Position numbers and translations under genes: made by a program. A model generated the notes under the pieces. It searched no databases and was not told the origin of the DNA. It saw only the letters and a list, made by a program, of their open reading frames with translations. A stretch of DNA of 44,321 nt from Pseudomonadota bacterium (GTDB lineage Bacteria > Pseudomonadota > Alphaproteobacteria > SHVZ01), in assembly GCA_016195085.1 (NCBI GenBank), contig JACQAG010000075.1, positions 1 through 44,321 on the forward strand. The letters run 5' to 3'. Positions 1-44,321 of this stretch are shown here, piece by piece. Each line of letters starts with the position of its first letter. The stretch's first letter is position 1.

Positions 1-60
1 ACACCGACCCAAACCCAGCGCCGCGCCTTCGATCTGCTCGCCCTCCAACCGACGCTGTAG
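1..60 (+). CDS. 3' end of a gene entering from outside the window, possibly a transposase
   Basis: Frame 1 is open from the first base to a TAG at 58-60, giving a 19-residue tail that ends in RRAFDLLALQPTL. A basic patch followed by a short leucine-rich end resembles the C-termini of several transposase families, but 19 residues cannot assign a family. The inverted-repeat-like sequence 50 bases further on (111-127), matched at the far edge of the window, is the main reason to suspect an insertion sequence. It could equally be the tail of an unrelated gene. Confidence 0.35.
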   Translation, partial: TPTQTQRRAFDLLALQPTL

Positions 61-127
61 TCAGGACCCGCAACCAAATGCGAGTCACATCAGCGCCTTG
101 CTCGAAAAATGGGTAAAGTTCGGGCTA
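1..127 (+). mobile_element. right end of a probable insertion sequence, cut by the window edge
   Basis: GGGTAAAGTTCGGGCTA at 111-127 is the reverse complement, with one mismatch, of 44183-44199 at the other edge of the window. An open tail with a stop at 60, then about 50 bases, then this repeat is the usual layout of an IS right end. The bases at the boundary read CTAA here and CTAG at the far copy, both fitting the CWAR target preference reported for IS5-group elements. Family and full length cannot be determined from this window. Confidence 0.42.
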
Positions 128-488
128 AGCCGCACCGCACCCGCAGAGCCATCGAATCAACGCAACTGCCGGATTTATGGGCAGTCTCGCAGCCGCCAAG
201 GGCGCGCCGCGCAAGCAAGAGCCGGCGCCGCAAAGGCGATGTAGACCTCCTTGCTCCTACAAGATGTTGTGGGCAGGAACTTTGCGCGATCTATATATCG
301 TAGTCTTGGCGCAATATTCAGTTTGTCGCGCATCCGTCCTATGTTGCTGGCAATTCCGCGCCGCTTCTGCTTGCGTATTCAGCGGCGCGGCTGAGGTATA
401 CTCGTGAAATTGCCGCGAATGCCGCAGGCATTTGCGAAGTGCGGACGATGAGCCTGTCCGGGAGGGAACGGGAGGCTTTGGGGAGGCG
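128..488. other. 361-base stretch without a recognisable gene
   Basis: Short open frames here (109-303, 177-407, and 257-577 on the minus strand) have unlikely compositions and no plausible ribosome sites, so I do not call them. A TATACT hexamer near 397 could be a -10 element for the gene starting at 489, but no well-spaced -35 was found. The 9-mer CCGCACCGC at 130-138 recurs at 44171-44179, just outside the other putative IS end. Confidence 0.5.
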
Positions 489-1346
489 ATGACGATCCTC
501 ACCTTTTTGGTCGATGAAGCGGGCGACCTTTGGAACGCCGATTCGACCGATTTCCACCACCGGCTCGGAGTGCGCAACCCCGATTTCGACGTCGCTGCCT
601 TCGCGGTGAAGAATTTCGGCTGGGTTGAGATCGCCTATGGCACGCGGCGGATGACGGTGCGCCTCCGCCCGGCCACCGCCGAGCCCAATGCCGTCAAGTT
701 TCTCAAGGACGTGCTCAAGGGCACGGACAAGCCGGAGGTCCTGCTGACCTCCTGGCACGAGTCCTGGAAGAAGGAGAAGTTCTCGAGCCCGGGTGCTGCC
801 TTGGCGCGGCTCGAAGCGCTCTTGGCTCCCACGCACATCCGTCAGAACGCTCGATTCGGTGCGAGTAGGGTGCCAATCGAGCAGATATTCCGGGACAAGC
901 AGTTAAGTCTCATTGAGCATTTTCAAATGTGGCGATCAAAGGGAGCCACGACCGAACTTCCTGATGCGATCCGCCTGGCGGTAACCGCCCGCGAAGGGCG
1001 TACCGGTCTGATCGAGCGATCGGACGTGTACGACTCTTATGTGACCCGACACGTTGGAGTCGCACTCCGCTTCCATAACGACGAAAGCCGCAGACGGCTT
1101 ATTGGTCGGGATTTTCGCAACGCTCCGGATCCCGACTACGCAACGTGGTGCGGTTTGGCGTATGGGTCAGCGATTTTCGAGAACGAGCCCATCGTCGAAG
1201 ATGTTCTCGCGCACGTCCGCGGCACCAATGGGATGCTGTTGACGATGAACTATCGCCGTCTCCTTACGAATTTTCGGACACCGAAAGGTGCAAATCTCGT
1301 CATGGTGTCGTCCCTGCTCATTCCGCAGCGACAAGCGGCCGCGTGA
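489..1346 (+). CDS. uncharacterised protein, 285 aa
   Basis: I do not recognise this protein. The chosen ATG at 489 is preceded by GGGGAGGCG; an in-frame ATG at 432 has no ribosome site and would add an unlikely N-terminus. No signal peptide, membrane segment or known catalytic motif is visible. The N-terminal third (TILTFLVDEAGDLW, later an RLRPATAEPNAVKFL stretch) looks like a small alpha/beta domain, and the C-terminal third has a GLAYGSAIFENEP segment that could be a PAS-like or ligand-sensing fold (weak inference). Its 3' end overlaps the 3' end of the convergent GNAT-like gene by 29 bases. The gene lies beside the IS remnant, so recent acquisition is possible. Confidence 0.7.
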   Translation: MTILTFLVDEAGDLWNADSTDFHHRLGVRNPDFDVAAFAVKNFGWVEIAYGTRRMTVRLRPATAEPNAVKFLKDVLKGTDKPEVLLTSWHESWKKEKFSSPGAALARLEALLAPTHIRQNARFGASRVPIEQIFRDKQLSLIEHFQMWRSKGATTELPDAIRLAVTAREGRTGLIERSDVYDSYVTRHVGVALRFHNDESRRRLIGRDFRNAPDPDYATWCGLAYGSAIFENEPIVEDVLAHVRGTNGMLLTMNYRRLLTNFRTPKGANLVMVSSLLIPQRQAAA

Positions 1347-2130
1347 GCGGACCGCCCATCGCGATCTGACGAGCGTCGTCCAGCAATTCAGCGCGCGATG
1401 ACCACGCGAGGACATCGTCCACCGCTCCGCAATATGGAAACGTCATCGTTACACCGGTCTGAACATTGGGCCAGCCATACGAGGCGACGACTCCTTTGCG
1501 CGCCAGGATCGTCTGAGCGAATGAAAAAATGTAGTCGGGAGACCATGTCGCAAGAATGATATTGCGAGTGATCCGTCCGAGGATCTGCGAAAGCCGCAAT
1601 CCGTTCGGTCCGACGCCGCGATACCGGGGATGCACCCAAATGCCGCCGCTATGAGCGCAAATGCCGGTTATATTCATGGCGAATGGGCTCTCGATACGGC
1701 ATCGTACCCCTGCATCGGCGCTTGGTGGGTTGTCGTAGAAGAGCGTCAGATTGTTTCCTGCTTCACGCAGGTTCGTGCCGGTGAAGTTGAATAACTTGCC
1801 CGATTGAGTGGTTACGATGTCGCCATGCTCGTCAAGGCCGGCAAGCCAAAGGCTGTTTTCGGGGCCAAGCTTGCAATGGATAGGGTCATACATGGGCGCA
1901 AGGCCCGCCTTGGTGTTCTGGTTGGCTTCCATGCAGACCTTGAAGAGGTGGAAATCGTGCTGCGGGTACAGGTGAATGCCATGGTCCCGCACCAACTGGT
2001 CCATGCGGAGGATTGATTGCGATAGGGCGATGTCCTGACCCGGCAGCGCCGAAAACCAATCGGGCAGGCGTACGGCCTGGGGCCTCTCGGAGACGATATC
2101 GGTAATTTGATGAGCGAATGTCTGAGACAC
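1318..2130 (-). CDS. GNAT-like putative acyltransferase, paralogue 1 (270 aa)
   Basis: The C-terminal half carries a motif like the acetyl-CoA site of GNAT enzymes: a WVHPRYRGVGPNGLRLSQ segment (beta4/alpha3, R/QxxGxG type), then a helix and a late strand around ASYGW. It is clearly paralogous to the next gene upstream (2392-3192): both share a DWxSALP motif, a PQHDF motif, SFWLAG/SLWLAG, TTxSGKLF and HSGxxWxHPxxRG in the same order. I chose the GTG at 2130 because the two paralogues then align without a gap from residue 1 and GGGGGAAGG lies just upstream. An ATG at 2235 would add 35 unmatched residues. Substrate unknown; an N-acyl amino acid or acyl-homoserine-lactone type synthase is possible but unproven. 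Confidence 0.72.
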   Translation of the reverse strand: MSQTFAHQITDIVSERPQAVRLPDWFSALPGQDIALSQSILRMDQLVRDHGIHLYPQHDFHLFKVCMEANQNTKAGLAPMYDPIHCKLGPENSLWLAGLDEHGDIVTTQSGKLFNFTGTNLREAGNNLTLFYDNPPSADAGVRCRIESPFAMNITGICAHSGGIWVHPRYRGVGPNGLRLSQILGRITRNIILATWSPDYIFSFAQTILARKGVVASYGWPNVQTGVTMTFPYCGAVDDVLAWSSRAELLDDARQIAMGGPLTRPLVAAE

Positions 2131-2391
2131 GGCCTTCCCCCATATCTGGTAGTTCAGAAAGGGGAAAACGCTACCACTTGTGGGTGTACGTGTGGAGGGG
2201 CCCTGTTCGCAACCATGGTTGCCGCGGACCTTCAATGGTCCAGCAAGCTGTGCACGGCACGGAATTGAGCGAATCGGGCGCGTGCAAGGTCAAAGCCGAA
2301 AGGTGTAATCGCCACGCGAGGCCGTTAGCGCAGGGGATCGAGCGGGCGCGCGGTTAGGGTCTGCCGGCTCATTGCGAGTCGGCTCTTTGAT

Positions 2392-3192
2392 TCAATCAAG
2401 CTGCCTGAGGTGACCATCCTCGACGATCGTGCGAGCGTCCTCTTGCAGCTCGGAGCGATCCATCCAATTCAGACACACGTCCAACTCCTCGCCCGCGAGT
2501 AGCTTGAGCTTCAGTCCAGGTTCGAAACGGCTATAGCCCAACGTAGAGAGCACGCCACGATCCACGAGAGTTTGCCGCGTCAGCGAAAAATAAAAATCAG
2601 CGTTCCATAATGCGAGGCCGACCATCCGAGTCAGGCGTCCAGTGAGCTGCGAGATGCGAATTCCATTGGACAATTCGCCTCGATGCTGTGGATGCCTCCA
2701 AACTGTGCCCGAATGGAACACGAAGCCAGAAATGCGACGTGCGATAGGTGAGTCTATGTGACAGAGGTCGCCGGCAGGAGCTTGCGCGGGGTCATCGTAG
2801 ACCAAGCGCAGGCTTCGCGCTTCTGCCTCCAAATTTGTCTTACGCCAATCGAACAATTTGCCGCTATTCGTCGTGACCACACGGCCCGACGCATCGAAGC
2901 CGGCGAGCCAGAACGAGTTGTTCAGCACCAATCGGCAAAATCTGGTGTCATGCATCGGTGACAAGCTGGCGCGGTTGCCCCGATTTGCGTCGACGACGTC
3001 ACGAAGCAAGGTGAAATCATGCTGTGGAAGAATGACGGCGCCGCGTTCACGTATCATCCGATCGAGGATCACAATGGCGCGGGAGACGATCCTGTCACCT
3101 TCTGGCAGAGCGGACAGCCAATCAACCAAGGATACCGATGCGATACGCCGATCATTCGATAGATTTGGCGCGACGATCGCGTTCTGAGGCAT
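2392..3192 (-). CDS. GNAT-like putative acyltransferase, paralogue 2 (266 aa)
   Basis: Paralogue of the gene at 1318-2130, with the same order of blocks: DWLSALPEGD near residue 24, PQHDF, NSFWLAGFDASG, TTNSGKLFDW, HSGTVWRHPQHRG and a trailing helix ending in DGHLRQLD. The RHPQHRGELSNGIRISQ stretch occupies the GNAT cofactor-loop position, but the glycines are less canonical than in paralogue 1 (RGELSNG against RGVGPNG), so cofactor use may differ. The ATG at 3192 is chosen over the upstream 3324 because it follows an AGGT ribosome-site core and matches the start of paralogue 1. The 261 bases between the two genes hold no gene I can see. They probably arose by local duplication followed by strong divergence. 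Confidence 0.72.
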   Translation of the reverse strand: MPQNAIVAPNLSNDRRIASVSLVDWLSALPEGDRIVSRAIVILDRMIRERGAVILPQHDFTLLRDVVDANRGNRASLSPMHDTRFCRLVLNNSFWLAGFDASGRVVTTNSGKLFDWRKTNLEAEARSLRLVYDDPAQAPAGDLCHIDSPIARRISGFVFHSGTVWRHPQHRGELSNGIRISQLTGRLTRMVGLALWNADFYFSLTRQTLVDRGVLSTLGYSRFEPGLKLKLLAGEELDVCLNWMDRSELQEDARTIVEDGHLRQLD

Positions 3193-3348
3193 GCGTGACC
3201 TGTCGCCTCTGTATGGGTGGACGAGCCCAACAGGATTAGGTGATCTGGCCGAGTCGGGCATGCCCCAGGCGGCAATTGAGGCCACTAACCTTCCCAGCAA
3301 TGACGATTGAACCCGTCGTCCCACATTGATCCTACCGGAGTCGGCTTA

Positions 3349-4377
3349 ATGCAAATCTTCTTCAGCCCGACCCAGCAGCGCCACGCGCCGAAGACCTTCC
3401 TCTTGCGCGGGCGCCTGGTCGAGAGCCCGGAGCGGGCCGAGCGCGCCGATGCGCTCCTGGCCGCCGCGCGGAGCGCCGGGCATGAGGTGGTGCAGCCACG
3501 CAGCTTTCCTCGCGATGCCGTGGCGGCGGTGCACCGGGCCGACTATCTGGCCTTCCTGGAGACGGGATACAGCGCGTGGTCCGGCTTGCCCAACGCCGCG
3601 CCGGAGATCACCCCCAACATCCACCCCAATCGCCACATGAGCCGCCGTCCCCACGGCATCGTCGGGCTTGCCGGCTGGTATCTCGCCGACACCGGGACGC
3701 CGATCGGGCCGGAGACTTGGGTGGCCTCGCTGGCCGCCGCCGACACCGCGCTCGCCGCCTGCGAAGCGGTCATGGCGGGCGCGCCGGTCGCTTACGCCTT
3801 GTGCCGACCGCCCGGGCATCACGCCTATGCCGACATGGCCGGAGGCTTCTGCTTCCTCAACAATGCGGCGATCGCCGCCGAGCATGCCCGGAGGCGCCGC
3901 GACCGCGTCGCCATCCTCGATGTCGACGTGCATCACGGCAATGGCACGCAAGGGATCTTCTATGAGCGCGCCGACGTGCTGTTCGCCTCGCTGCATGGCG
4001 ATCCTGCCGGCTTCTATCCGTTCTATGCCGGCTATGCCGAGGAGACCGGCGCCGGGCCCGGTGCGGGGTTCACCATGAACCTGCCCTTGGCCCATGGCAG
4101 CGGCGATGAGGTCTATATGCAGGCGCTGGCCCGCGCGCTCGGGCGCATTCGGAGCTACGCGCCCGGTCTCTTGGTGGTCTCGCTCGGGCTCGACGCTTCG
4201 GAGGCTGATCCCTTGGGTGTGCTCAAGATCAGCACCACCGGCTTCGAGCGCATCGCCGGCGCCATCGCCGGGCTCGGCCTGCCGACCGTGCTGGTGCAGG
4301 AAGGCGGCTATCTCTCCAGCGTTCTCGGCGCCAACCTCGCGGCGTTTCTCGCAGGCTTCGAGGCGGCCGGCGGCTGA
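3349..4377 (+). CDS. acetylpolyamine amidohydrolase / class II histone-deacetylase-family protein
   Basis: A zinc-dependent deacetylase of 342 aa, the length of bacterial acetylpolyamine amidohydrolases (about 341). Visible active-site parts are the His-His dyad in PGHHAY (H157/H158), zinc ligands in DVDVHHGNGT (D193, H195) and LDASEADPLG (D282), and the transition-state tyrosine in EGGYL (Y321). GGFCFLNNAAIAA is the family signature. No signal peptide, so cytosolic. The family removes acetyl groups from N-acetylputrescine, N-acetylspermidine and similar amines. The ATG at 3349 follows CCGGAG; the upstream in-frame ATG at 3307 overlaps the neighbouring divergent reading frame. No operon partner is adjacent. 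The island further along with a polyamine-type ABC importer could supply substrate, but it is 20 kb away. Confidence 0.9.
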   Translation: MQIFFSPTQQRHAPKTFLLRGRLVESPERAERADALLAAARSAGHEVVQPRSFPRDAVAAVHRADYLAFLETGYSAWSGLPNAAPEITPNIHPNRHMSRRPHGIVGLAGWYLADTGTPIGPETWVASLAAADTALAACEAVMAGAPVAYALCRPPGHHAYADMAGGFCFLNNAAIAAEHARRRRDRVAILDVDVHHGNGTQGIFYERADVLFASLHGDPAGFYPFYAGYAEETGAGPGAGFTMNLPLAHGSGDEVYMQALARALGRIRSYAPGLLVVSLGLDASEADPLGVLKISTTGFERIAGAIAGLGLPTVLVQEGGYLSSVLGANLAAFLAGFEAAGG

Positions 4378-4591
4378 TCCCGCGCCTATTGGGCGAAATG
4401 CGTGGGAGCGCTGCTACTGGTAATCCTCCGCCCGCCATGCCATATTGGCTGCAGCTAGGCTTTGCTTCGGCTACTTGCCGTCGTCCGGTCCCCAGAGACC
4501 GCGCCGCTACAAGATATCCATGAAGCCAGACCTGCCTCGCGCATCGCGGATCTCGCGGAGCGCGAGTTTCTACATCTAAACGGAGGCCATC

Positions 4592-4795
4592 ATGGCTATC
4601 GGTACTGTCAAGTTCTTCAACAATCAGCGTGGGTTCGGTTTCATCCAGCCCAAGGACGGCTCCAAGGACGTGTTCGTGCACGTAACCGCCGTCGAGCGCG
4701 CTGGCATGACTACGCTGACCGAAGGTCAGACAGTCAGCTACGACCTCGTGACCGAGCGCGGCAAGGTCGCCGCCGGCAATCTCAAGCCGGCCTGA
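4592..4795 (+). CDS. cold-shock domain protein (CspA family)
   Basis: A single 67-residue OB-fold cold-shock domain that binds single-stranded RNA or DNA and melts RNA secondary structure. The RNA-binding motifs RGFGFI (RNP1, residues 13-18) and DVFVHV (RNP2, about 26-31) are intact, and the protein opens with GTVKFFNNQ as usual. The start follows AACGGAGGCC. The 214-base leader after the preceding gene has no other gene and could be a long structured 5' UTR of the kind known for cspA, though I found no cold box. A strong hairpin terminator follows directly. Confidence 0.95.
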   Translation: MAIGTVKFFNNQRGFGFIQPKDGSKDVFVHVTAVERAGMTTLTEGQTVSYDLVTERGKVAAGNLKPA

Positions 4796-4820
4796 ACCAG
4801 CCTTAGGGCTGAAAGACGAA

Positions 4821-4843
4821 CGGCGGCCTTCGGGCCGCCGTTT
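4821..4843. terminator. intrinsic terminator between csp and aspS
   Basis: A perfect 8-bp stem CGGCGGCC / GGCCGCCG closed by a TTCG tetraloop at 4821-4840, followed by TTT on the plus strand. It lies 25 bases after the csp stop and about 20 bases after the convergent aspS stop, so it probably serves both transcripts. Confidence 0.85.
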
Positions 4844-4860
4844 GCATTTGTGCGCCCGGC

Positions 4861-6639
4861 TCACGCCTTCGGCGGCGCCACCACGCGGATGTGCAACTCC
4901 TTCAGCTGCTGGGGCGAGACCTCCGAGGGCGCGTTCATCATCAGGTCCTCCGCCCGCTGGTTCATCGGGAACAGGATGACCTCGCGCAGATCGGGTTCGT
5001 CGGCCAGCATTCTCACGATCCGGTCGATGCCCGGCGCCGAGCCGCCATGGGGCGGGGCGCCGTAGCGGAACGCATTCAGCATGCCCGCGAACTTGGTCTC
5101 CACCGTCTGGCGATCGTAGCCGGCGATCTCGAAGGCTTTGATCATGGTGTCGGGACGATGGTTGCGGATGGCGCCCGAGGACAGCTCCACGCCGTTGCAG
5201 ACGATGTCGTACTGGAATGCAAGCACGTCCAAGGGATCCTTGGTCATGAGCGCGTCCAGCCCGCCTTGGGGCATCGAAAAGGGGTTGTGGCTGAAGTCGA
5301 TCTTGCCGGTCTTCTCGTCCCGCTCGTACATCGGGAAGTCGACGATCCAGCAGAAGCGGAACTCGCCCTTCTGGATGAGCCCCAGCTCCTCGCCGAGGCG
5401 GGTGCGGGCCGGGCCGGCGAACTTGGCGGCGTCCTCGCGCTTGCCGGCGGCGAAGAAGACGGCGTCGCCGTCGCCCATCCCGGTCAAGCCCTTGAGCTTC
5501 GCCAGGCGCTCGCCCTCGAGGAACTTCGCGATCGGCCCCTTGCCCTGGCCGCCCTCGAAGATGATGTAGCCCAAGCCCGGCGCGCCCTCGCCGCGCGCCC
5601 ATTCGTTCATCTTGTCGAAGAAGGAGCGGGGCTGGCTCGCGGCTTTCGGAGCCGGGATCGCGCGCACCACGCCGCCGGATCCCAGCACCTTCTCGAAGAT
5701 GGAAAATCCGCTGCCGCGGAACACCTCGCCCACCTCGGCGATGACCAGCGGGTTGCGCAGATCCGGCTTGTCAGAGCCGTACTTCAACAGCGCATCTCCA
5801 TAGGCGATGCGCGGGAAGGGCGGCTTGGTGACATTGCGGCCGTCGGCGAACTCCTCGAACACGCCGGCCAGAACCGGCTCGAGTGCTGCGAACACGTCCT
5901 CCTGCTCGACGAAGCTCATCTCCACGTCGAGCTGGTAGAACTCGCCCGGAGAGCGGTCGGCGCGCGCGTCCTCGTCGCGAAAACAGGGCGCGATCTGGAA
6001 GTAGCGATCGAAGCCCGCCACCATGATGAGCTGCTTGAACTGCTGCGGGGCCTGCGGCAGCGCGTAGAACTTGCCGGGATGCAGCCGGCTCGGCACCAGG
6101 AAGTCGCGGGCACCCTCGGGCGAGCTCGCCGTCAGGATCGGCGTCTGGAACTCGATGAAGCCCTGCTCGATCATGCGCCGGCGGATCGAGGAGATGACCT
6201 GGCTGCGGAGCACGATGTTGCGATGCAGCCGCTCGCGCCGGAGATCGAGATAGCGATAGCGCAGCCGCGTCTCCTCGCCCGAGTCCTGATCGGCATTGAC
6301 CTGGAGGGGCAGGAGCTCGGCCGCCGACAGGATCTCGAAGGCATCGATCACCACCTCGACTTCGCCGGTCGCGAGCCCGGGATTCACCGTCTCGGCCGAG
6401 CGCGCCACCACGCGGCCGGTCACCGTCACCACGCTCTCGACCCTTGTGGCTTCGACCGGCGCGAAGGTCGGCTTCGAGGAGTCGACGACGCATTGGGTGA
6501 TGCCGAAATGGTCTCTCAGATCCACGAACAGCAGCTGGCCGTGATCGCGCTTGCGGTGCGCCCAGCCGGAAAGCCGGACGGTCTTGCCGACATCGGCCAG
6601 CGTCAGCTGGCTGCAATTGTGGCTGCGGTAGCGGTGCAT
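4861..6639 (-). CDS. aspS: aspartyl-tRNA synthetase
   Basis: Class II AspRS of the bacterial type, 592 aa. An N-terminal OB-fold anticodon-binding domain (about 1-110) is followed by the catalytic core with motif 2 ([20 protein letters not shown]) and motif 3 ([14 protein letters not shown] near the C-terminus), plus the bacterial GAD insertion domain between them. Residue 33 is His (RKRDHGQ) where Escherichia coli has Leu30 (RRRDLGS). His at this position is reported for non-discriminating AspRS in Pseudomonas, which also charges tRNA-Asn with Asp. With gatCAB in the same window this fits transamidation-dependent Asn-tRNA synthesis (inference). ATG at 6639 with AAGG nine bases upstream. Confidence 0.97.
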
Positions 6640-6729
6640 GGGACTGGCCTTGGGTCTAGGGCGGGCGGAGTATGCACACTAGAAAGTCCCGCGCAACCGG
6701 CGGCTCGGTCTCGGCGCGCTCCGCGCAAT

Positions 6730-6832
6730 GCCCCCACCCCGACCCTCCCCCGCCTGGCGGCGGGGAGGGAGTCGAAACGGACCTCCGCTCCCTCCCCCAT
6801 GCGTTAGCGTGGGGGAGGGTTGGGGTGGGGGC
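6730..6832. repeat. GC-rich palindromic dispersed repeat, copy 1
   Basis: A 103-base element bounded by GCCCCCACCCC and GGGGTGGGGGC. The outer 22 bases of each end are inverted copies with one mismatch. Inside are two further hairpins: one around 6740-6770 (CTCCCCCGCC / GGCGGGGAGG) and one around 6788-6818 (CCTCCCCCATGCG / CGTGGGGGAGG). Copies 2 and 3 are at 7747-7849 and 37849-37953. Resembles the REP/RPE-type palindromes of alphaproteobacteria; no coding frame. This copy lies just outside an rfbA remnant. Confidence 0.9.
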
Positions 6833-6849
6833 ACTTCGCATGTCGGCAC

Positions 6850-6909
6850 CTAGCGCCGATCGGTCAGGACACGCAGCAGATCGTCGCCATAGTCGGATCT
6901 GCGCAAGGG
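6850..6909 (-). pseudogene. remnant of the rfbA 3' end
   Basis: Read on the minus strand this encodes LRRSDYGDDLLRVLTDRR and a TAG stop, against [18 protein letters not shown] at the C-terminus of the intact rfbA at 7865. Six of 60 or so bases differ, and the frame and stop are conserved, so it is a duplicated gene tail rather than chance similarity. It has no start of its own and cannot be functional. Confidence 0.85.
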
Positions 6910-6912
6910 CGA

Positions 6913-7290
6913 TCAGCCTCCGGGCCTGAGCGCGTAGGGCGCGCGGACGCTCGGATCGCTGGCCGGAAAATCCTTCGTATTGCGCGTCACCAGCAGCATC
7001 GCATTCGCTTGCGCCGAAGCCCAGATCACCGCGTCAGGCAGCTTGATCTTGCGGGTCCGACGCAGATCCACCGCCGCTTCGGCGACGCTCCGGTCGAGGC
7101 CGATGATCTCGAACCCGTCGAGAAAGCGTCTGGTGGCCGCCTCGAGCCCGGCCTTGACGCCGGCCATGACCTCCATCCAGGTGATGATGCTGATGGCCTT
7201 GTCTTCGTACCGCTGCAGCTCCTCGCGCGCCTCGGGAACGGCATTGAGATAGTCGATCAGCACGTTCGTGTCGAAGAGCGCCTTCACCAT
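6913..7290 (-). CDS. vapC: PIN-domain toxin, VapC type
   Basis: 125-residue PIN-domain ribonuclease. The acidic metal-binding residues are in place: FDTNVLIDYL (D7), TWMEVMAGV (Glu near 42), LPDAVIWASA (Asp in the mid-protein) and VTRNTKDF (Asp near 101). VapC toxins cleave tRNA or rRNA and are held inactive by a cognate antitoxin. The ATG at 7290 is preferred to 7344 because it begins right at the PIN fold and overlaps the antitoxin stop by seven bases, the translational coupling usual for such pairs. The region appears to be an insertion between duplicated DNA. Confidence 0.88.
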   Translation of the reverse strand: MVKALFDTNVLIDYLNAVPEAREELQRYEDKAISIITWMEVMAGVKAGLEAATRRFLDGFEIIGLDRSVAEAAVDLRRTRKIKLPDAVIWASAQANAMLLVTRNTKDFPASDPSVRAPYALRPGG

Positions 7291-7499
7291 TCTCCGCGCA
7301 TCCGCTCCTGATACGCCAACCCATCGACCCTGTGGTTGCCCCACAGGCCGAAGGCATCTCGTTCCTGGGCGTGGCGGTGCTTGCCGAGATACTCGGCGAT
7401 CGCCTGACGAATGAGGGCGGCGCGTGAGCGCTTTGCTTTCCGCGCCAGCTCGTCAAGCGCCCGGATCTCGCTCTCTCCGATATCGACCAACGCCTTCAT
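7284..7499 (-). CDS. vapB: ribbon-helix-helix antitoxin of the VapC pair
   Basis: 71 residues. The N-terminal half (MKALVDIGESEIRALDELARKAKRSRAALIRQAIAEYL) is a CopG/Arc-type ribbon-helix-helix DNA-binding fold. The C-terminal tail (about 43-71) has little structure signal and would wrap the toxin active site. First gene of the pair, transcribed from the AT-rich promoter just upstream. Autoregulation is the rule in such modules; AT-rich inverted half-sites around 7517-7543 are candidate operators. Confidence 0.85.
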   Translation of the reverse strand: MKALVDIGESEIRALDELARKAKRSRAALIRQAIAEYLGKHRHAQERDAFGLWGNHRVDGLAYQERMRGEW

Positions 7500-7516
7500 G
7501 GGCCGCGCCTGTAATC

Positions 7517-7545
7517 TAATATGCGATATCTATATTATATATTAC
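7517..7545 (-). promoter_or_regulatory. AT-rich promoter/operator of the toxin-antitoxin pair
   Basis: An AT island in otherwise GC-rich DNA. On the minus strand a perfect TATAAT occupies 7539-7534, about 35 bases before the antitoxin ATG. TAATAT lies on both sides of a central GATATC palindrome, giving an approximate inverted repeat that the RHH antitoxin could bind. No clear -35 hexamer. Confidence 0.55.
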
Positions 7546-7746
7546 CTCCGCGCCCGCGAGAATAGGCAGGCGGGCCCCAGGACGTGCCGTAGCGCCGCCG
7601 GAAGGGCCGAGCCGCCTCGGGACACCGGGCAAAGCCCAAAAAACGTTCACTAATAAATAGTTAGGTTCCATGAAGCGGCGCTGTCCCAGCGTCCCAGTCC
7701 CGGGCACGCGCGGGGTGGGACAGCCATAGAGTGCACCCCGCCGGAT

Positions 7747-7849
7747 GCCCCCACCCCGACCCTCCCCCGCCTGTCGGCGAGGGAGGGAGTCGAAACGGAC
7801 CTCCGCTCCCTCCCCCATGCGTTAGCGTGGGGGAGGTTGGGGTGGGGGC
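7747..7849. repeat. GC-rich palindromic dispersed repeat, copy 2
   Basis: 103 bases, nearly identical to copy 1 except for a few substitutions and two one-base indels; same inverted ends and two internal hairpins. It starts 15 bases after the rfbA stop codon, so in RNA it would fold into stable hairpins directly behind that gene and may act as a terminator or 3'-end stabiliser (inference). With the adjoining rfbA 3' end (to 7924) it forms direct repeat B. Confidence 0.9.
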
Positions 7850-7864
7850 GTTTGGTGGCGGCGC

Positions 7865-8737
7865 CTAGCGCCGATCGGTCAGGAGACGCAGCAGGTAGTC
7901 GCCATAGCCGGATTTGCGCAAGGGTTCGGCCAGGCGGCGGACCGCATCGTCGTCGATAAAGCCCATCAGATAGGCGACCTCCTCCGGGCAGGCGATCTTC
8001 AGGCCCTGGCGCTCCTCCACGGTGCGGACGAACTCGCTCGCCTGCAGCAAGGATTCGTGCGTCCCGGTGTCGAGCCAGGCGAAGCCGCGGCCGAGCTGCG
8101 CCACGTCGAGCTCGCCCATGGCGAGATAGGCGCGGTTGACGTCGGTGATCTCCAGCTCGCCGCGGGCGGAGGGCTCGATCGAGCGGGCGATGTCGACGAC
8201 GCGGTTGTCGTAGAAATACAGGCCGGTGACCGCCCAGTTGCTCTTCGGCCGCTTCGGCTTCTCGACGATGTCCTGCGCCTTGCCGGCGCCGTTGAAGGAC
8301 ACCACCCCGTAGCGTTCTGGGTCCCGGACCCAATAGCCGAAGACGGTGGCGCCCCGCTCGCGTTGGCAGGCCTTTCGCAGGAGTGCGGTCAGCCCGTCGC
8401 CGAAGAAGATGTTGTCGCCAAGCACCAGGGCGACGCTGTCGCGGCCGATGAATTTCCGGCCGATGATGAAGGCATCGGCGAGGCCCCGCGGCTCCGGCTG
8501 CACCGCGTAGTGGAGCCGGATGCCCCAGCGCGCGCCATCGCCCAAGAGCCGCTTGAAGCTGCTTTTGTCCGCGGGCGTGGTGATGATGAGAATGTCGCGG
8601 ATGCCGGCCAGCATCAGCGTCGACAAGGGATAGTAGATCATCGGCTTGTCGTAGACCGGCAGGAGCTGCTTGCTCACCACCTGGGTCAGCGGGTGCAGCC
8701 TGGTGCCGTGGCCGCCGGCGAGCACGATGCCCTTCAT
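7865..8737 (-). CDS. rfbA: glucose-1-phosphate thymidylyltransferase
   Basis: Makes dTDP-glucose from dTTP and glucose-1-phosphate, the first step to dTDP-L-rhamnose. 290 aa, the family length. The nucleotidyltransferase signature [11 protein letters not shown] is at residues 8-18; [10 protein letters not shown] (metal-binding Asp) and the [19 protein letters not shown] block follow. The ATG at 8737 overlaps the rfbD stop by four bases (ATGA), so it is the last gene of a coupled rfbC-rfbB-rfbD-rfbA operon. Its final 60 bases are duplicated at 6850-6909. Confidence 0.96.
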
Positions 8738-9633
8738 GCGGCACCTCGTTTGGGCAGGGCGAGAAGCAGGTCGAGCACGTCCTTGAGGCCCGCCTGCCAC
8801 GGCCGGCGCGGCGGGGCGAAGGCAGCGATGACCTTGCTGCAATCCAGGACCGAGTTCTGCGGACGGCGCACCGGCGTCGGATAGGCGCTGGTCGGGATGG
8901 CCTTTACGGTCGGCCGCTTGCCGGTGACCATGGCCGCGCGCTCGACGATCGCCCGGGCGAAGCCGTGCCAGCTTACCTGGCCTTCGGCGGTGTAGTGATA
9001 GGTACCCCACCTTGCGGTGGCGGGCTCGAGGAGCTGTGGTGCGATCGCCAGCACGGCCCCAGCGATGTCGTCGGCCGCCGTCGGCGCGCCCACCTGGTCG
9101 TCGACGACGCCCCACTCGCTGCGCTCGCCCGCGAGCCGGAGCATGGTCTTGACGAAATTCTGCCCGTGGGCGGAGTAGACCCAGCTCGTGCGCAGGATCA
9201 CGTGGCGGTCCCAGGCCGAGCGCACGGCCCGTTCACCCGCTTCCTTGCTGCGGCCATAAACGCCGAGCGGAGCCACAGGGTCGCCCTCGACATAGGCGCC
9301 CGCTTTGCTGCCGTCGAACACATAGTCGGTCGAGATATGGATGAGCGGCACGCCGCGGGCGGCGCACGCATCTGCGAGGTAGCCAGGCCCCGAGGCATTG
9401 ACCGCTTCGGCGGAAGCCCGTTCGGTTTCGGCGCGATCGACCGCGGTGTAGGCGGCGCAGTTGACGACGATTTCCGCCGCGCAACGCCGGACGGCGGCGG
9501 CGACGGTCTCGGGTCGGGCGAGGTCGAGCTCAGCCCGGCTCGGATGCTCGACTGCAGCACCGGCGAACGGGCCCAAGCGCCCGAGCGCCTCACCCACCTG
9601 GCCGGTGCCGCCGGTGAGGAGAAGGCGGATCAT
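8734..9633 (-). CDS. rfbD: dTDP-4-dehydrorhamnose reductase
   Basis: NADPH-dependent reductase of the extended SDR family that makes dTDP-L-rhamnose in the last pathway step. 299 aa. The nucleotide-binding GGTGQVG motif starts at residue 8; the catalytic residues are T102 (STDYVFDG), Y126 and K130 (YGRSK). Overlaps rfbA by four bases and starts 18 bases after rfbB. Confidence 0.96.
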
Positions 9634-9651
9634 GTCGGTCGCCGCATGGGT

Positions 9652-10722
<1,071 letters not shown>

Positions 10723-10734
10723 CGCCCTTGGCTC

Positions 10735-11307
10735 CTACGCGCCGATGCCGCGCCAGACGAAATGCCGGGGCAGCTCGGCCAGGCGCGGCAGCACCGCGTC
10801 CTTGGCCGACAAGACCGCGCTCGCCGGGTCCACCGGCCAGGCGATCTTGAGATCCGGATCGTTCCACATGACGCCCACCTCATGCTCGGGGCTGTAGAGC
10901 GATGTAACCTTGTAGATCACCTCGGTATCGGGCGCGAGGGTGCAGAAACCGTGGGCGAAGCCTTCGGGAATGTAGACCTGGTTCCAGGAATCGGCGCTGA
11001 CCTCGACGGCCACATGGCCCCCGAAGCTGGGCGAGCCGTGGCGAATGTCGACGGCAACGTCGAGAATGGCGCCCTTGGTCACCCGCACCAGCTTCGCCTG
11101 GGCAAACGGATCGCGCTGATAATGCAGCCCGCGCACGGTACCCTGATCGGCCGAAAGCGAGTGGTTGTCCTGCTGGAAGACGACGTCGATGCCCGCTTCC
11201 GCGAAGGCGCGGCGGTTGTAGGTATCGGAGAAGAAGCCGCGGTTATCGCCGAATTTGCGCGGCCAGATGATCTTGACCTCCGGGATCGCGGTCGACTCGA
11301 TTTTCAT
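10735..11307 (-). CDS. rfbC: dTDP-4-dehydrorhamnose 3,5-epimerase
   Basis: Cupin-fold epimerase, 190 aa from the ATG at 11307 (an in-frame ATG at 11319 would add four residues). I prefer 11307 because MKIESTAIP then matches the usual RmlC N-terminus. FGDNRGFF, RGLHYQ (catalytic H62) and YIPEGFAHGF are the family blocks. First gene of the minus-strand rhamnose operon, divergent from the GT2 gene at 11446. Confidence 0.95.
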   Translation of the reverse strand: MKIESTAIPEVKIIWPRKFGDNRGFFSDTYNRRAFAEAGIDVVFQQDNHSLSADQGTVRGLHYQRDPFAQAKLVRVTKGAILDVAVDIRHGSPSFGGHVAVEVSADSWNQVYIPEGFAHGFCTLAPDTEVIYKVTSLYSPEHEVGVMWNDPDLKIAWPVDPASAVLSAKDAVLPRLAELPRHFVWRGIGA

Positions 11308-11445
11308 GGCCATGGGCACTGTGGCAAGGGACGATGTCAGAAGGGCGGCGGCCTATAGCATGGCGCATCCCGACGCGGCAAGCTGGCCACGCCGCATGAC
11401 ACCTCGTTTATGATGCGGGTCCAAGCACTTCGCCAAGGCTCGCTT

Positions 11446-12366
11446 ATGTCAGCCGCGCCGCTCGAGGGCACCAGCGTCATCGTCGTCTCCTACCGCACCG
11501 GCCCGGCGCTCCGGGACTGCGTCGAATCCGTGCTCGCCCAGGAGGGTCTGGCCGAGCTCATCGTCGTCGACAACGGCAACCCGGCCGAGAGCCTGGCCTG
11601 GCTCGGCCAACGCGCCCTTGCGGACCGGCGGCTGAGGATCCTGAGCGGCCACGGCAATGTCGGCTTTGCCGCCGGCTGCAACCGGGGCGTGGCGGCGAGC
11701 GGGGGTGCGATCATCTTGCTCTTGAACCCGGACTGCGTGCTGGCGGAGGGAACTCTCAGCCGCGGCGCAGCGTTGTTGGCGGGGCACCCCGGGGCCGCCC
11801 TCCTGGGCGGCCGGCTCGTCAATCCGGACGGCAGCGACCAGCGCGGCGGCCGTCGGCACTTGTTGACGCCCGGCAGCGCGATCATCGAGGCCTTGCGGCT
11901 CGATCGGTTGATCCCCGGCGTGAAGCGGGTCAATCGCCACGAAGAGCCGCTTCCGGAGGCCGCCATCCCGGTCGATTGCATTTCAGGCGCGTTCATGCTG
12001 ATGCCGCGCCCGGTGTTCGAAACGGTGGGTGGCATGGACGAGGGGTATTTTCTCCACGTCGAGGATGCCGATTTCTGCCTCAGGGTCGGGCGCCAGGCCG
12101 GATCCATCCTCTTCGCCCCGGACATCCTCGTCCGCCATCGCCAGGGCACCAGCGCCGCTCCGGCCATCCTTGTTGAGTGGCACAAGGCGAGGGGCTTTAT
12201 CCGGTACTTCCACAAACATTTTCGCTCGAGCCACGGCCTGGCGATTCTCGCTCTCGTCGACCTCCTGGTTCTGGCCCGTTTCGCCGTCCGGGGGCTGGTT
12301 ATGGGCCTCTTCCGGGCCATGGCGAGGCCTGGGCTCATCGCCCTTCCGTTGCTCGCGATTCTGTGA
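11446..12366 (+). CDS. family 2 glycosyltransferase, rhamnosyltransferase-like
   Basis: 306-residue GT-A glycosyltransferase. VIVVSYRTGPALRDCVESV opens the nucleotide-binding domain, LLNPDCVL carries the metal-binding acidic site, and GGMDEGYFLHVEDADFCLRV is the acceptor/ED block seen in WbbL-like rhamnosyltransferases. The C-terminus has a hydrophobic stretch (about 270-306) that may anchor it to the inner membrane. Sitting opposite rfbCBDA it likely uses dTDP-L-rhamnose to extend a surface glycan (context inference). ATG at 11446 follows CAAGG; an ATG at 11410 is also open. Confidence 0.85.
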   Translation: MSAAPLEGTSVIVVSYRTGPALRDCVESVLAQEGLAELIVVDNGNPAESLAWLGQRALADRRLRILSGHGNVGFAAGCNRGVAASGGAIILLLNPDCVLAEGTLSRGAALLAGHPGAALLGGRLVNPDGSDQRGGRRHLLTPGSAIIEALRLDRLIPGVKRVNRHEEPLPEAAIPVDCISGAFMLMPRPVFETVGGMDEGYFLHVEDADFCLRVGRQAGSILFAPDILVRHRQGTSAAPAILVEWHKARGFIRYFHKHFRSSHGLAILALVDLLVLARFAVRGLVMGLFRAMARPGLIALPLLAIL

Positions 12367-12465
12367 TCATCTAATTGCCGGTGGGGTGGCAGAAGGTCGC
12401 TGCGCCAAACGATAATTAAAGCACGTCAACGCCCACGGAAACCCCATCAGCGGCCGGTCGCCACC

Positions 12466-13113
12466 ATGTTGAACCTATCCGCAGCCCGCGCTGCCTATCG
12501 CCGGCTGTCGCCCCTCTACGATGTTCTCGAAGGGGCCATCTTCGAGCAGGGCCGCAAGCGCGCGGTCGATCTCGCCAACACCACGCCCGGCCAGCGCATC
12601 CTCGATGTCGGCGTCGGCACCGGGCTGGCGCTCCCGCTCTATCGGCCGGATGCGACCGTGGTGGGCATCGATGCCTCCCGTCATATGCTGGAATATGCGC
12701 GCCGGCGGGTCCGTCGGAAGCGTCTCGGCAATGTGGTGGGCCTGCTCGAGATGGACGCGCTCAGCATGGGCTTCGCCGACCACTCCTTCGATGCCGTCAT
12801 CGCCATGCACATCGCCTCGGTGGTGGCCGACCCGATGCGGCTCCTGGCCGAGATGAAGCGGGTTTGCGTGCCCGGTGGCGACATCGTCGTCGTTAACCAT
12901 TTCGCCTCCGGCGGCGGCGTCATGCGGATCATCGAGCAGGCCTGCCTGCCCTTCGGCGAGGTCTTCGGCTTCCGGCCGGATGTGCGCATGCTGCACCTGG
13001 TCAACGGCGCCCGGCTGCAGGTGGTGCAGGTGCGGCGCGTCAATCTTGGCGGCTATTGGCGGCTCATCCATTTCCGCAACGAGACGCCGTCCACCTCTGG
13101 CCTCGCCGACTGA
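12466..13113 (+). CDS. pmtA: PmtA-like SAM-dependent methyltransferase, copy 1
   Basis: 215-residue class I methyltransferase. Motif I is LDVGVGTGLALPLY (about 46-59), followed by VVGIDASRHML, and the post-motif region has GGDIVVVNHF. This layout matches Rhodobacter-type phosphatidylethanolamine N-methyltransferases, which make phosphatidylcholine. No transmembrane segment, consistent with peripheral membrane enzymes of that type. The next gene is a clear paralogue 11 bases downstream. Substrate is family-based; a quinone or other lipid methyltransferase cannot be excluded. Confidence 0.72.
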   Translation: MLNLSAARAAYRRLSPLYDVLEGAIFEQGRKRAVDLANTTPGQRILDVGVGTGLALPLYRPDATVVGIDASRHMLEYARRRVRRKRLGNVVGLLEMDALSMGFADHSFDAVIAMHIASVVADPMRLLAEMKRVCVPGGDIVVVNHFASGGGVMRIIEQACLPFGEVFGFRPDVRMLHLVNGARLQVVQVRRVNLGGYWRLIHFRNETPSTSGLAD

Positions 13114-13124
13114 TTTCCTGACCG

Positions 13125-13751
13125 GTGGCTGATCACGCCGCGATTCGCCGGCTGTATGGCTGGGGCTCGGCCGTCTACGACCTCGTGTTCGGCTCGGTCT
13201 TGGAGCCGGGCCGGCTGCTGGCCGTCGATGCGGTCAATCTGAGCCGGGCCGCCCGCGTCCTCGAAATCGGCGTCGGCACCGGCCTCTCGCTTCCCCACTA
13301 TCGCGCCGGCCTCATGGTCACCGGCATCGATCTCTCGCCCGAAATGCTGACGAAGGCGCGGGCGCGCGCGGCAACGCTGGGGACGGTCGAGGCGCTCCTC
13401 GAAATGGACGCGCAGAACCTGACCTTTCCCGATGCCAGCTTCGATGCCGTGGTCGCCATGTATGTGGTGGCAGTGGTGCCCGACATGAGGCGCCTCTTCC
13501 ACGAGCTGAAGCGCGTGACCCGCCCCGACGGCGATGTCTACGTCGTCAATCACATCAGGGCGGAGACGGGCATCCTGGGCTTGGTCGATCGGCTCGCCCA
13601 GCCGCTCACCCGGCGCTTGGCGGTGCGCTCCGATCTGACCTTGAGTCATCTAGAGGAGGTGGCCGGAATCGAGCGGGTCCAGGTCAGCGACGCCAATCTC
13701 GGCGGCTACCTCAAGCTCGTGCATTTCCGCAACCGCGCCTGCCCGCGGTGA
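13125..13751 (+). CDS. PmtA-like SAM-dependent methyltransferase, copy 2
   Basis: 208 aa from a GTG at 13125. Same block order as copy 1: LEIGVGTGLSLPHY, VTGIDLSPEML, MDAQNLTFPDASFDAVVAMYVV, GDVYVVNHI and a shared C-terminal LGGYxxLxHFRN. Divergence is substantial, so this is an old duplication. In bacteria with several Pmt enzymes the copies can do successive methylation steps, so the pair may split PE to PC conversion between them (inference). Confidence 0.72.
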   Translation: MADHAAIRRLYGWGSAVYDLVFGSVLEPGRLLAVDAVNLSRAARVLEIGVGTGLSLPHYRAGLMVTGIDLSPEMLTKARARAATLGTVEALLEMDAQNLTFPDASFDAVVAMYVVAVVPDMRRLFHELKRVTRPDGDVYVVNHIRAETGILGLVDRLAQPLTRRLAVRSDLTLSHLEEVAGIERVQVSDANLGGYLKLVHFRNRACPR

Positions 13752-13781
13752 GCGGGACGGCCATCGGCGAGGAATCGGGTT

Positions 13782-13805
13782 CCGGACGGGACGCTGCCCG
13801 TCCGG
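13782..13805. terminator. hairpin between convergent methyltransferase and small gene
   Basis: CCGGACGGG (13782-13790) pairs perfectly with CCCGTCCGG (13797-13805) across a six-base loop. It lies in the 67-base gap between two convergent genes. No T-tract follows on either strand, so termination is plausible but not certain. Confidence 0.5.
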
Positions 13806-13818
13806 CCCGATCTAGAAG

Positions 13819-14013
13819 CTAGGCGAAGAGATTGACGTTCTGGCCGCGCCCGCTGCCCGGCGGCGTTGGGCCAGGCGTGGCGGCAATCTGCGCGGCGTTG
13901 TCAGCCGCGCTCGTGACGAGTTGTGCCAGTGCTGCTTGAGATTTTTCAGCGGACTTCAGGGCAACGATCCCAAAAGCCGTGATATCCCCGGAACCGACGG
14001 GGGTTGTGGACAT
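13819..14013 (-). CDS. small YjfB-like protein (putative motility-protein family)
   Basis: 64 aa from the ATG at 14013, which has a strong AAGGAG six bases upstream; the in-frame ATG at 14031 lies before that site and is rejected. Pattern: short N-terminus, an amphipathic Ala/Gln-rich helix (ALKSAEKSQAALAQLVTSAADNAAQIA), a Pro-rich linker and a C-terminal GQNVNLFA. This resembles the small YjfB/PF14070-type proteins, which often end in a GxxVNxxA-like tail (weak family match). Function unknown. Confidence 0.6.
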   Translation of the reverse strand: MSTTPVGSGDITAFGIVALKSAEKSQAALAQLVTSAADNAAQIAATPGPTPPGSGRGQNVNLFA

Positions 14014-14033
14014 GGATTCTCCTTCCAACACCA

Positions 14034-14052
14034 GGGCCGCATTTTGCGGCCC
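14034..14052 (-). promoter_or_regulatory. hairpin in the leader of the small YjfB-like gene
   Basis: GGGCCGCA (14034-14041) and TGCGGCCC (14045-14052) form a perfect 8-bp stem with a three-base loop, ending about 20 bases before the start codon and just upstream of its ribosome site. It could be a transcript-stabilising leader or the end of a read-through transcript; no T-tract. Confidence 0.4.
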
Positions 14053-14115
14053 CCAACGCCTAGCATGTCCTGGGCCCGGCCCGCAGCAAAAATCGCCTGC
14101 CGGCCGCTAGCCCGC

Positions 14116-14355
14116 CTAAACCCGCCAGAACGGCTTGGTGTATTCACCCCGGGCGGTCAGTCGATCGACGCCGATGTCGCGCAGCATGCGGTCATCCATG
14201 GTCAGGAGCTGATGGCGCTCGCGGGCCCGATCTTCCCATTGGATGAGGATCTTAAGGAACCAGCGCCCACATTGAAGCGGGCTGGGGAGCCAGCCGCGGT
14301 TGGGCGCGGTGGAACTCTCGGGCTGCCGTTCGACCGGTTTCAATATTGTAGGCAT
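14116..14355 (-). CDS. DUF1127 small basic protein
   Basis: 79 residues. The C-terminal half (RHQLLTMDDRMLRDIGVDRLTARGEYTKPFWR) is a DUF1127 domain: a basic helix, the L-x-x-[LM]-[DN]-D-x-x-L-[RK]-D-I-G core and a KPFWR tail. Alphaproteobacterial DUF1127 proteins have been linked to RNA binding and stress or phosphate responses. ATG at 14355 follows AAAAGGA; the in-frame ATG at 14373 has no ribosome site. The start codon lies inside one of two ATTGT-N6-ACAAT repeats, suggesting tight transcriptional control. Confidence 0.82.
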   Translation of the reverse strand: MPTILKPVERQPESSTAPNRGWLPSPLQCGRWFLKILIQWEDRARERHQLLTMDDRMLRDIGVDRLTARGEYTKPFWRV

Positions 14356-14391
14356 ACAATCTATCCTTTTCATATATTGTCATCTAACAAT
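14345..14391. promoter_or_regulatory. twin ATTGT-N6-ACAAT operators
   Basis: Two inverted repeats with the same half-sites and spacer length: ATTGT-AGGCAT-ACAAT at 14345-14360 and ATTGT-CATCTA-ACAAT at 14376-14391 (the second extends to a 7-base arm, ATATTGT/ACAATAT, 14374-14393). Their centres are 31 bases apart, about three helical turns, so bound dimers would sit on one DNA face. They lie between the DUF1127 gene and the divergent MocR gene and cover the DUF1127 promoter/start. The adjacent MocR protein is the obvious candidate binder (inference). Confidence 0.6.
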
Positions 14392-14415
14392 ATGCCAGAG
14401 GATCGCTCCGTTGAG

Positions 14416-14434
14416 GTATGACGATAGTGCATAC
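14416..14434. promoter_or_regulatory. GTATG-N9-CATAC inverted repeat before the MocR gene
   Basis: GTATG (14416-14420) and CATAC (14430-14434) form an inverted repeat 37 bases before the MocR start codon. It differs in half-site from the twin ATTGT repeats nearby, so it may serve another regulator or be chance. Confidence 0.3.
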
Positions 14435-14470
14435 TAGCCTTCGGCCAGTGACCGTCTTACGTTTGTAACC

Positions 14471-15868
14471 ATGACAAGTTGGCAACCGAGCCTTTCTGGT
14501 CGGCCGGGACCGCGCTATCGCGCCATCGCCGATGCGCTCGCCGATGCGGTGGCCGAGGGCAAGCTGCAACCCGGAGACCAGCTCCCCACGCATCGCGAGC
14601 TGGCCCAAAGCCTGGGCGTGACCGTGCCGACGGTGAGCCGGGCCTACCGCGAGGCGGGGCGGCGGGGGCTGCTTTCCGGCCAGGTCGGGCGCGGCACCTT
14701 CGTGGCGCTCGCAAACGACCGGCGCTCGGCGGCCGCGATGGTGCGCTTGCGCGAAGAGGAAGCAGGCGAGATCGACCTCGACTTGAACCAGCTCCCCGCC
14801 GCCGGGGAGCAGACGGCCGCCTTGGCGGAAGTGCTGGCGGAGCTTTCAGGCGAGCCCGGGATCAGCGATCTGCTTCGCTATCGTCCCAATCTCGGCTTGA
14901 CCCCGCATCGCCGCTCCGGGGCTGCCTGGGTCGCTGGCAGCGGCCTCAAGGCGCCGGTGGAGCGCGTGGTCCTGACCGGCGGCAATCAGCATGCTCTGGT
15001 GATCGTGCTGCGGGCGCTGGCGCGGCCGGGCGAGGTGGTGCTCTGCGAGGCTCTCGCCTGGCCCGGCATCAGGCGCGCCGCCGACTTCCTGGGGCTTCGC
15101 TTGGAAGGTGTGGCGATCGATGCGGAGGGCCTCGTTCCCGACGCCCTGGCCGAGGCTTGCAGACGCTTTCGGCCCAAGGCCCTCTATTGCGCGCCGACGG
15201 CGCAGAACCCGACGACGGCGACGATGCCCAAGGCGCGGCGCGAGCGGATCGCCGAGATCGCCCGGCGCTTCGATGTCGCCATCGTCGAGGACGACGTCTA
15301 CGGCCCGCTCATCGAAGGAGCTCCGGCACCGCTCGCAAGCTACGCTCCGGACCACGCCTTCTACCTCGCCAGCCTGTCGAAGGGGCTCGCGGCCGGCCTT
15401 CGCATCGGCTATGTGCTGGCGCCTTCGGCCCATATCGGCCAGCTCGCCGCCGGCGTCGGCGCCACCACGATCACGGTCGCACCCTTGATGGCGGAGATCG
15501 CCGCCCGCTGGATCGGCGACGGCACGGCAGAGCGGCTGCTCGCCGCCCAGCGCCGCGAGATCGGCCGGCGCCTGGAGTTGGCGACGAGCCGGCTTGGGCC
15601 AGGCAACTGCCGGTGGGTCCGCTACGCCGCCCATATCTGGTACGCGGTTCCCTCGCCCTGGCGGCCGGCGGAGCTGGCCGCCGCCTGTCAGCGTCGCGGA
15701 CTCAGGGTGACGCCGAGCGAGGTCTTCGCCATGGCGGGCGATGAACGGCCGAGCGGGCTCCGGCTCGCCTTGGGCGGCCCCTCCAGCTTGGCGCGCCTGG
15801 AAGCGGCGCTGGGCACGTTCCTCGATGTGGTTAATGCCGGGCCCGGCCAGGCATTGGGGACGGTTTAG
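14471..15868 (+). CDS. MocR-family GntR/aminotransferase-type regulator
   Basis: 465-residue chimera. N-terminal winged helix (about 13-80; PGDQLPTHRELAQSLGV and RAYREAGRRGLLSGQVGRGTFV), then a fold-type I aminotransferase-like domain with N246-P247, D274-D275-Y277 and the PLP lysine K304 in ASLSKGLAAGLRIGY. MocR proteins bind PLP and control genes for vitamin B6, GABA, taurine or ectoine metabolism. No obvious metabolic target adjoins it; the divergent DUF1127 gene is the likeliest neighbour under its control. No clear ribosome site, so the start rests on the usual N-terminal W-x-P motif. Confidence 0.9.
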   Translation: MTSWQPSLSGRPGPRYRAIADALADAVAEGKLQPGDQLPTHRELAQSLGVTVPTVSRAYREAGRRGLLSGQVGRGTFVALANDRRSAAAMVRLREEEAGEIDLDLNQLPAAGEQTAALAEVLAELSGEPGISDLLRYRPNLGLTPHRRSGAAWVAGSGLKAPVERVVLTGGNQHALVIVLRALARPGEVVLCEALAWPGIRRAADFLGLRLEGVAIDAEGLVPDALAEACRRFRPKALYCAPTAQNPTTATMPKARRERIAEIARRFDVAIVEDDVYGPLIEGAPAPLASYAPDHAFYLASLSKGLAAGLRIGYVLAPSAHIGQLAAGVGATTITVAPLMAEIAARWIGDGTAERLLAAQRREIGRRLELATSRLGPGNCRWVRYAAHIWYAVPSPWRPAELAAACQRRGLRVTPSEVFAMAGDERPSGLRLALGGPSSLARLEAALGTFLDVVNAGPGQALGTV

Positions 15869-15934
15869 CACCGGCGGGCTAGAGCCTCGGTGTAGGATCG
15901 ACTCAGTCCCGTTCGCCCCGACCCGAGCGCCTCC

Positions 15935-17326
15935 ATGTTCCGCGACGCCAGTGCTGAGCTCATCGATAACGCTCCGGCGCTGCGCTACGGCATCGCCGTC
16001 ACCGACATCGACGGCGATGGGAAATTCGAGGCGGTGGTGGCGGGCCACGATGGTCCAAACCAAGTCTTGAAATGGACCGGCAAAGGCTTCGAGGACATCG
16101 CCGACCGGACCATCGCCGATGCCGAGCGGCAAGCCATCGGCGTCGCCGCCGGCGACATCGACGGCGACGGGCGCGAAGAGATCTACGTGCTGAACGCCGA
16201 CAGCGACTCCGGCCCGAAGGAGCAAGGAGATCGGCTCTTCGCCTGCTTCGGGAGCGCCGGTGCGGCCGGTCCCTGGCTCGATCTGTTTCAGATTCCCGAC
16301 AACCGGGCCGCCACCAATCAGATCGCCGGGCGCTCGGTTGCGGTCGTCGATCGGCTGGGCTCCGGGCGCTATGGCTTCGTCGTCGCCAATCATGGCGGTC
16401 CCTTTCGCCTGTTCGAGCTCACCGAGGGCAAGCTCGTCGATCATGCTGCCGTCGCCGGCATCGATCGCGTGACCGGCGGACGCGGGCTCGTCGCCGGTCC
16501 CATCGTCAGCCCCCGAATGGATATCTTCGCGGTCAACGAGAACGGCCCGAACTTCCTCTTCGTCAATCGCGGCGACGGCAGCTTCAGCGAAGAAGCCGAG
16601 CGGCGCGGGCTTGCCGACGCGGAGGAGCATGGCCGCGGCGTGACCGCGCTTGATCTCGACGGCGACGGCCGGCTCGATCTCGTCTATGGCAATTGGGAGG
16701 GGCCGCACCGGCTGTTCCTCCAGGATGCGAACGGCCGTTTCAAGGACACGGCACCGGCGCCCCTCGCCCAGCCGAGCCGGGTGCGCACCGTGCTCGCCGC
16801 CGACTTCGACAATGACGGCGTGGCCGAGCTGTTCTTCAACAACATCGGCCAGGCGAACCGGCTGTTCAAACCCCTGGACGGCGGCTGGGTGCAGATCCCG
16901 ACCGGTGCCGCCGAAGAGGCGCGCGGCCTCGGCACCGGCGCTGCCGTCGGCGATTTCGACGATGACGGGAGGCTCGAGCTCCTGATCGCCCATGGCGAGT
17001 CCAGGACCCAGCGCCAGCGCCTCAGCCTGTTTCGCCCGTTGGCGGCAGCGGCGAATTTCCTACGGGTCATGCCGCTCACCCGCTACGGCGCGCCGGCGCG
17101 AGGCGCGCTCGTGCGCCTGGAGGCGGGGGAGACGGTGCAGGTCAGGCTGATCGACGCCGGCTCGGGCTATCTCTGCCAGATGGAGCCGGTGGCGCATTTC
17201 GGCCTGGGGCCGTTCCGCACTGTGGACCGGCTGACGGTGCGCTGGCCGGATGGCGCCTTCGCCGTCATCGAGCGCCCCCAGGCCAACCAGCGAATCGTGG
17301 TGCGGCATCCCGCCGCAGTCGGCTAG
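15935..17326 (+). CDS. FG-GAP/VCBS beta-propeller protein with UnbV/ASPIC C-terminal domain
   Basis: 463 aa. At least five calcium-loop repeats are visible (TDIDGDGKFE near 23, GDIDGDGREE near 73, then LDLDGDGRLD, ADFDNDGVAE and GDFDDDGRLE), as in seven-bladed FG-GAP propellers. The C-terminus (RYGAPARGALVRLEAG to LTVRWPDG) is the ASPIC/UnbV domain of CRTAC1-like proteins. These are normally secreted, yet no signal peptide is seen at the ATG at 15935, and no better upstream start was found. Role unknown; the calcium-dependent propeller suggests binding to protein or glycan. Confidence 0.85.
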   Translation: MFRDASAELIDNAPALRYGIAVTDIDGDGKFEAVVAGHDGPNQVLKWTGKGFEDIADRTIADAERQAIGVAAGDIDGDGREEIYVLNADSDSGPKEQGDRLFACFGSAGAAGPWLDLFQIPDNRAATNQIAGRSVAVVDRLGSGRYGFVVANHGGPFRLFELTEGKLVDHAAVAGIDRVTGGRGLVAGPIVSPRMDIFAVNENGPNFLFVNRGDGSFSEEAERRGLADAEEHGRGVTALDLDGDGRLDLVYGNWEGPHRLFLQDANGRFKDTAPAPLAQPSRVRTVLAADFDNDGVAELFFNNIGQANRLFKPLDGGWVQIPTGAAEEARGLGTGAAVGDFDDDGRLELLIAHGESRTQRQRLSLFRPLAAAANFLRVMPLTRYGAPARGALVRLEAGETVQVRLIDAGSGYLCQMEPVAHFGLGPFRTVDRLTVRWPDGAFAVIERPQANQRIVVRHPAAVG

Positions 17327-17507
17327 CCCGACACGGACGCTCAACCAAGCATTAACGTCTTGTGGGCCACCTCGCGGGGCCGCCGGGTCTCGCTGGTCGC
17401 CCGTCGAGCGCGCCCCCGAACCCGCCTGCCGATCACCCAACGGTCACCGGACCGCCTTGGTTCGGCCTTGATGTTATTGACAATGTGCGTTGCTTATCGG
17501 AAAACCC

Positions 17508-19319
17508 ATGCAATTAACACAAGCTCTCCGCAATTCGACGGGTGCGCCCCCGGGGTCGGGGACCAGGGGGAACGCGGCGGGCAACCCGAGCCATTCCTTG
17601 TCAGCTCAGACGATCACTCTCTCCGCGCAGTGGCGCAGTCTCCCCGAGCGGCTCGGCCGGCTCACGGCCGATCACGCCTCGCTTGCGCTCCTCATCGCCC
17701 TCACCGGCCTGGTGCTGGCGACGGTCGGCGACTACGGCATCACCTGGGACGAGGACGTCCACAGCTACTATGGCAACCTCGTCCTCAACTATTACACTTC
17801 TGGCTTCCAGGACACCGAAGCGCTCACCTGGTGGAACCTCTATGAGTACGGCGCCGCCTTCGATGCGCTGGCCGCTCTCCTCAATCAGATCTCCCCCCTC
17901 GGCCTCTACGAGACCCGCCACCTGCTGAATGCCGCGGTCGGCTTGCTCGGCGTGCTTGGCACCTGGAAGCTGGCGCGCACCGTCGCCGGCCCGAGGGTCG
18001 CCTTCTGGGCGGCGCTCTTCCTCGCACTGGCGCCGACCTATTACGGGCACATGTTCAACAACCCGAAGGACGTGCCCTTCGCCGCCGGCATGGTCTGGGC
18101 GACCTACTATGTCGCGCGCATGCTGCCCTCGCTGCCGGCGCCGTCCTTCTCCCTGGTGCTCCGCTTCGGCTTGGTCGTCGGCGTCACCGCCGGCGTGCGC
18201 GTGGGCGGGCTCATGCTCATGGGCTATCTCGGGCTCGCGATTGCCGCCTGCGCGCTGTGGCGCGCCTCCGATGCGCGGAGCCTCGGCCGCTTCCTCGGCG
18301 ACGGCGTCCGCGGCCTCATGCGGGCTTGGCTCCCGGCCTTGCTGGTCGCCTATCCGGTCATGCTGCTGGCCTGGCCTTGGGCGCAGCAAGCGCCGCTCGC
18401 CAATCCGTTCCAGGCGCTCTGCGACTTCTCCCATCACACATATCCGTGGAAGACGCTCTACAACGGCGATTATTACTGGGCCGACCAGACTCCTTGGTCC
18501 TACCTGCCGGTGCACATCCTCCTGAAGACGCCGGAGCTGTTCGTGCTCCTCGCGGCGGCGGCCTTCGGCTGGGCCTGCTGGCGCGTGGCGCAGCGTCGGT
18601 GGTGGCAGGACCGCACCCACGCCCTCGGCCACGCGCTGGTCGGCTTCGCCGTGCTGTTTCCCGTCGTCTACGCGGTGGCCATCCGCGCCATCCTGTTCGA
18701 CGGCATGCGGCACTTCCTGTTCGTGATCCCGCCGCTCGTCGTGCTGGCGGCGGTCATGTTCGAGCATGGGCTCGCATGGGCACGGACCTGGCGCTGGCGC
18801 TACGGCGCCTACGCGGCGGTCGCTCTCTATTTCGGCTATCTCGGCTCGGTGATGATGCGGCTGCATCCCGATCAGTACGTCTACTACAACGCATTCATCG
18901 GCGGCGTCGACGGTGCCGAGGGCCTGTTCAAGCTCGACTACTGGGGCAACTCCTACGCCGAAGCGGTGCACGGGCTGGAGAACATCCTGCGCGAGAGCTA
19001 TGGCGACGAGTTCGAGTCGCGCAGCTTCAAGATCCGGGTATGCGGCCCGAAGGTGCCGGCCAAGTATTATTTCCCCGCGAACTTCGTCGAGACCTTCGAC
19101 GACGACCAAGCCGATTTCGCCATCGCCATGTCGAACTACGTGCCGAACGGCATCGACACCGCCGAGCGCGAATGCGCCCGCGCGCTCGCCGGCCGCGAGA
19201 TCTATCGGGTCCAGCGTCTCGATACGCTGCTGTCGGTGGTGGTCGACCGGCGCGAGCTCAAGATCGGCCAGAGCCTCGCCTTGCGCGCCTCGGGCCGCCT
19301 CTCCAACCCCAAGCAGTGA
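17508..19319 (+). CDS. polytopic membrane glycosyltransferase, GT39/PMT-like
   Basis: 603 residues with roughly ten hydrophobic segments between about 55 and 460. The first outer loop carries GITWDED, an acidic motif where GT-C enzymes (PMT, ArnT) hold their catalytic Asp/Glu. A soluble C-terminal part follows (about 470-603). Such proteins transfer a sugar from a polyprenyl-phosphate donor on the periplasmic side. ATG at 17508 is chosen over a TTG at 17490. The epimerase gene overlaps its stop by four bases, so the two are translationally coupled and likely act in one glycan pathway. GT family is inferred from topology and the acidic loop. Confidence 0.75.
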   Translation: MQLTQALRNSTGAPPGSGTRGNAAGNPSHSLSAQTITLSAQWRSLPERLGRLTADHASLALLIALTGLVLATVGDYGITWDEDVHSYYGNLVLNYYTSGFQDTEALTWWNLYEYGAAFDALAALLNQISPLGLYETRHLLNAAVGLLGVLGTWKLARTVAGPRVAFWAALFLALAPTYYGHMFNNPKDVPFAAGMVWATYYVARMLPSLPAPSFSLVLRFGLVVGVTAGVRVGGLMLMGYLGLAIAACALWRASDARSLGRFLGDGVRGLMRAWLPALLVAYPVMLLAWPWAQQAPLANPFQALCDFSHHTYPWKTLYNGDYYWADQTPWSYLPVHILLKTPELFVLLAAAAFGWACWRVAQRRWWQDRTHALGHALVGFAVLFPVVYAVAIRAILFDGMRHFLFVIPPLVVLAAVMFEHGLAWARTWRWRYGAYAAVALYFGYLGSVMMRLHPDQYVYYNAFIGGVDGAEGLFKLDYWGNSYAEAVHGLENILRESYGDEFESRSFKIRVCGPKVPAKYYFPANFVETFDDDQADFAIAMSNYVPNGIDTAERECARALAGREIYRVQRLDTLLSVVVDRRELKIGQSLALRASGRLSNPKQ

Positions 19320-20314
19320 GCGAAGACCCGCGCTTCGCCTGGTTCGCCGGCAGGCGGGCGCTCATCACCGGCGGGCTCGGCTTCATCGGATCGACCTTGG
19401 CGCACCGCCTGGTTGCGCTCGGCGCCCGCGTCACCGTGGTGGACAGCCTGATCCCGGAATATGGCGGCAACCCGTTCAATCTGGATACGCTTGCCGACCG
19501 GGTGCAGGTCAACGTCTCCGACATTCGCGACGTCTACAGCTTGAGCTATCTCGTCGCCGGCCAGGAGGTGCTGTTCAACCTTGCCGGCCAGACCAGCCAT
19601 CTCGACTCCATGCACGAGCCCTTGGCCGATCTCGAGATCAATTGCCGCGCCCAGCTCACGCTGCTGGAGACCTGCCGCAGCCATTGCCCGGGGATCAAGC
19701 TCGTCTTCGCCTCGACCCGCCAGCTCTACGGCAAGCCCGACTATCTGCCGGTCGACGAGCGGCATCTGCTGCGGCCGGCCGACGTCAACGGCGTCAACAA
19801 GATGGCAGGCGAGTGGTACCACATCCTCTACAACAACGTTTATGGGCTGAAGGCTTCCGCCCTCCGGCTCACCAACACCTACGGTCCGCGCATGCGCATC
19901 AAGGACGCGCGCCAAACCTTCCTTGGCGTGTGGATCCGGCTCTTGCTCGAGGACAAGCCCTTCGAGGTCTGGGGCGGCGAGCAGCTGCGCGACTTCACCT
20001 ATGTCGACGATGCGGTCGATGCGCTGCTCTTGGCCGCGACCGTGCCCGAAGTCGAGGGCCAAGCGCTCAACATCGGCGGCTTTCCCCCGATCTCGCTCAA
20101 TCGCCTGGCAGAGCTCTTGATCGGCGCCAACGGCAAGGGCGAAGCGGTCCTGCGAAACTTTCCGGCCGAGCGCAAGCGCATCGACATCGGCGACTACTAC
20201 GCCGACGATCGCCGTTTCCGCTCCTTGACCGGCTGGGCCCCCAAGGTCGATCTGGCGGAAGGGCTCAAGACCAGCCTCGACTATTATCGCCGCAATCTTC
20301 CGCACTATCTCTGA
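19316..20314 (+). CDS. NAD-dependent nucleotide-sugar epimerase/dehydratase, atypical active site
   Basis: 332-residue extended SDR. GGLGFIGS near residue 19 binds NAD, ASTRQLYG (S133/T134) is the Ser/Thr block, and the substrate region has RLTNTYGPRM and DFTYVDDAVDA. In the position of the catalytic YxxxK the sequence is NGVNK: K162 is present but Asn158 replaces the tyrosine. The rest of the fold is intact, so this looks like a divergent subfamily rather than a dead gene. The GTG at 19316 overlaps the membrane transferase stop (GTGA). It probably makes or modifies the sugar used by that enzyme; the reaction is unknown. Confidence 0.85.
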   Translation: MSEDPRFAWFAGRRALITGGLGFIGSTLAHRLVALGARVTVVDSLIPEYGGNPFNLDTLADRVQVNVSDIRDVYSLSYLVAGQEVLFNLAGQTSHLDSMHEPLADLEINCRAQLTLLETCRSHCPGIKLVFASTRQLYGKPDYLPVDERHLLRPADVNGVNKMAGEWYHILYNNVYGLKASALRLTNTYGPRMRIKDARQTFLGVWIRLLLEDKPFEVWGGEQLRDFTYVDDAVDALLLAATVPEVEGQALNIGGFPPISLNRLAELLIGANGKGEAVLRNFPAERKRIDIGDYYADDRRFRSLTGWAPKVDLAEGLKTSLDYYRRNLPHYL

Positions 20315-20461
20315 CTAGGAGCCTGTCCGAGTAATCGAAACGGCGAAAGAATGATTCAACATCGCCCTCGCCTCCGGCAGATTCATTGCGCCATGCTCAC
20401 CATGCGCGCAGCCAAGTTTCAATTTTTGAGCTCCGTCTCCATTACTCGGACAGGCTCCTAG
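20315..20461. mobile_element. MITE-like element 1 with 17-base terminal inverted repeats and CTAG ends
   Basis: GAGCCTGTCCGAGTAAT at 20319-20335 has a perfect inverted copy at 20441-20457, and both are flanked by CTAG (20315-20318 and 20458-20461). The 105-base interior has no gene. This is the form of a small non-autonomous element with a 4-base CTAG target duplication, a target preference known for IS5-group transposases. The left CTAG begins right after the TGA of the upstream epimerase gene, so insertion did not damage it. Confidence 0.8.
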
Positions 20462-20730
20462 CCCCTATTTCTCATACCAACCGGGTCAGCGATGGGCTCA
20501 TGCGATCACAGGCAAGGAAAGGCGCGAAGAGCGATGCAGCGCATCGGTCGAGCGGCTTGACGCGGCATGTGATCGCAGGAGCCCATCCCTTCGGGTCGCC
20601 CGGCGAGGGGGCGCCCGACGTCGTCACGGGTCTCGACCGTAGCTTTGGCTACGCTCTTCGACCCGTTCCTAGCGGATCGCCCCCTCGCCGGGCGACGCTG
20701 ATCCCGGTTGGTATGAGAAATAGGGGCTAG
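20458..20730. mobile_element. MITE-like element 2, highly structured, sharing a CTAG with element 1
   Basis: Terminal inverted repeats of 24 perfect bases (20462-20485, beginning CCCCTATTTCTCATACC, and 20703-20726), again bounded by CTAG (20458-20461 shared with element 1, and 20727-20730). Inside are three more arms: 20491-20510 pairs with 20568-20587 (20 bases, one mismatch), 20595-20613 pairs perfectly with 20678-20696, and 20626-20632 pairs with 20660-20666 around a CGTAGC/GCTACG tip. The whole can fold into a branched cruciform. No coding frame is credible. Confidence 0.8.
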
Positions 20731-20734
20731 AGCC

Positions 20735-21865
20735 ATGGCGGGCTTGAGCGTGCCGCAGAGCGATCCCAAGGCCGGCTATCTCGCCCACAAGGCCGAGATC
20801 GACGCGGCGATCGCGCGCACGCTCGACAGCGGCTGGTACATCCTCGGCCGCGAAGTGGCCGCCTTCGAAGAGGAATTTTCCCGCTTCGTCGGCCTCGCCC
20901 ATGGCATCGGGGTTGCGAACGGCACCGATGCGCTGGTCTTGGCCCTGCGCGCCCTCGATATCGGTCCTGGCGCCACCGTCGCCACGGTCTCGCATACCGC
21001 CGTGGCCACGGTGGCGGCGATCGAGCTCGTCGGCGCTACCCCGTTGCTGATCGACATCGATCCCGGCCGTTACACGATGGACCCGGGCGAGCTGGAGACG
21101 GTGCTCGCGGGCGAAGGCAAGCGGATCAAGGCCGTCATCCCCGTGCATCTCTATGGCCAGCCTGCGGCGATCCAGGACATCCAGAAGCTGGCGGACCGCC
21201 TCGGTGTCGCCGTCATTGAGGATTGCAGCCAAGCGCATGGCGCCATGGTCGGCAACACCCAGGTCGGCCGCTTCGGCCGCATCGCCTGCTATTCGCTCTA
21301 TCCGACCAAGAATCTCGGTGCCCTGGGCGATGGCGGCGTGGTGCTGAGCGACGATAAAGCCCTGGCCGGCCGCGTGCGCGAGCTCCGGGAGTATGGCTGG
21401 CGTGAGCGCTATGTGAGCGCCATCGCCGGCACCAACAGCCGGCTGGATGAGCTGCAGGCGGCGATTCTCCGGGTCAAGCTCAACCATCTTGCCGCCGACA
21501 ACGAGCGGCGCCGGCGGATCGCCACGGACTACGATAGCGGCTTGGCGGGGTTGGGCTTGGGCTTGCCCGTGCGCGCCGCCGGCGCCACCCATGTCTATCA
21601 TCAATATGTCGTCACCACCGCGGTACGAGCGCGGCTGCGCGAGCTCCTCAAGGAGCGCGGCATTGCCACCAACATCCACTATCCGGTTCCGGTGCACCGC
21701 CAGCCGGCCTATGCGGGGCGCGTCCCCTTGGGCCCGGCCCAATGCCGGCAGACCGAGCGTCTGGCCGAGAAGATTCTGAGTCTTCCCATGTATCCGCAGC
21801 TGAGCCGGGCGCAGATCGACCATGTGATCGGCAGCTTGCGGGATACGGTTCAACGCACTCAGTGA
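20735..21865 (+). CDS. DegT/DnrJ/EryC1/StrS-type nucleotide-sugar aminotransferase
   Basis: 376-residue fold-type I PLP enzyme. D163 and Q166 (IEDCSQAHGA) contact the cofactor and K192 (YPTKNLGALGDGG) forms the Schiff base. The family transfers an amino group to a keto-sugar nucleotide (for example dTDP-3-keto or 4-keto-6-deoxyhexoses). The rfbB product is such a 4-keto sugar, so a dTDP-aminosugar branch is plausible. The ATG at 20735 lies five bases after element 2; the only ribosome-site-like sequence, AGGGG at 20722-20726, is the end of that element. It was probably once continuous with the epimerase operon. Confidence 0.92.
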   Translation: MAGLSVPQSDPKAGYLAHKAEIDAAIARTLDSGWYILGREVAAFEEEFSRFVGLAHGIGVANGTDALVLALRALDIGPGATVATVSHTAVATVAAIELVGATPLLIDIDPGRYTMDPGELETVLAGEGKRIKAVIPVHLYGQPAAIQDIQKLADRLGVAVIEDCSQAHGAMVGNTQVGRFGRIACYSLYPTKNLGALGDGGVVLSDDKALAGRVRELREYGWRERYVSAIAGTNSRLDELQAAILRVKLNHLAADNERRRRIATDYDSGLAGLGLGLPVRAAGATHVYHQYVVTTAVRARLRELLKERGIATNIHYPVPVHRQPAYAGRVPLGPAQCRQTERLAEKILSLPMYPQLSRAQIDHVIGSLRDTVQRTQ

Positions 21866-22189
21866 TTGGAGCTAGCTAGGGCGCGGCACGGTCGTTATGA
21901 AGAGGCGCGTGCGCTCATCGAGGCTGCAATCACCGAGGGTCGGATTGTCGGCAGCGACGGCGATTTGACAGCATCAACGTGATGACGATGCGCAAATCCA
22001 AGAGCAAGAAATTTGGTGGCGTAGTCATCCACCCGATCCGGACAGTCGCAACCAATTCTTTGGCCGCCGTCGAGCGCGGCCCCCACCAAGAGTGCAAGCG
22101 GAGATCGACGCGCCATCGCTGAAGCGAGGCCTTGACAAGCATGGCGTGGTGTTTCCCTATTTGTCAGATCATTGTTTCAAGGATCGTCG
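21866..22189. other. 324-base gap without a supported gene
   Basis: No recognised gene. A short plus-strand frame (21982-22122, about 46 codons, lysine-rich start) and a minus-strand frame at 21895-22116 have no family signal or good ribosome site. An upstream stretch reading RYEEARALIEAAITEGRI could be a decayed helical protein. The segment marks the boundary between the glycan genes and the catabolic island; its last 30 bases hold a candidate operator. Confidence 0.5.
22161..22171. promoter_or_regulatory. candidate FadR-type operator before the PLP-lyase gene
   Basis: TTGTCAGATCA, one base away from the TNGTNNNACNA consensus of FadR-family GntR repressors, ending 18 bases before the ATG. 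It shares the TTGTCNGANNA pattern with the exact match at 25729-25739 in the same island. A weak signal on its own. Confidence 0.35.
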
Positions 22190-23434
22190 ATGGACGATTC
22201 CGCCGGCGATGGGTGGCAGCTGGTCTGCGATCTTTGCGAAGCGAGCTACCCGCTCGGTCCAATGAGCATGGGTTGTCCCCGCTGCGCAGAGCGCGGCGCG
22301 ATTGGGGTGCTGAATTCGGTCTTTCGGCCAAGGACGGCGCCACCGCCGCTTGGTATCCGGCACGGCACCGGCTTAGGTCGATATCGCGACTTGCTGCCGT
22401 GCGGCGCGATGGACGGATGGCTCTCGCGCGGCGAAGGTGGGACGCCTCTCATCGAATCGCGCCACATTGGACCGCGACTGGGTCTTTCCAGGTTGCTATT
22501 CAAGTACGAAGGCTCAAATCCCACGGGATCCTTTAAGGATCGATATGTCTGCGTTGCGATCAATCTGGCCCGCGCCGCGGGTTATCACCGAATCGTTTCC
22601 TCATCCACGGGAAATCTTGGCGTATCGGTGGCCGCCTATGCGGCAGCTGCCGGAATGGAGTGTGTCATCGTCGTGCCGCGCGGCGCCCCACCGCGCGTTC
22701 TCGATGAGCTTCGTGGATTCGACGCGAAGGTGGTCGTTACGTCTGCCGAGCAGCGCCAGTGGGTCTTTGAGGCCATAGCGGGCCGGAAGGACTGGTTTCC
22801 GATCGCTGCTACGTTTCGTCGCTCCGTTCAAACGCCGGTCGGAATCGACGGGTACAAGACCTACGCCTATGAGCTAGCCGAGCAGCTTGGCGCGGCGCCC
22901 GCGGCCATGGTGTTTCCTTGTGCACGGGGCAATGGCTTGCACGGGGCATGGAAGGGTTTTTGCGAGGCGATGAGCTTCGGATGGATCGACCGATTGCCCG
23001 TCATGGTGTCATGTCAGCCCTCCGGCTCGAACTCGCTCGAAGTGTCGCTCCAAGGTGGCGCCAACGAACCTGTCGAGGTGCCGCGGCGGCCGAGCATAGC
23101 GTCTTCCGCCGCCGAGATCGTTTCGAGCAAGTTTGCGCTTTCGGCCCTGCGGGAGTCCAAGGGCGCGGCGCTCTCAGCCGACGATGTTGAGATTGTCGCA
23201 GCCCAGAAACTGCTCTGCGCCGAGGGCCTATTGGTCGATCCGGCATCGGCGCTGCCGGTCGCCTGCCTGCCGCGATTGCTGCAGCGGATCAAGGTGGAAC
23301 CCGACGCGCCGATCGTTTGCCTGTTGACCGCTGCCGGGCACCGCTGGGCCGGTGTATCGGCGAGTGAAGGTGCTGGGGTCATCGCGGTCGAGGGTCCGGC
23401 GGACCTCGACAAGATCCCGGCCTTGATGGCTTAG
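22190..23434 (+). CDS. threonine-synthase-like PLP enzyme (fold type II)
   Basis: 414 residues. An N-terminal Cys4 motif (C13, C16, C29, C32; CDLC and CPRC) suggests a zinc ribbon, seen in some threonine synthases. The PLP lysine is K116 in GSFKDR, with STGNLGVSVAAYAAAAG binding phosphate. Many residues fit ThrC, yet the protein lies in a catabolic island and not with thr genes, so the physiological substrate may differ; hydroxyectoine loci carry the fold-II enzyme EutB beside EutD and EutE. ATG at 22190 with AAGGA seven bases upstream. It converges on the AstE-family gene with nine bases between stops. Confidence 0.85.
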   Translation: MDDSAGDGWQLVCDLCEASYPLGPMSMGCPRCAERGAIGVLNSVFRPRTAPPPLGIRHGTGLGRYRDLLPCGAMDGWLSRGEGGTPLIESRHIGPRLGLSRLLFKYEGSNPTGSFKDRYVCVAINLARAAGYHRIVSSSTGNLGVSVAAYAAAAGMECVIVVPRGAPPRVLDELRGFDAKVVVTSAEQRQWVFEAIAGRKDWFPIAATFRRSVQTPVGIDGYKTYAYELAEQLGAAPAAMVFPCARGNGLHGAWKGFCEAMSFGWIDRLPVMVSCQPSGSNSLEVSLQGGANEPVEVPRRPSIASSAAEIVSSKFALSALRESKGAALSADDVEIVAAQKLLCAEGLLVDPASALPVACLPRLLQRIKVEPDAPIVCLLTAAGHRWAGVSASEGAGVIAVEGPADLDKIPALMA

Positions 23435-23443
23435 GTGCCGCGC

Positions 23444-24427
23444 CTATTCCGCAAGCGGCGTCCAGATCCGAGCCAGCACATCCCCTGGGCGCACGCCCGC
23501 ATGAAAGCGAAGCAGTCCGATCTTGCCGTCCACCGGGGAAAGGACCTCAGTCGCCTGAGCTCCATCGCGATCGAGGATGCGGCCGAGGCACCCTCCCTTG
23601 CCGACGCGGTCGCTCAATTCCACTTCGCGAACGAAGATACCAGGGGATTTTGCGACCACGTCATTGTTGCGCCAGATCGACGAGCGCGATGTTCCGATTG
23701 CGGCGGCGCCGGAATTCAGTAGCCCGCCATGCCGCAGAACGGCCCGCACCCGGTCTAGATAAAACCCGATGTTGCGCTCATGAATCTCGCCGCGCCCTCC
23801 TACCTCGGCTTCGATGACGGGGACACCGAGCTCGGCAAGGCTTCCTAATAGGAAGCCCGGCTTGCGCTTATTCGCGATCAGGTCCGTAAAGCCCGACGCG
23901 ACGGCTGCAGCCCGCGATGCTTGCCCAAGATCACTGGGCTCGTCCAGGAATTCGATCCAGGGGCAGAGAAGATTGACGGAGCGCGCGCCGTGCATCGTGA
24001 GGACCAAATCCATGTGCCGGAACACTCCATGCAATAGGATGTGCGCCAGCCGCTCGGTTACGCCACCATCCGATCGCCCGGGAAACACCCGGTTCAGGTC
24101 GACACCGTCGATCGGCGTTGGACGCTGACCTGCGCCGAAGGCGGAAGGATTGGCATGTGTGATAACCACGAGCGTGCCGGCAATTGCGCCGGGGTCGACC
24201 TCCGCTAGGAACCGTCTCAGCGCAACGATGCCGTCATACTCGTCGCCGTGTACGCCGGCGACCAGGGCCACGCGTGGCTTTGGCGACGTGCCGGCGATCA
24301 CGTGCACGGGCACTTCGACGGCCGCGCCGACTTCATGCGCATCGACACGCAAGAGGAAGCGGCGACGGTTTCGGGGTGGCGTGCCGAGGTCGACCGCGGC
24401 GGCCGAGGTGTAAATCGCCTCGGTCAT
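23444..24427 (-). CDS. AstE/AspA-family zinc deacylase (DoeB/EutE-like)
   Basis: 327-residue M14-like zinc hydrolase that removes an acyl group from an amino acid or diamine. Zinc ligands H60 and E63 are in GVHGDEYDG, and H146 in LTMHGARS; DGVDLNRVFPG and PVIEAEVGG are also family blocks. Starts three bases after the M24 gene stop, so the two are co-transcribed. DoeB (EutE) deacetylates N-acetyl-diaminobutyrate in ectoine breakdown and pairs with the M24 hydrolase DoeA, the same arrangement as here. Succinylglutamate or aspartoacylase activity remains possible. Confidence 0.88.
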   Translation of the reverse strand: MTEAIYTSAAAVDLGTPPRNRRRFLLRVDAHEVGAAVEVPVHVIAGTSPKPRVALVAGVHGDEYDGIVALRRFLAEVDPGAIAGTLVVITHANPSAFGAGQRPTPIDGVDLNRVFPGRSDGGVTERLAHILLHGVFRHMDLVLTMHGARSVNLLCPWIEFLDEPSDLGQASRAAAVASGFTDLIANKRKPGFLLGSLAELGVPVIEAEVGGRGEIHERNIGFYLDRVRAVLRHGGLLNSGAAAIGTSRSSIWRNNDVVAKSPGIFVREVELSDRVGKGGCLGRILDRDGAQATEVLSPVDGKIGLLRFHAGVRPGDVLARIWTPLAE

Positions 24428-24430
24428 GGC

Positions 24431-25636
24431 TCAGCCGGACACTGGAATTTCGCGTGGCGCGCGCTTGCTCAAGATTTCGCAGCCATGCTCGGTTACCGCA
24501 ACGTTTTCTTCATGCAGCATGATCCGCCGTCCGCCATCCTCCGGCGCTATATAGGCCGCGCCCGGCTCGATATTAAGAATCATGCCGGCCTCTATGATCG
24601 TGTGATCGGTCTCGTTGATCGAAGGCGGTTCCGGCAGGACTAAGCCCATGCTGTGCCCCATGCGACCGACCTTCGTCTTGAGAGCGTCCGCTCCGCCCGA
24701 GGCAACCACGTCGGCCATGGCGCGCCAAACATCCGATACCGGTCGTCCCGGACGCACCGCTGCAATTCCCGCCTCGGTCGCCCGCCATACCAGCTCGTAA
24801 GCCCGACGGGTCGCATCGCTAGGCGGTCCAAACGCAAAATGGCGGTCAAAATCGCACCAGTAATGATCGAACTGGCAACCGGTATCTATGAACAGCACAT
24901 CGCCCCGTCCCAGCACGCGGTCGGTCGGTCCCGTATTGGTGCGGTTGTACCCGCCCGGACCGGACAGCCCGGTCAATTTGAAGGTCTTCGTAGCGCCTCG
25001 CTTCATGATCTCGAGCTCGAGCTTCCGGCAGGCGCCCCATTCGGTATCCCCCTCGGAAAGCAGCGGCGGCAACGCCTCGAAGCCCTCCGACACGATGCGG
25101 CAGATCGTGCGCACCTTGGCGACCTCGGCCGGGGATTTGATCATCCGAAGCCGGCGCATCACCGGCTGCTCGGCATCGACAAAACGCACCGGCTCAACGA
25201 GCTCGCGAATGCGCAGGAAATCATTCACCGGGAAGCCCATCCGTGACTCCGGACCAAGCTCGGTTCCGACGCGGCCGAAGCGTTTTGCCGCGCTCCGCAG
25301 AGTGTCGGCCACAAGGCTCACGCCATCATCCGCCGGCCGGGGCGCCGGCCAAGTCCGGATGTCTTTCAGCCAGGTGGTCAGGCCGAGGCCGATCTCTGCG
25401 CCTTGCGCAACGATGGCGCAGGGCTCGCCCACCAGCGGCAGCACAAAGAATTTGGGCCTCGTCATCTGGAACGGCGAGAGGGTGATATCGCCGGTGAAGT
25501 AGCGGAAATTCCCTTCGGAGCTGACCAACAGAGCATCCATTTGTTGCTCGTCCATCAGCATACGCGCCCGTTCCAACCGCATCGCGTACTCCGCGGCGGG
25601 AAAGCTTGGCACGCTCGGGGCCTGGACTTCAGTCAT
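24431..25636 (-). CDS. M24-family hydrolase (creatinase/prolidase fold, DoeA/EutD-like)
   Basis: 401 aa from the ATG at 25636 (AAAGGGTG upstream; the ATG at 25783 gives an extension crossing the promoter region). Creatinase N-terminal domain (about 15-170), then the pita-bread metal site: DTGCQFDHYWCDFDR (two Asp), GHSMGL (His), NIEPG (Glu) and HEENVAVTE (Glu). The M24 family includes Xaa-Pro peptidases, creatinase and the ectoine hydrolase DoeA (about 400 aa), which opens the ectoine ring. The AstE-family gene follows within three bases. Divergent from the solute-binding protein gene. Confidence 0.88.
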   Translation of the reverse strand: MTEVQAPSVPSFPAAEYAMRLERARMLMDEQQMDALLVSSEGNFRYFTGDITLSPFQMTRPKFFVLPLVGEPCAIVAQGAEIGLGLTTWLKDIRTWPAPRPADDGVSLVADTLRSAAKRFGRVGTELGPESRMGFPVNDFLRIRELVEPVRFVDAEQPVMRRLRMIKSPAEVAKVRTICRIVSEGFEALPPLLSEGDTEWGACRKLELEIMKRGATKTFKLTGLSGPGGYNRTNTGPTDRVLGRGDVLFIDTGCQFDHYWCDFDRHFAFGPPSDATRRAYELVWRATEAGIAAVRPGRPVSDVWRAMADVVASGGADALKTKVGRMGHSMGLVLPEPPSINETDHTIIEAGMILNIEPGAAYIAPEDGGRRIMLHEENVAVTEHGCEILSKRAPREIPVSG

Positions 25637-25728
25637 CGCGAACACCCTTTCAATCCGGCAATCGGATCGTGGCATGCACCATCCAGACACGCACAGGAAC
25701 CAGCTTGCGGAGACGCCCAGCGCTTGCA

Positions 25729-25739
25729 TTGTCTGACGA
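25729..25739. promoter_or_regulatory. FadR-type operator in the divergent promoter
   Basis: TTGTCTGACGA fits the TNGTNNNACNA consensus of FadR-subfamily GntR repressors exactly, with a GTCTGAC core. It lies in the 187-base gap between the divergent M24 and binding-protein genes. The FadR-type gene at 30638 in the same island is the likely binder. By base counting such an 11-mer would occur by chance in roughly one of twenty gaps this size, so the match is suggestive. Confidence 0.5.
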
Positions 25740-25823
25740 ATGGAGTAATGATCAAACCTGACCTTGGGCGCCGCTCCTGTCAAGGCACACCGATACGGCG
25801 CCAGAGACGGGGAGGATCGTCAA

Positions 25824-26858
25824 ATGCAAAAAAAGCCATGCGGCTGGATTCTGTGTCGTGCATTGGCCCTGGTCGGTTTCGGCGCGGTGCTTGCTGGGCT
25901 CAATGTCGCCCACGCCGAGGAAAAACTCGTCCTGATGACCTGGGGCGGATCTTGGCTCGGGCATATCAAGAAGAACATTATCGAACCGTTTCAGCAGGAA
26001 ACCGGAATCAAGGTCGAGCTGCGCCTGCAAGCGACCTCGCTTGAAGCATTGCCTATATTCCGTGCCGAGCGCGACAAGCCGACCATCGATGTTTGGACCG
26101 CGAGCCCGGTGTCGGCGATCTTTGCAGCCAAAGAGAATCTGCTGACGCCGATACCGAAAGAAGCGATCAAGAACGCCGCGCATATTCCGCCGGAGCTCGT
26201 TCATCCGGAATGGATCGGGTGGTACCGGCTGTTTTGGGGTCTCTGTTACGACAAGCAGCGGGCTCCCTTCGAGCTGAAGGAATGGAAGGACCTGTGGGAC
26301 CCTCGTTTGAAAGGCGGGGTGGCTCTGCCGTCGGCTGTGTACTCTCAGGCGAAATTCATTACGCTTGCGGCCTGGTTGGCGGGCAGCGACGAACGCAATG
26401 TCGATCCGGCCTTCGCATTGTTGAAGCAGCTCAAGCCGAATGCCGGCGGCTACTACACCGGCGATCCGGAGGGCTGGCGCTACATGGAAGCGGGTGAGCT
26501 TCCGGTGATGGGGTTCTGCCTGGCCGGCGCATACATTCCACGCTCGAAGGCGAATCCCAATTTTCGATTTGTCGCTCCCAAGCCGACGCTGGCAAGCGTC
26601 GACACCTTCAGCTTAATGAAGGGGCCGAACCAGGCAAACGGGCTGAAGTTCATCGATTTCGCGCTCGGCAAGAAGGCTGAAGAGGCATTTTCCCAGGACG
26701 CGGTCGTAATGCCGGCGAACCGCACGGCCGAAGCGCCTCCATCGATCAAGCAGGTCGCGCCGCCGGAGGACAATTTCCGCTATGTCGACGAGGCTCATGT
26801 CTCAACGGTGATCAACACTTGGGTGGAGCGGTGGAATCGCGAGATCCAGGGGCCATAA
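25824..26858 (+). CDS. periplasmic solute-binding protein, PotD/PotF-like
   Basis: 344-residue binding protein. The first 31 residues form a Sec signal peptide (basic start, hydrophobic core ALALVGFGAVLAGL, AHA cleavage site), then LVLMTWGGSWLGHIKKNIIEPFQQETGIKVEL begins domain 1 of the spermidine/putrescine-type family. ATG at 25824 follows GGGGAGGA. First gene of the importer operon. Ligand unknown: the family takes up polyamines, but also opines and other cationic or zwitterionic amines. Confidence 0.9.
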   Translation: MQKKPCGWILCRALALVGFGAVLAGLNVAHAEEKLVLMTWGGSWLGHIKKNIIEPFQQETGIKVELRLQATSLEALPIFRAERDKPTIDVWTASPVSAIFAAKENLLTPIPKEAIKNAAHIPPELVHPEWIGWYRLFWGLCYDKQRAPFELKEWKDLWDPRLKGGVALPSAVYSQAKFITLAAWLAGSDERNVDPAFALLKQLKPNAGGYYTGDPEGWRYMEAGELPVMGFCLAGAYIPRSKANPNFRFVAPKPTLASVDTFSLMKGPNQANGLKFIDFALGKKAEEAFSQDAVVMPANRTAEAPPSIKQVAPPEDNFRYVDEAHVSTVINTWVERWNREIQGP

Positions 26859-26975
26859 GCGGGCGTTTTGCCGCGCTCCCGGCCGGGTCTCGCGAAAACT
26901 GGAATGGCGGCGTTTCTGGCGTAGCGCGGACGCGCTGGGATGGGCTGAACTGCCGAGCACGCGAGATCCGCTGCC

Positions 26976-27905
26976 ATGGGCTTTGCCGGAATGCACGCAA
27001 CGGCCTCAGCTGAACCGGAGGGGCAGATTGCTCCCCGTCGGGCGCCACGCCGGCCGGTCAGGTTCCGCCCGGCGGGGGTTCCCTATCTTCTAAGCCTGCC
27101 GGCCGTGCTGCTGACCGCCATGCTCCTGTTGTCGATATGGAACTTGGTATCGATGAGTCTTGGCACCGACGGCCCGTCCGGGTCGTTCACCCTCGATTAT
27201 TACGCCAAGGCCATTCTTGATCCGTACTATCGCAACATCTTCTGGGTCTCGCTGTCTCTTGCGGCATGGACGACGGTCGTCTGCGCCCTTCTGGGATATC
27301 CTGTTGCTTATTACATGCATTGTGCATCCCCGGTCGTCCGACGCCTCGTCCTGATCATCTTGGTGGTCGTCAGCTTCAGCGATTATGTGCTGCGCATGTA
27401 CGGCTTGATCCTGGTGATCGGACGAAACGGCCTTCTCAATCAATTGCTGGTGGCGAGCGGCCTCATTGGCGCGCCAGTCAAAATGATGTACTCGCAGCTC
27501 GGCGTCGTGATCGGGATGGTGATGGGCAATATTGTCTTCATGATCCTGGCGATCGGCGGCTCGCTCGAGCGTCTGGACGGCAGCTTGTCGCATGCGGCCG
27601 CCTTGCTTGGGGCCAACCGTGTTCAGACGTTCCTGCGGATAACCCTGCCACTCTCCATGCCAGGTGTGCTCGCAGGCGCCGCGATCGTGTTCTTGCTTGC
27701 AATGGCCTCATACATGACTCCGGCCATGCTTGGCGCTGGCTTCGTCAAGATGATTGGAAATTTGATCTATGAACAGGGCGTGGCCATGTTCGACATGCCG
27801 TTTGCCTCGGCAATCGCCATGATCGTGCTGGCGTTCTCGATCCTGCTGATCGCATTGCTCAACCTAGTTCTTGATCGCTATGGGCGACGGTTCGGAACCC
27901 GATGA
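26976..27905 (+). CDS. ABC transporter permease, PotB/PotH-like
   Basis: 309 residues with about six membrane helices after an unusually long polar N-terminus (1-35, rich in Arg and Pro). The EAA loop that docks the ATPase is HAAALLGANRVQTFLRITLPLSMPG. ATG at 26976 used; Met6 (26991) is an alternative. Its stop overlaps the next permease start by four bases (ATGA). Confidence 0.9.
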   Translation: MGFAGMHATASAEPEGQIAPRRAPRRPVRFRPAGVPYLLSLPAVLLTAMLLLSIWNLVSMSLGTDGPSGSFTLDYYAKAILDPYYRNIFWVSLSLAAWTTVVCALLGYPVAYYMHCASPVVRRLVLIILVVVSFSDYVLRMYGLILVIGRNGLLNQLLVASGLIGAPVKMMYSQLGVVIGMVMGNIVFMILAIGGSLERLDGSLSHAAALLGANRVQTFLRITLPLSMPGVLAGAAIVFLLAMASYMTPAMLGAGFVKMIGNLIYEQGVAMFDMPFASAIAMIVLAFSILLIALLNLVLDRYGRRFGTR

Positions 27906-28696
27906 CGCAGGAGCGCCATTGCGGATTTTCTACCTGGCTCATTGCGTGGACGATCCTTGCGGCCCTTGTCTTGCCGCTGATCATCATCGCCGTGCTGGCG
28001 TTCAGCCCGGAAATGGCGCTGATCTTGCCGCCGCCGTCATTCTCCACCAAATGGTTCTTCGAACTGCTCAAGCGGGAGCAATTCGTTACGGGAATAACCT
28101 ACAGCGCGGAACTGGCCGTATGCAGCGCCGCCATAGGCTTGTTCGTCAGCCTAGGCGTCGCCTACGCGATCGCACGCTACCGGTTCCCAGGTCGTGCCTT
28201 GATCCACGGCCTGGTGATGTCGCCATTGATCATCCCTGAGATCGTGACGGGACTTGGACTGTTGATCTGGTTCAATCAGATTGCGCTTCGCTGGAATGAT
28301 GCACGCATCGTGCTGCTGCACATCCTCTTGATTCTGCCATTTATGGTTCGGGTGCTGACTGCGAGCCTGCAGCATAGCGATCGGAACCTGGAGGATGCGG
28401 CGCGGCTGCTTGGAGCCCACCCGGTCATCGCCTTCGCACGCGTCACCCTGCCGACGATCAGGCAGGGGCTCGTCGCCGCCCTGGTATTCGCCGTTGTCGT
28501 ATCGTTTCACAACTTTACCGCAACGCTGTTTCTAATAACCAACAAAGAGACTTTGCCCATCACGATCTTCGGATATATCCGCGCGGGCGGCAGCGATCCG
28601 GCGACCGCGGCGCTTTCCACGGTGTTGATCGGAGTCACCAGCCTCATCGTTCTGGCAGTCGATCGTTGGATCGGCATAGAGCGCGTATCCCGATGA
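27902..28696 (+). CDS. ABC transporter permease, PotC/PotI-like
   Basis: 264 residues, six predicted helices; the EAA loop is DAARLLGAHPVIAFARVTLPTIRQG. Second subunit of the importer's membrane heterodimer. Overlaps both neighbours by four bases, so permeases and ATPase are translationally coupled. Confidence 0.9.
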   Translation: MTQERHCGFSTWLIAWTILAALVLPLIIIAVLAFSPEMALILPPPSFSTKWFFELLKREQFVTGITYSAELAVCSAAIGLFVSLGVAYAIARYRFPGRALIHGLVMSPLIIPEIVTGLGLLIWFNQIALRWNDARIVLLHILLILPFMVRVLTASLQHSDRNLEDAARLLGAHPVIAFARVTLPTIRQGLVAALVFAVVVSFHNFTATLFLITNKETLPITIFGYIRAGGSDPATAALSTVLIGVTSLIVLAVDRWIGIERVSR

Positions 28697-29820
28697 GCAT
28701 GATCAACCCAGTCCGCCTGCGCCTCGATCGCATTTCCGTGCAGCTGAGCGGGCACCGGATCATCGAAGATCTGTCGCTCTTGGTCGAGCCAGGGGAAATC
28801 ATCTCCCTCCTCGGCCCGAGCGGGTGCGGCAAGACCACGACGCTGCGCGTCATCGCCGGGATCATACGGCCCGATTCCGGCGACGTGTGGTTGGACGCCA
28901 GACGGGTGACCAACCTGCCATCGCATCAGCGCAATGTCGGGATGGTTTTTCAAAACTATGCCCTATTTCCTCATATGTCTTTGATCGAGAACGTGCTGTT
29001 CGGATTGAAGATGCAGTCGGTTCCGACCGAAGAGCGCCACGTCCGCGCGGCTCGAATGCTGGAGTTCCTCCAACTGTCGGCATTCGCCAATTCCTATCCC
29101 GATAAGCTCTCCGGTGGCCAGCAGCAACGTGCGGCGCTTGCACGAACCCTCGTGGTGCAGCCGGCAGTGCTCCTCTTGGACGAGCCGCTCTCGGCGTTGG
29201 ACCGCCAACTACGCGACGCAATGCGAACAGAGCTGCGAACGCTGCTGAAGCAAGTTGGGATTACGACGATCATCGTGACCCATGACCAGGAAGAGGCGCT
29301 AACGCTCGCCGACCGCGTTGCCGTGATGCGCGATGGGAAGATCGAACAGATCGGCGTCCCACGTGAAGTTTACCACCATCCCGCCAATCGTTTTGTCGCC
29401 AGCTTTATCGGCCATACCAATTACATTCCTGGGCAGGTTCTCACCATGGACGACCATGTGGTGACGGTCGGAGTTGGCGCATCGATCGTCAAGGCGTACG
29501 GCGCCAAGCCATTGCCGGTCGGTGGGCGCGTGGAGTTGGCGATCCGTCCGGAGACCATCTCTGTTTCCGCCGACCGGAGGCGTCCTGAGACGGGACACAA
29601 TTGCGTCACCGCGCGGTTGTGCCGTGAAGTATTCATTGGCGGTTCGACGCACCTGCACTTCGAGCTCGAGGACCGGACTCCGGTGGTCGTGTCTACAGTC
29701 TCCTTGGATAATTCGGCACCGAATGCACGGTCCGGTTCGGAGTTTTGCCTTTCATGGCCGGTGGAACGCAGCGTCGCGTTCGCGGCCGACGGGGCGGCCA
29801 AGACAGCAGATTCGAGGTGA
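28693..29820 (+). CDS. ABC transporter ATPase, PotA/PotG-like
   Basis: 375 aa from the ATG at 28693, which overlaps the permease stop by four bases. Walker A GPSGCGKTT, Q-loop FQNYALFPHMS, signature LSGGQQQR, Walker B VLLLDEP with D-loop SALD, and the switch His (IIVTHDQEEALTLADR). A C-terminal TOBE domain (about 245-360) with IRPETISV is typical of CUT1/polyamine importers and may sense substrate or regulator. Confidence 0.93.
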   Translation: MSMINPVRLRLDRISVQLSGHRIIEDLSLLVEPGEIISLLGPSGCGKTTTLRVIAGIIRPDSGDVWLDARRVTNLPSHQRNVGMVFQNYALFPHMSLIENVLFGLKMQSVPTEERHVRAARMLEFLQLSAFANSYPDKLSGGQQQRAALARTLVVQPAVLLLDEPLSALDRQLRDAMRTELRTLLKQVGITTIIVTHDQEEALTLADRVAVMRDGKIEQIGVPREVYHHPANRFVASFIGHTNYIPGQVLTMDDHVVTVGVGASIVKAYGAKPLPVGGRVELAIRPETISVSADRRRPETGHNCVTARLCREVFIGGSTHLHFELEDRTPVVVSTVSLDNSAPNARSGSEFCLSWPVERSVAFAADGAAKTADSR

Positions 29821-29826
29821 TTATCG

Positions 29827-30627
29827 ATGCCCTTCGACCCATCATCGTTGTTCGATGTCAGAGACAAGGTCGCCGTCGTTACTGGGGCGGGCGGAGGCAT
29901 CGGCGCGGCGTTGACGCATGGTTTCGCAGCGCTCGGCGCAAAGGTGTTGGCAGTTGATATCGCCGAGCCGAGCCAGTTGCCGGAGAACGCTTTTTACCAC
30001 CGGGCCGATCTGCGCGATCGTACTGCGATCCCAGCAATCGCGGGCGCCGCTCAGGAGCGGTTCGGGCGAATCGACATTCTCGTCAACAATGCCGGCGTGG
30101 TCGGGCGGGCTCGGGCCGAAGAAATGCTCGCAGCCGATTGGGACAATACCCTCTCGATCAATCTAACGGGAACTTTCCAGCTGTCCCAGGCGGTCGGCCG
30201 GATCATGATCGCCCAAAGGTCCGGAAAGATCGTGAATGTCTCTTCGCGGTGCGGATTCGTCGGGATCCCCTTCATCAGCGCCTATAACGTCAGCAAGGCG
30301 GGAATCGTCGCACTTACACAAACCCTGGCCATCGAATGGAGCCTCTACAACGTCCAAGTTAATACGGTAGTGCCGGGCTTCGTTCGTACAAAGATGAACG
30401 AGCGATGGTTAGCCGATCCCGTCTCCGAGGCGTTGTATGCGCGCAAAATTCCCCTCGGCCGAATTTCGGAGCCAGAAGATCTGTTGGGAGCGGTCATATT
30501 TCTGTCGAGTGCGGCGTCTGACTATGTCACCGGCGCAACCTTATTCGTCGATGGCGGAAATTACGCAAGCGGTGGTGTGGGCGCGGAGGCTCGCGATCAC
30601 GGGCTGAAGCAAATGCAAGGTAATTGA
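29827..30627 (+). CDS. short-chain dehydrogenase/reductase
   Basis: 266-residue classical SDR. TGAGGGIG (NAD(P) binding), NNAG, catalytic Ser in NVSSRCGF and the YNVSK Tyr/Lys pair are all intact, and PGFV-x-T follows. The acidic residue at the end of strand 2 (AVDIAEP) favours NAD over NADP, a hint of catabolic oxidation. Starts six bases after the ATPase gene, so it belongs to the importer operon and may oxidise an alcohol intermediate of the imported compound (inference). Confidence 0.92.
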   Translation: MPFDPSSLFDVRDKVAVVTGAGGGIGAALTHGFAALGAKVLAVDIAEPSQLPENAFYHRADLRDRTAIPAIAGAAQERFGRIDILVNNAGVVGRARAEEMLAADWDNTLSINLTGTFQLSQAVGRIMIAQRSGKIVNVSSRCGFVGIPFISAYNVSKAGIVALTQTLAIEWSLYNVQVNTVVPGFVRTKMNERWLADPVSEALYARKIPLGRISEPEDLLGAVIFLSSAASDYVTGATLFVDGGNYASGGVGAEARDHGLKQMQGN

Positions 30628-30637
30628 GGTGAGGGCG

Positions 30638-31390
30638 ATGAAGCTGGAACGGATCAAACGAATAAAGACGAGCGACGCCGTCACTGAACGAATTGCGGCT
30701 CTGATAAGAGACGGTCAATTGAAGCCGGGTGACCGATTGCCCCCGGAAACCGAGTTGATGCGTCAGCTCGATGTCGGTCGATCCAGCATACGCGAAGCGA
30801 TCCGCGGCTTATCGATGCTGGGGGTCGTATCGGCACGGCCGCGCCATGGCACTGTGGTGACGTCGCCGACGGCGACCATGCTCAGCGAGCAATTGGCCAG
30901 CTCAATAACACACTGGGCAATTCGCGATCTGTTTGAAGTGCGTGCCGTTCTCGAAGGCTACGCCGCGGGAGAGGCAGCGCAACGCGCAACGAAGCAGCAT
31001 CTCGAGGAGATTGCCGAGGCGACGGCTGGCATGGAACGCAAGATTGCAAAAGGAAAAATATACTTCCGGGAGAACCAAGCCTTTCATCTTGCGATTGCGA
31101 TGGCGGCACAGAACGGCGTTCTGTTCTTCTGCCTCAAGAGCATCATCGGCGGATTGCGCGATCTTCGCGTGCAGATGGTTAGACGCGTGCCCGAATTTCC
31201 AGAACGCGATGTATCGGAGCATCGGGCAATCCTGGCAGCGATCGTTCGGCGTGATCCAAAACATGCGGCCAGGCTGATGACAAATCATCTGAGGTCACAG
31301 ATTAAGCTCCTCGAGGGGCGCGGCCAGACCGTTGCGGAGCCTAGAGTCGGCGTGCTGCAGCAAGGCGCAAGGGCCCGAGTCTTCTTGTAA
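30638..31390 (+). CDS. GntR/FadR-family transcriptional regulator
   Basis: 250 residues. N-terminal winged helix (about 8-72, KPGDRLPPETELMRQLDVGRSSIREAIRGLSMLG), then a helical FCD ligand domain with conserved ExR/His positions (FEVRAVLEGYAAGEAA, FHLAIAMAAQN, EHRAILAAI). Typically a repressor released by a pathway metabolite. ATG at 30638 with AGGTGAGGG upstream; a GTG at 30629 is possible. Likely local regulator of the island; see the TNGTNNNACNA site at 25729. Confidence 0.92.
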   Translation: MKLERIKRIKTSDAVTERIAALIRDGQLKPGDRLPPETELMRQLDVGRSSIREAIRGLSMLGVVSARPRHGTVVTSPTATMLSEQLASSITHWAIRDLFEVRAVLEGYAAGEAAQRATKQHLEEIAEATAGMERKIAKGKIYFRENQAFHLAIAMAAQNGVLFFCLKSIIGGLRDLRVQMVRRVPEFPERDVSEHRAILAAIVRRDPKHAARLMTNHLRSQIKLLEGRGQTVAEPRVGVLQQGARARVFL

Positions 31391-31466
31391 CCACTCCTGA
31401 TGACGATTTCGCGGCTCGAGATGAGTCCCGTAATCATCAGACGATTGCTTAACTGCGGAGGCGCCC

Positions 31467-32243
31467 ATGGGTAAGCTGCTGAGCGACCAACAGGTCCAGG
31501 GGTATCATCGCAACGGCTTTATTGCTCCCGTTCCGGTGCTATCGGCGGCGGAAGCCGCGCAGTTTCTCAGCCGGTTCGAAGCATATGCAGGCTCCCGCGA
31601 AAAACGCAGGGGCAGCGCTTACGATGACGAAGAAGGGCGCGAATTCTTGCGTCAACCCCACCGGAGAGCCCGATGGGCATATGAGCTCGTCAACCATCCT
31701 CGGGTGCTGGATGCCATTGAGGATATCTTGGGTCCGGACGTGATGGTTTGGGACGCAAAGCTATTCCCAAAGCCTCCACACAGCCTTTCCTATGTCGGCT
31801 GGCATCAAGACGGCACATACTCTACGGCCGCGCCGAGGGAACATAAGGTGACTGCGTGGATCGCACTGACCGATGCGACACCCGAAAACGGTGCCATGCA
31901 GGCAATACCCGGGTCGCACAATTGGGGACAGCTCGAGCATGTGCAATCGATAGACGATCACAATCTGCTGCGCTATGGGCAGTCGATATCGACGCCATTT
32001 GACGCGTCGACAGCTGTCGATTTGTCGCTACAAGCGGGTGAGATGTCGATGCATCACAACATGCTGATACACGGCTCGCCGCCCAATCCATCGCCAACCA
32101 GCCGGATCGGACTCAGCGTCAATTACATATCGCCGGATGTCATCGATAAGCCTGATCCCGAACGCAGGGTGATCCTTGCACGTGGCAATGATCGCTTTGG
32201 CCATTTTCAGCTTTTTGATTGGCCGGAGGGTCGGCGAGCGTAG
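31467..32243 (+). CDS. phytanoyl-CoA-dioxygenase-family Fe(II)/2-oxoglutarate enzyme
   Basis: 258-residue PhyH-fold dioxygenase. The iron triad is H113 and D115 (GWHQDGTYS) and H202 (LIHGSPPN), and R213 is positioned to bind 2-oxoglutarate. Ectoine hydroxylase EctD belongs to this family, but its characteristic substrate motif is absent, so EctD is not assigned. It ends the island 76 bases after the regulator gene and probably hydroxylates the transported compound or an intermediate (inference). Confidence 0.88.
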   Translation: MGKLLSDQQVQGYHRNGFIAPVPVLSAAEAAQFLSRFEAYAGSREKRRGSAYDDEEGREFLRQPHRRARWAYELVNHPRVLDAIEDILGPDVMVWDAKLFPKPPHSLSYVGWHQDGTYSTAAPREHKVTAWIALTDATPENGAMQAIPGSHNWGQLEHVQSIDDHNLLRYGQSISTPFDASTAVDLSLQAGEMSMHHNMLIHGSPPNPSPTSRIGLSVNYISPDVIDKPDPERRVILARGNDRFGHFQLFDWPEGRRA

Positions 32244-32325
32244 CGGACCGGGGTTCTCGACGGGTTAAAGGCAGGTTATGCCCTTGCAGCGCAATCCGGC
32301 CTGAAGCTCCGGCGCGCTAACGTGG

Positions 32326-32658
32326 TCAAGCCCGCCAGTAAAGCAGCGTGATCCCGCTCATGATCAGCACGACGCCGGCGATCTGCGCCGGCACGATTGG
32401 CTCGTGGAACCATAGATGGGCCACCAGCAGCACCAGCACGTAGCTCGCCGATACGCTGGGAAAGGCGACGGAGACCGGGATGCCGCGGAGCGCCAGCGTA
32501 TAGAGGAGGCCGGCCATGCCGTATGCGCCGAGACCCAGGATCGTCACCGGACGCATGAATTGCTCGAGGATGCTGCCGGCATCGGCGCCGGTCTTCAGCA
32601 GGAGCTGGCCCGCGACGCCGAAGAGGATCGCCGCCGCCAGCAGCGCATAGTGGATCAT
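32326..32658 (-). CDS. small four-helix membrane protein, ArnE/EmrE-like
   Basis: 110 residues in four hydrophobic helices with AAAILFGVAGQLLLKTGAD in helix 1 and a final SGITLLYW, the shape of SMR-fold proteins. ArnE/ArnF-type members flip undecaprenyl-phosphate-linked sugars. Directly downstream of a GtrB/ArnC-like transferase, a partner such a flippase would need, so a lipid-linked sugar flippase role is favoured over drug efflux. ATG at 32658 lies six bases after the transferase stop. Confidence 0.75.
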   Translation of the reverse strand: MIHYALLAAAILFGVAGQLLLKTGADAGSILEQFMRPVTILGLGAYGMAGLLYTLALRGIPVSVAFPSVSASYVLVLLVAHLWFHEPIVPAQIAGVVLIMSGITLLYWRA

Positions 32659-32663
32659 TTCGG

Positions 32664-33659
32664 CTAGGCTCTTCGGCTCGTGGATGCGGGTTCGGAGGCG
32701 AGCAGGATCTCCCCCGAGCGCACCGGCGACGGCCGGCGGTAGACCTGGTGCACCACCGCCTGGGGCTTGCGGTTGAGGGTGAGATAGAGCCGGCCCAGAT
32801 ACTCCCCGAATACACCGAGGATCATCAGCTGCATGCCCGACAGGAAGAGAACGACGACCATCAAGGAGCGCCAGCCCGGCGGGGTGTTCTCGAGGAAGGC
32901 CTGGAGGATGAGGATCACCACGCCGACGAGACCCACGCCCGACATCAGCATGCCGATGAGCGCCGAAATCCTGAGCGGCATCACCGAGAAGTTCACGAAC
33001 ATGTTGAGCCAGAGCCGGACCAGGCGCCGCAAGGTGTAGTTGCTGCGCCCGATCGCGCGCGGCAGATGCTGCACCTCGATCCGTCCGATCGATTGCGTGA
33101 CCTGCATGATCAGGCCGTCGATATAGGGAAACGGCCCCTCGTATTCGACGACCTTCTCGGTGACGAAGGCGCTCATGCAGCGAAAGCTGGAGAGGTAGAG
33201 ATTCTTCGGCTTTTCCAGAAGCCAATCGGCGCACCAGTTGGTGAAGCGGCTGCCGAGATTGCGCCAGGGCGCATGCTCCTTCGAGGCGGAGTAGGTGTAG
33301 ATCACCTGCTGGCCGCTCGCTTGCGCGAACTCGAGCAGGCGCTTTACCTCCGAGGGCGGGTTCTGCAGATCGTCGTCCATGGTGATGATCCAGTCGCCCC
33401 TTGCGTGCCTGAGCCCGGTCATCACCGCATTATGCTCGCCATAGTTGCGCGAGTGGTCGACGAGCGTCACCGGAACCGTGGCCTGGTCGACCAGCTCCAG
33501 GCACACCTCGCGGCTGTTGTCGGGGCTGCCGTCGTTGACCAGCACGATCTCGTGGCCGCCGGCGATGTCGAGCCCCTGGATCGCGCGCACGAGCTCGCCC
33601 ACCGAGCTCGAACCATTGTAGACGGGCACCACGACCGAGAGCGCGAATGGCCTAGCCAT
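32664..33659 (-). CDS. polyprenyl-phosphate glycosyltransferase, GtrB/ArnC-like GT2
   Basis: 331 residues. A GT-A domain (VVPVYNGSSSVGELV, VLVNDGSPDNS, MDDDLQNPP) is followed by two transmembrane helices near 232-255 and 268-290, the layout of GtrB, ArnC and DPM1-like enzymes. They load a sugar onto undecaprenyl phosphate at the cytoplasmic face. Sits between a methyltransferase (8-base overlap) and an ArnE-like protein; together they look like a surface-glycan or lipid A modification module. Sugar unknown. Confidence 0.88.
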   Translation of the reverse strand: MARPFALSVVVPVYNGSSSVGELVRAIQGLDIAGGHEIVLVNDGSPDNSREVCLELVDQATVPVTLVDHSRNYGEHNAVMTGLRHARGDWIITMDDDLQNPPSEVKRLLEFAQASGQQVIYTYSASKEHAPWRNLGSRFTNWCADWLLEKPKNLYLSSFRCMSAFVTEKVVEYEGPFPYIDGLIMQVTQSIGRIEVQHLPRAIGRSNYTLRRLVRLWLNMFVNFSVMPLRISALIGMLMSGVGLVGVVILILQAFLENTPPGWRSLMVVVLFLSGMQLMILGVFGEYLGRLYLTLNRKPQAVVHQVYRRPSPVRSGEILLASEPASTSRRA

Positions 33660-34365
33660 GCTTCACCCCGACCGCCAGCACCGAGCCGCCGAAGGGGAGC
33701 ACGAGGCCCAAGCGGATGAGCCAGTTCTCGAACAGGACCGCGCCGCGAAAGCAGGCTTCGAGGACCGCCGGATAGGCGCGCACATCGCCGCCGCCGGGAA
33801 ACAGCAGCCGACGCAGCACCATCAGCGGAAACAGGATCATATTCCAATAGGTGGTCTCGACCCGGGCGAAGCCGGCCCGACGCAGCAACCCCGCGGCCCG
33901 GCTTCTGGTATAGCGCCGGCTCTGCTGCACCCGGCGATCATGCTCCGAGCCGAGCCAGGCATAGGCAGGCAGGTTCACCACATAGATGCCGCCGGGCCTG
34001 AGGCAACGATGCGCCTCGGCGACCGCCTCATCCTCGGCCACGCGGTCGTGGGCCAGCACGTCGGCCGAGACGATGGCGGCGAAGCTTTCGGCGGCGAAGG
34101 GCAGGCGATCGACGCTGCCGACGCAGACGGGCTTCTGAGCCTTCGCCGAGGCCAGGCTGGCGGCGATCGGTTCGATATCGAGGCCGTATGCGGTTCGGCC
34201 GGCAAGCTGCCTGAGCAAGCCGCCGGTGCCGCAGCCGGCATCGAGGATGGGAGACGCTCCACCGCCGCCGAGGTCGAGGGCCGTCAGCAGATTGGCGTGG
34301 AGGCCGCGGTACCACCACATCCGCTCCTCGACCGCGTGCATACGCTCATACTCGCGTCGTTCCAT
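33652..34365 (-). CDS. class I SAM-dependent methyltransferase
   Basis: 237 residues. Motif I ILDAGCGTGGLLRQLAG (about 40-56), acidic AYGLDIEP and the post-I DRLPFAAESF, then RPGGIYVVNLPAYAWL. The WWYRGLHANLL N-terminus is typical of methyltransferases acting on glycan or lipid intermediates. First gene of a three-gene minus-strand operon. Substrate not determinable. Confidence 0.82.
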   Translation of the reverse strand: MERREYERMHAVEERMWWYRGLHANLLTALDLGGGGASPILDAGCGTGGLLRQLAGRTAYGLDIEPIAASLASAKAQKPVCVGSVDRLPFAAESFAAIVSADVLAHDRVAEDEAVAEAHRCLRPGGIYVVNLPAYAWLGSEHDRRVQQSRRYTRSRAAGLLRRAGFARVETTYWNMILFPLMVLRRLLFPGGGDVRAYPAVLEACFRGAVLFENWLIRLGLVLPFGGSVLAVGVKHG

Positions 34366-34369
34366 CGGC

Positions 34370-34534
34370 TCAGTCCGTCTTGCCGGGGTCGTTCGGCCGA
34401 TCCTTTTCGCCGCGCTCGCGCTTGAACTTGGCCACGCCGCGTCCGAGATCGCGCATGAGGTCGGGCAGCTTGTTCGAGTAGAAGAGCAAGATGATCACCA
34501 GGAGAATGAGCAGGAACGGCAACGGGCCCATCAT
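34370..34534 (-). CDS. tatA: TatA-like protein
   Basis: 54 residues: one N-terminal membrane helix (PLPFLLILLVIILLFYSN), the hinge-like KLPDLMRDLGRG segment and a basic amphipathic stretch VAKFKRERGEKD. This is the TatA/E form that forms the twin-arginine translocation pore. It is short, and tatB and tatC are not nearby. Met-Met start with AAAGGTG upstream; a TTG at 34600 gives a longer but less likely protein. Confidence 0.72.
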   Translation of the reverse strand: MMGPLPFLLILLVIILLFYSNKLPDLMRDLGRGVAKFKRERGEKDRPNDPGKTD

Positions 34535-34624
34535 GAACACCTTTCTGCCGTCCGATTGGGGCGCCATCGTGGCTGAACCGCGGCCATCATACGCCAGCAA
34601 CGGCGATGGCGCAGGCAGCCGGCC

Positions 34625-35437
34625 TCAACGGTACCGACGATGCTGCTCTTCGAGGAACGCCGACGGCCGCAACCCCCAGCGGCGCTGCAGCTCGATGAGC
34701 TTGCCCGAGCGATGCCAGTCGGTGACGATTCCGGAGATGAGCTTGCCGTAAGGGCCATTGCGCTCGTCCAGCGGCACCCCGATGCCCCAGGTCCAAGGCT
34801 CCTCGGACGGCAAGGGCAGCTCGAAGCCGGACCAGCGCTCGCCGCGGGTGAGCCGGGCCGCCAAGGTGGTCTCATCGAACACCCAGGCTTGGCAGCGTCC
34901 ATCCAGGAGCGCGCTCTCGATCTCGGCCGTGGAGGCATAGGGCACGAGGTTGGCTCCGTAGACCTCGACCGCGCGGCGGTTGAAGCTGGCACCGCTCAAT
35001 CCGCAGACCGGCCGCCCCTTGAGCTCGGCCCACGCCTTGAGGCCAAGCTTCGCCGGCGCCAGGACGGCGATGCCGGAGGCATAGTAGGGCGGGTCGATGA
35101 CGCCGATCTCGGCGCGGCGGGCCTGGGTCACCGGCATCGAGGCCAGGATCATGTCGATCCGCCCCGCCTTGAGCCACGGCACCCGGTTGCCGGCGGCCAC
35201 CGTCTGCAGGCGCGGCGGCACGCCCAGCCAATCGGCAACCGACTTGGCGAGGTCGATCTCAAATCCCACCGGATTGCCGCTGTTGTCGATATAACCGAAA
35301 GGCTGGAAGCCGGTGTTGACGCCGATGACGATCTCGCCCTTCTCGGCGATGCGCGTCAGGCTGTCGCCGGCGGCATCGAGACTGAGGGCCACGACGCCGC
35401 AAGCGACGGTGGCCGCGAAGGCGAGCAGCCTCGACAT
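34625..35437 (-). CDS. family-3 periplasmic solute-binding protein (amino-acid type)
   Basis: 270 residues with an N-terminal signal peptide (about 1-24). IVIGVNTGFQPFGYIDNSGNPVGFEIDLAKSVADWLGV is the family-3 opening, and the ligand-pocket segments ILASMPVTQAR and PPYYASGIAVL follow. No permease or ATPase gene adjoins it, so either it serves a distant transporter or has another role. Ends 25 bases before the TatA-like region. Confidence 0.88.
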   Translation of the reverse strand: MSRLLAFAATVACGVVALSLDAAGDSLTRIAEKGEIVIGVNTGFQPFGYIDNSGNPVGFEIDLAKSVADWLGVPPRLQTVAAGNRVPWLKAGRIDMILASMPVTQARRAEIGVIDPPYYASGIAVLAPAKLGLKAWAELKGRPVCGLSGASFNRRAVEVYGANLVPYASTAEIESALLDGRCQAWVFDETTLAARLTRGERWSGFELPLPSEEPWTWGIGVPLDERNGPYGKLISGIVTDWHRSGKLIELQRRWGLRPSAFLEEQHRRYR

Positions 35438-35486
35438 GGGCGGACGCTACTAGGCGAATCGCCTCTTTGCAAGCGGCCTCAAGCTC

Positions 35487-36818
35487 TTAGCGAGAGGCCG
35501 CGAGCTCGCGTAGGGCCGTCGGAGCGCCGGAAGCGGCATGGACGACGCGGCCGCCGACCAAGGTCGCCAGCGCCATTCCCTCGGTCGGCCTGCCGTCGAA
35601 GGGGCTGTTCTTCGACTTGCTCTTGAAACCGGCGACATCGATGCGGTGCGGCCGGTCCGGGTCGATCAGCACGAGATCGGCACTGGCTCCGCGTCCGAGC
35701 CGCCCCTTCGCCAGGCCGAGGCGGAGGGCGGGGTTGCAGGTGAGCTTGGCCAGCGCTTGGCCGAGGCCGAGATGCTTGTTGTGGACGAGCTCGAGCGTCA
35801 GCGGCAGCAGCGTCTCCAGCCCGATGATGCCGGCGGCCGCCTGGGCGAATGGCAGCCGCTTGGAGTCCTGGTCGTGCGGGGCGTGATCGCTGGCGATCGC
35901 ATCGATGGTGCCGTCGGCCAGGCCTTCGACCACGGCCCGGCGATCCCATTCCGAGCGCAAAGGCGGCGACAGCTTGGCGAAGGTCCGATAGTCGCCGACC
36001 GCGGTTTCGTTGAGAGCGAAGTACGGCGGTGCGGTATCGCAGCTGACATCGAGACCTCGCCGCTTCGCCTGACGGATGGCCTCGATGGCGGCCGCGGTCG
36101 AAACATGCGCGGCGTGGTAGCGCCCGCCGGTGAGCTCGACCAGGCGCAGGTCGCGCTCGATCATGATCACTTCCGCCGCCGCCGGGATCCCCGGCACGCC
36201 GAGGCGGGTCGCGATCTCTCCCTCGTTCATGCCCGCCTCGGTGCCGAGGCTCGGCTCCTCGGCGTGCTGCACGATGAGCTGGCCGAACGTCTTGGCGTAG
36301 CTGAGCGCGCGGCGCATGACGAGGGCGTTGGCGATCGTGCGCTCGCCGTCGGTGAAGCCGACCGCACCGGCTTCGCTCATCAGCCCCATCTCCGTCAGCT
36401 CGTTGCCGCTCAAGCTCTTGGTCGCGGCGCCATAGACGCGAATGTCGGCGAGCCCGATCGTGCGCGAGCGGCGCTCGATGAACTGCACCAGGGAGACGTC
36501 GTCGATGATCGGGCTGGTGTTGGGAAGCTGCACCATGGTGCCGATGCCGCCGGCGACGGCAGCCGCCCCGCCCGACTCCATGTTTTCCTTGTGCTCTTCG
36601 CCCGGCTCGCGCAGCTGAACGCGCATGTCGACGAGCGCCGGCGCCAGCACCTGGCCGCCCCCGTCGACCACCGTCATATGCGAGGGCGGTTGTTGGGGCA
36701 GGATGTTCTGTCCGAAATCGGCAATGAGGCCGTCGGCGACGACGAGCTCGCCCATGCTGTCGAGCTTGGTGGCCGGATCGATCAGCCGCACATTGGCGAA
36801 GGCGAGGATCCGGCTCAC
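35487..36818 (-). CDS. pyrC: dihydroorotase-like protein lacking the zinc HxH motif (PyrC')
   Basis: 443-residue amidohydrolase-fold protein whose GTG at 36818 overlaps the pyrB stop by four bases. Active dihydroorotases have D-x-H-x-H-L-R-E-P-G; here the same place reads [10 protein letters not shown] (R66, Q68), so both zinc His are missing. Later sites ([21 protein letters not shown]) are kept. This is the pattern of the pseudo-dihydroorotase PyrC', which supports assembly of aspartate carbamoyltransferase in Pseudomonas and many alphaproteobacteria. A separate catalytic PyrC is then expected elsewhere in the genome. Confidence 0.9.
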
Positions 36819-37780
36819 GGCTGGTTGCGTCCGGGCTCCGCCACCCGGCTGGACAGCATGTCGAGGCATGCCATGCGCACCGCCACACCCATCTCGACCT
36901 GCTGGCGGATGAGCGAACGGTCGATGTCGTCGGCGACCTCGCTGTCGATCTCCACGCCGCGGTTCATCGGTCCGGGATGCATGATGAGGGCGTCGGGTTT
37001 GGCCAGGGCGAGCTTCGCATAGTCGAGCCCGAAGAAATGGAAATACTCGCGGATCGACGGCACGAAGCTGCCGCGCATGCGCTCGGTCTGCAGTCTGAGC
37101 ATCATGATGATGTCGGCGCCCTCGAGACCCTTCTTCATGTCGGTGAAAGCCTCCACACCCAGGCGCTCGATCTCGGCCGGCAGCAATGTAGGCGGGGCCA
37201 CGACACGCACCCGGGCCCCCATGGCGTTCAGGAGATGGATGTTGGAGCGGGCGACGCGGCTATGGGCGACGTCGCCGCAGATCACCACCAGGAGACCGCC
37301 GATGCGCCCCTTGTTTCGGCGGATGGTGAGCGCGTCCAGGAGTGCTTGCGTCGGATGCTCGTGGGTGCCGTCCCCGGCATTGATGACCGAGCAGTTGACC
37401 TTCTCGGACAAGAGCTTGACCGCGCCCGAATCGGGATGGCGCACCACCAGCACGTCCGGATGCATGGCATTCAGCGTCATCGCCGTGTCGATGAGCGTCT
37501 CGCCCTTTTTGATCGCGGAGGAGGCGACCGCCATGTTGAGGACATCCGCGCCAAGCCGTTTGCCGGCGAGCTCGAAGGAGGTGGAGGTGCGGGTCGAGGT
37601 CTCGAAAAAGAGGTTGATCTGGGTGCGCCCGCGCAACACCGAGCCCTTCTTGTCCGGTCGGCGGTTCTGCTCGACATAGCTCTCGGAGAGATCGATGAGC
37701 CCGGTGATCTCGTCCGGCCCCAAACCTTCGATGCCCAGGAGATGGCGGTGCGGGAAGCGGAACTCCGGGCGGGCGGTCAT
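36815..37780 (-). CDS. pyrB: aspartate carbamoyltransferase catalytic subunit
   Basis: 321 residues. Carbamoyl-phosphate site [13 protein letters not shown], then HPTQALLD, the RLQTERM aspartate-binding loop and [12 protein letters not shown]. Makes carbamoyl-aspartate in pyrimidine synthesis. Coupled to pyrC' as in dodecameric ATCase/pseudo-DHOase complexes. A 68-base gap separates its start from palindrome copy 3. Confidence 0.97.
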
Positions 37781-37848
37781 GAGCCGCGACTATAAGGCGG
37801 GAGCCCAGAGGCGCAACAGGGCGCGTCGCAAGCCCGGTTGCGTCTGTT

Positions 37849-37953
37849 GCCCCCACCCCAACCCTCCCCCACCGAAGACGGCGGGGGAGGGGGTTCGATG
37901 GCGAATCGTTAGAGCCCTCCCCCGCGGATGCGGGGGAGGGTCGGGGTGGGGGC
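37849..37953. repeat. GC-rich palindromic dispersed repeat, copy 3
   Basis: 105 bases bounded by GCCCCCACCCC and GGGGTGGGGGC, with the same two-hairpin interior but a more divergent centre than copies 1 and 2. Its last base is shared with the stop codon of the VOC gene on the minus strand. All three copies abut gene 3' ends. Confidence 0.88.
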
Positions 37954-38342
37954 TATGCCGGCCGCCAGCCGATCTCGACGCGATTGCCGGCGGGATCATG
38001 GGTGAAGAAGCGCTCGAGGCCGTCGGCCTGCGGTTGATCCTCGGTGACGGCGAAGCCGGCGGCCAGCACGCGGGCGCGCATCCCTTCGAGATCGGCCACG
38101 CGAAAGCAGACATGGCGTCGGCTGCCCGCACCTGCCGCGCCGGGCTCGATCGCGATGTGGAACTGGGCGTTGCCAAGCGCGTACCAAGCGCCCCCGCGGC
38201 GCTTCAACGCCTCCGGCTTGGCGATCTCGCCCAGGCCCAGAACCTGGCCGTAGAAGACCTTGGCTGCGGCCTCCAGCTCCGGGGGCACGGTCACCTGCAC
38301 ATGGTCGATGGCGATCGTCGCTTCAGCTTCGCTTGAGGGCAT
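37953..38342 (-). CDS. VOC/glyoxalase-fold protein
   Basis: 129-residue single-repeat VOC protein ([52 protein letters not shown]). His at the start of the first strand and the C-terminal Glu (NRVEIGW) are likely metal ligands. ATG at 38342 with GGGAG upstream; it overlaps the ruvX 3' end by 20 bases. Substrate unknown (glyoxalase, dioxygenase and resistance proteins share the fold). Confidence 0.85.
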
Positions 38343-38787
38343 CGAGCGCTCCCTGCAGGATGTAGGCGGCGGCGAGCTTGTCGACCAGCTCGGCGCGGCG
38401 TTGGCGCGAGGCGTCGGCATCGATCAAGGTGCGGGTCACCGCCGCGGTCGACAGGCGCTCGTCCCAGAAGGCGATCTCCAGATCGGCGCGCTCCAAGAGG
38501 TTGCGCGCGAACTGGCGTACCGACTGGCAGCGCGGTCCTTCCGATCCGTCCATGTTGAGCGGCAAACCGATGATCAACGCGCCGACCTGGCGCTCGGCGA
38601 TCACCTCGGCCAGCGCTGCCGCATCGGCCTGGAATTTGCGGCGCTTGATGGTGGTGACGGGCGTTGCCACGGTGTGCGAGCTGTCCGATAGCGCCAGCCC
38701 GATGGTTTTCGTGCCTACGTCCAGGCCTAGGATGCGTTGGCCCGGCTTCAACAATGGCTTGAGGTCGGCGGGGTTGCGGATCGCCAT
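38323..38787 (-). CDS. ruvX: YqgF/RuvX-family nuclease
   Basis: 154 residues of RNase H fold: [17 protein letters not shown] (catalytic Asp), [32 protein letters not shown] (catalytic Glu) and [10 protein letters not shown]. YqgF is an essential protein acting in 16S rRNA 5' processing and proposed Holliday-junction resolution. Divergent from gatC with about 100 bases between them, an arrangement typical of alphaproteobacteria. Confidence 0.92.
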
Positions 38788-38887
38788 GGCGGATGATAGT
38801 GTCCGCGCCGCTTTCGGACCCAGCATTTTCCTGGCTTCCCGGGCCGGACCAGAGCGGCGGGTCGAATCCTTCGCAGAGAATTGGTCG

Positions 38888-39175
38888 ATGCCCCTCGATA
38901 AAGCCACCGTCCGCAACGTCGCGACGCTAGCGCGCATTCGCGTGGCCGATGCGGAGCTCGAGCATTTGGCCGGCGAGCTCGACCATGTCCTGAAGTGGAT
39001 CGAGCAGCTAAACGAGGTCGATGTGAGCGGCGTCGAGCCGATGACCAGCGTCGTCGCCATGAAGCCGACGCTGCGCCAGGACGCGGTCGCCGATGGCGGC
39101 AAGCCCGAGCAGATCCTGGCCAACGCGCCGGAGGCGACGCAAGGCTTCTTCGTCGTGCCCAAGGTTCTCGAGTGA
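38888..39175 (+). CDS. gatC: Asp/Glu-tRNA(Asn/Gln) amidotransferase subunit C
   Basis: 95 residues. [46 protein letters not shown] is the GatC domain that wraps GatA-GatB. ATG at 38888; its TGA overlaps the gatA ATG (TGATG). First gene of gatCAB. Confidence 0.95.
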
Positions 39176-40632
39176 TGGGCCCGACCGATCTCACCATCGC
39201 CGAAGCGCGGGATCAGCTGCAGGCCCGCACGCTGGGTGCTGTCGAGCTCGCGGAGGCGCATCTGCAGGCGATGGCAGAGGCGCGGGTGCTGAACGCCTTC
39301 GTGACCGAGACGCCGGAGCGGGCGCGGGCCGACGCGAAAGCCGCCGAGGCGCGGCTGGCGAAGGGCGAAGCGCGGGCGCTCGAGGGCATTCCCCTCGGCA
39401 TCAAGGATCTCTTCTGTACCAAGGGCATTCTGACGACCGCCGGCAGCCATATCCTCGACGGCTTCAAGCCGCCCTACGAGTCGACGGTGACCCAGCAGCT
39501 CTGGCAGGCGGGCGCGGTGATGCTGGGCAAGCTCAACATGGACGAGTTCGCCATGGGCTCCTCCAACATGACGAGCTATTACGGGCCGGTCAGGAACCCC
39601 TGGAGCCGGGCGGGCGACAATCGTCCGCTGGTCCCCGGCGGCTCCTCCGGCGGCTCGGCCGCGGCGGTGGCGGCCCGCATCGTCATGGGGGCGACCGCGA
39701 CCGATACCGGCGGATCGATCCGCCAGCCCGCCTCCTTCACCGGCACGGTCGGAGTCAAGCCGACCTATGGCCGCTGCTCGCGCTGGGGCATCGTCGCCTT
39801 CGCCTCCTCCTTGGACCAGGCCGGACCGATCGCCCGCACCGTCAAGGACGCCGCCATACTCCTCGGCGTCATGGCCGGCCACGACCCCAAGGATTCGACC
39901 TCGGCCCACGCGCCGGTGCCCGACTTCGAGGCGGCGCTGGCGCGCGGCGTCAGAGGACTTAGAATCGGGATCCCGAAGGAATATCGGATCGACGGCATGA
40001 ACGAGGCGATCGACGCGATCTGGCGGAGCGGCATCGATTGGCTTGAGGCGGCCGGCGCCACCACGCTCGAGGTGTCGTTGCCGCACACCAAATACGCGCT
40101 GCCCACCTACTACGTGATCGCGCCGGCGGAGGCGTCTTCAAATCTCGCCCGCTATGACGGCGTTCGCTTCGGCCTGCGCGTTCCGGGCAAGACGCTCGAC
40201 GAGATGTACGAGAACACCCGCGCCGAGGGTTTCGGCAAAGAAGTGCGCCGGCGCATCATGATCGGCACCTATGTGCTGTCGGCGGGCTACTACGATGCCT
40301 ACTATCTGCGCGCCCAGCGCGTGCGCCAGCTGATCGCGCGCGACTTCACCGAGGCCTACAAGAATGTCGACCTCATCCTGACGCCGACGGCGCCGACCGA
40401 CGCGTTTGCCATCGGCGAGAAGATGGACGATCCGGTCGCCATGTATCTGAACGACGTGTTCACGGTTCCATCCAGCCTCGCGGGCTTGCCGGGCATCTCG
40501 GTGCCTTGCGGCCTTTCCGCCGGCGGGTTGCCCTTGGGCCTGCAGGTGCTGGGTCGTGCCTTCGATGAGGAGACGCTGTTCGCCGCCGCCCGCGTGCTCG
40601 AGGACGCCGCCGGCTTCGGGGCCAGGCCATGA
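39175..40632 (+). CDS. gatA: Asp/Glu-tRNA(Asn/Gln) amidotransferase subunit A
   Basis: 485-residue amidase-signature protein that releases ammonia from glutamine. Catalytic Lys in PLGIKDLF, the cis-Ser loop [12 protein letters not shown] and the Ser nucleophile in [12 protein letters not shown] are visible. ATG at 39175 shares one base with the gatC stop; its own stop overlaps gatB by four bases. Confidence 0.97.
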
Positions 40633-42185
40633 GCCTCTTCAAAGGCGAGACCGGAGAATGGGAGGTCGTCATCGGGCTCGAGGTGCATGCCCAGGTGATC
40701 TCCAAGTCGAAGCTGTTCTCCGCCGCGGCCACCGAGTTCGGCGCCGAGCCCAACACCCAGGTGAGCTTCGTCGATGCCGCCTTTCCCGGCATGCTCCCGG
40801 TGATCAATCGCACGTGCATCGAGCAGGCGGTCAAGAGCGGGCTTGGCATCAACGGCGAGGTCAACGAGATTTCAGTCTTCGACCGCAAAAACTACTTTTA
40901 TGCCGATCTGCCGCCCGGCTATCAGATCTCCCAGTATTCGCGCCCCATCGTCAGCGGCGGGCATCTCCTCCTCGACATGCCCGACGGCTCGCCCCGGCGC
41001 ATCGGCATCACGCGCCTGCATCTGGAGCAGGATGCCGGCAAGAGCCTGCACGACCAGCATCCGAGCCTGAGCTACATCGACCTGAACCGCGCCGGTGTGG
41101 CCTTGATGGAGATCGTCTCCGAGCCGGATCTGCGCACGGCCGAGGAGGCTGGGCTCTACATCAAGAAGCTGCGCTCGATCCTGCGCTACCTCGGCACCTG
41201 CGACGGCAACATGGAGGAGGGGAGCCTGCGCTGCGACTGCAACGTCTCGGTCAGGCGTCCCGGCGCCGCGCTCGGCACCCGCACCGAGACCAAGAACGTG
41301 AACTCGGTCCGCTACGTCATGCAGGCGATCGAGTACGAGACGCGCCGCCAGGTCGAGGTGCTCGAATCCGGCGGTGCCATCAAGCAGGAAACCCGGCTCT
41401 TCGACCCGGGCAAGGGCGAGACCAGGCCGATGCGCTCCAAGGAGCACGCCCACGACTATCGATATTTCCCCGATCCGGACCTGCTGCCGCTCGAGCTCGA
41501 CCGCGGCTGGATCGAAGCGATGCGCCGGTCCCTGCCGGAGCTGCCGGACGAGAAGAAGGCGCGCTTCGTCAGGCAATATGGATTGACCGACTACGCGGCG
41601 TCTGTACTCGTGGCGGAGCGCGAACAAGCGGACTACTACGAGCAGAACAATCGGCCGATTCTTAAGGCAGTTGGTGGTATGTCTCTCGACGTCGATAAGG
41701 TATTCAGGTCGGGATCAGATTATACGGTCATAAATGACGTACCGAACAAAGATTGGGTCATATCAACTAGCACTGCGACAGCGAATGTCGTCACATCTGA
41801 AATATTTGGGTTGATGAATCGCAAAGCGATTCCAATCACGCATGAGACGATCCAGCGGTTGGATATCATTGGCCTCGAAAAGCTGAAGTACGACGGAACC
41901 ATCTCCGGGCGGATCGCCAAGGAGGTGTTCGAGGCCATGGTCGAGACCGGCAAGCCTGCTTCGGCGATCGTCGAGGAGAAGGGCCTCCAGCAGGTCTCCG
42001 ATACGGGCGCGCTCGAAGCGGCCGTCGCCGATGTCATGGCGAAGAACGCCGACAAGGTGGCGGAATATCGCTCCGGCAAGGAGAAACTGTTCGGCTTCTT
42101 CGTGGGCCAGGTGATGAAGGCAACCGGCGGCAAGGCCAATCCGGGCGTGGTCAACCAGATCCTGAAGGCCAAGCTCGCGGGCTGA
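40629..42185 (+). CDS. gatB: Asp/Glu-tRNA(Asn/Gln) amidotransferase subunit B
   Basis: 518 residues. [31 protein letters not shown] and [11 protein letters not shown] mark the kinase domain that activates Asp/Glu-tRNA; the C-terminal YqeY-like tail ([37 protein letters not shown]) binds tRNA. Between ADYYE and DGTISG the protein has about 83 residues against about 49 in a recalled Staphylococcus GatB, and that stretch is markedly AT-rich. The frame stays open, so the gene is probably functional with an altered linker/helical domain. See the entry for 41610-41880. Confidence 0.95.
41610..41880 (+). other. low-GC mosaic segment inside gatB
   Basis: Counted GC is 42% over 41701-41820 and 46% over 41641-41880, against about 77% in a typical upstream line (41221-41280). 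Codon choice shifts to ATA, TCA, AAT and GTA codons rare elsewhere in the gene. The encoded stretch (about residues 330-417) includes roughly 34 extra residues, then rejoins the family sequence at [10 protein letters not shown]. This suggests recombination with foreign DNA or an in-frame insertion. Confidence 0.7.
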
Positions 42186-42219
42186 GCGGCCGCGCCAAGG
42201 AGAGAAGCGGAGAAGCGAG

Positions 42220-42840
42220 ATGGCGACCCAGACCTACACCCTCTACGGCGCGGCCTTGTCGATCCCCTCGGTCAAGGTCGGCATGGCGCTGGCGATGACC
42301 GGCACGCCCTACAGCTATAAGCATGTCGATCTGCGCACCGGCCAGCACAAGACGCCGGAATACATCGCCATCAATCGCTTTGGCCAGGTGCCGGCCTTGA
42401 AGCATGGCGAGATGACTGTCGTGCAGTCCGACGTCATCCTCGAATATCTGGGCGAGAAGACGAAGAAGTTCTGGCCCAAGGACAAGGCGGCGCAATACCA
42501 GGTCAAGGAGTGGCTCGCCTGGGAGCTCGACCTTTGCGTGCCCGGCATCGCCATGCCCCGGGCGCTCACCCGCTTCCAGCAGGGCGATCCGGTGGTGATC
42601 GAGTTCATGCGCAAGCGCGGCGAGCGGGCGCTCGGCATGCTGGAGGCGCAGCTCTCCAAGACCGCCTATCTCTGCGGCTCGGAGCCGAGCATGGCCGATA
42701 TCGCCTGCGCGGTCGACTTGAGCTATCTGGACGAGGCGGGCCTCAGCCTCGACAATTTTCCAAGCGTGCGTTCCTGGCATGCCCGCATGGCGGCGCTGCC
42801 GGGCTGGAAGAATCCAAAAGAGGCGCTGCCCACCTCGTGA
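42220..42840 (+). CDS. glutathione S-transferase-like protein
   Basis: 206 residues with an N-terminal thioredoxin-like domain (TLYGAALSIPSVKVGMAL, then GQVPALKHGEMTVVQSDVILEYL with the cis-Pro and glutathione-binding SD) and a helical C-terminal domain. The SIPSVK position carries a serine, so a Ser-type GST is likely. Four-base overlap with the next gene (GTGA) suggests one transcript; the pairing with a sulfur-amino-acid enzyme fits thiol metabolism (inference). Confidence 0.9.
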   Translation: MATQTYTLYGAALSIPSVKVGMALAMTGTPYSYKHVDLRTGQHKTPEYIAINRFGQVPALKHGEMTVVQSDVILEYLGEKTKKFWPKDKAAQYQVKEWLAWELDLCVPGIAMPRALTRFQQGDPVVIEFMRKRGERALGMLEAQLSKTAYLCGSEPSMADIACAVDLSYLDEAGLSLDNFPSVRSWHARMAALPGWKNPKEALPTS

Positions 42841-43982
42841 CCTCCAAGAACACCCATCCGGCGACCCGTTGCGCCCAGGCGCTGGGCGCCATCGATCCGA
42901 CGACCAAGGCGCTGGTGCCGCCCTTGCACGCGGCCACCACCTTCGAGCGCGAGGCCGATCTCGGATACCCCCAGGGCTTCAGCTATTCGCGCAACGACGG
43001 GCCGACGCAGAAGGCCCTGGAAGCGGTGCTGGCCGATCTCGAAGGGGCTGCCGACGCGCTCGCCTTCGCCTCGGGCATGTCGGCGGCGGCGGCGGTGTTC
43101 TTGGCCTTGAGGCCCGGCGACCACGTGCTGGCGCAGCAGACGATGTATTGGGGTTTGCGCAAATGGCTGCTCGAGGTGGCGCGGCCCTGGGGCCTCGAGG
43201 TCGACTTCGTGCCGGCAGGCGATGTCGGCGCGATCGAAGCCGCCATCAAGCCCGGGCGCACCCGTTTGGTGTGGCTGGAGAGCCCGGCCAACCCCACCTG
43301 GGAAGTCGTCGACCTCGCCGCCGCTTCCCGCGTCGTCCATGAAGCCGGCGCGTTGATCGCCGTCGACTCCACCGTCGCCACGCCGGTCCTGACCCGCCCG
43401 ATCGCGCACGGCGTCGACATCGTCATGCATTCCGCCACCAAATATCTGAATGGCCACTCCGATGTGCTCGCCGGCGCGCTCATGACCCAGCGCAACGACG
43501 CTTTCTGGGCGCAGATCAAGGAGGTGCGCAAGGGCTTGGGCGGCATCTTGGCGCCGTTCGAGTCGTGGCTCTTGCTCAGGGGCGTGCGCACCTTGTTCGT
43601 GCGGGTCCGGCAAGCTTCGAAGAGCGCCGAGGCGATCGCGCTCCACTTCGAGCATCATCCAAAGGTCACGGCCGTGCTCTATCCCGGCCTTGAGAGCCAC
43701 CCCGGACACGCGGTGGCGAAGCGGCAGATGGTTGGCGGCTTCGGCGGCATGCTCTCGATCCGGGTGAAAGGCGGGGAAGCCGGCGCCGTCAAAGTCGCCG
43801 CAAGGCTGCATGTCTTCAAGCGCGCCACCTCGCTCGGCGGTGTGGAGAGCCTGGTCGAGCACCGGGCCTCGATCGAAGGGGCCGGCAGCCCCTGTCCTCC
43901 GGATCTGCTCAGGCTTTCCGTCGGCATCGAGGATACGGGCGATCTCGTCGCCGATCTCGATCAGGCGCTGGCGGGAGTCTGA
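42837..43982 (+). CDS. cystathionine gamma-synthase/beta-lyase-family PLP enzyme
   Basis: 381 residues from a GTG at 42837. TRCAQALGAIDPTTKALVPPLHAATTFE opening, YSRNDGPTQ, the SGMSAAAAVFLAL phosphate loop, and the PLP lysine in HSATKYLNGHSD; SLGGVESLVEHRAS is the late family block. The family makes or splits cystathionine or O-acyl-homoserine derivatives; the exact reaction cannot be read from sequence alone. Confidence 0.92.
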   Translation: MTSKNTHPATRCAQALGAIDPTTKALVPPLHAATTFEREADLGYPQGFSYSRNDGPTQKALEAVLADLEGAADALAFASGMSAAAAVFLALRPGDHVLAQQTMYWGLRKWLLEVARPWGLEVDFVPAGDVGAIEAAIKPGRTRLVWLESPANPTWEVVDLAAASRVVHEAGALIAVDSTVATPVLTRPIAHGVDIVMHSATKYLNGHSDVLAGALMTQRNDAFWAQIKEVRKGLGGILAPFESWLLLRGVRTLFVRVRQASKSAEAIALHFEHHPKVTAVLYPGLESHPGHAVAKRQMVGGFGGMLSIRVKGGEAGAVKVAARLHVFKRATSLGGVESLVEHRASIEGAGSPCPPDLLRLSVGIEDTGDLVADLDQALAGV

Positions 43983-44021
43983 CGAGGCCGATCCGTCGCC
44001 AGCGCCGGCGAATGCGGCGCG

Positions 44022-44080
44022 GGGCAGGCGTGGCTGGCGACATTGCATTTGCAAGACGCCATCCCCCCAACACCTGCCCC
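44022..44080. terminator. long hairpin after the cystathionine-enzyme gene
   Basis: GGGGCAGGCGTGG (44022-44034) pairs with CCAACACCTGCCCC (44067-44080), and inside lie TGGCG/CGCCA and TTGC/GCAA arms closing on ATTT. A stable imperfect stem 40 bases after the stop codon; no T-run, so termination is probable but factor-independent release is uncertain. Confidence 0.5.
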
Positions 44081-44182
44081 GGCCGTATGCAACATCAAAT
44101 GGAGAGGCTTGTTCAGCTATCGCGTCTAGCGCATGGGCCACTCTCCTCTGTCGTTGCGGGTCGAAAATCGCCGCACCGCTTC

Positions 44183-44321
44183 TAGGCCGAACTTTACCCT
44201 GTGTTTTGCGATAAGCGCTTGAGCTGTTTGACTGTCTGCGGCTTTTCGGCTGCTTTTGTGTCCATGTAGATAGAGGGATATTACTTGACATGGCGCCAGC
44301 TTGGTGATTCAAGCTCGTCAT
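44183..44321 (+). mobile_element. left end of a probable insertion sequence, cut by the window edge
   Basis: TAGGCCGAACTTTACCC at 44183-44199 is an inverted match (16 of 17) to 111-127 at the other edge. The flanking target reads CTAG here. Beyond it a plus-strand frame is open from 44270 to the end (ending LTWRQLGDSSSS after a TTG at 44285), which could begin a transposase, but too little is visible to claim it. The two copies would have the same orientation. Confidence 0.42.

Follow-up and report, generated by a model that had tools for sequence, protein, structure and literature searches.

MITEPye1 of Paracoccus yeei is a non-coding, intergenic element of 159 bp, bounded by 18-bp terminal inverted repeats (TIRs) of the IS1182 family and by 4-bp direct repeats, that folds with a dG of -47.9 (PMC11578231). 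Direct repeats of 4 bp have also been described for the IS1182-type element ISPse1, and of 5 bp for the IS1380 element IS1247 (PMC3281130). CGTC-tagged REPs, found mainly in alphaproteobacteria, were found to lack a partner transposase, and 'a broad spectrum of transposases' was suggested as what might move them; dimers of these REPs within palindromes were noted in H. neapolitanus (PMC3733652). The foldback MITEs NEMIS, ERIC, RUP and Nezha are non-coding and intergenic, 70-300 bp long, and have TIRs and a strong secondary structure (cf. PMC3733652). Searches of the literature for IS1182 or IS1380 MITEs, CTAG targets, RIME and three-way-junction repeats returned nothing beyond PMC11578231, PMC3281130 and PMC3733652.

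Here, we describe two elements, A and B, that abut between an epimerase and an aminotransferase gene in a stretch of DNA of 44,321 nt (hereafter, the window). Judging from their ends, copies and flanks, they are very probably two independent MITEs stacked at one target, A of the IS1182 type and B of the IS1380 type, which would have been mobilised in trans and which now stand between genes that overlap in relatives. A is like MITEPye1 in its non-coding nature, its IS1182-family TIRs, its intergenic site and its fold-back, as compared by features and not by alignment; it differs in its length of 147 bp, in the genome that carries it and in being abutted by an IS1380-type MITE. The transposase of the IS with B-type ends belongs to the same family as ISs such as IS1247 (PMC3281130), but B has no transposase ORF, its structured interior is absent from the IS, and TA or CTAG is found at B as against the 5-bp direct repeats of IS1247 (PMC3281130). 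The elements also resemble NEMIS, ERIC, RUP and Nezha in size and general build, with other TIRs and other targets. The features of the locus are as follows (window coordinates):

19286 to 20314, plus strand: NAD-dependent epimerase/dehydratase gene (approximate start), the 3' part of the ORF at 18257-20314 (PF01370, 149 bits)
20315 to 20461, no strand: element A, predicted non-coding IS1182-type MITE of 147 bp; ends as in full-length IS1182-family ISs and elsewhere in the genome
20315 to 20335, plus strand: left arm of A with the outer CTAG
20441 to 20461, minus strand: right arm of A with the shared CTAG
20458 to 20461, no strand: CTAG common to A and B (TA target copy); the last C of A and the first G of B may complete the CTAG
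20458 to 20730, no strand: element B, predicted structured IS1380-type MITE of 273 bp; other copies in the genome, ends matching those of the genome's own IS1380-family IS (C46:15454-17099)
20458 to 20485, plus strand: left arm of B; positions 17-24 vary among copies, with pairing kept
20511 to 20566, plus strand: hairpin 1 of B (model R1), 72.7 bits; G.A-rich internal loops, CGTC tag inward; itself in the model training set
20588 to 20594, plus strand: mini-hairpin of the junction, CCTTCGG, also in related elements
20618 to 20674, minus strand: hairpin 2 of B, 73.9 bits; homologous to hairpin 1 in the opposite orientation; itself in the model training set
20703 to 20730, minus strand: right arm of B with the outer CTAG
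20735 to 21865, plus strand: DegT/DnrJ/EryC1/StrS aminotransferase gene (PF01041, 356 bits)

The TGA stop of the epimerase adjoins A without a gap, and is followed in order by CTAG, A, CTAG, B, CTAG and AGCCATG. The three CTAG copies start at 20315, 20458 and 20727, the middle one being common to both elements. The arms of A consist of CTAG and a perfect 17-nt repeat, GAGCCTGTCCGAGTAAT (29 nt at 93% identity counting CTAG), and enclose 89 nt; those of B consist of CTAG and a perfect 24-nt repeat, CCCCTATTTCTCATACCAACCGGG (28 nt counting CTAG), and enclose 217 nt. An earlier note on this DNA had described two abutting TIR elements bounded by CTAG, and its coordinates and its arm lengths of 17 and 24 nt are correct.

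The ends of both elements recur in the genome and reversed-pattern controls gave no match, which excludes chance. The A end is found on contigs C5 (206 bp) and C42 (63 bp) and as single ends at other places (0 matches at full identity with the reversed pattern); the B end gave 29 matches at one mismatch (0 with the reversed control). Beyond this genome, the A end TAGGAGCCTGTCYGAGWAAT is widespread, being present in 118 stretches from Planctomycetota, Acidobacteria, Nitrospira, Chloroflexi, Bradyrhizobium and others. At five loci that were fetched, A-type end pairs lie 1.47-1.56 kb apart, preceded by CTA and followed by TAG; these ISs of about 1.5 kb have the same flanks as A itself. In a Nitrospira MAG, the ORF between A-type ends codes for an IS1182-family transposase (NF033551, 375.6 bits, cut-off 270). 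The TIR of A, GGAGCCTGTCCGAGTAAT, is identical at L137, L090 and other loci, and identity to the full-length ISs extends over about 18-20 nt. Moreover, five contig ends in one genome (G127) stop inside a single A-ended IS, each at CTAG with a different flank. A, with 147 bp and no transposase gene, did not match the transposase at L137. By its end match, target flanks, short length and absence of a transposase, A is assigned to the IS1182-type MITEs on sequence grounds. An origin of A from a known IS1182 element by loss of internal sequence was also considered; this was rejected, as the 105-nt interior of A had no significant match in five full-length ISs or in the other loci compared. A search of the own genome (assembly about 96% complete) for an IS1182 transposase gave 0 PF05598 matches, whereas PF05598 is present in the relatives G002 and G003; since the enzyme was not found in its own genome, A may now be immobile here. 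Separately, two very short A-type palindromes of about 31 and 63 bp were seen in the own genome (L034, about 1485-1522, on C83; L031:1501-1563, on C42), apparently two A-type ends joined almost without an interior.

Besides the B copy in the window, the 4.8-Mb genome contains four that are simple and full-length, along with several interrupted or partial ones; the full-length copies show about 81-85% identity to the one in the window. A pair of B ends 1,646 bp apart on C46 (C46:15454-17099) encloses an intact IS1380-family transposase gene of 457 codons (C46:15588-16919; NF033539, 405 bits, cut-off 180; PF13701, 519 bits), and a similar IS1380-type IS is present in the relative G006. The B end CTAGCCCCTATTTCTC and that of the own IS, CTAGCCCGGATTTCTC, are equal at 14 of the first 16 bases, CTAG included, and differ at two; a longer comparison sets CTAGCCCGGATTTCTCACA of the IS beside CTAGCCCCTATTTCTCATA of B. 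With dispersed copies that have no transposase ORF and a putative helper gene in the same genome, B classifies as an IS1380-type MITE. Searching the genome for both TIRs and for full-length ISs with matching ends, as had been suggested earlier, showed that both TIRs recur and located full-length ISs, in the own genome for B and in others for A. These ISs bear on the family that the earlier note had invoked. It had taken the CTAG target as fitting IS5-group behaviour, and A and B might both be MITEs of IS5-family ISs, of an IS5 group that uses a YTAR target; the target is compatible, and IS5 and IS1182 have a distant DDE domain in common, IS5 models matching the IS1182 ORF below cut-off (best 86.5 versus 140 bits). 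However, full-length ISs with A or B ends carry IS1182 and IS1380 transposases according to curated models, above cut-off; an IS5 origin was rejected on helper identity and we regard it as highly improbable.

CTAG is rare in the GC-rich window, with 34 copies seen as against 145 expected from base composition and 56 from a Markov model. Among 52 A-type elements with both ends, TA is present on both sides in 34, of which 27 have C and G outside it and seven do not; the pattern search demanded TA on at least one side, so that only the other side is informative. B copies on C5 and in G004 are flanked by TTAG and CTAA. As far as can be read from these flanks, the duplication proved is that of TA, usually within CTAG, from which a 4-bp CTAG duplication is indistinguishable here; the C and G outside the TA may be part of the ends of the elements themselves. 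The IS1182 and IS1380 families both insert at TA inside CTAG (YTAR), and because the target is the same, one element could enter the target copy that the other had left behind. Matching ISs would provide transposases in trans that cut the ends of A and B, and each element would insert at TA within CTAG and duplicate its target; after the first insertion, a CTAG would flank the element at both ends, and one of these copies would have served the second. Since CTAG is palindromic, A-first and B-first are not distinguishable. In this way, two unrelated transposase families acting on one small palindromic target would allow the insertion of one element to supply the landing site for the next. Abutments of the form A-CTAG-A were found in three unrelated genomes (L105, L165 and L041), and the A-CTAG-B junction, among the loci examined, at this locus only.

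The exact abutment and the common CTAG could also mean that A and B are a single composite element that moves as one unit. Such an origin is very improbable, and was rejected, in that A and B each occur without the other at many sites and, in the loci examined, meet at this one alone. The earlier note had proposed two unrelated MITE-like elements, one of which inserted into the target duplication of the other, and the proposal is borne out: the CTAG is shared, A and B also occur singly, the repeats are not confined to this locus, and they do not always come together as a unit.

In a sister genus, the epimerase gene is followed directly by the aminotransferase gene (66-74% identity for the latter) with a 1-nt stop/start overlap, TGATG, at all six close-homologue loci that were read; these six loci come from five genomes, one of which has two, while a sixth genome (77% complete) has a distant paralogue only and is outside the count. 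That the two genes look like former operon partners, as had been noted before, agrees with this overlap. The window junction has about 21 extra bases relative to the relatives, which makes the empty site here approximate. There is nevertheless strong evidence, from comparison of these junctions, that A and B inserted between operon partners. A relative with a single CTAG at the empty site had been named as a further check: no base-exact one was found for the locus itself, where the junction of the relatives differs, but a clean one exists for the B copy on C55, through whose insertion point five relatives align straight, one of them with a single TTAG. As to the consequences, the two elements place 416 bp with predicted strong stems between the stop codon of the epimerase and the start of the aminotransferase, so that the translational coupling expected from the 1-nt overlap in relatives would be lost here. 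Simple consensus scans for a sigma-70-type promoter or an intrinsic terminator within A and B found none. The locus is an ordinary nested MITE pair in an operon.

At four other insertion sites, L007, L008 and L011 (own C55, C5 and C61) and L039 (C60 of G004), the flanking CTAG or YTAG has an in-frame TAG with at least 100 open codons on each side, as if it were a stop common to two putative convergent genes and regenerated for both by the insertion. This in-frame double-stop pattern is seen at none of the 30 other CTAG sites in the window. CTAG at several sites may double as a stop codon, and insertion would then spare the neighbouring genes.

The interior of B is a matter of its own. All five full-length copies fold end to end into a three-way junction (MFE about -197 to -216 kcal/mol), in which an outer stem of 33 bp encloses a pair of long hairpins separated by a mini-hairpin (CC-TTC-GG); hairpins 1 and 2 are homologous, mirror-image, head-to-head and CGTC-tagged. 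The predicted fold comprises 111 pairs, and 98.2% of the 555 pair cells in the five copies, all from one genome, are standard. Pairs changed on both sides number 27, compared to 12.3 +- 2.2 in shuffles (0/500), and sliding the partners by 1-3 columns lowers pairing to 36-41%. The outer stem, with its 33 pairs, has 11 that changed, all of them on both sides; column variability is 0.30 in paired and 0.17 in unpaired positions, and G-U accounts for 6/555 cells. Because changes between copies are compensated in both the arms and the inner stems, the pairing of B is being kept, whether through selection acting on one folded strand of DNA or RNA or through the copying of one arm from the other. Covariation beyond shuffles was absent from 13 Planctomycetota IS1182-type copies; on their account, the idea that pairing is maintained in all such MITEs was rejected and is confined to B and the hairpin core described below.

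The primary role of B might be that of a functional RNA with a defined structure, acting for instance in the 3' UTR of the operon as an element for processing or stability, with mobility as a secondary trait. The covarying stems and conserved loops (variable columns, 30% paired versus 17% unpaired) and the conservation of the hairpin across the class are in keeping with such a role, but we consider it unlikely: the hairpins are oppositely oriented, so that each DNA strand has one G.A-type hairpin, 6/555 G-U cells is a small number if an RNA had evolved stepwise, two copies in the relative G004 have hairpin 2 in inverted orientation to each other, and copies lie at unrelated gene ends. B also has no Rfam family; with permissive thresholds, a search of 16 loci against Rfam 15 gave nothing acceptable within B or the elements related to it, and a known structured RNA was discarded as a candidate on that account. 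The sole match in B was to a microRNA family below threshold (30 versus 77.5 bits); the search also returned a near-threshold match to the suhB/mmgR sRNA, from which, together with the composition of the class, the host is probably an alphaproteobacterium.

The matching arms could instead be a by-product of DNA metabolism, in which one arm is rewritten from the other through extrusion of a hairpin or cruciform and template switching, and the fold has no function. Long perfect palindromes are good substrates for template switching, and the changes in the 33-bp arms are compensated, with no one-sided or G-U intermediates. Conversely, the class as a whole shows conserved loops and tags, the variable pairs are clustered (columns 17-24 and 145-148) and not spread, and the 13 Planctomycetota copies show no such covariation; arm copying is a somewhat doubtful possibility.

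A covariance model of the hairpin, built from 13 training sequences and applied with E<=1e-4 as the limit for a match, detected the core in 30 of 289 genomes of the class, often with at least 10 copies per genome, up to 19 candidates having been scored in each. In many genomes the core commonly comes as a plus and minus pair about 105 nt apart. Across 38 matches, 94% of cells pair (67% in shuffles), 14 of 16 pairs covary and sliding controls give 23-40%; the alignment was fitted to the model and includes a few of the training sequences, so that the absolute figures lean towards structure. The ends around the core, in the roughly 20 loci that were fetched, are of the IS1182 type (L283, L293), of the IS1380 type (L274, L280) and of about ten other kinds, nearly all of which start with TAG or YTAG. 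Three-way folds of a related kind, bounded by IS1182 ends, are also present in Acidobacteria, Gemmatimonadota and Planctomycetota, and beyond the class the model gave clear matches in Geothrix and Holophagaceae, both of which had contributed training sequences, and weak ones in other Acidobacteria. At L282, L285, L289 and their neighbours we also noted elements that contain the core and are bounded by, for example, TAGAGCATGRTGTTTTC, YTAGAGCGGKTCAAGG and TTAGTGCCCCCTATCAT.

The interior of B could be read as an independent structured passenger, a pair of head-to-head, CGTC-tagged hairpins with G.A loops that is carried in MITEs of unrelated families (IS1182, IS1380 and, by their ends, perhaps ten others) and whose pairing is actively maintained; we advance this tentatively, as possible rather than probable. 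If true, a structured passenger would explain the spread of CGTC-type repeats that have no transposase of their own, and a core under many transposon ends would be a concrete answer to a question raised in 2013, namely by what means CGTC-tagged palindromic repeats can move when no transposase is dedicated to them. Like CGTC REPs (PMC3733652), the hairpins of the B core are mostly alphaproteobacterial and have a CGTC or CGTT tag (26/38 and 10/38 core matches, respectively), head-to-head pairs and a short CC-containing tail. They differ in that the REPs have a plain stem of 8-9 bp that starts with A/T and a loop of 4-5 nt, whereas a hairpin of the core forms about 16 pairs in a stem interrupted by internal loops of the G.A type, the first stem bases of the core are mostly GC (22/38) and the dimer of B is enclosed in IS-type TIRs. 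Given their stem length and the lack of an A/T stem start, we do not class the B hairpins as CGTC REPs; at most, they work like them. The core of B is a covariation-supported structure without a name, open to testing.

Several B copies carry extra hairpins. At L011 (C61), L012 and L018 (C6 and C55 ends), L013 (C45), L016 (C59) and L019 (C5:32950-33133), a hairpin of about 60 nt beginning with GGGGGTGGGATTTAGGAGGGGGTG replaces the apical loop of hairpin 1, at a constant position across these copies; L012, L013 and L018 have a second one, TCCACGAGGGTTCCTACCCTCGTCGGACC, in the basal loop of hairpin 2. In G004, two B-type copies (L039:1343-1614 and L263:92-363) are near-identical with the apical part of hairpin 2 mutually inverted, which suggests a flip by recombination between its arms.
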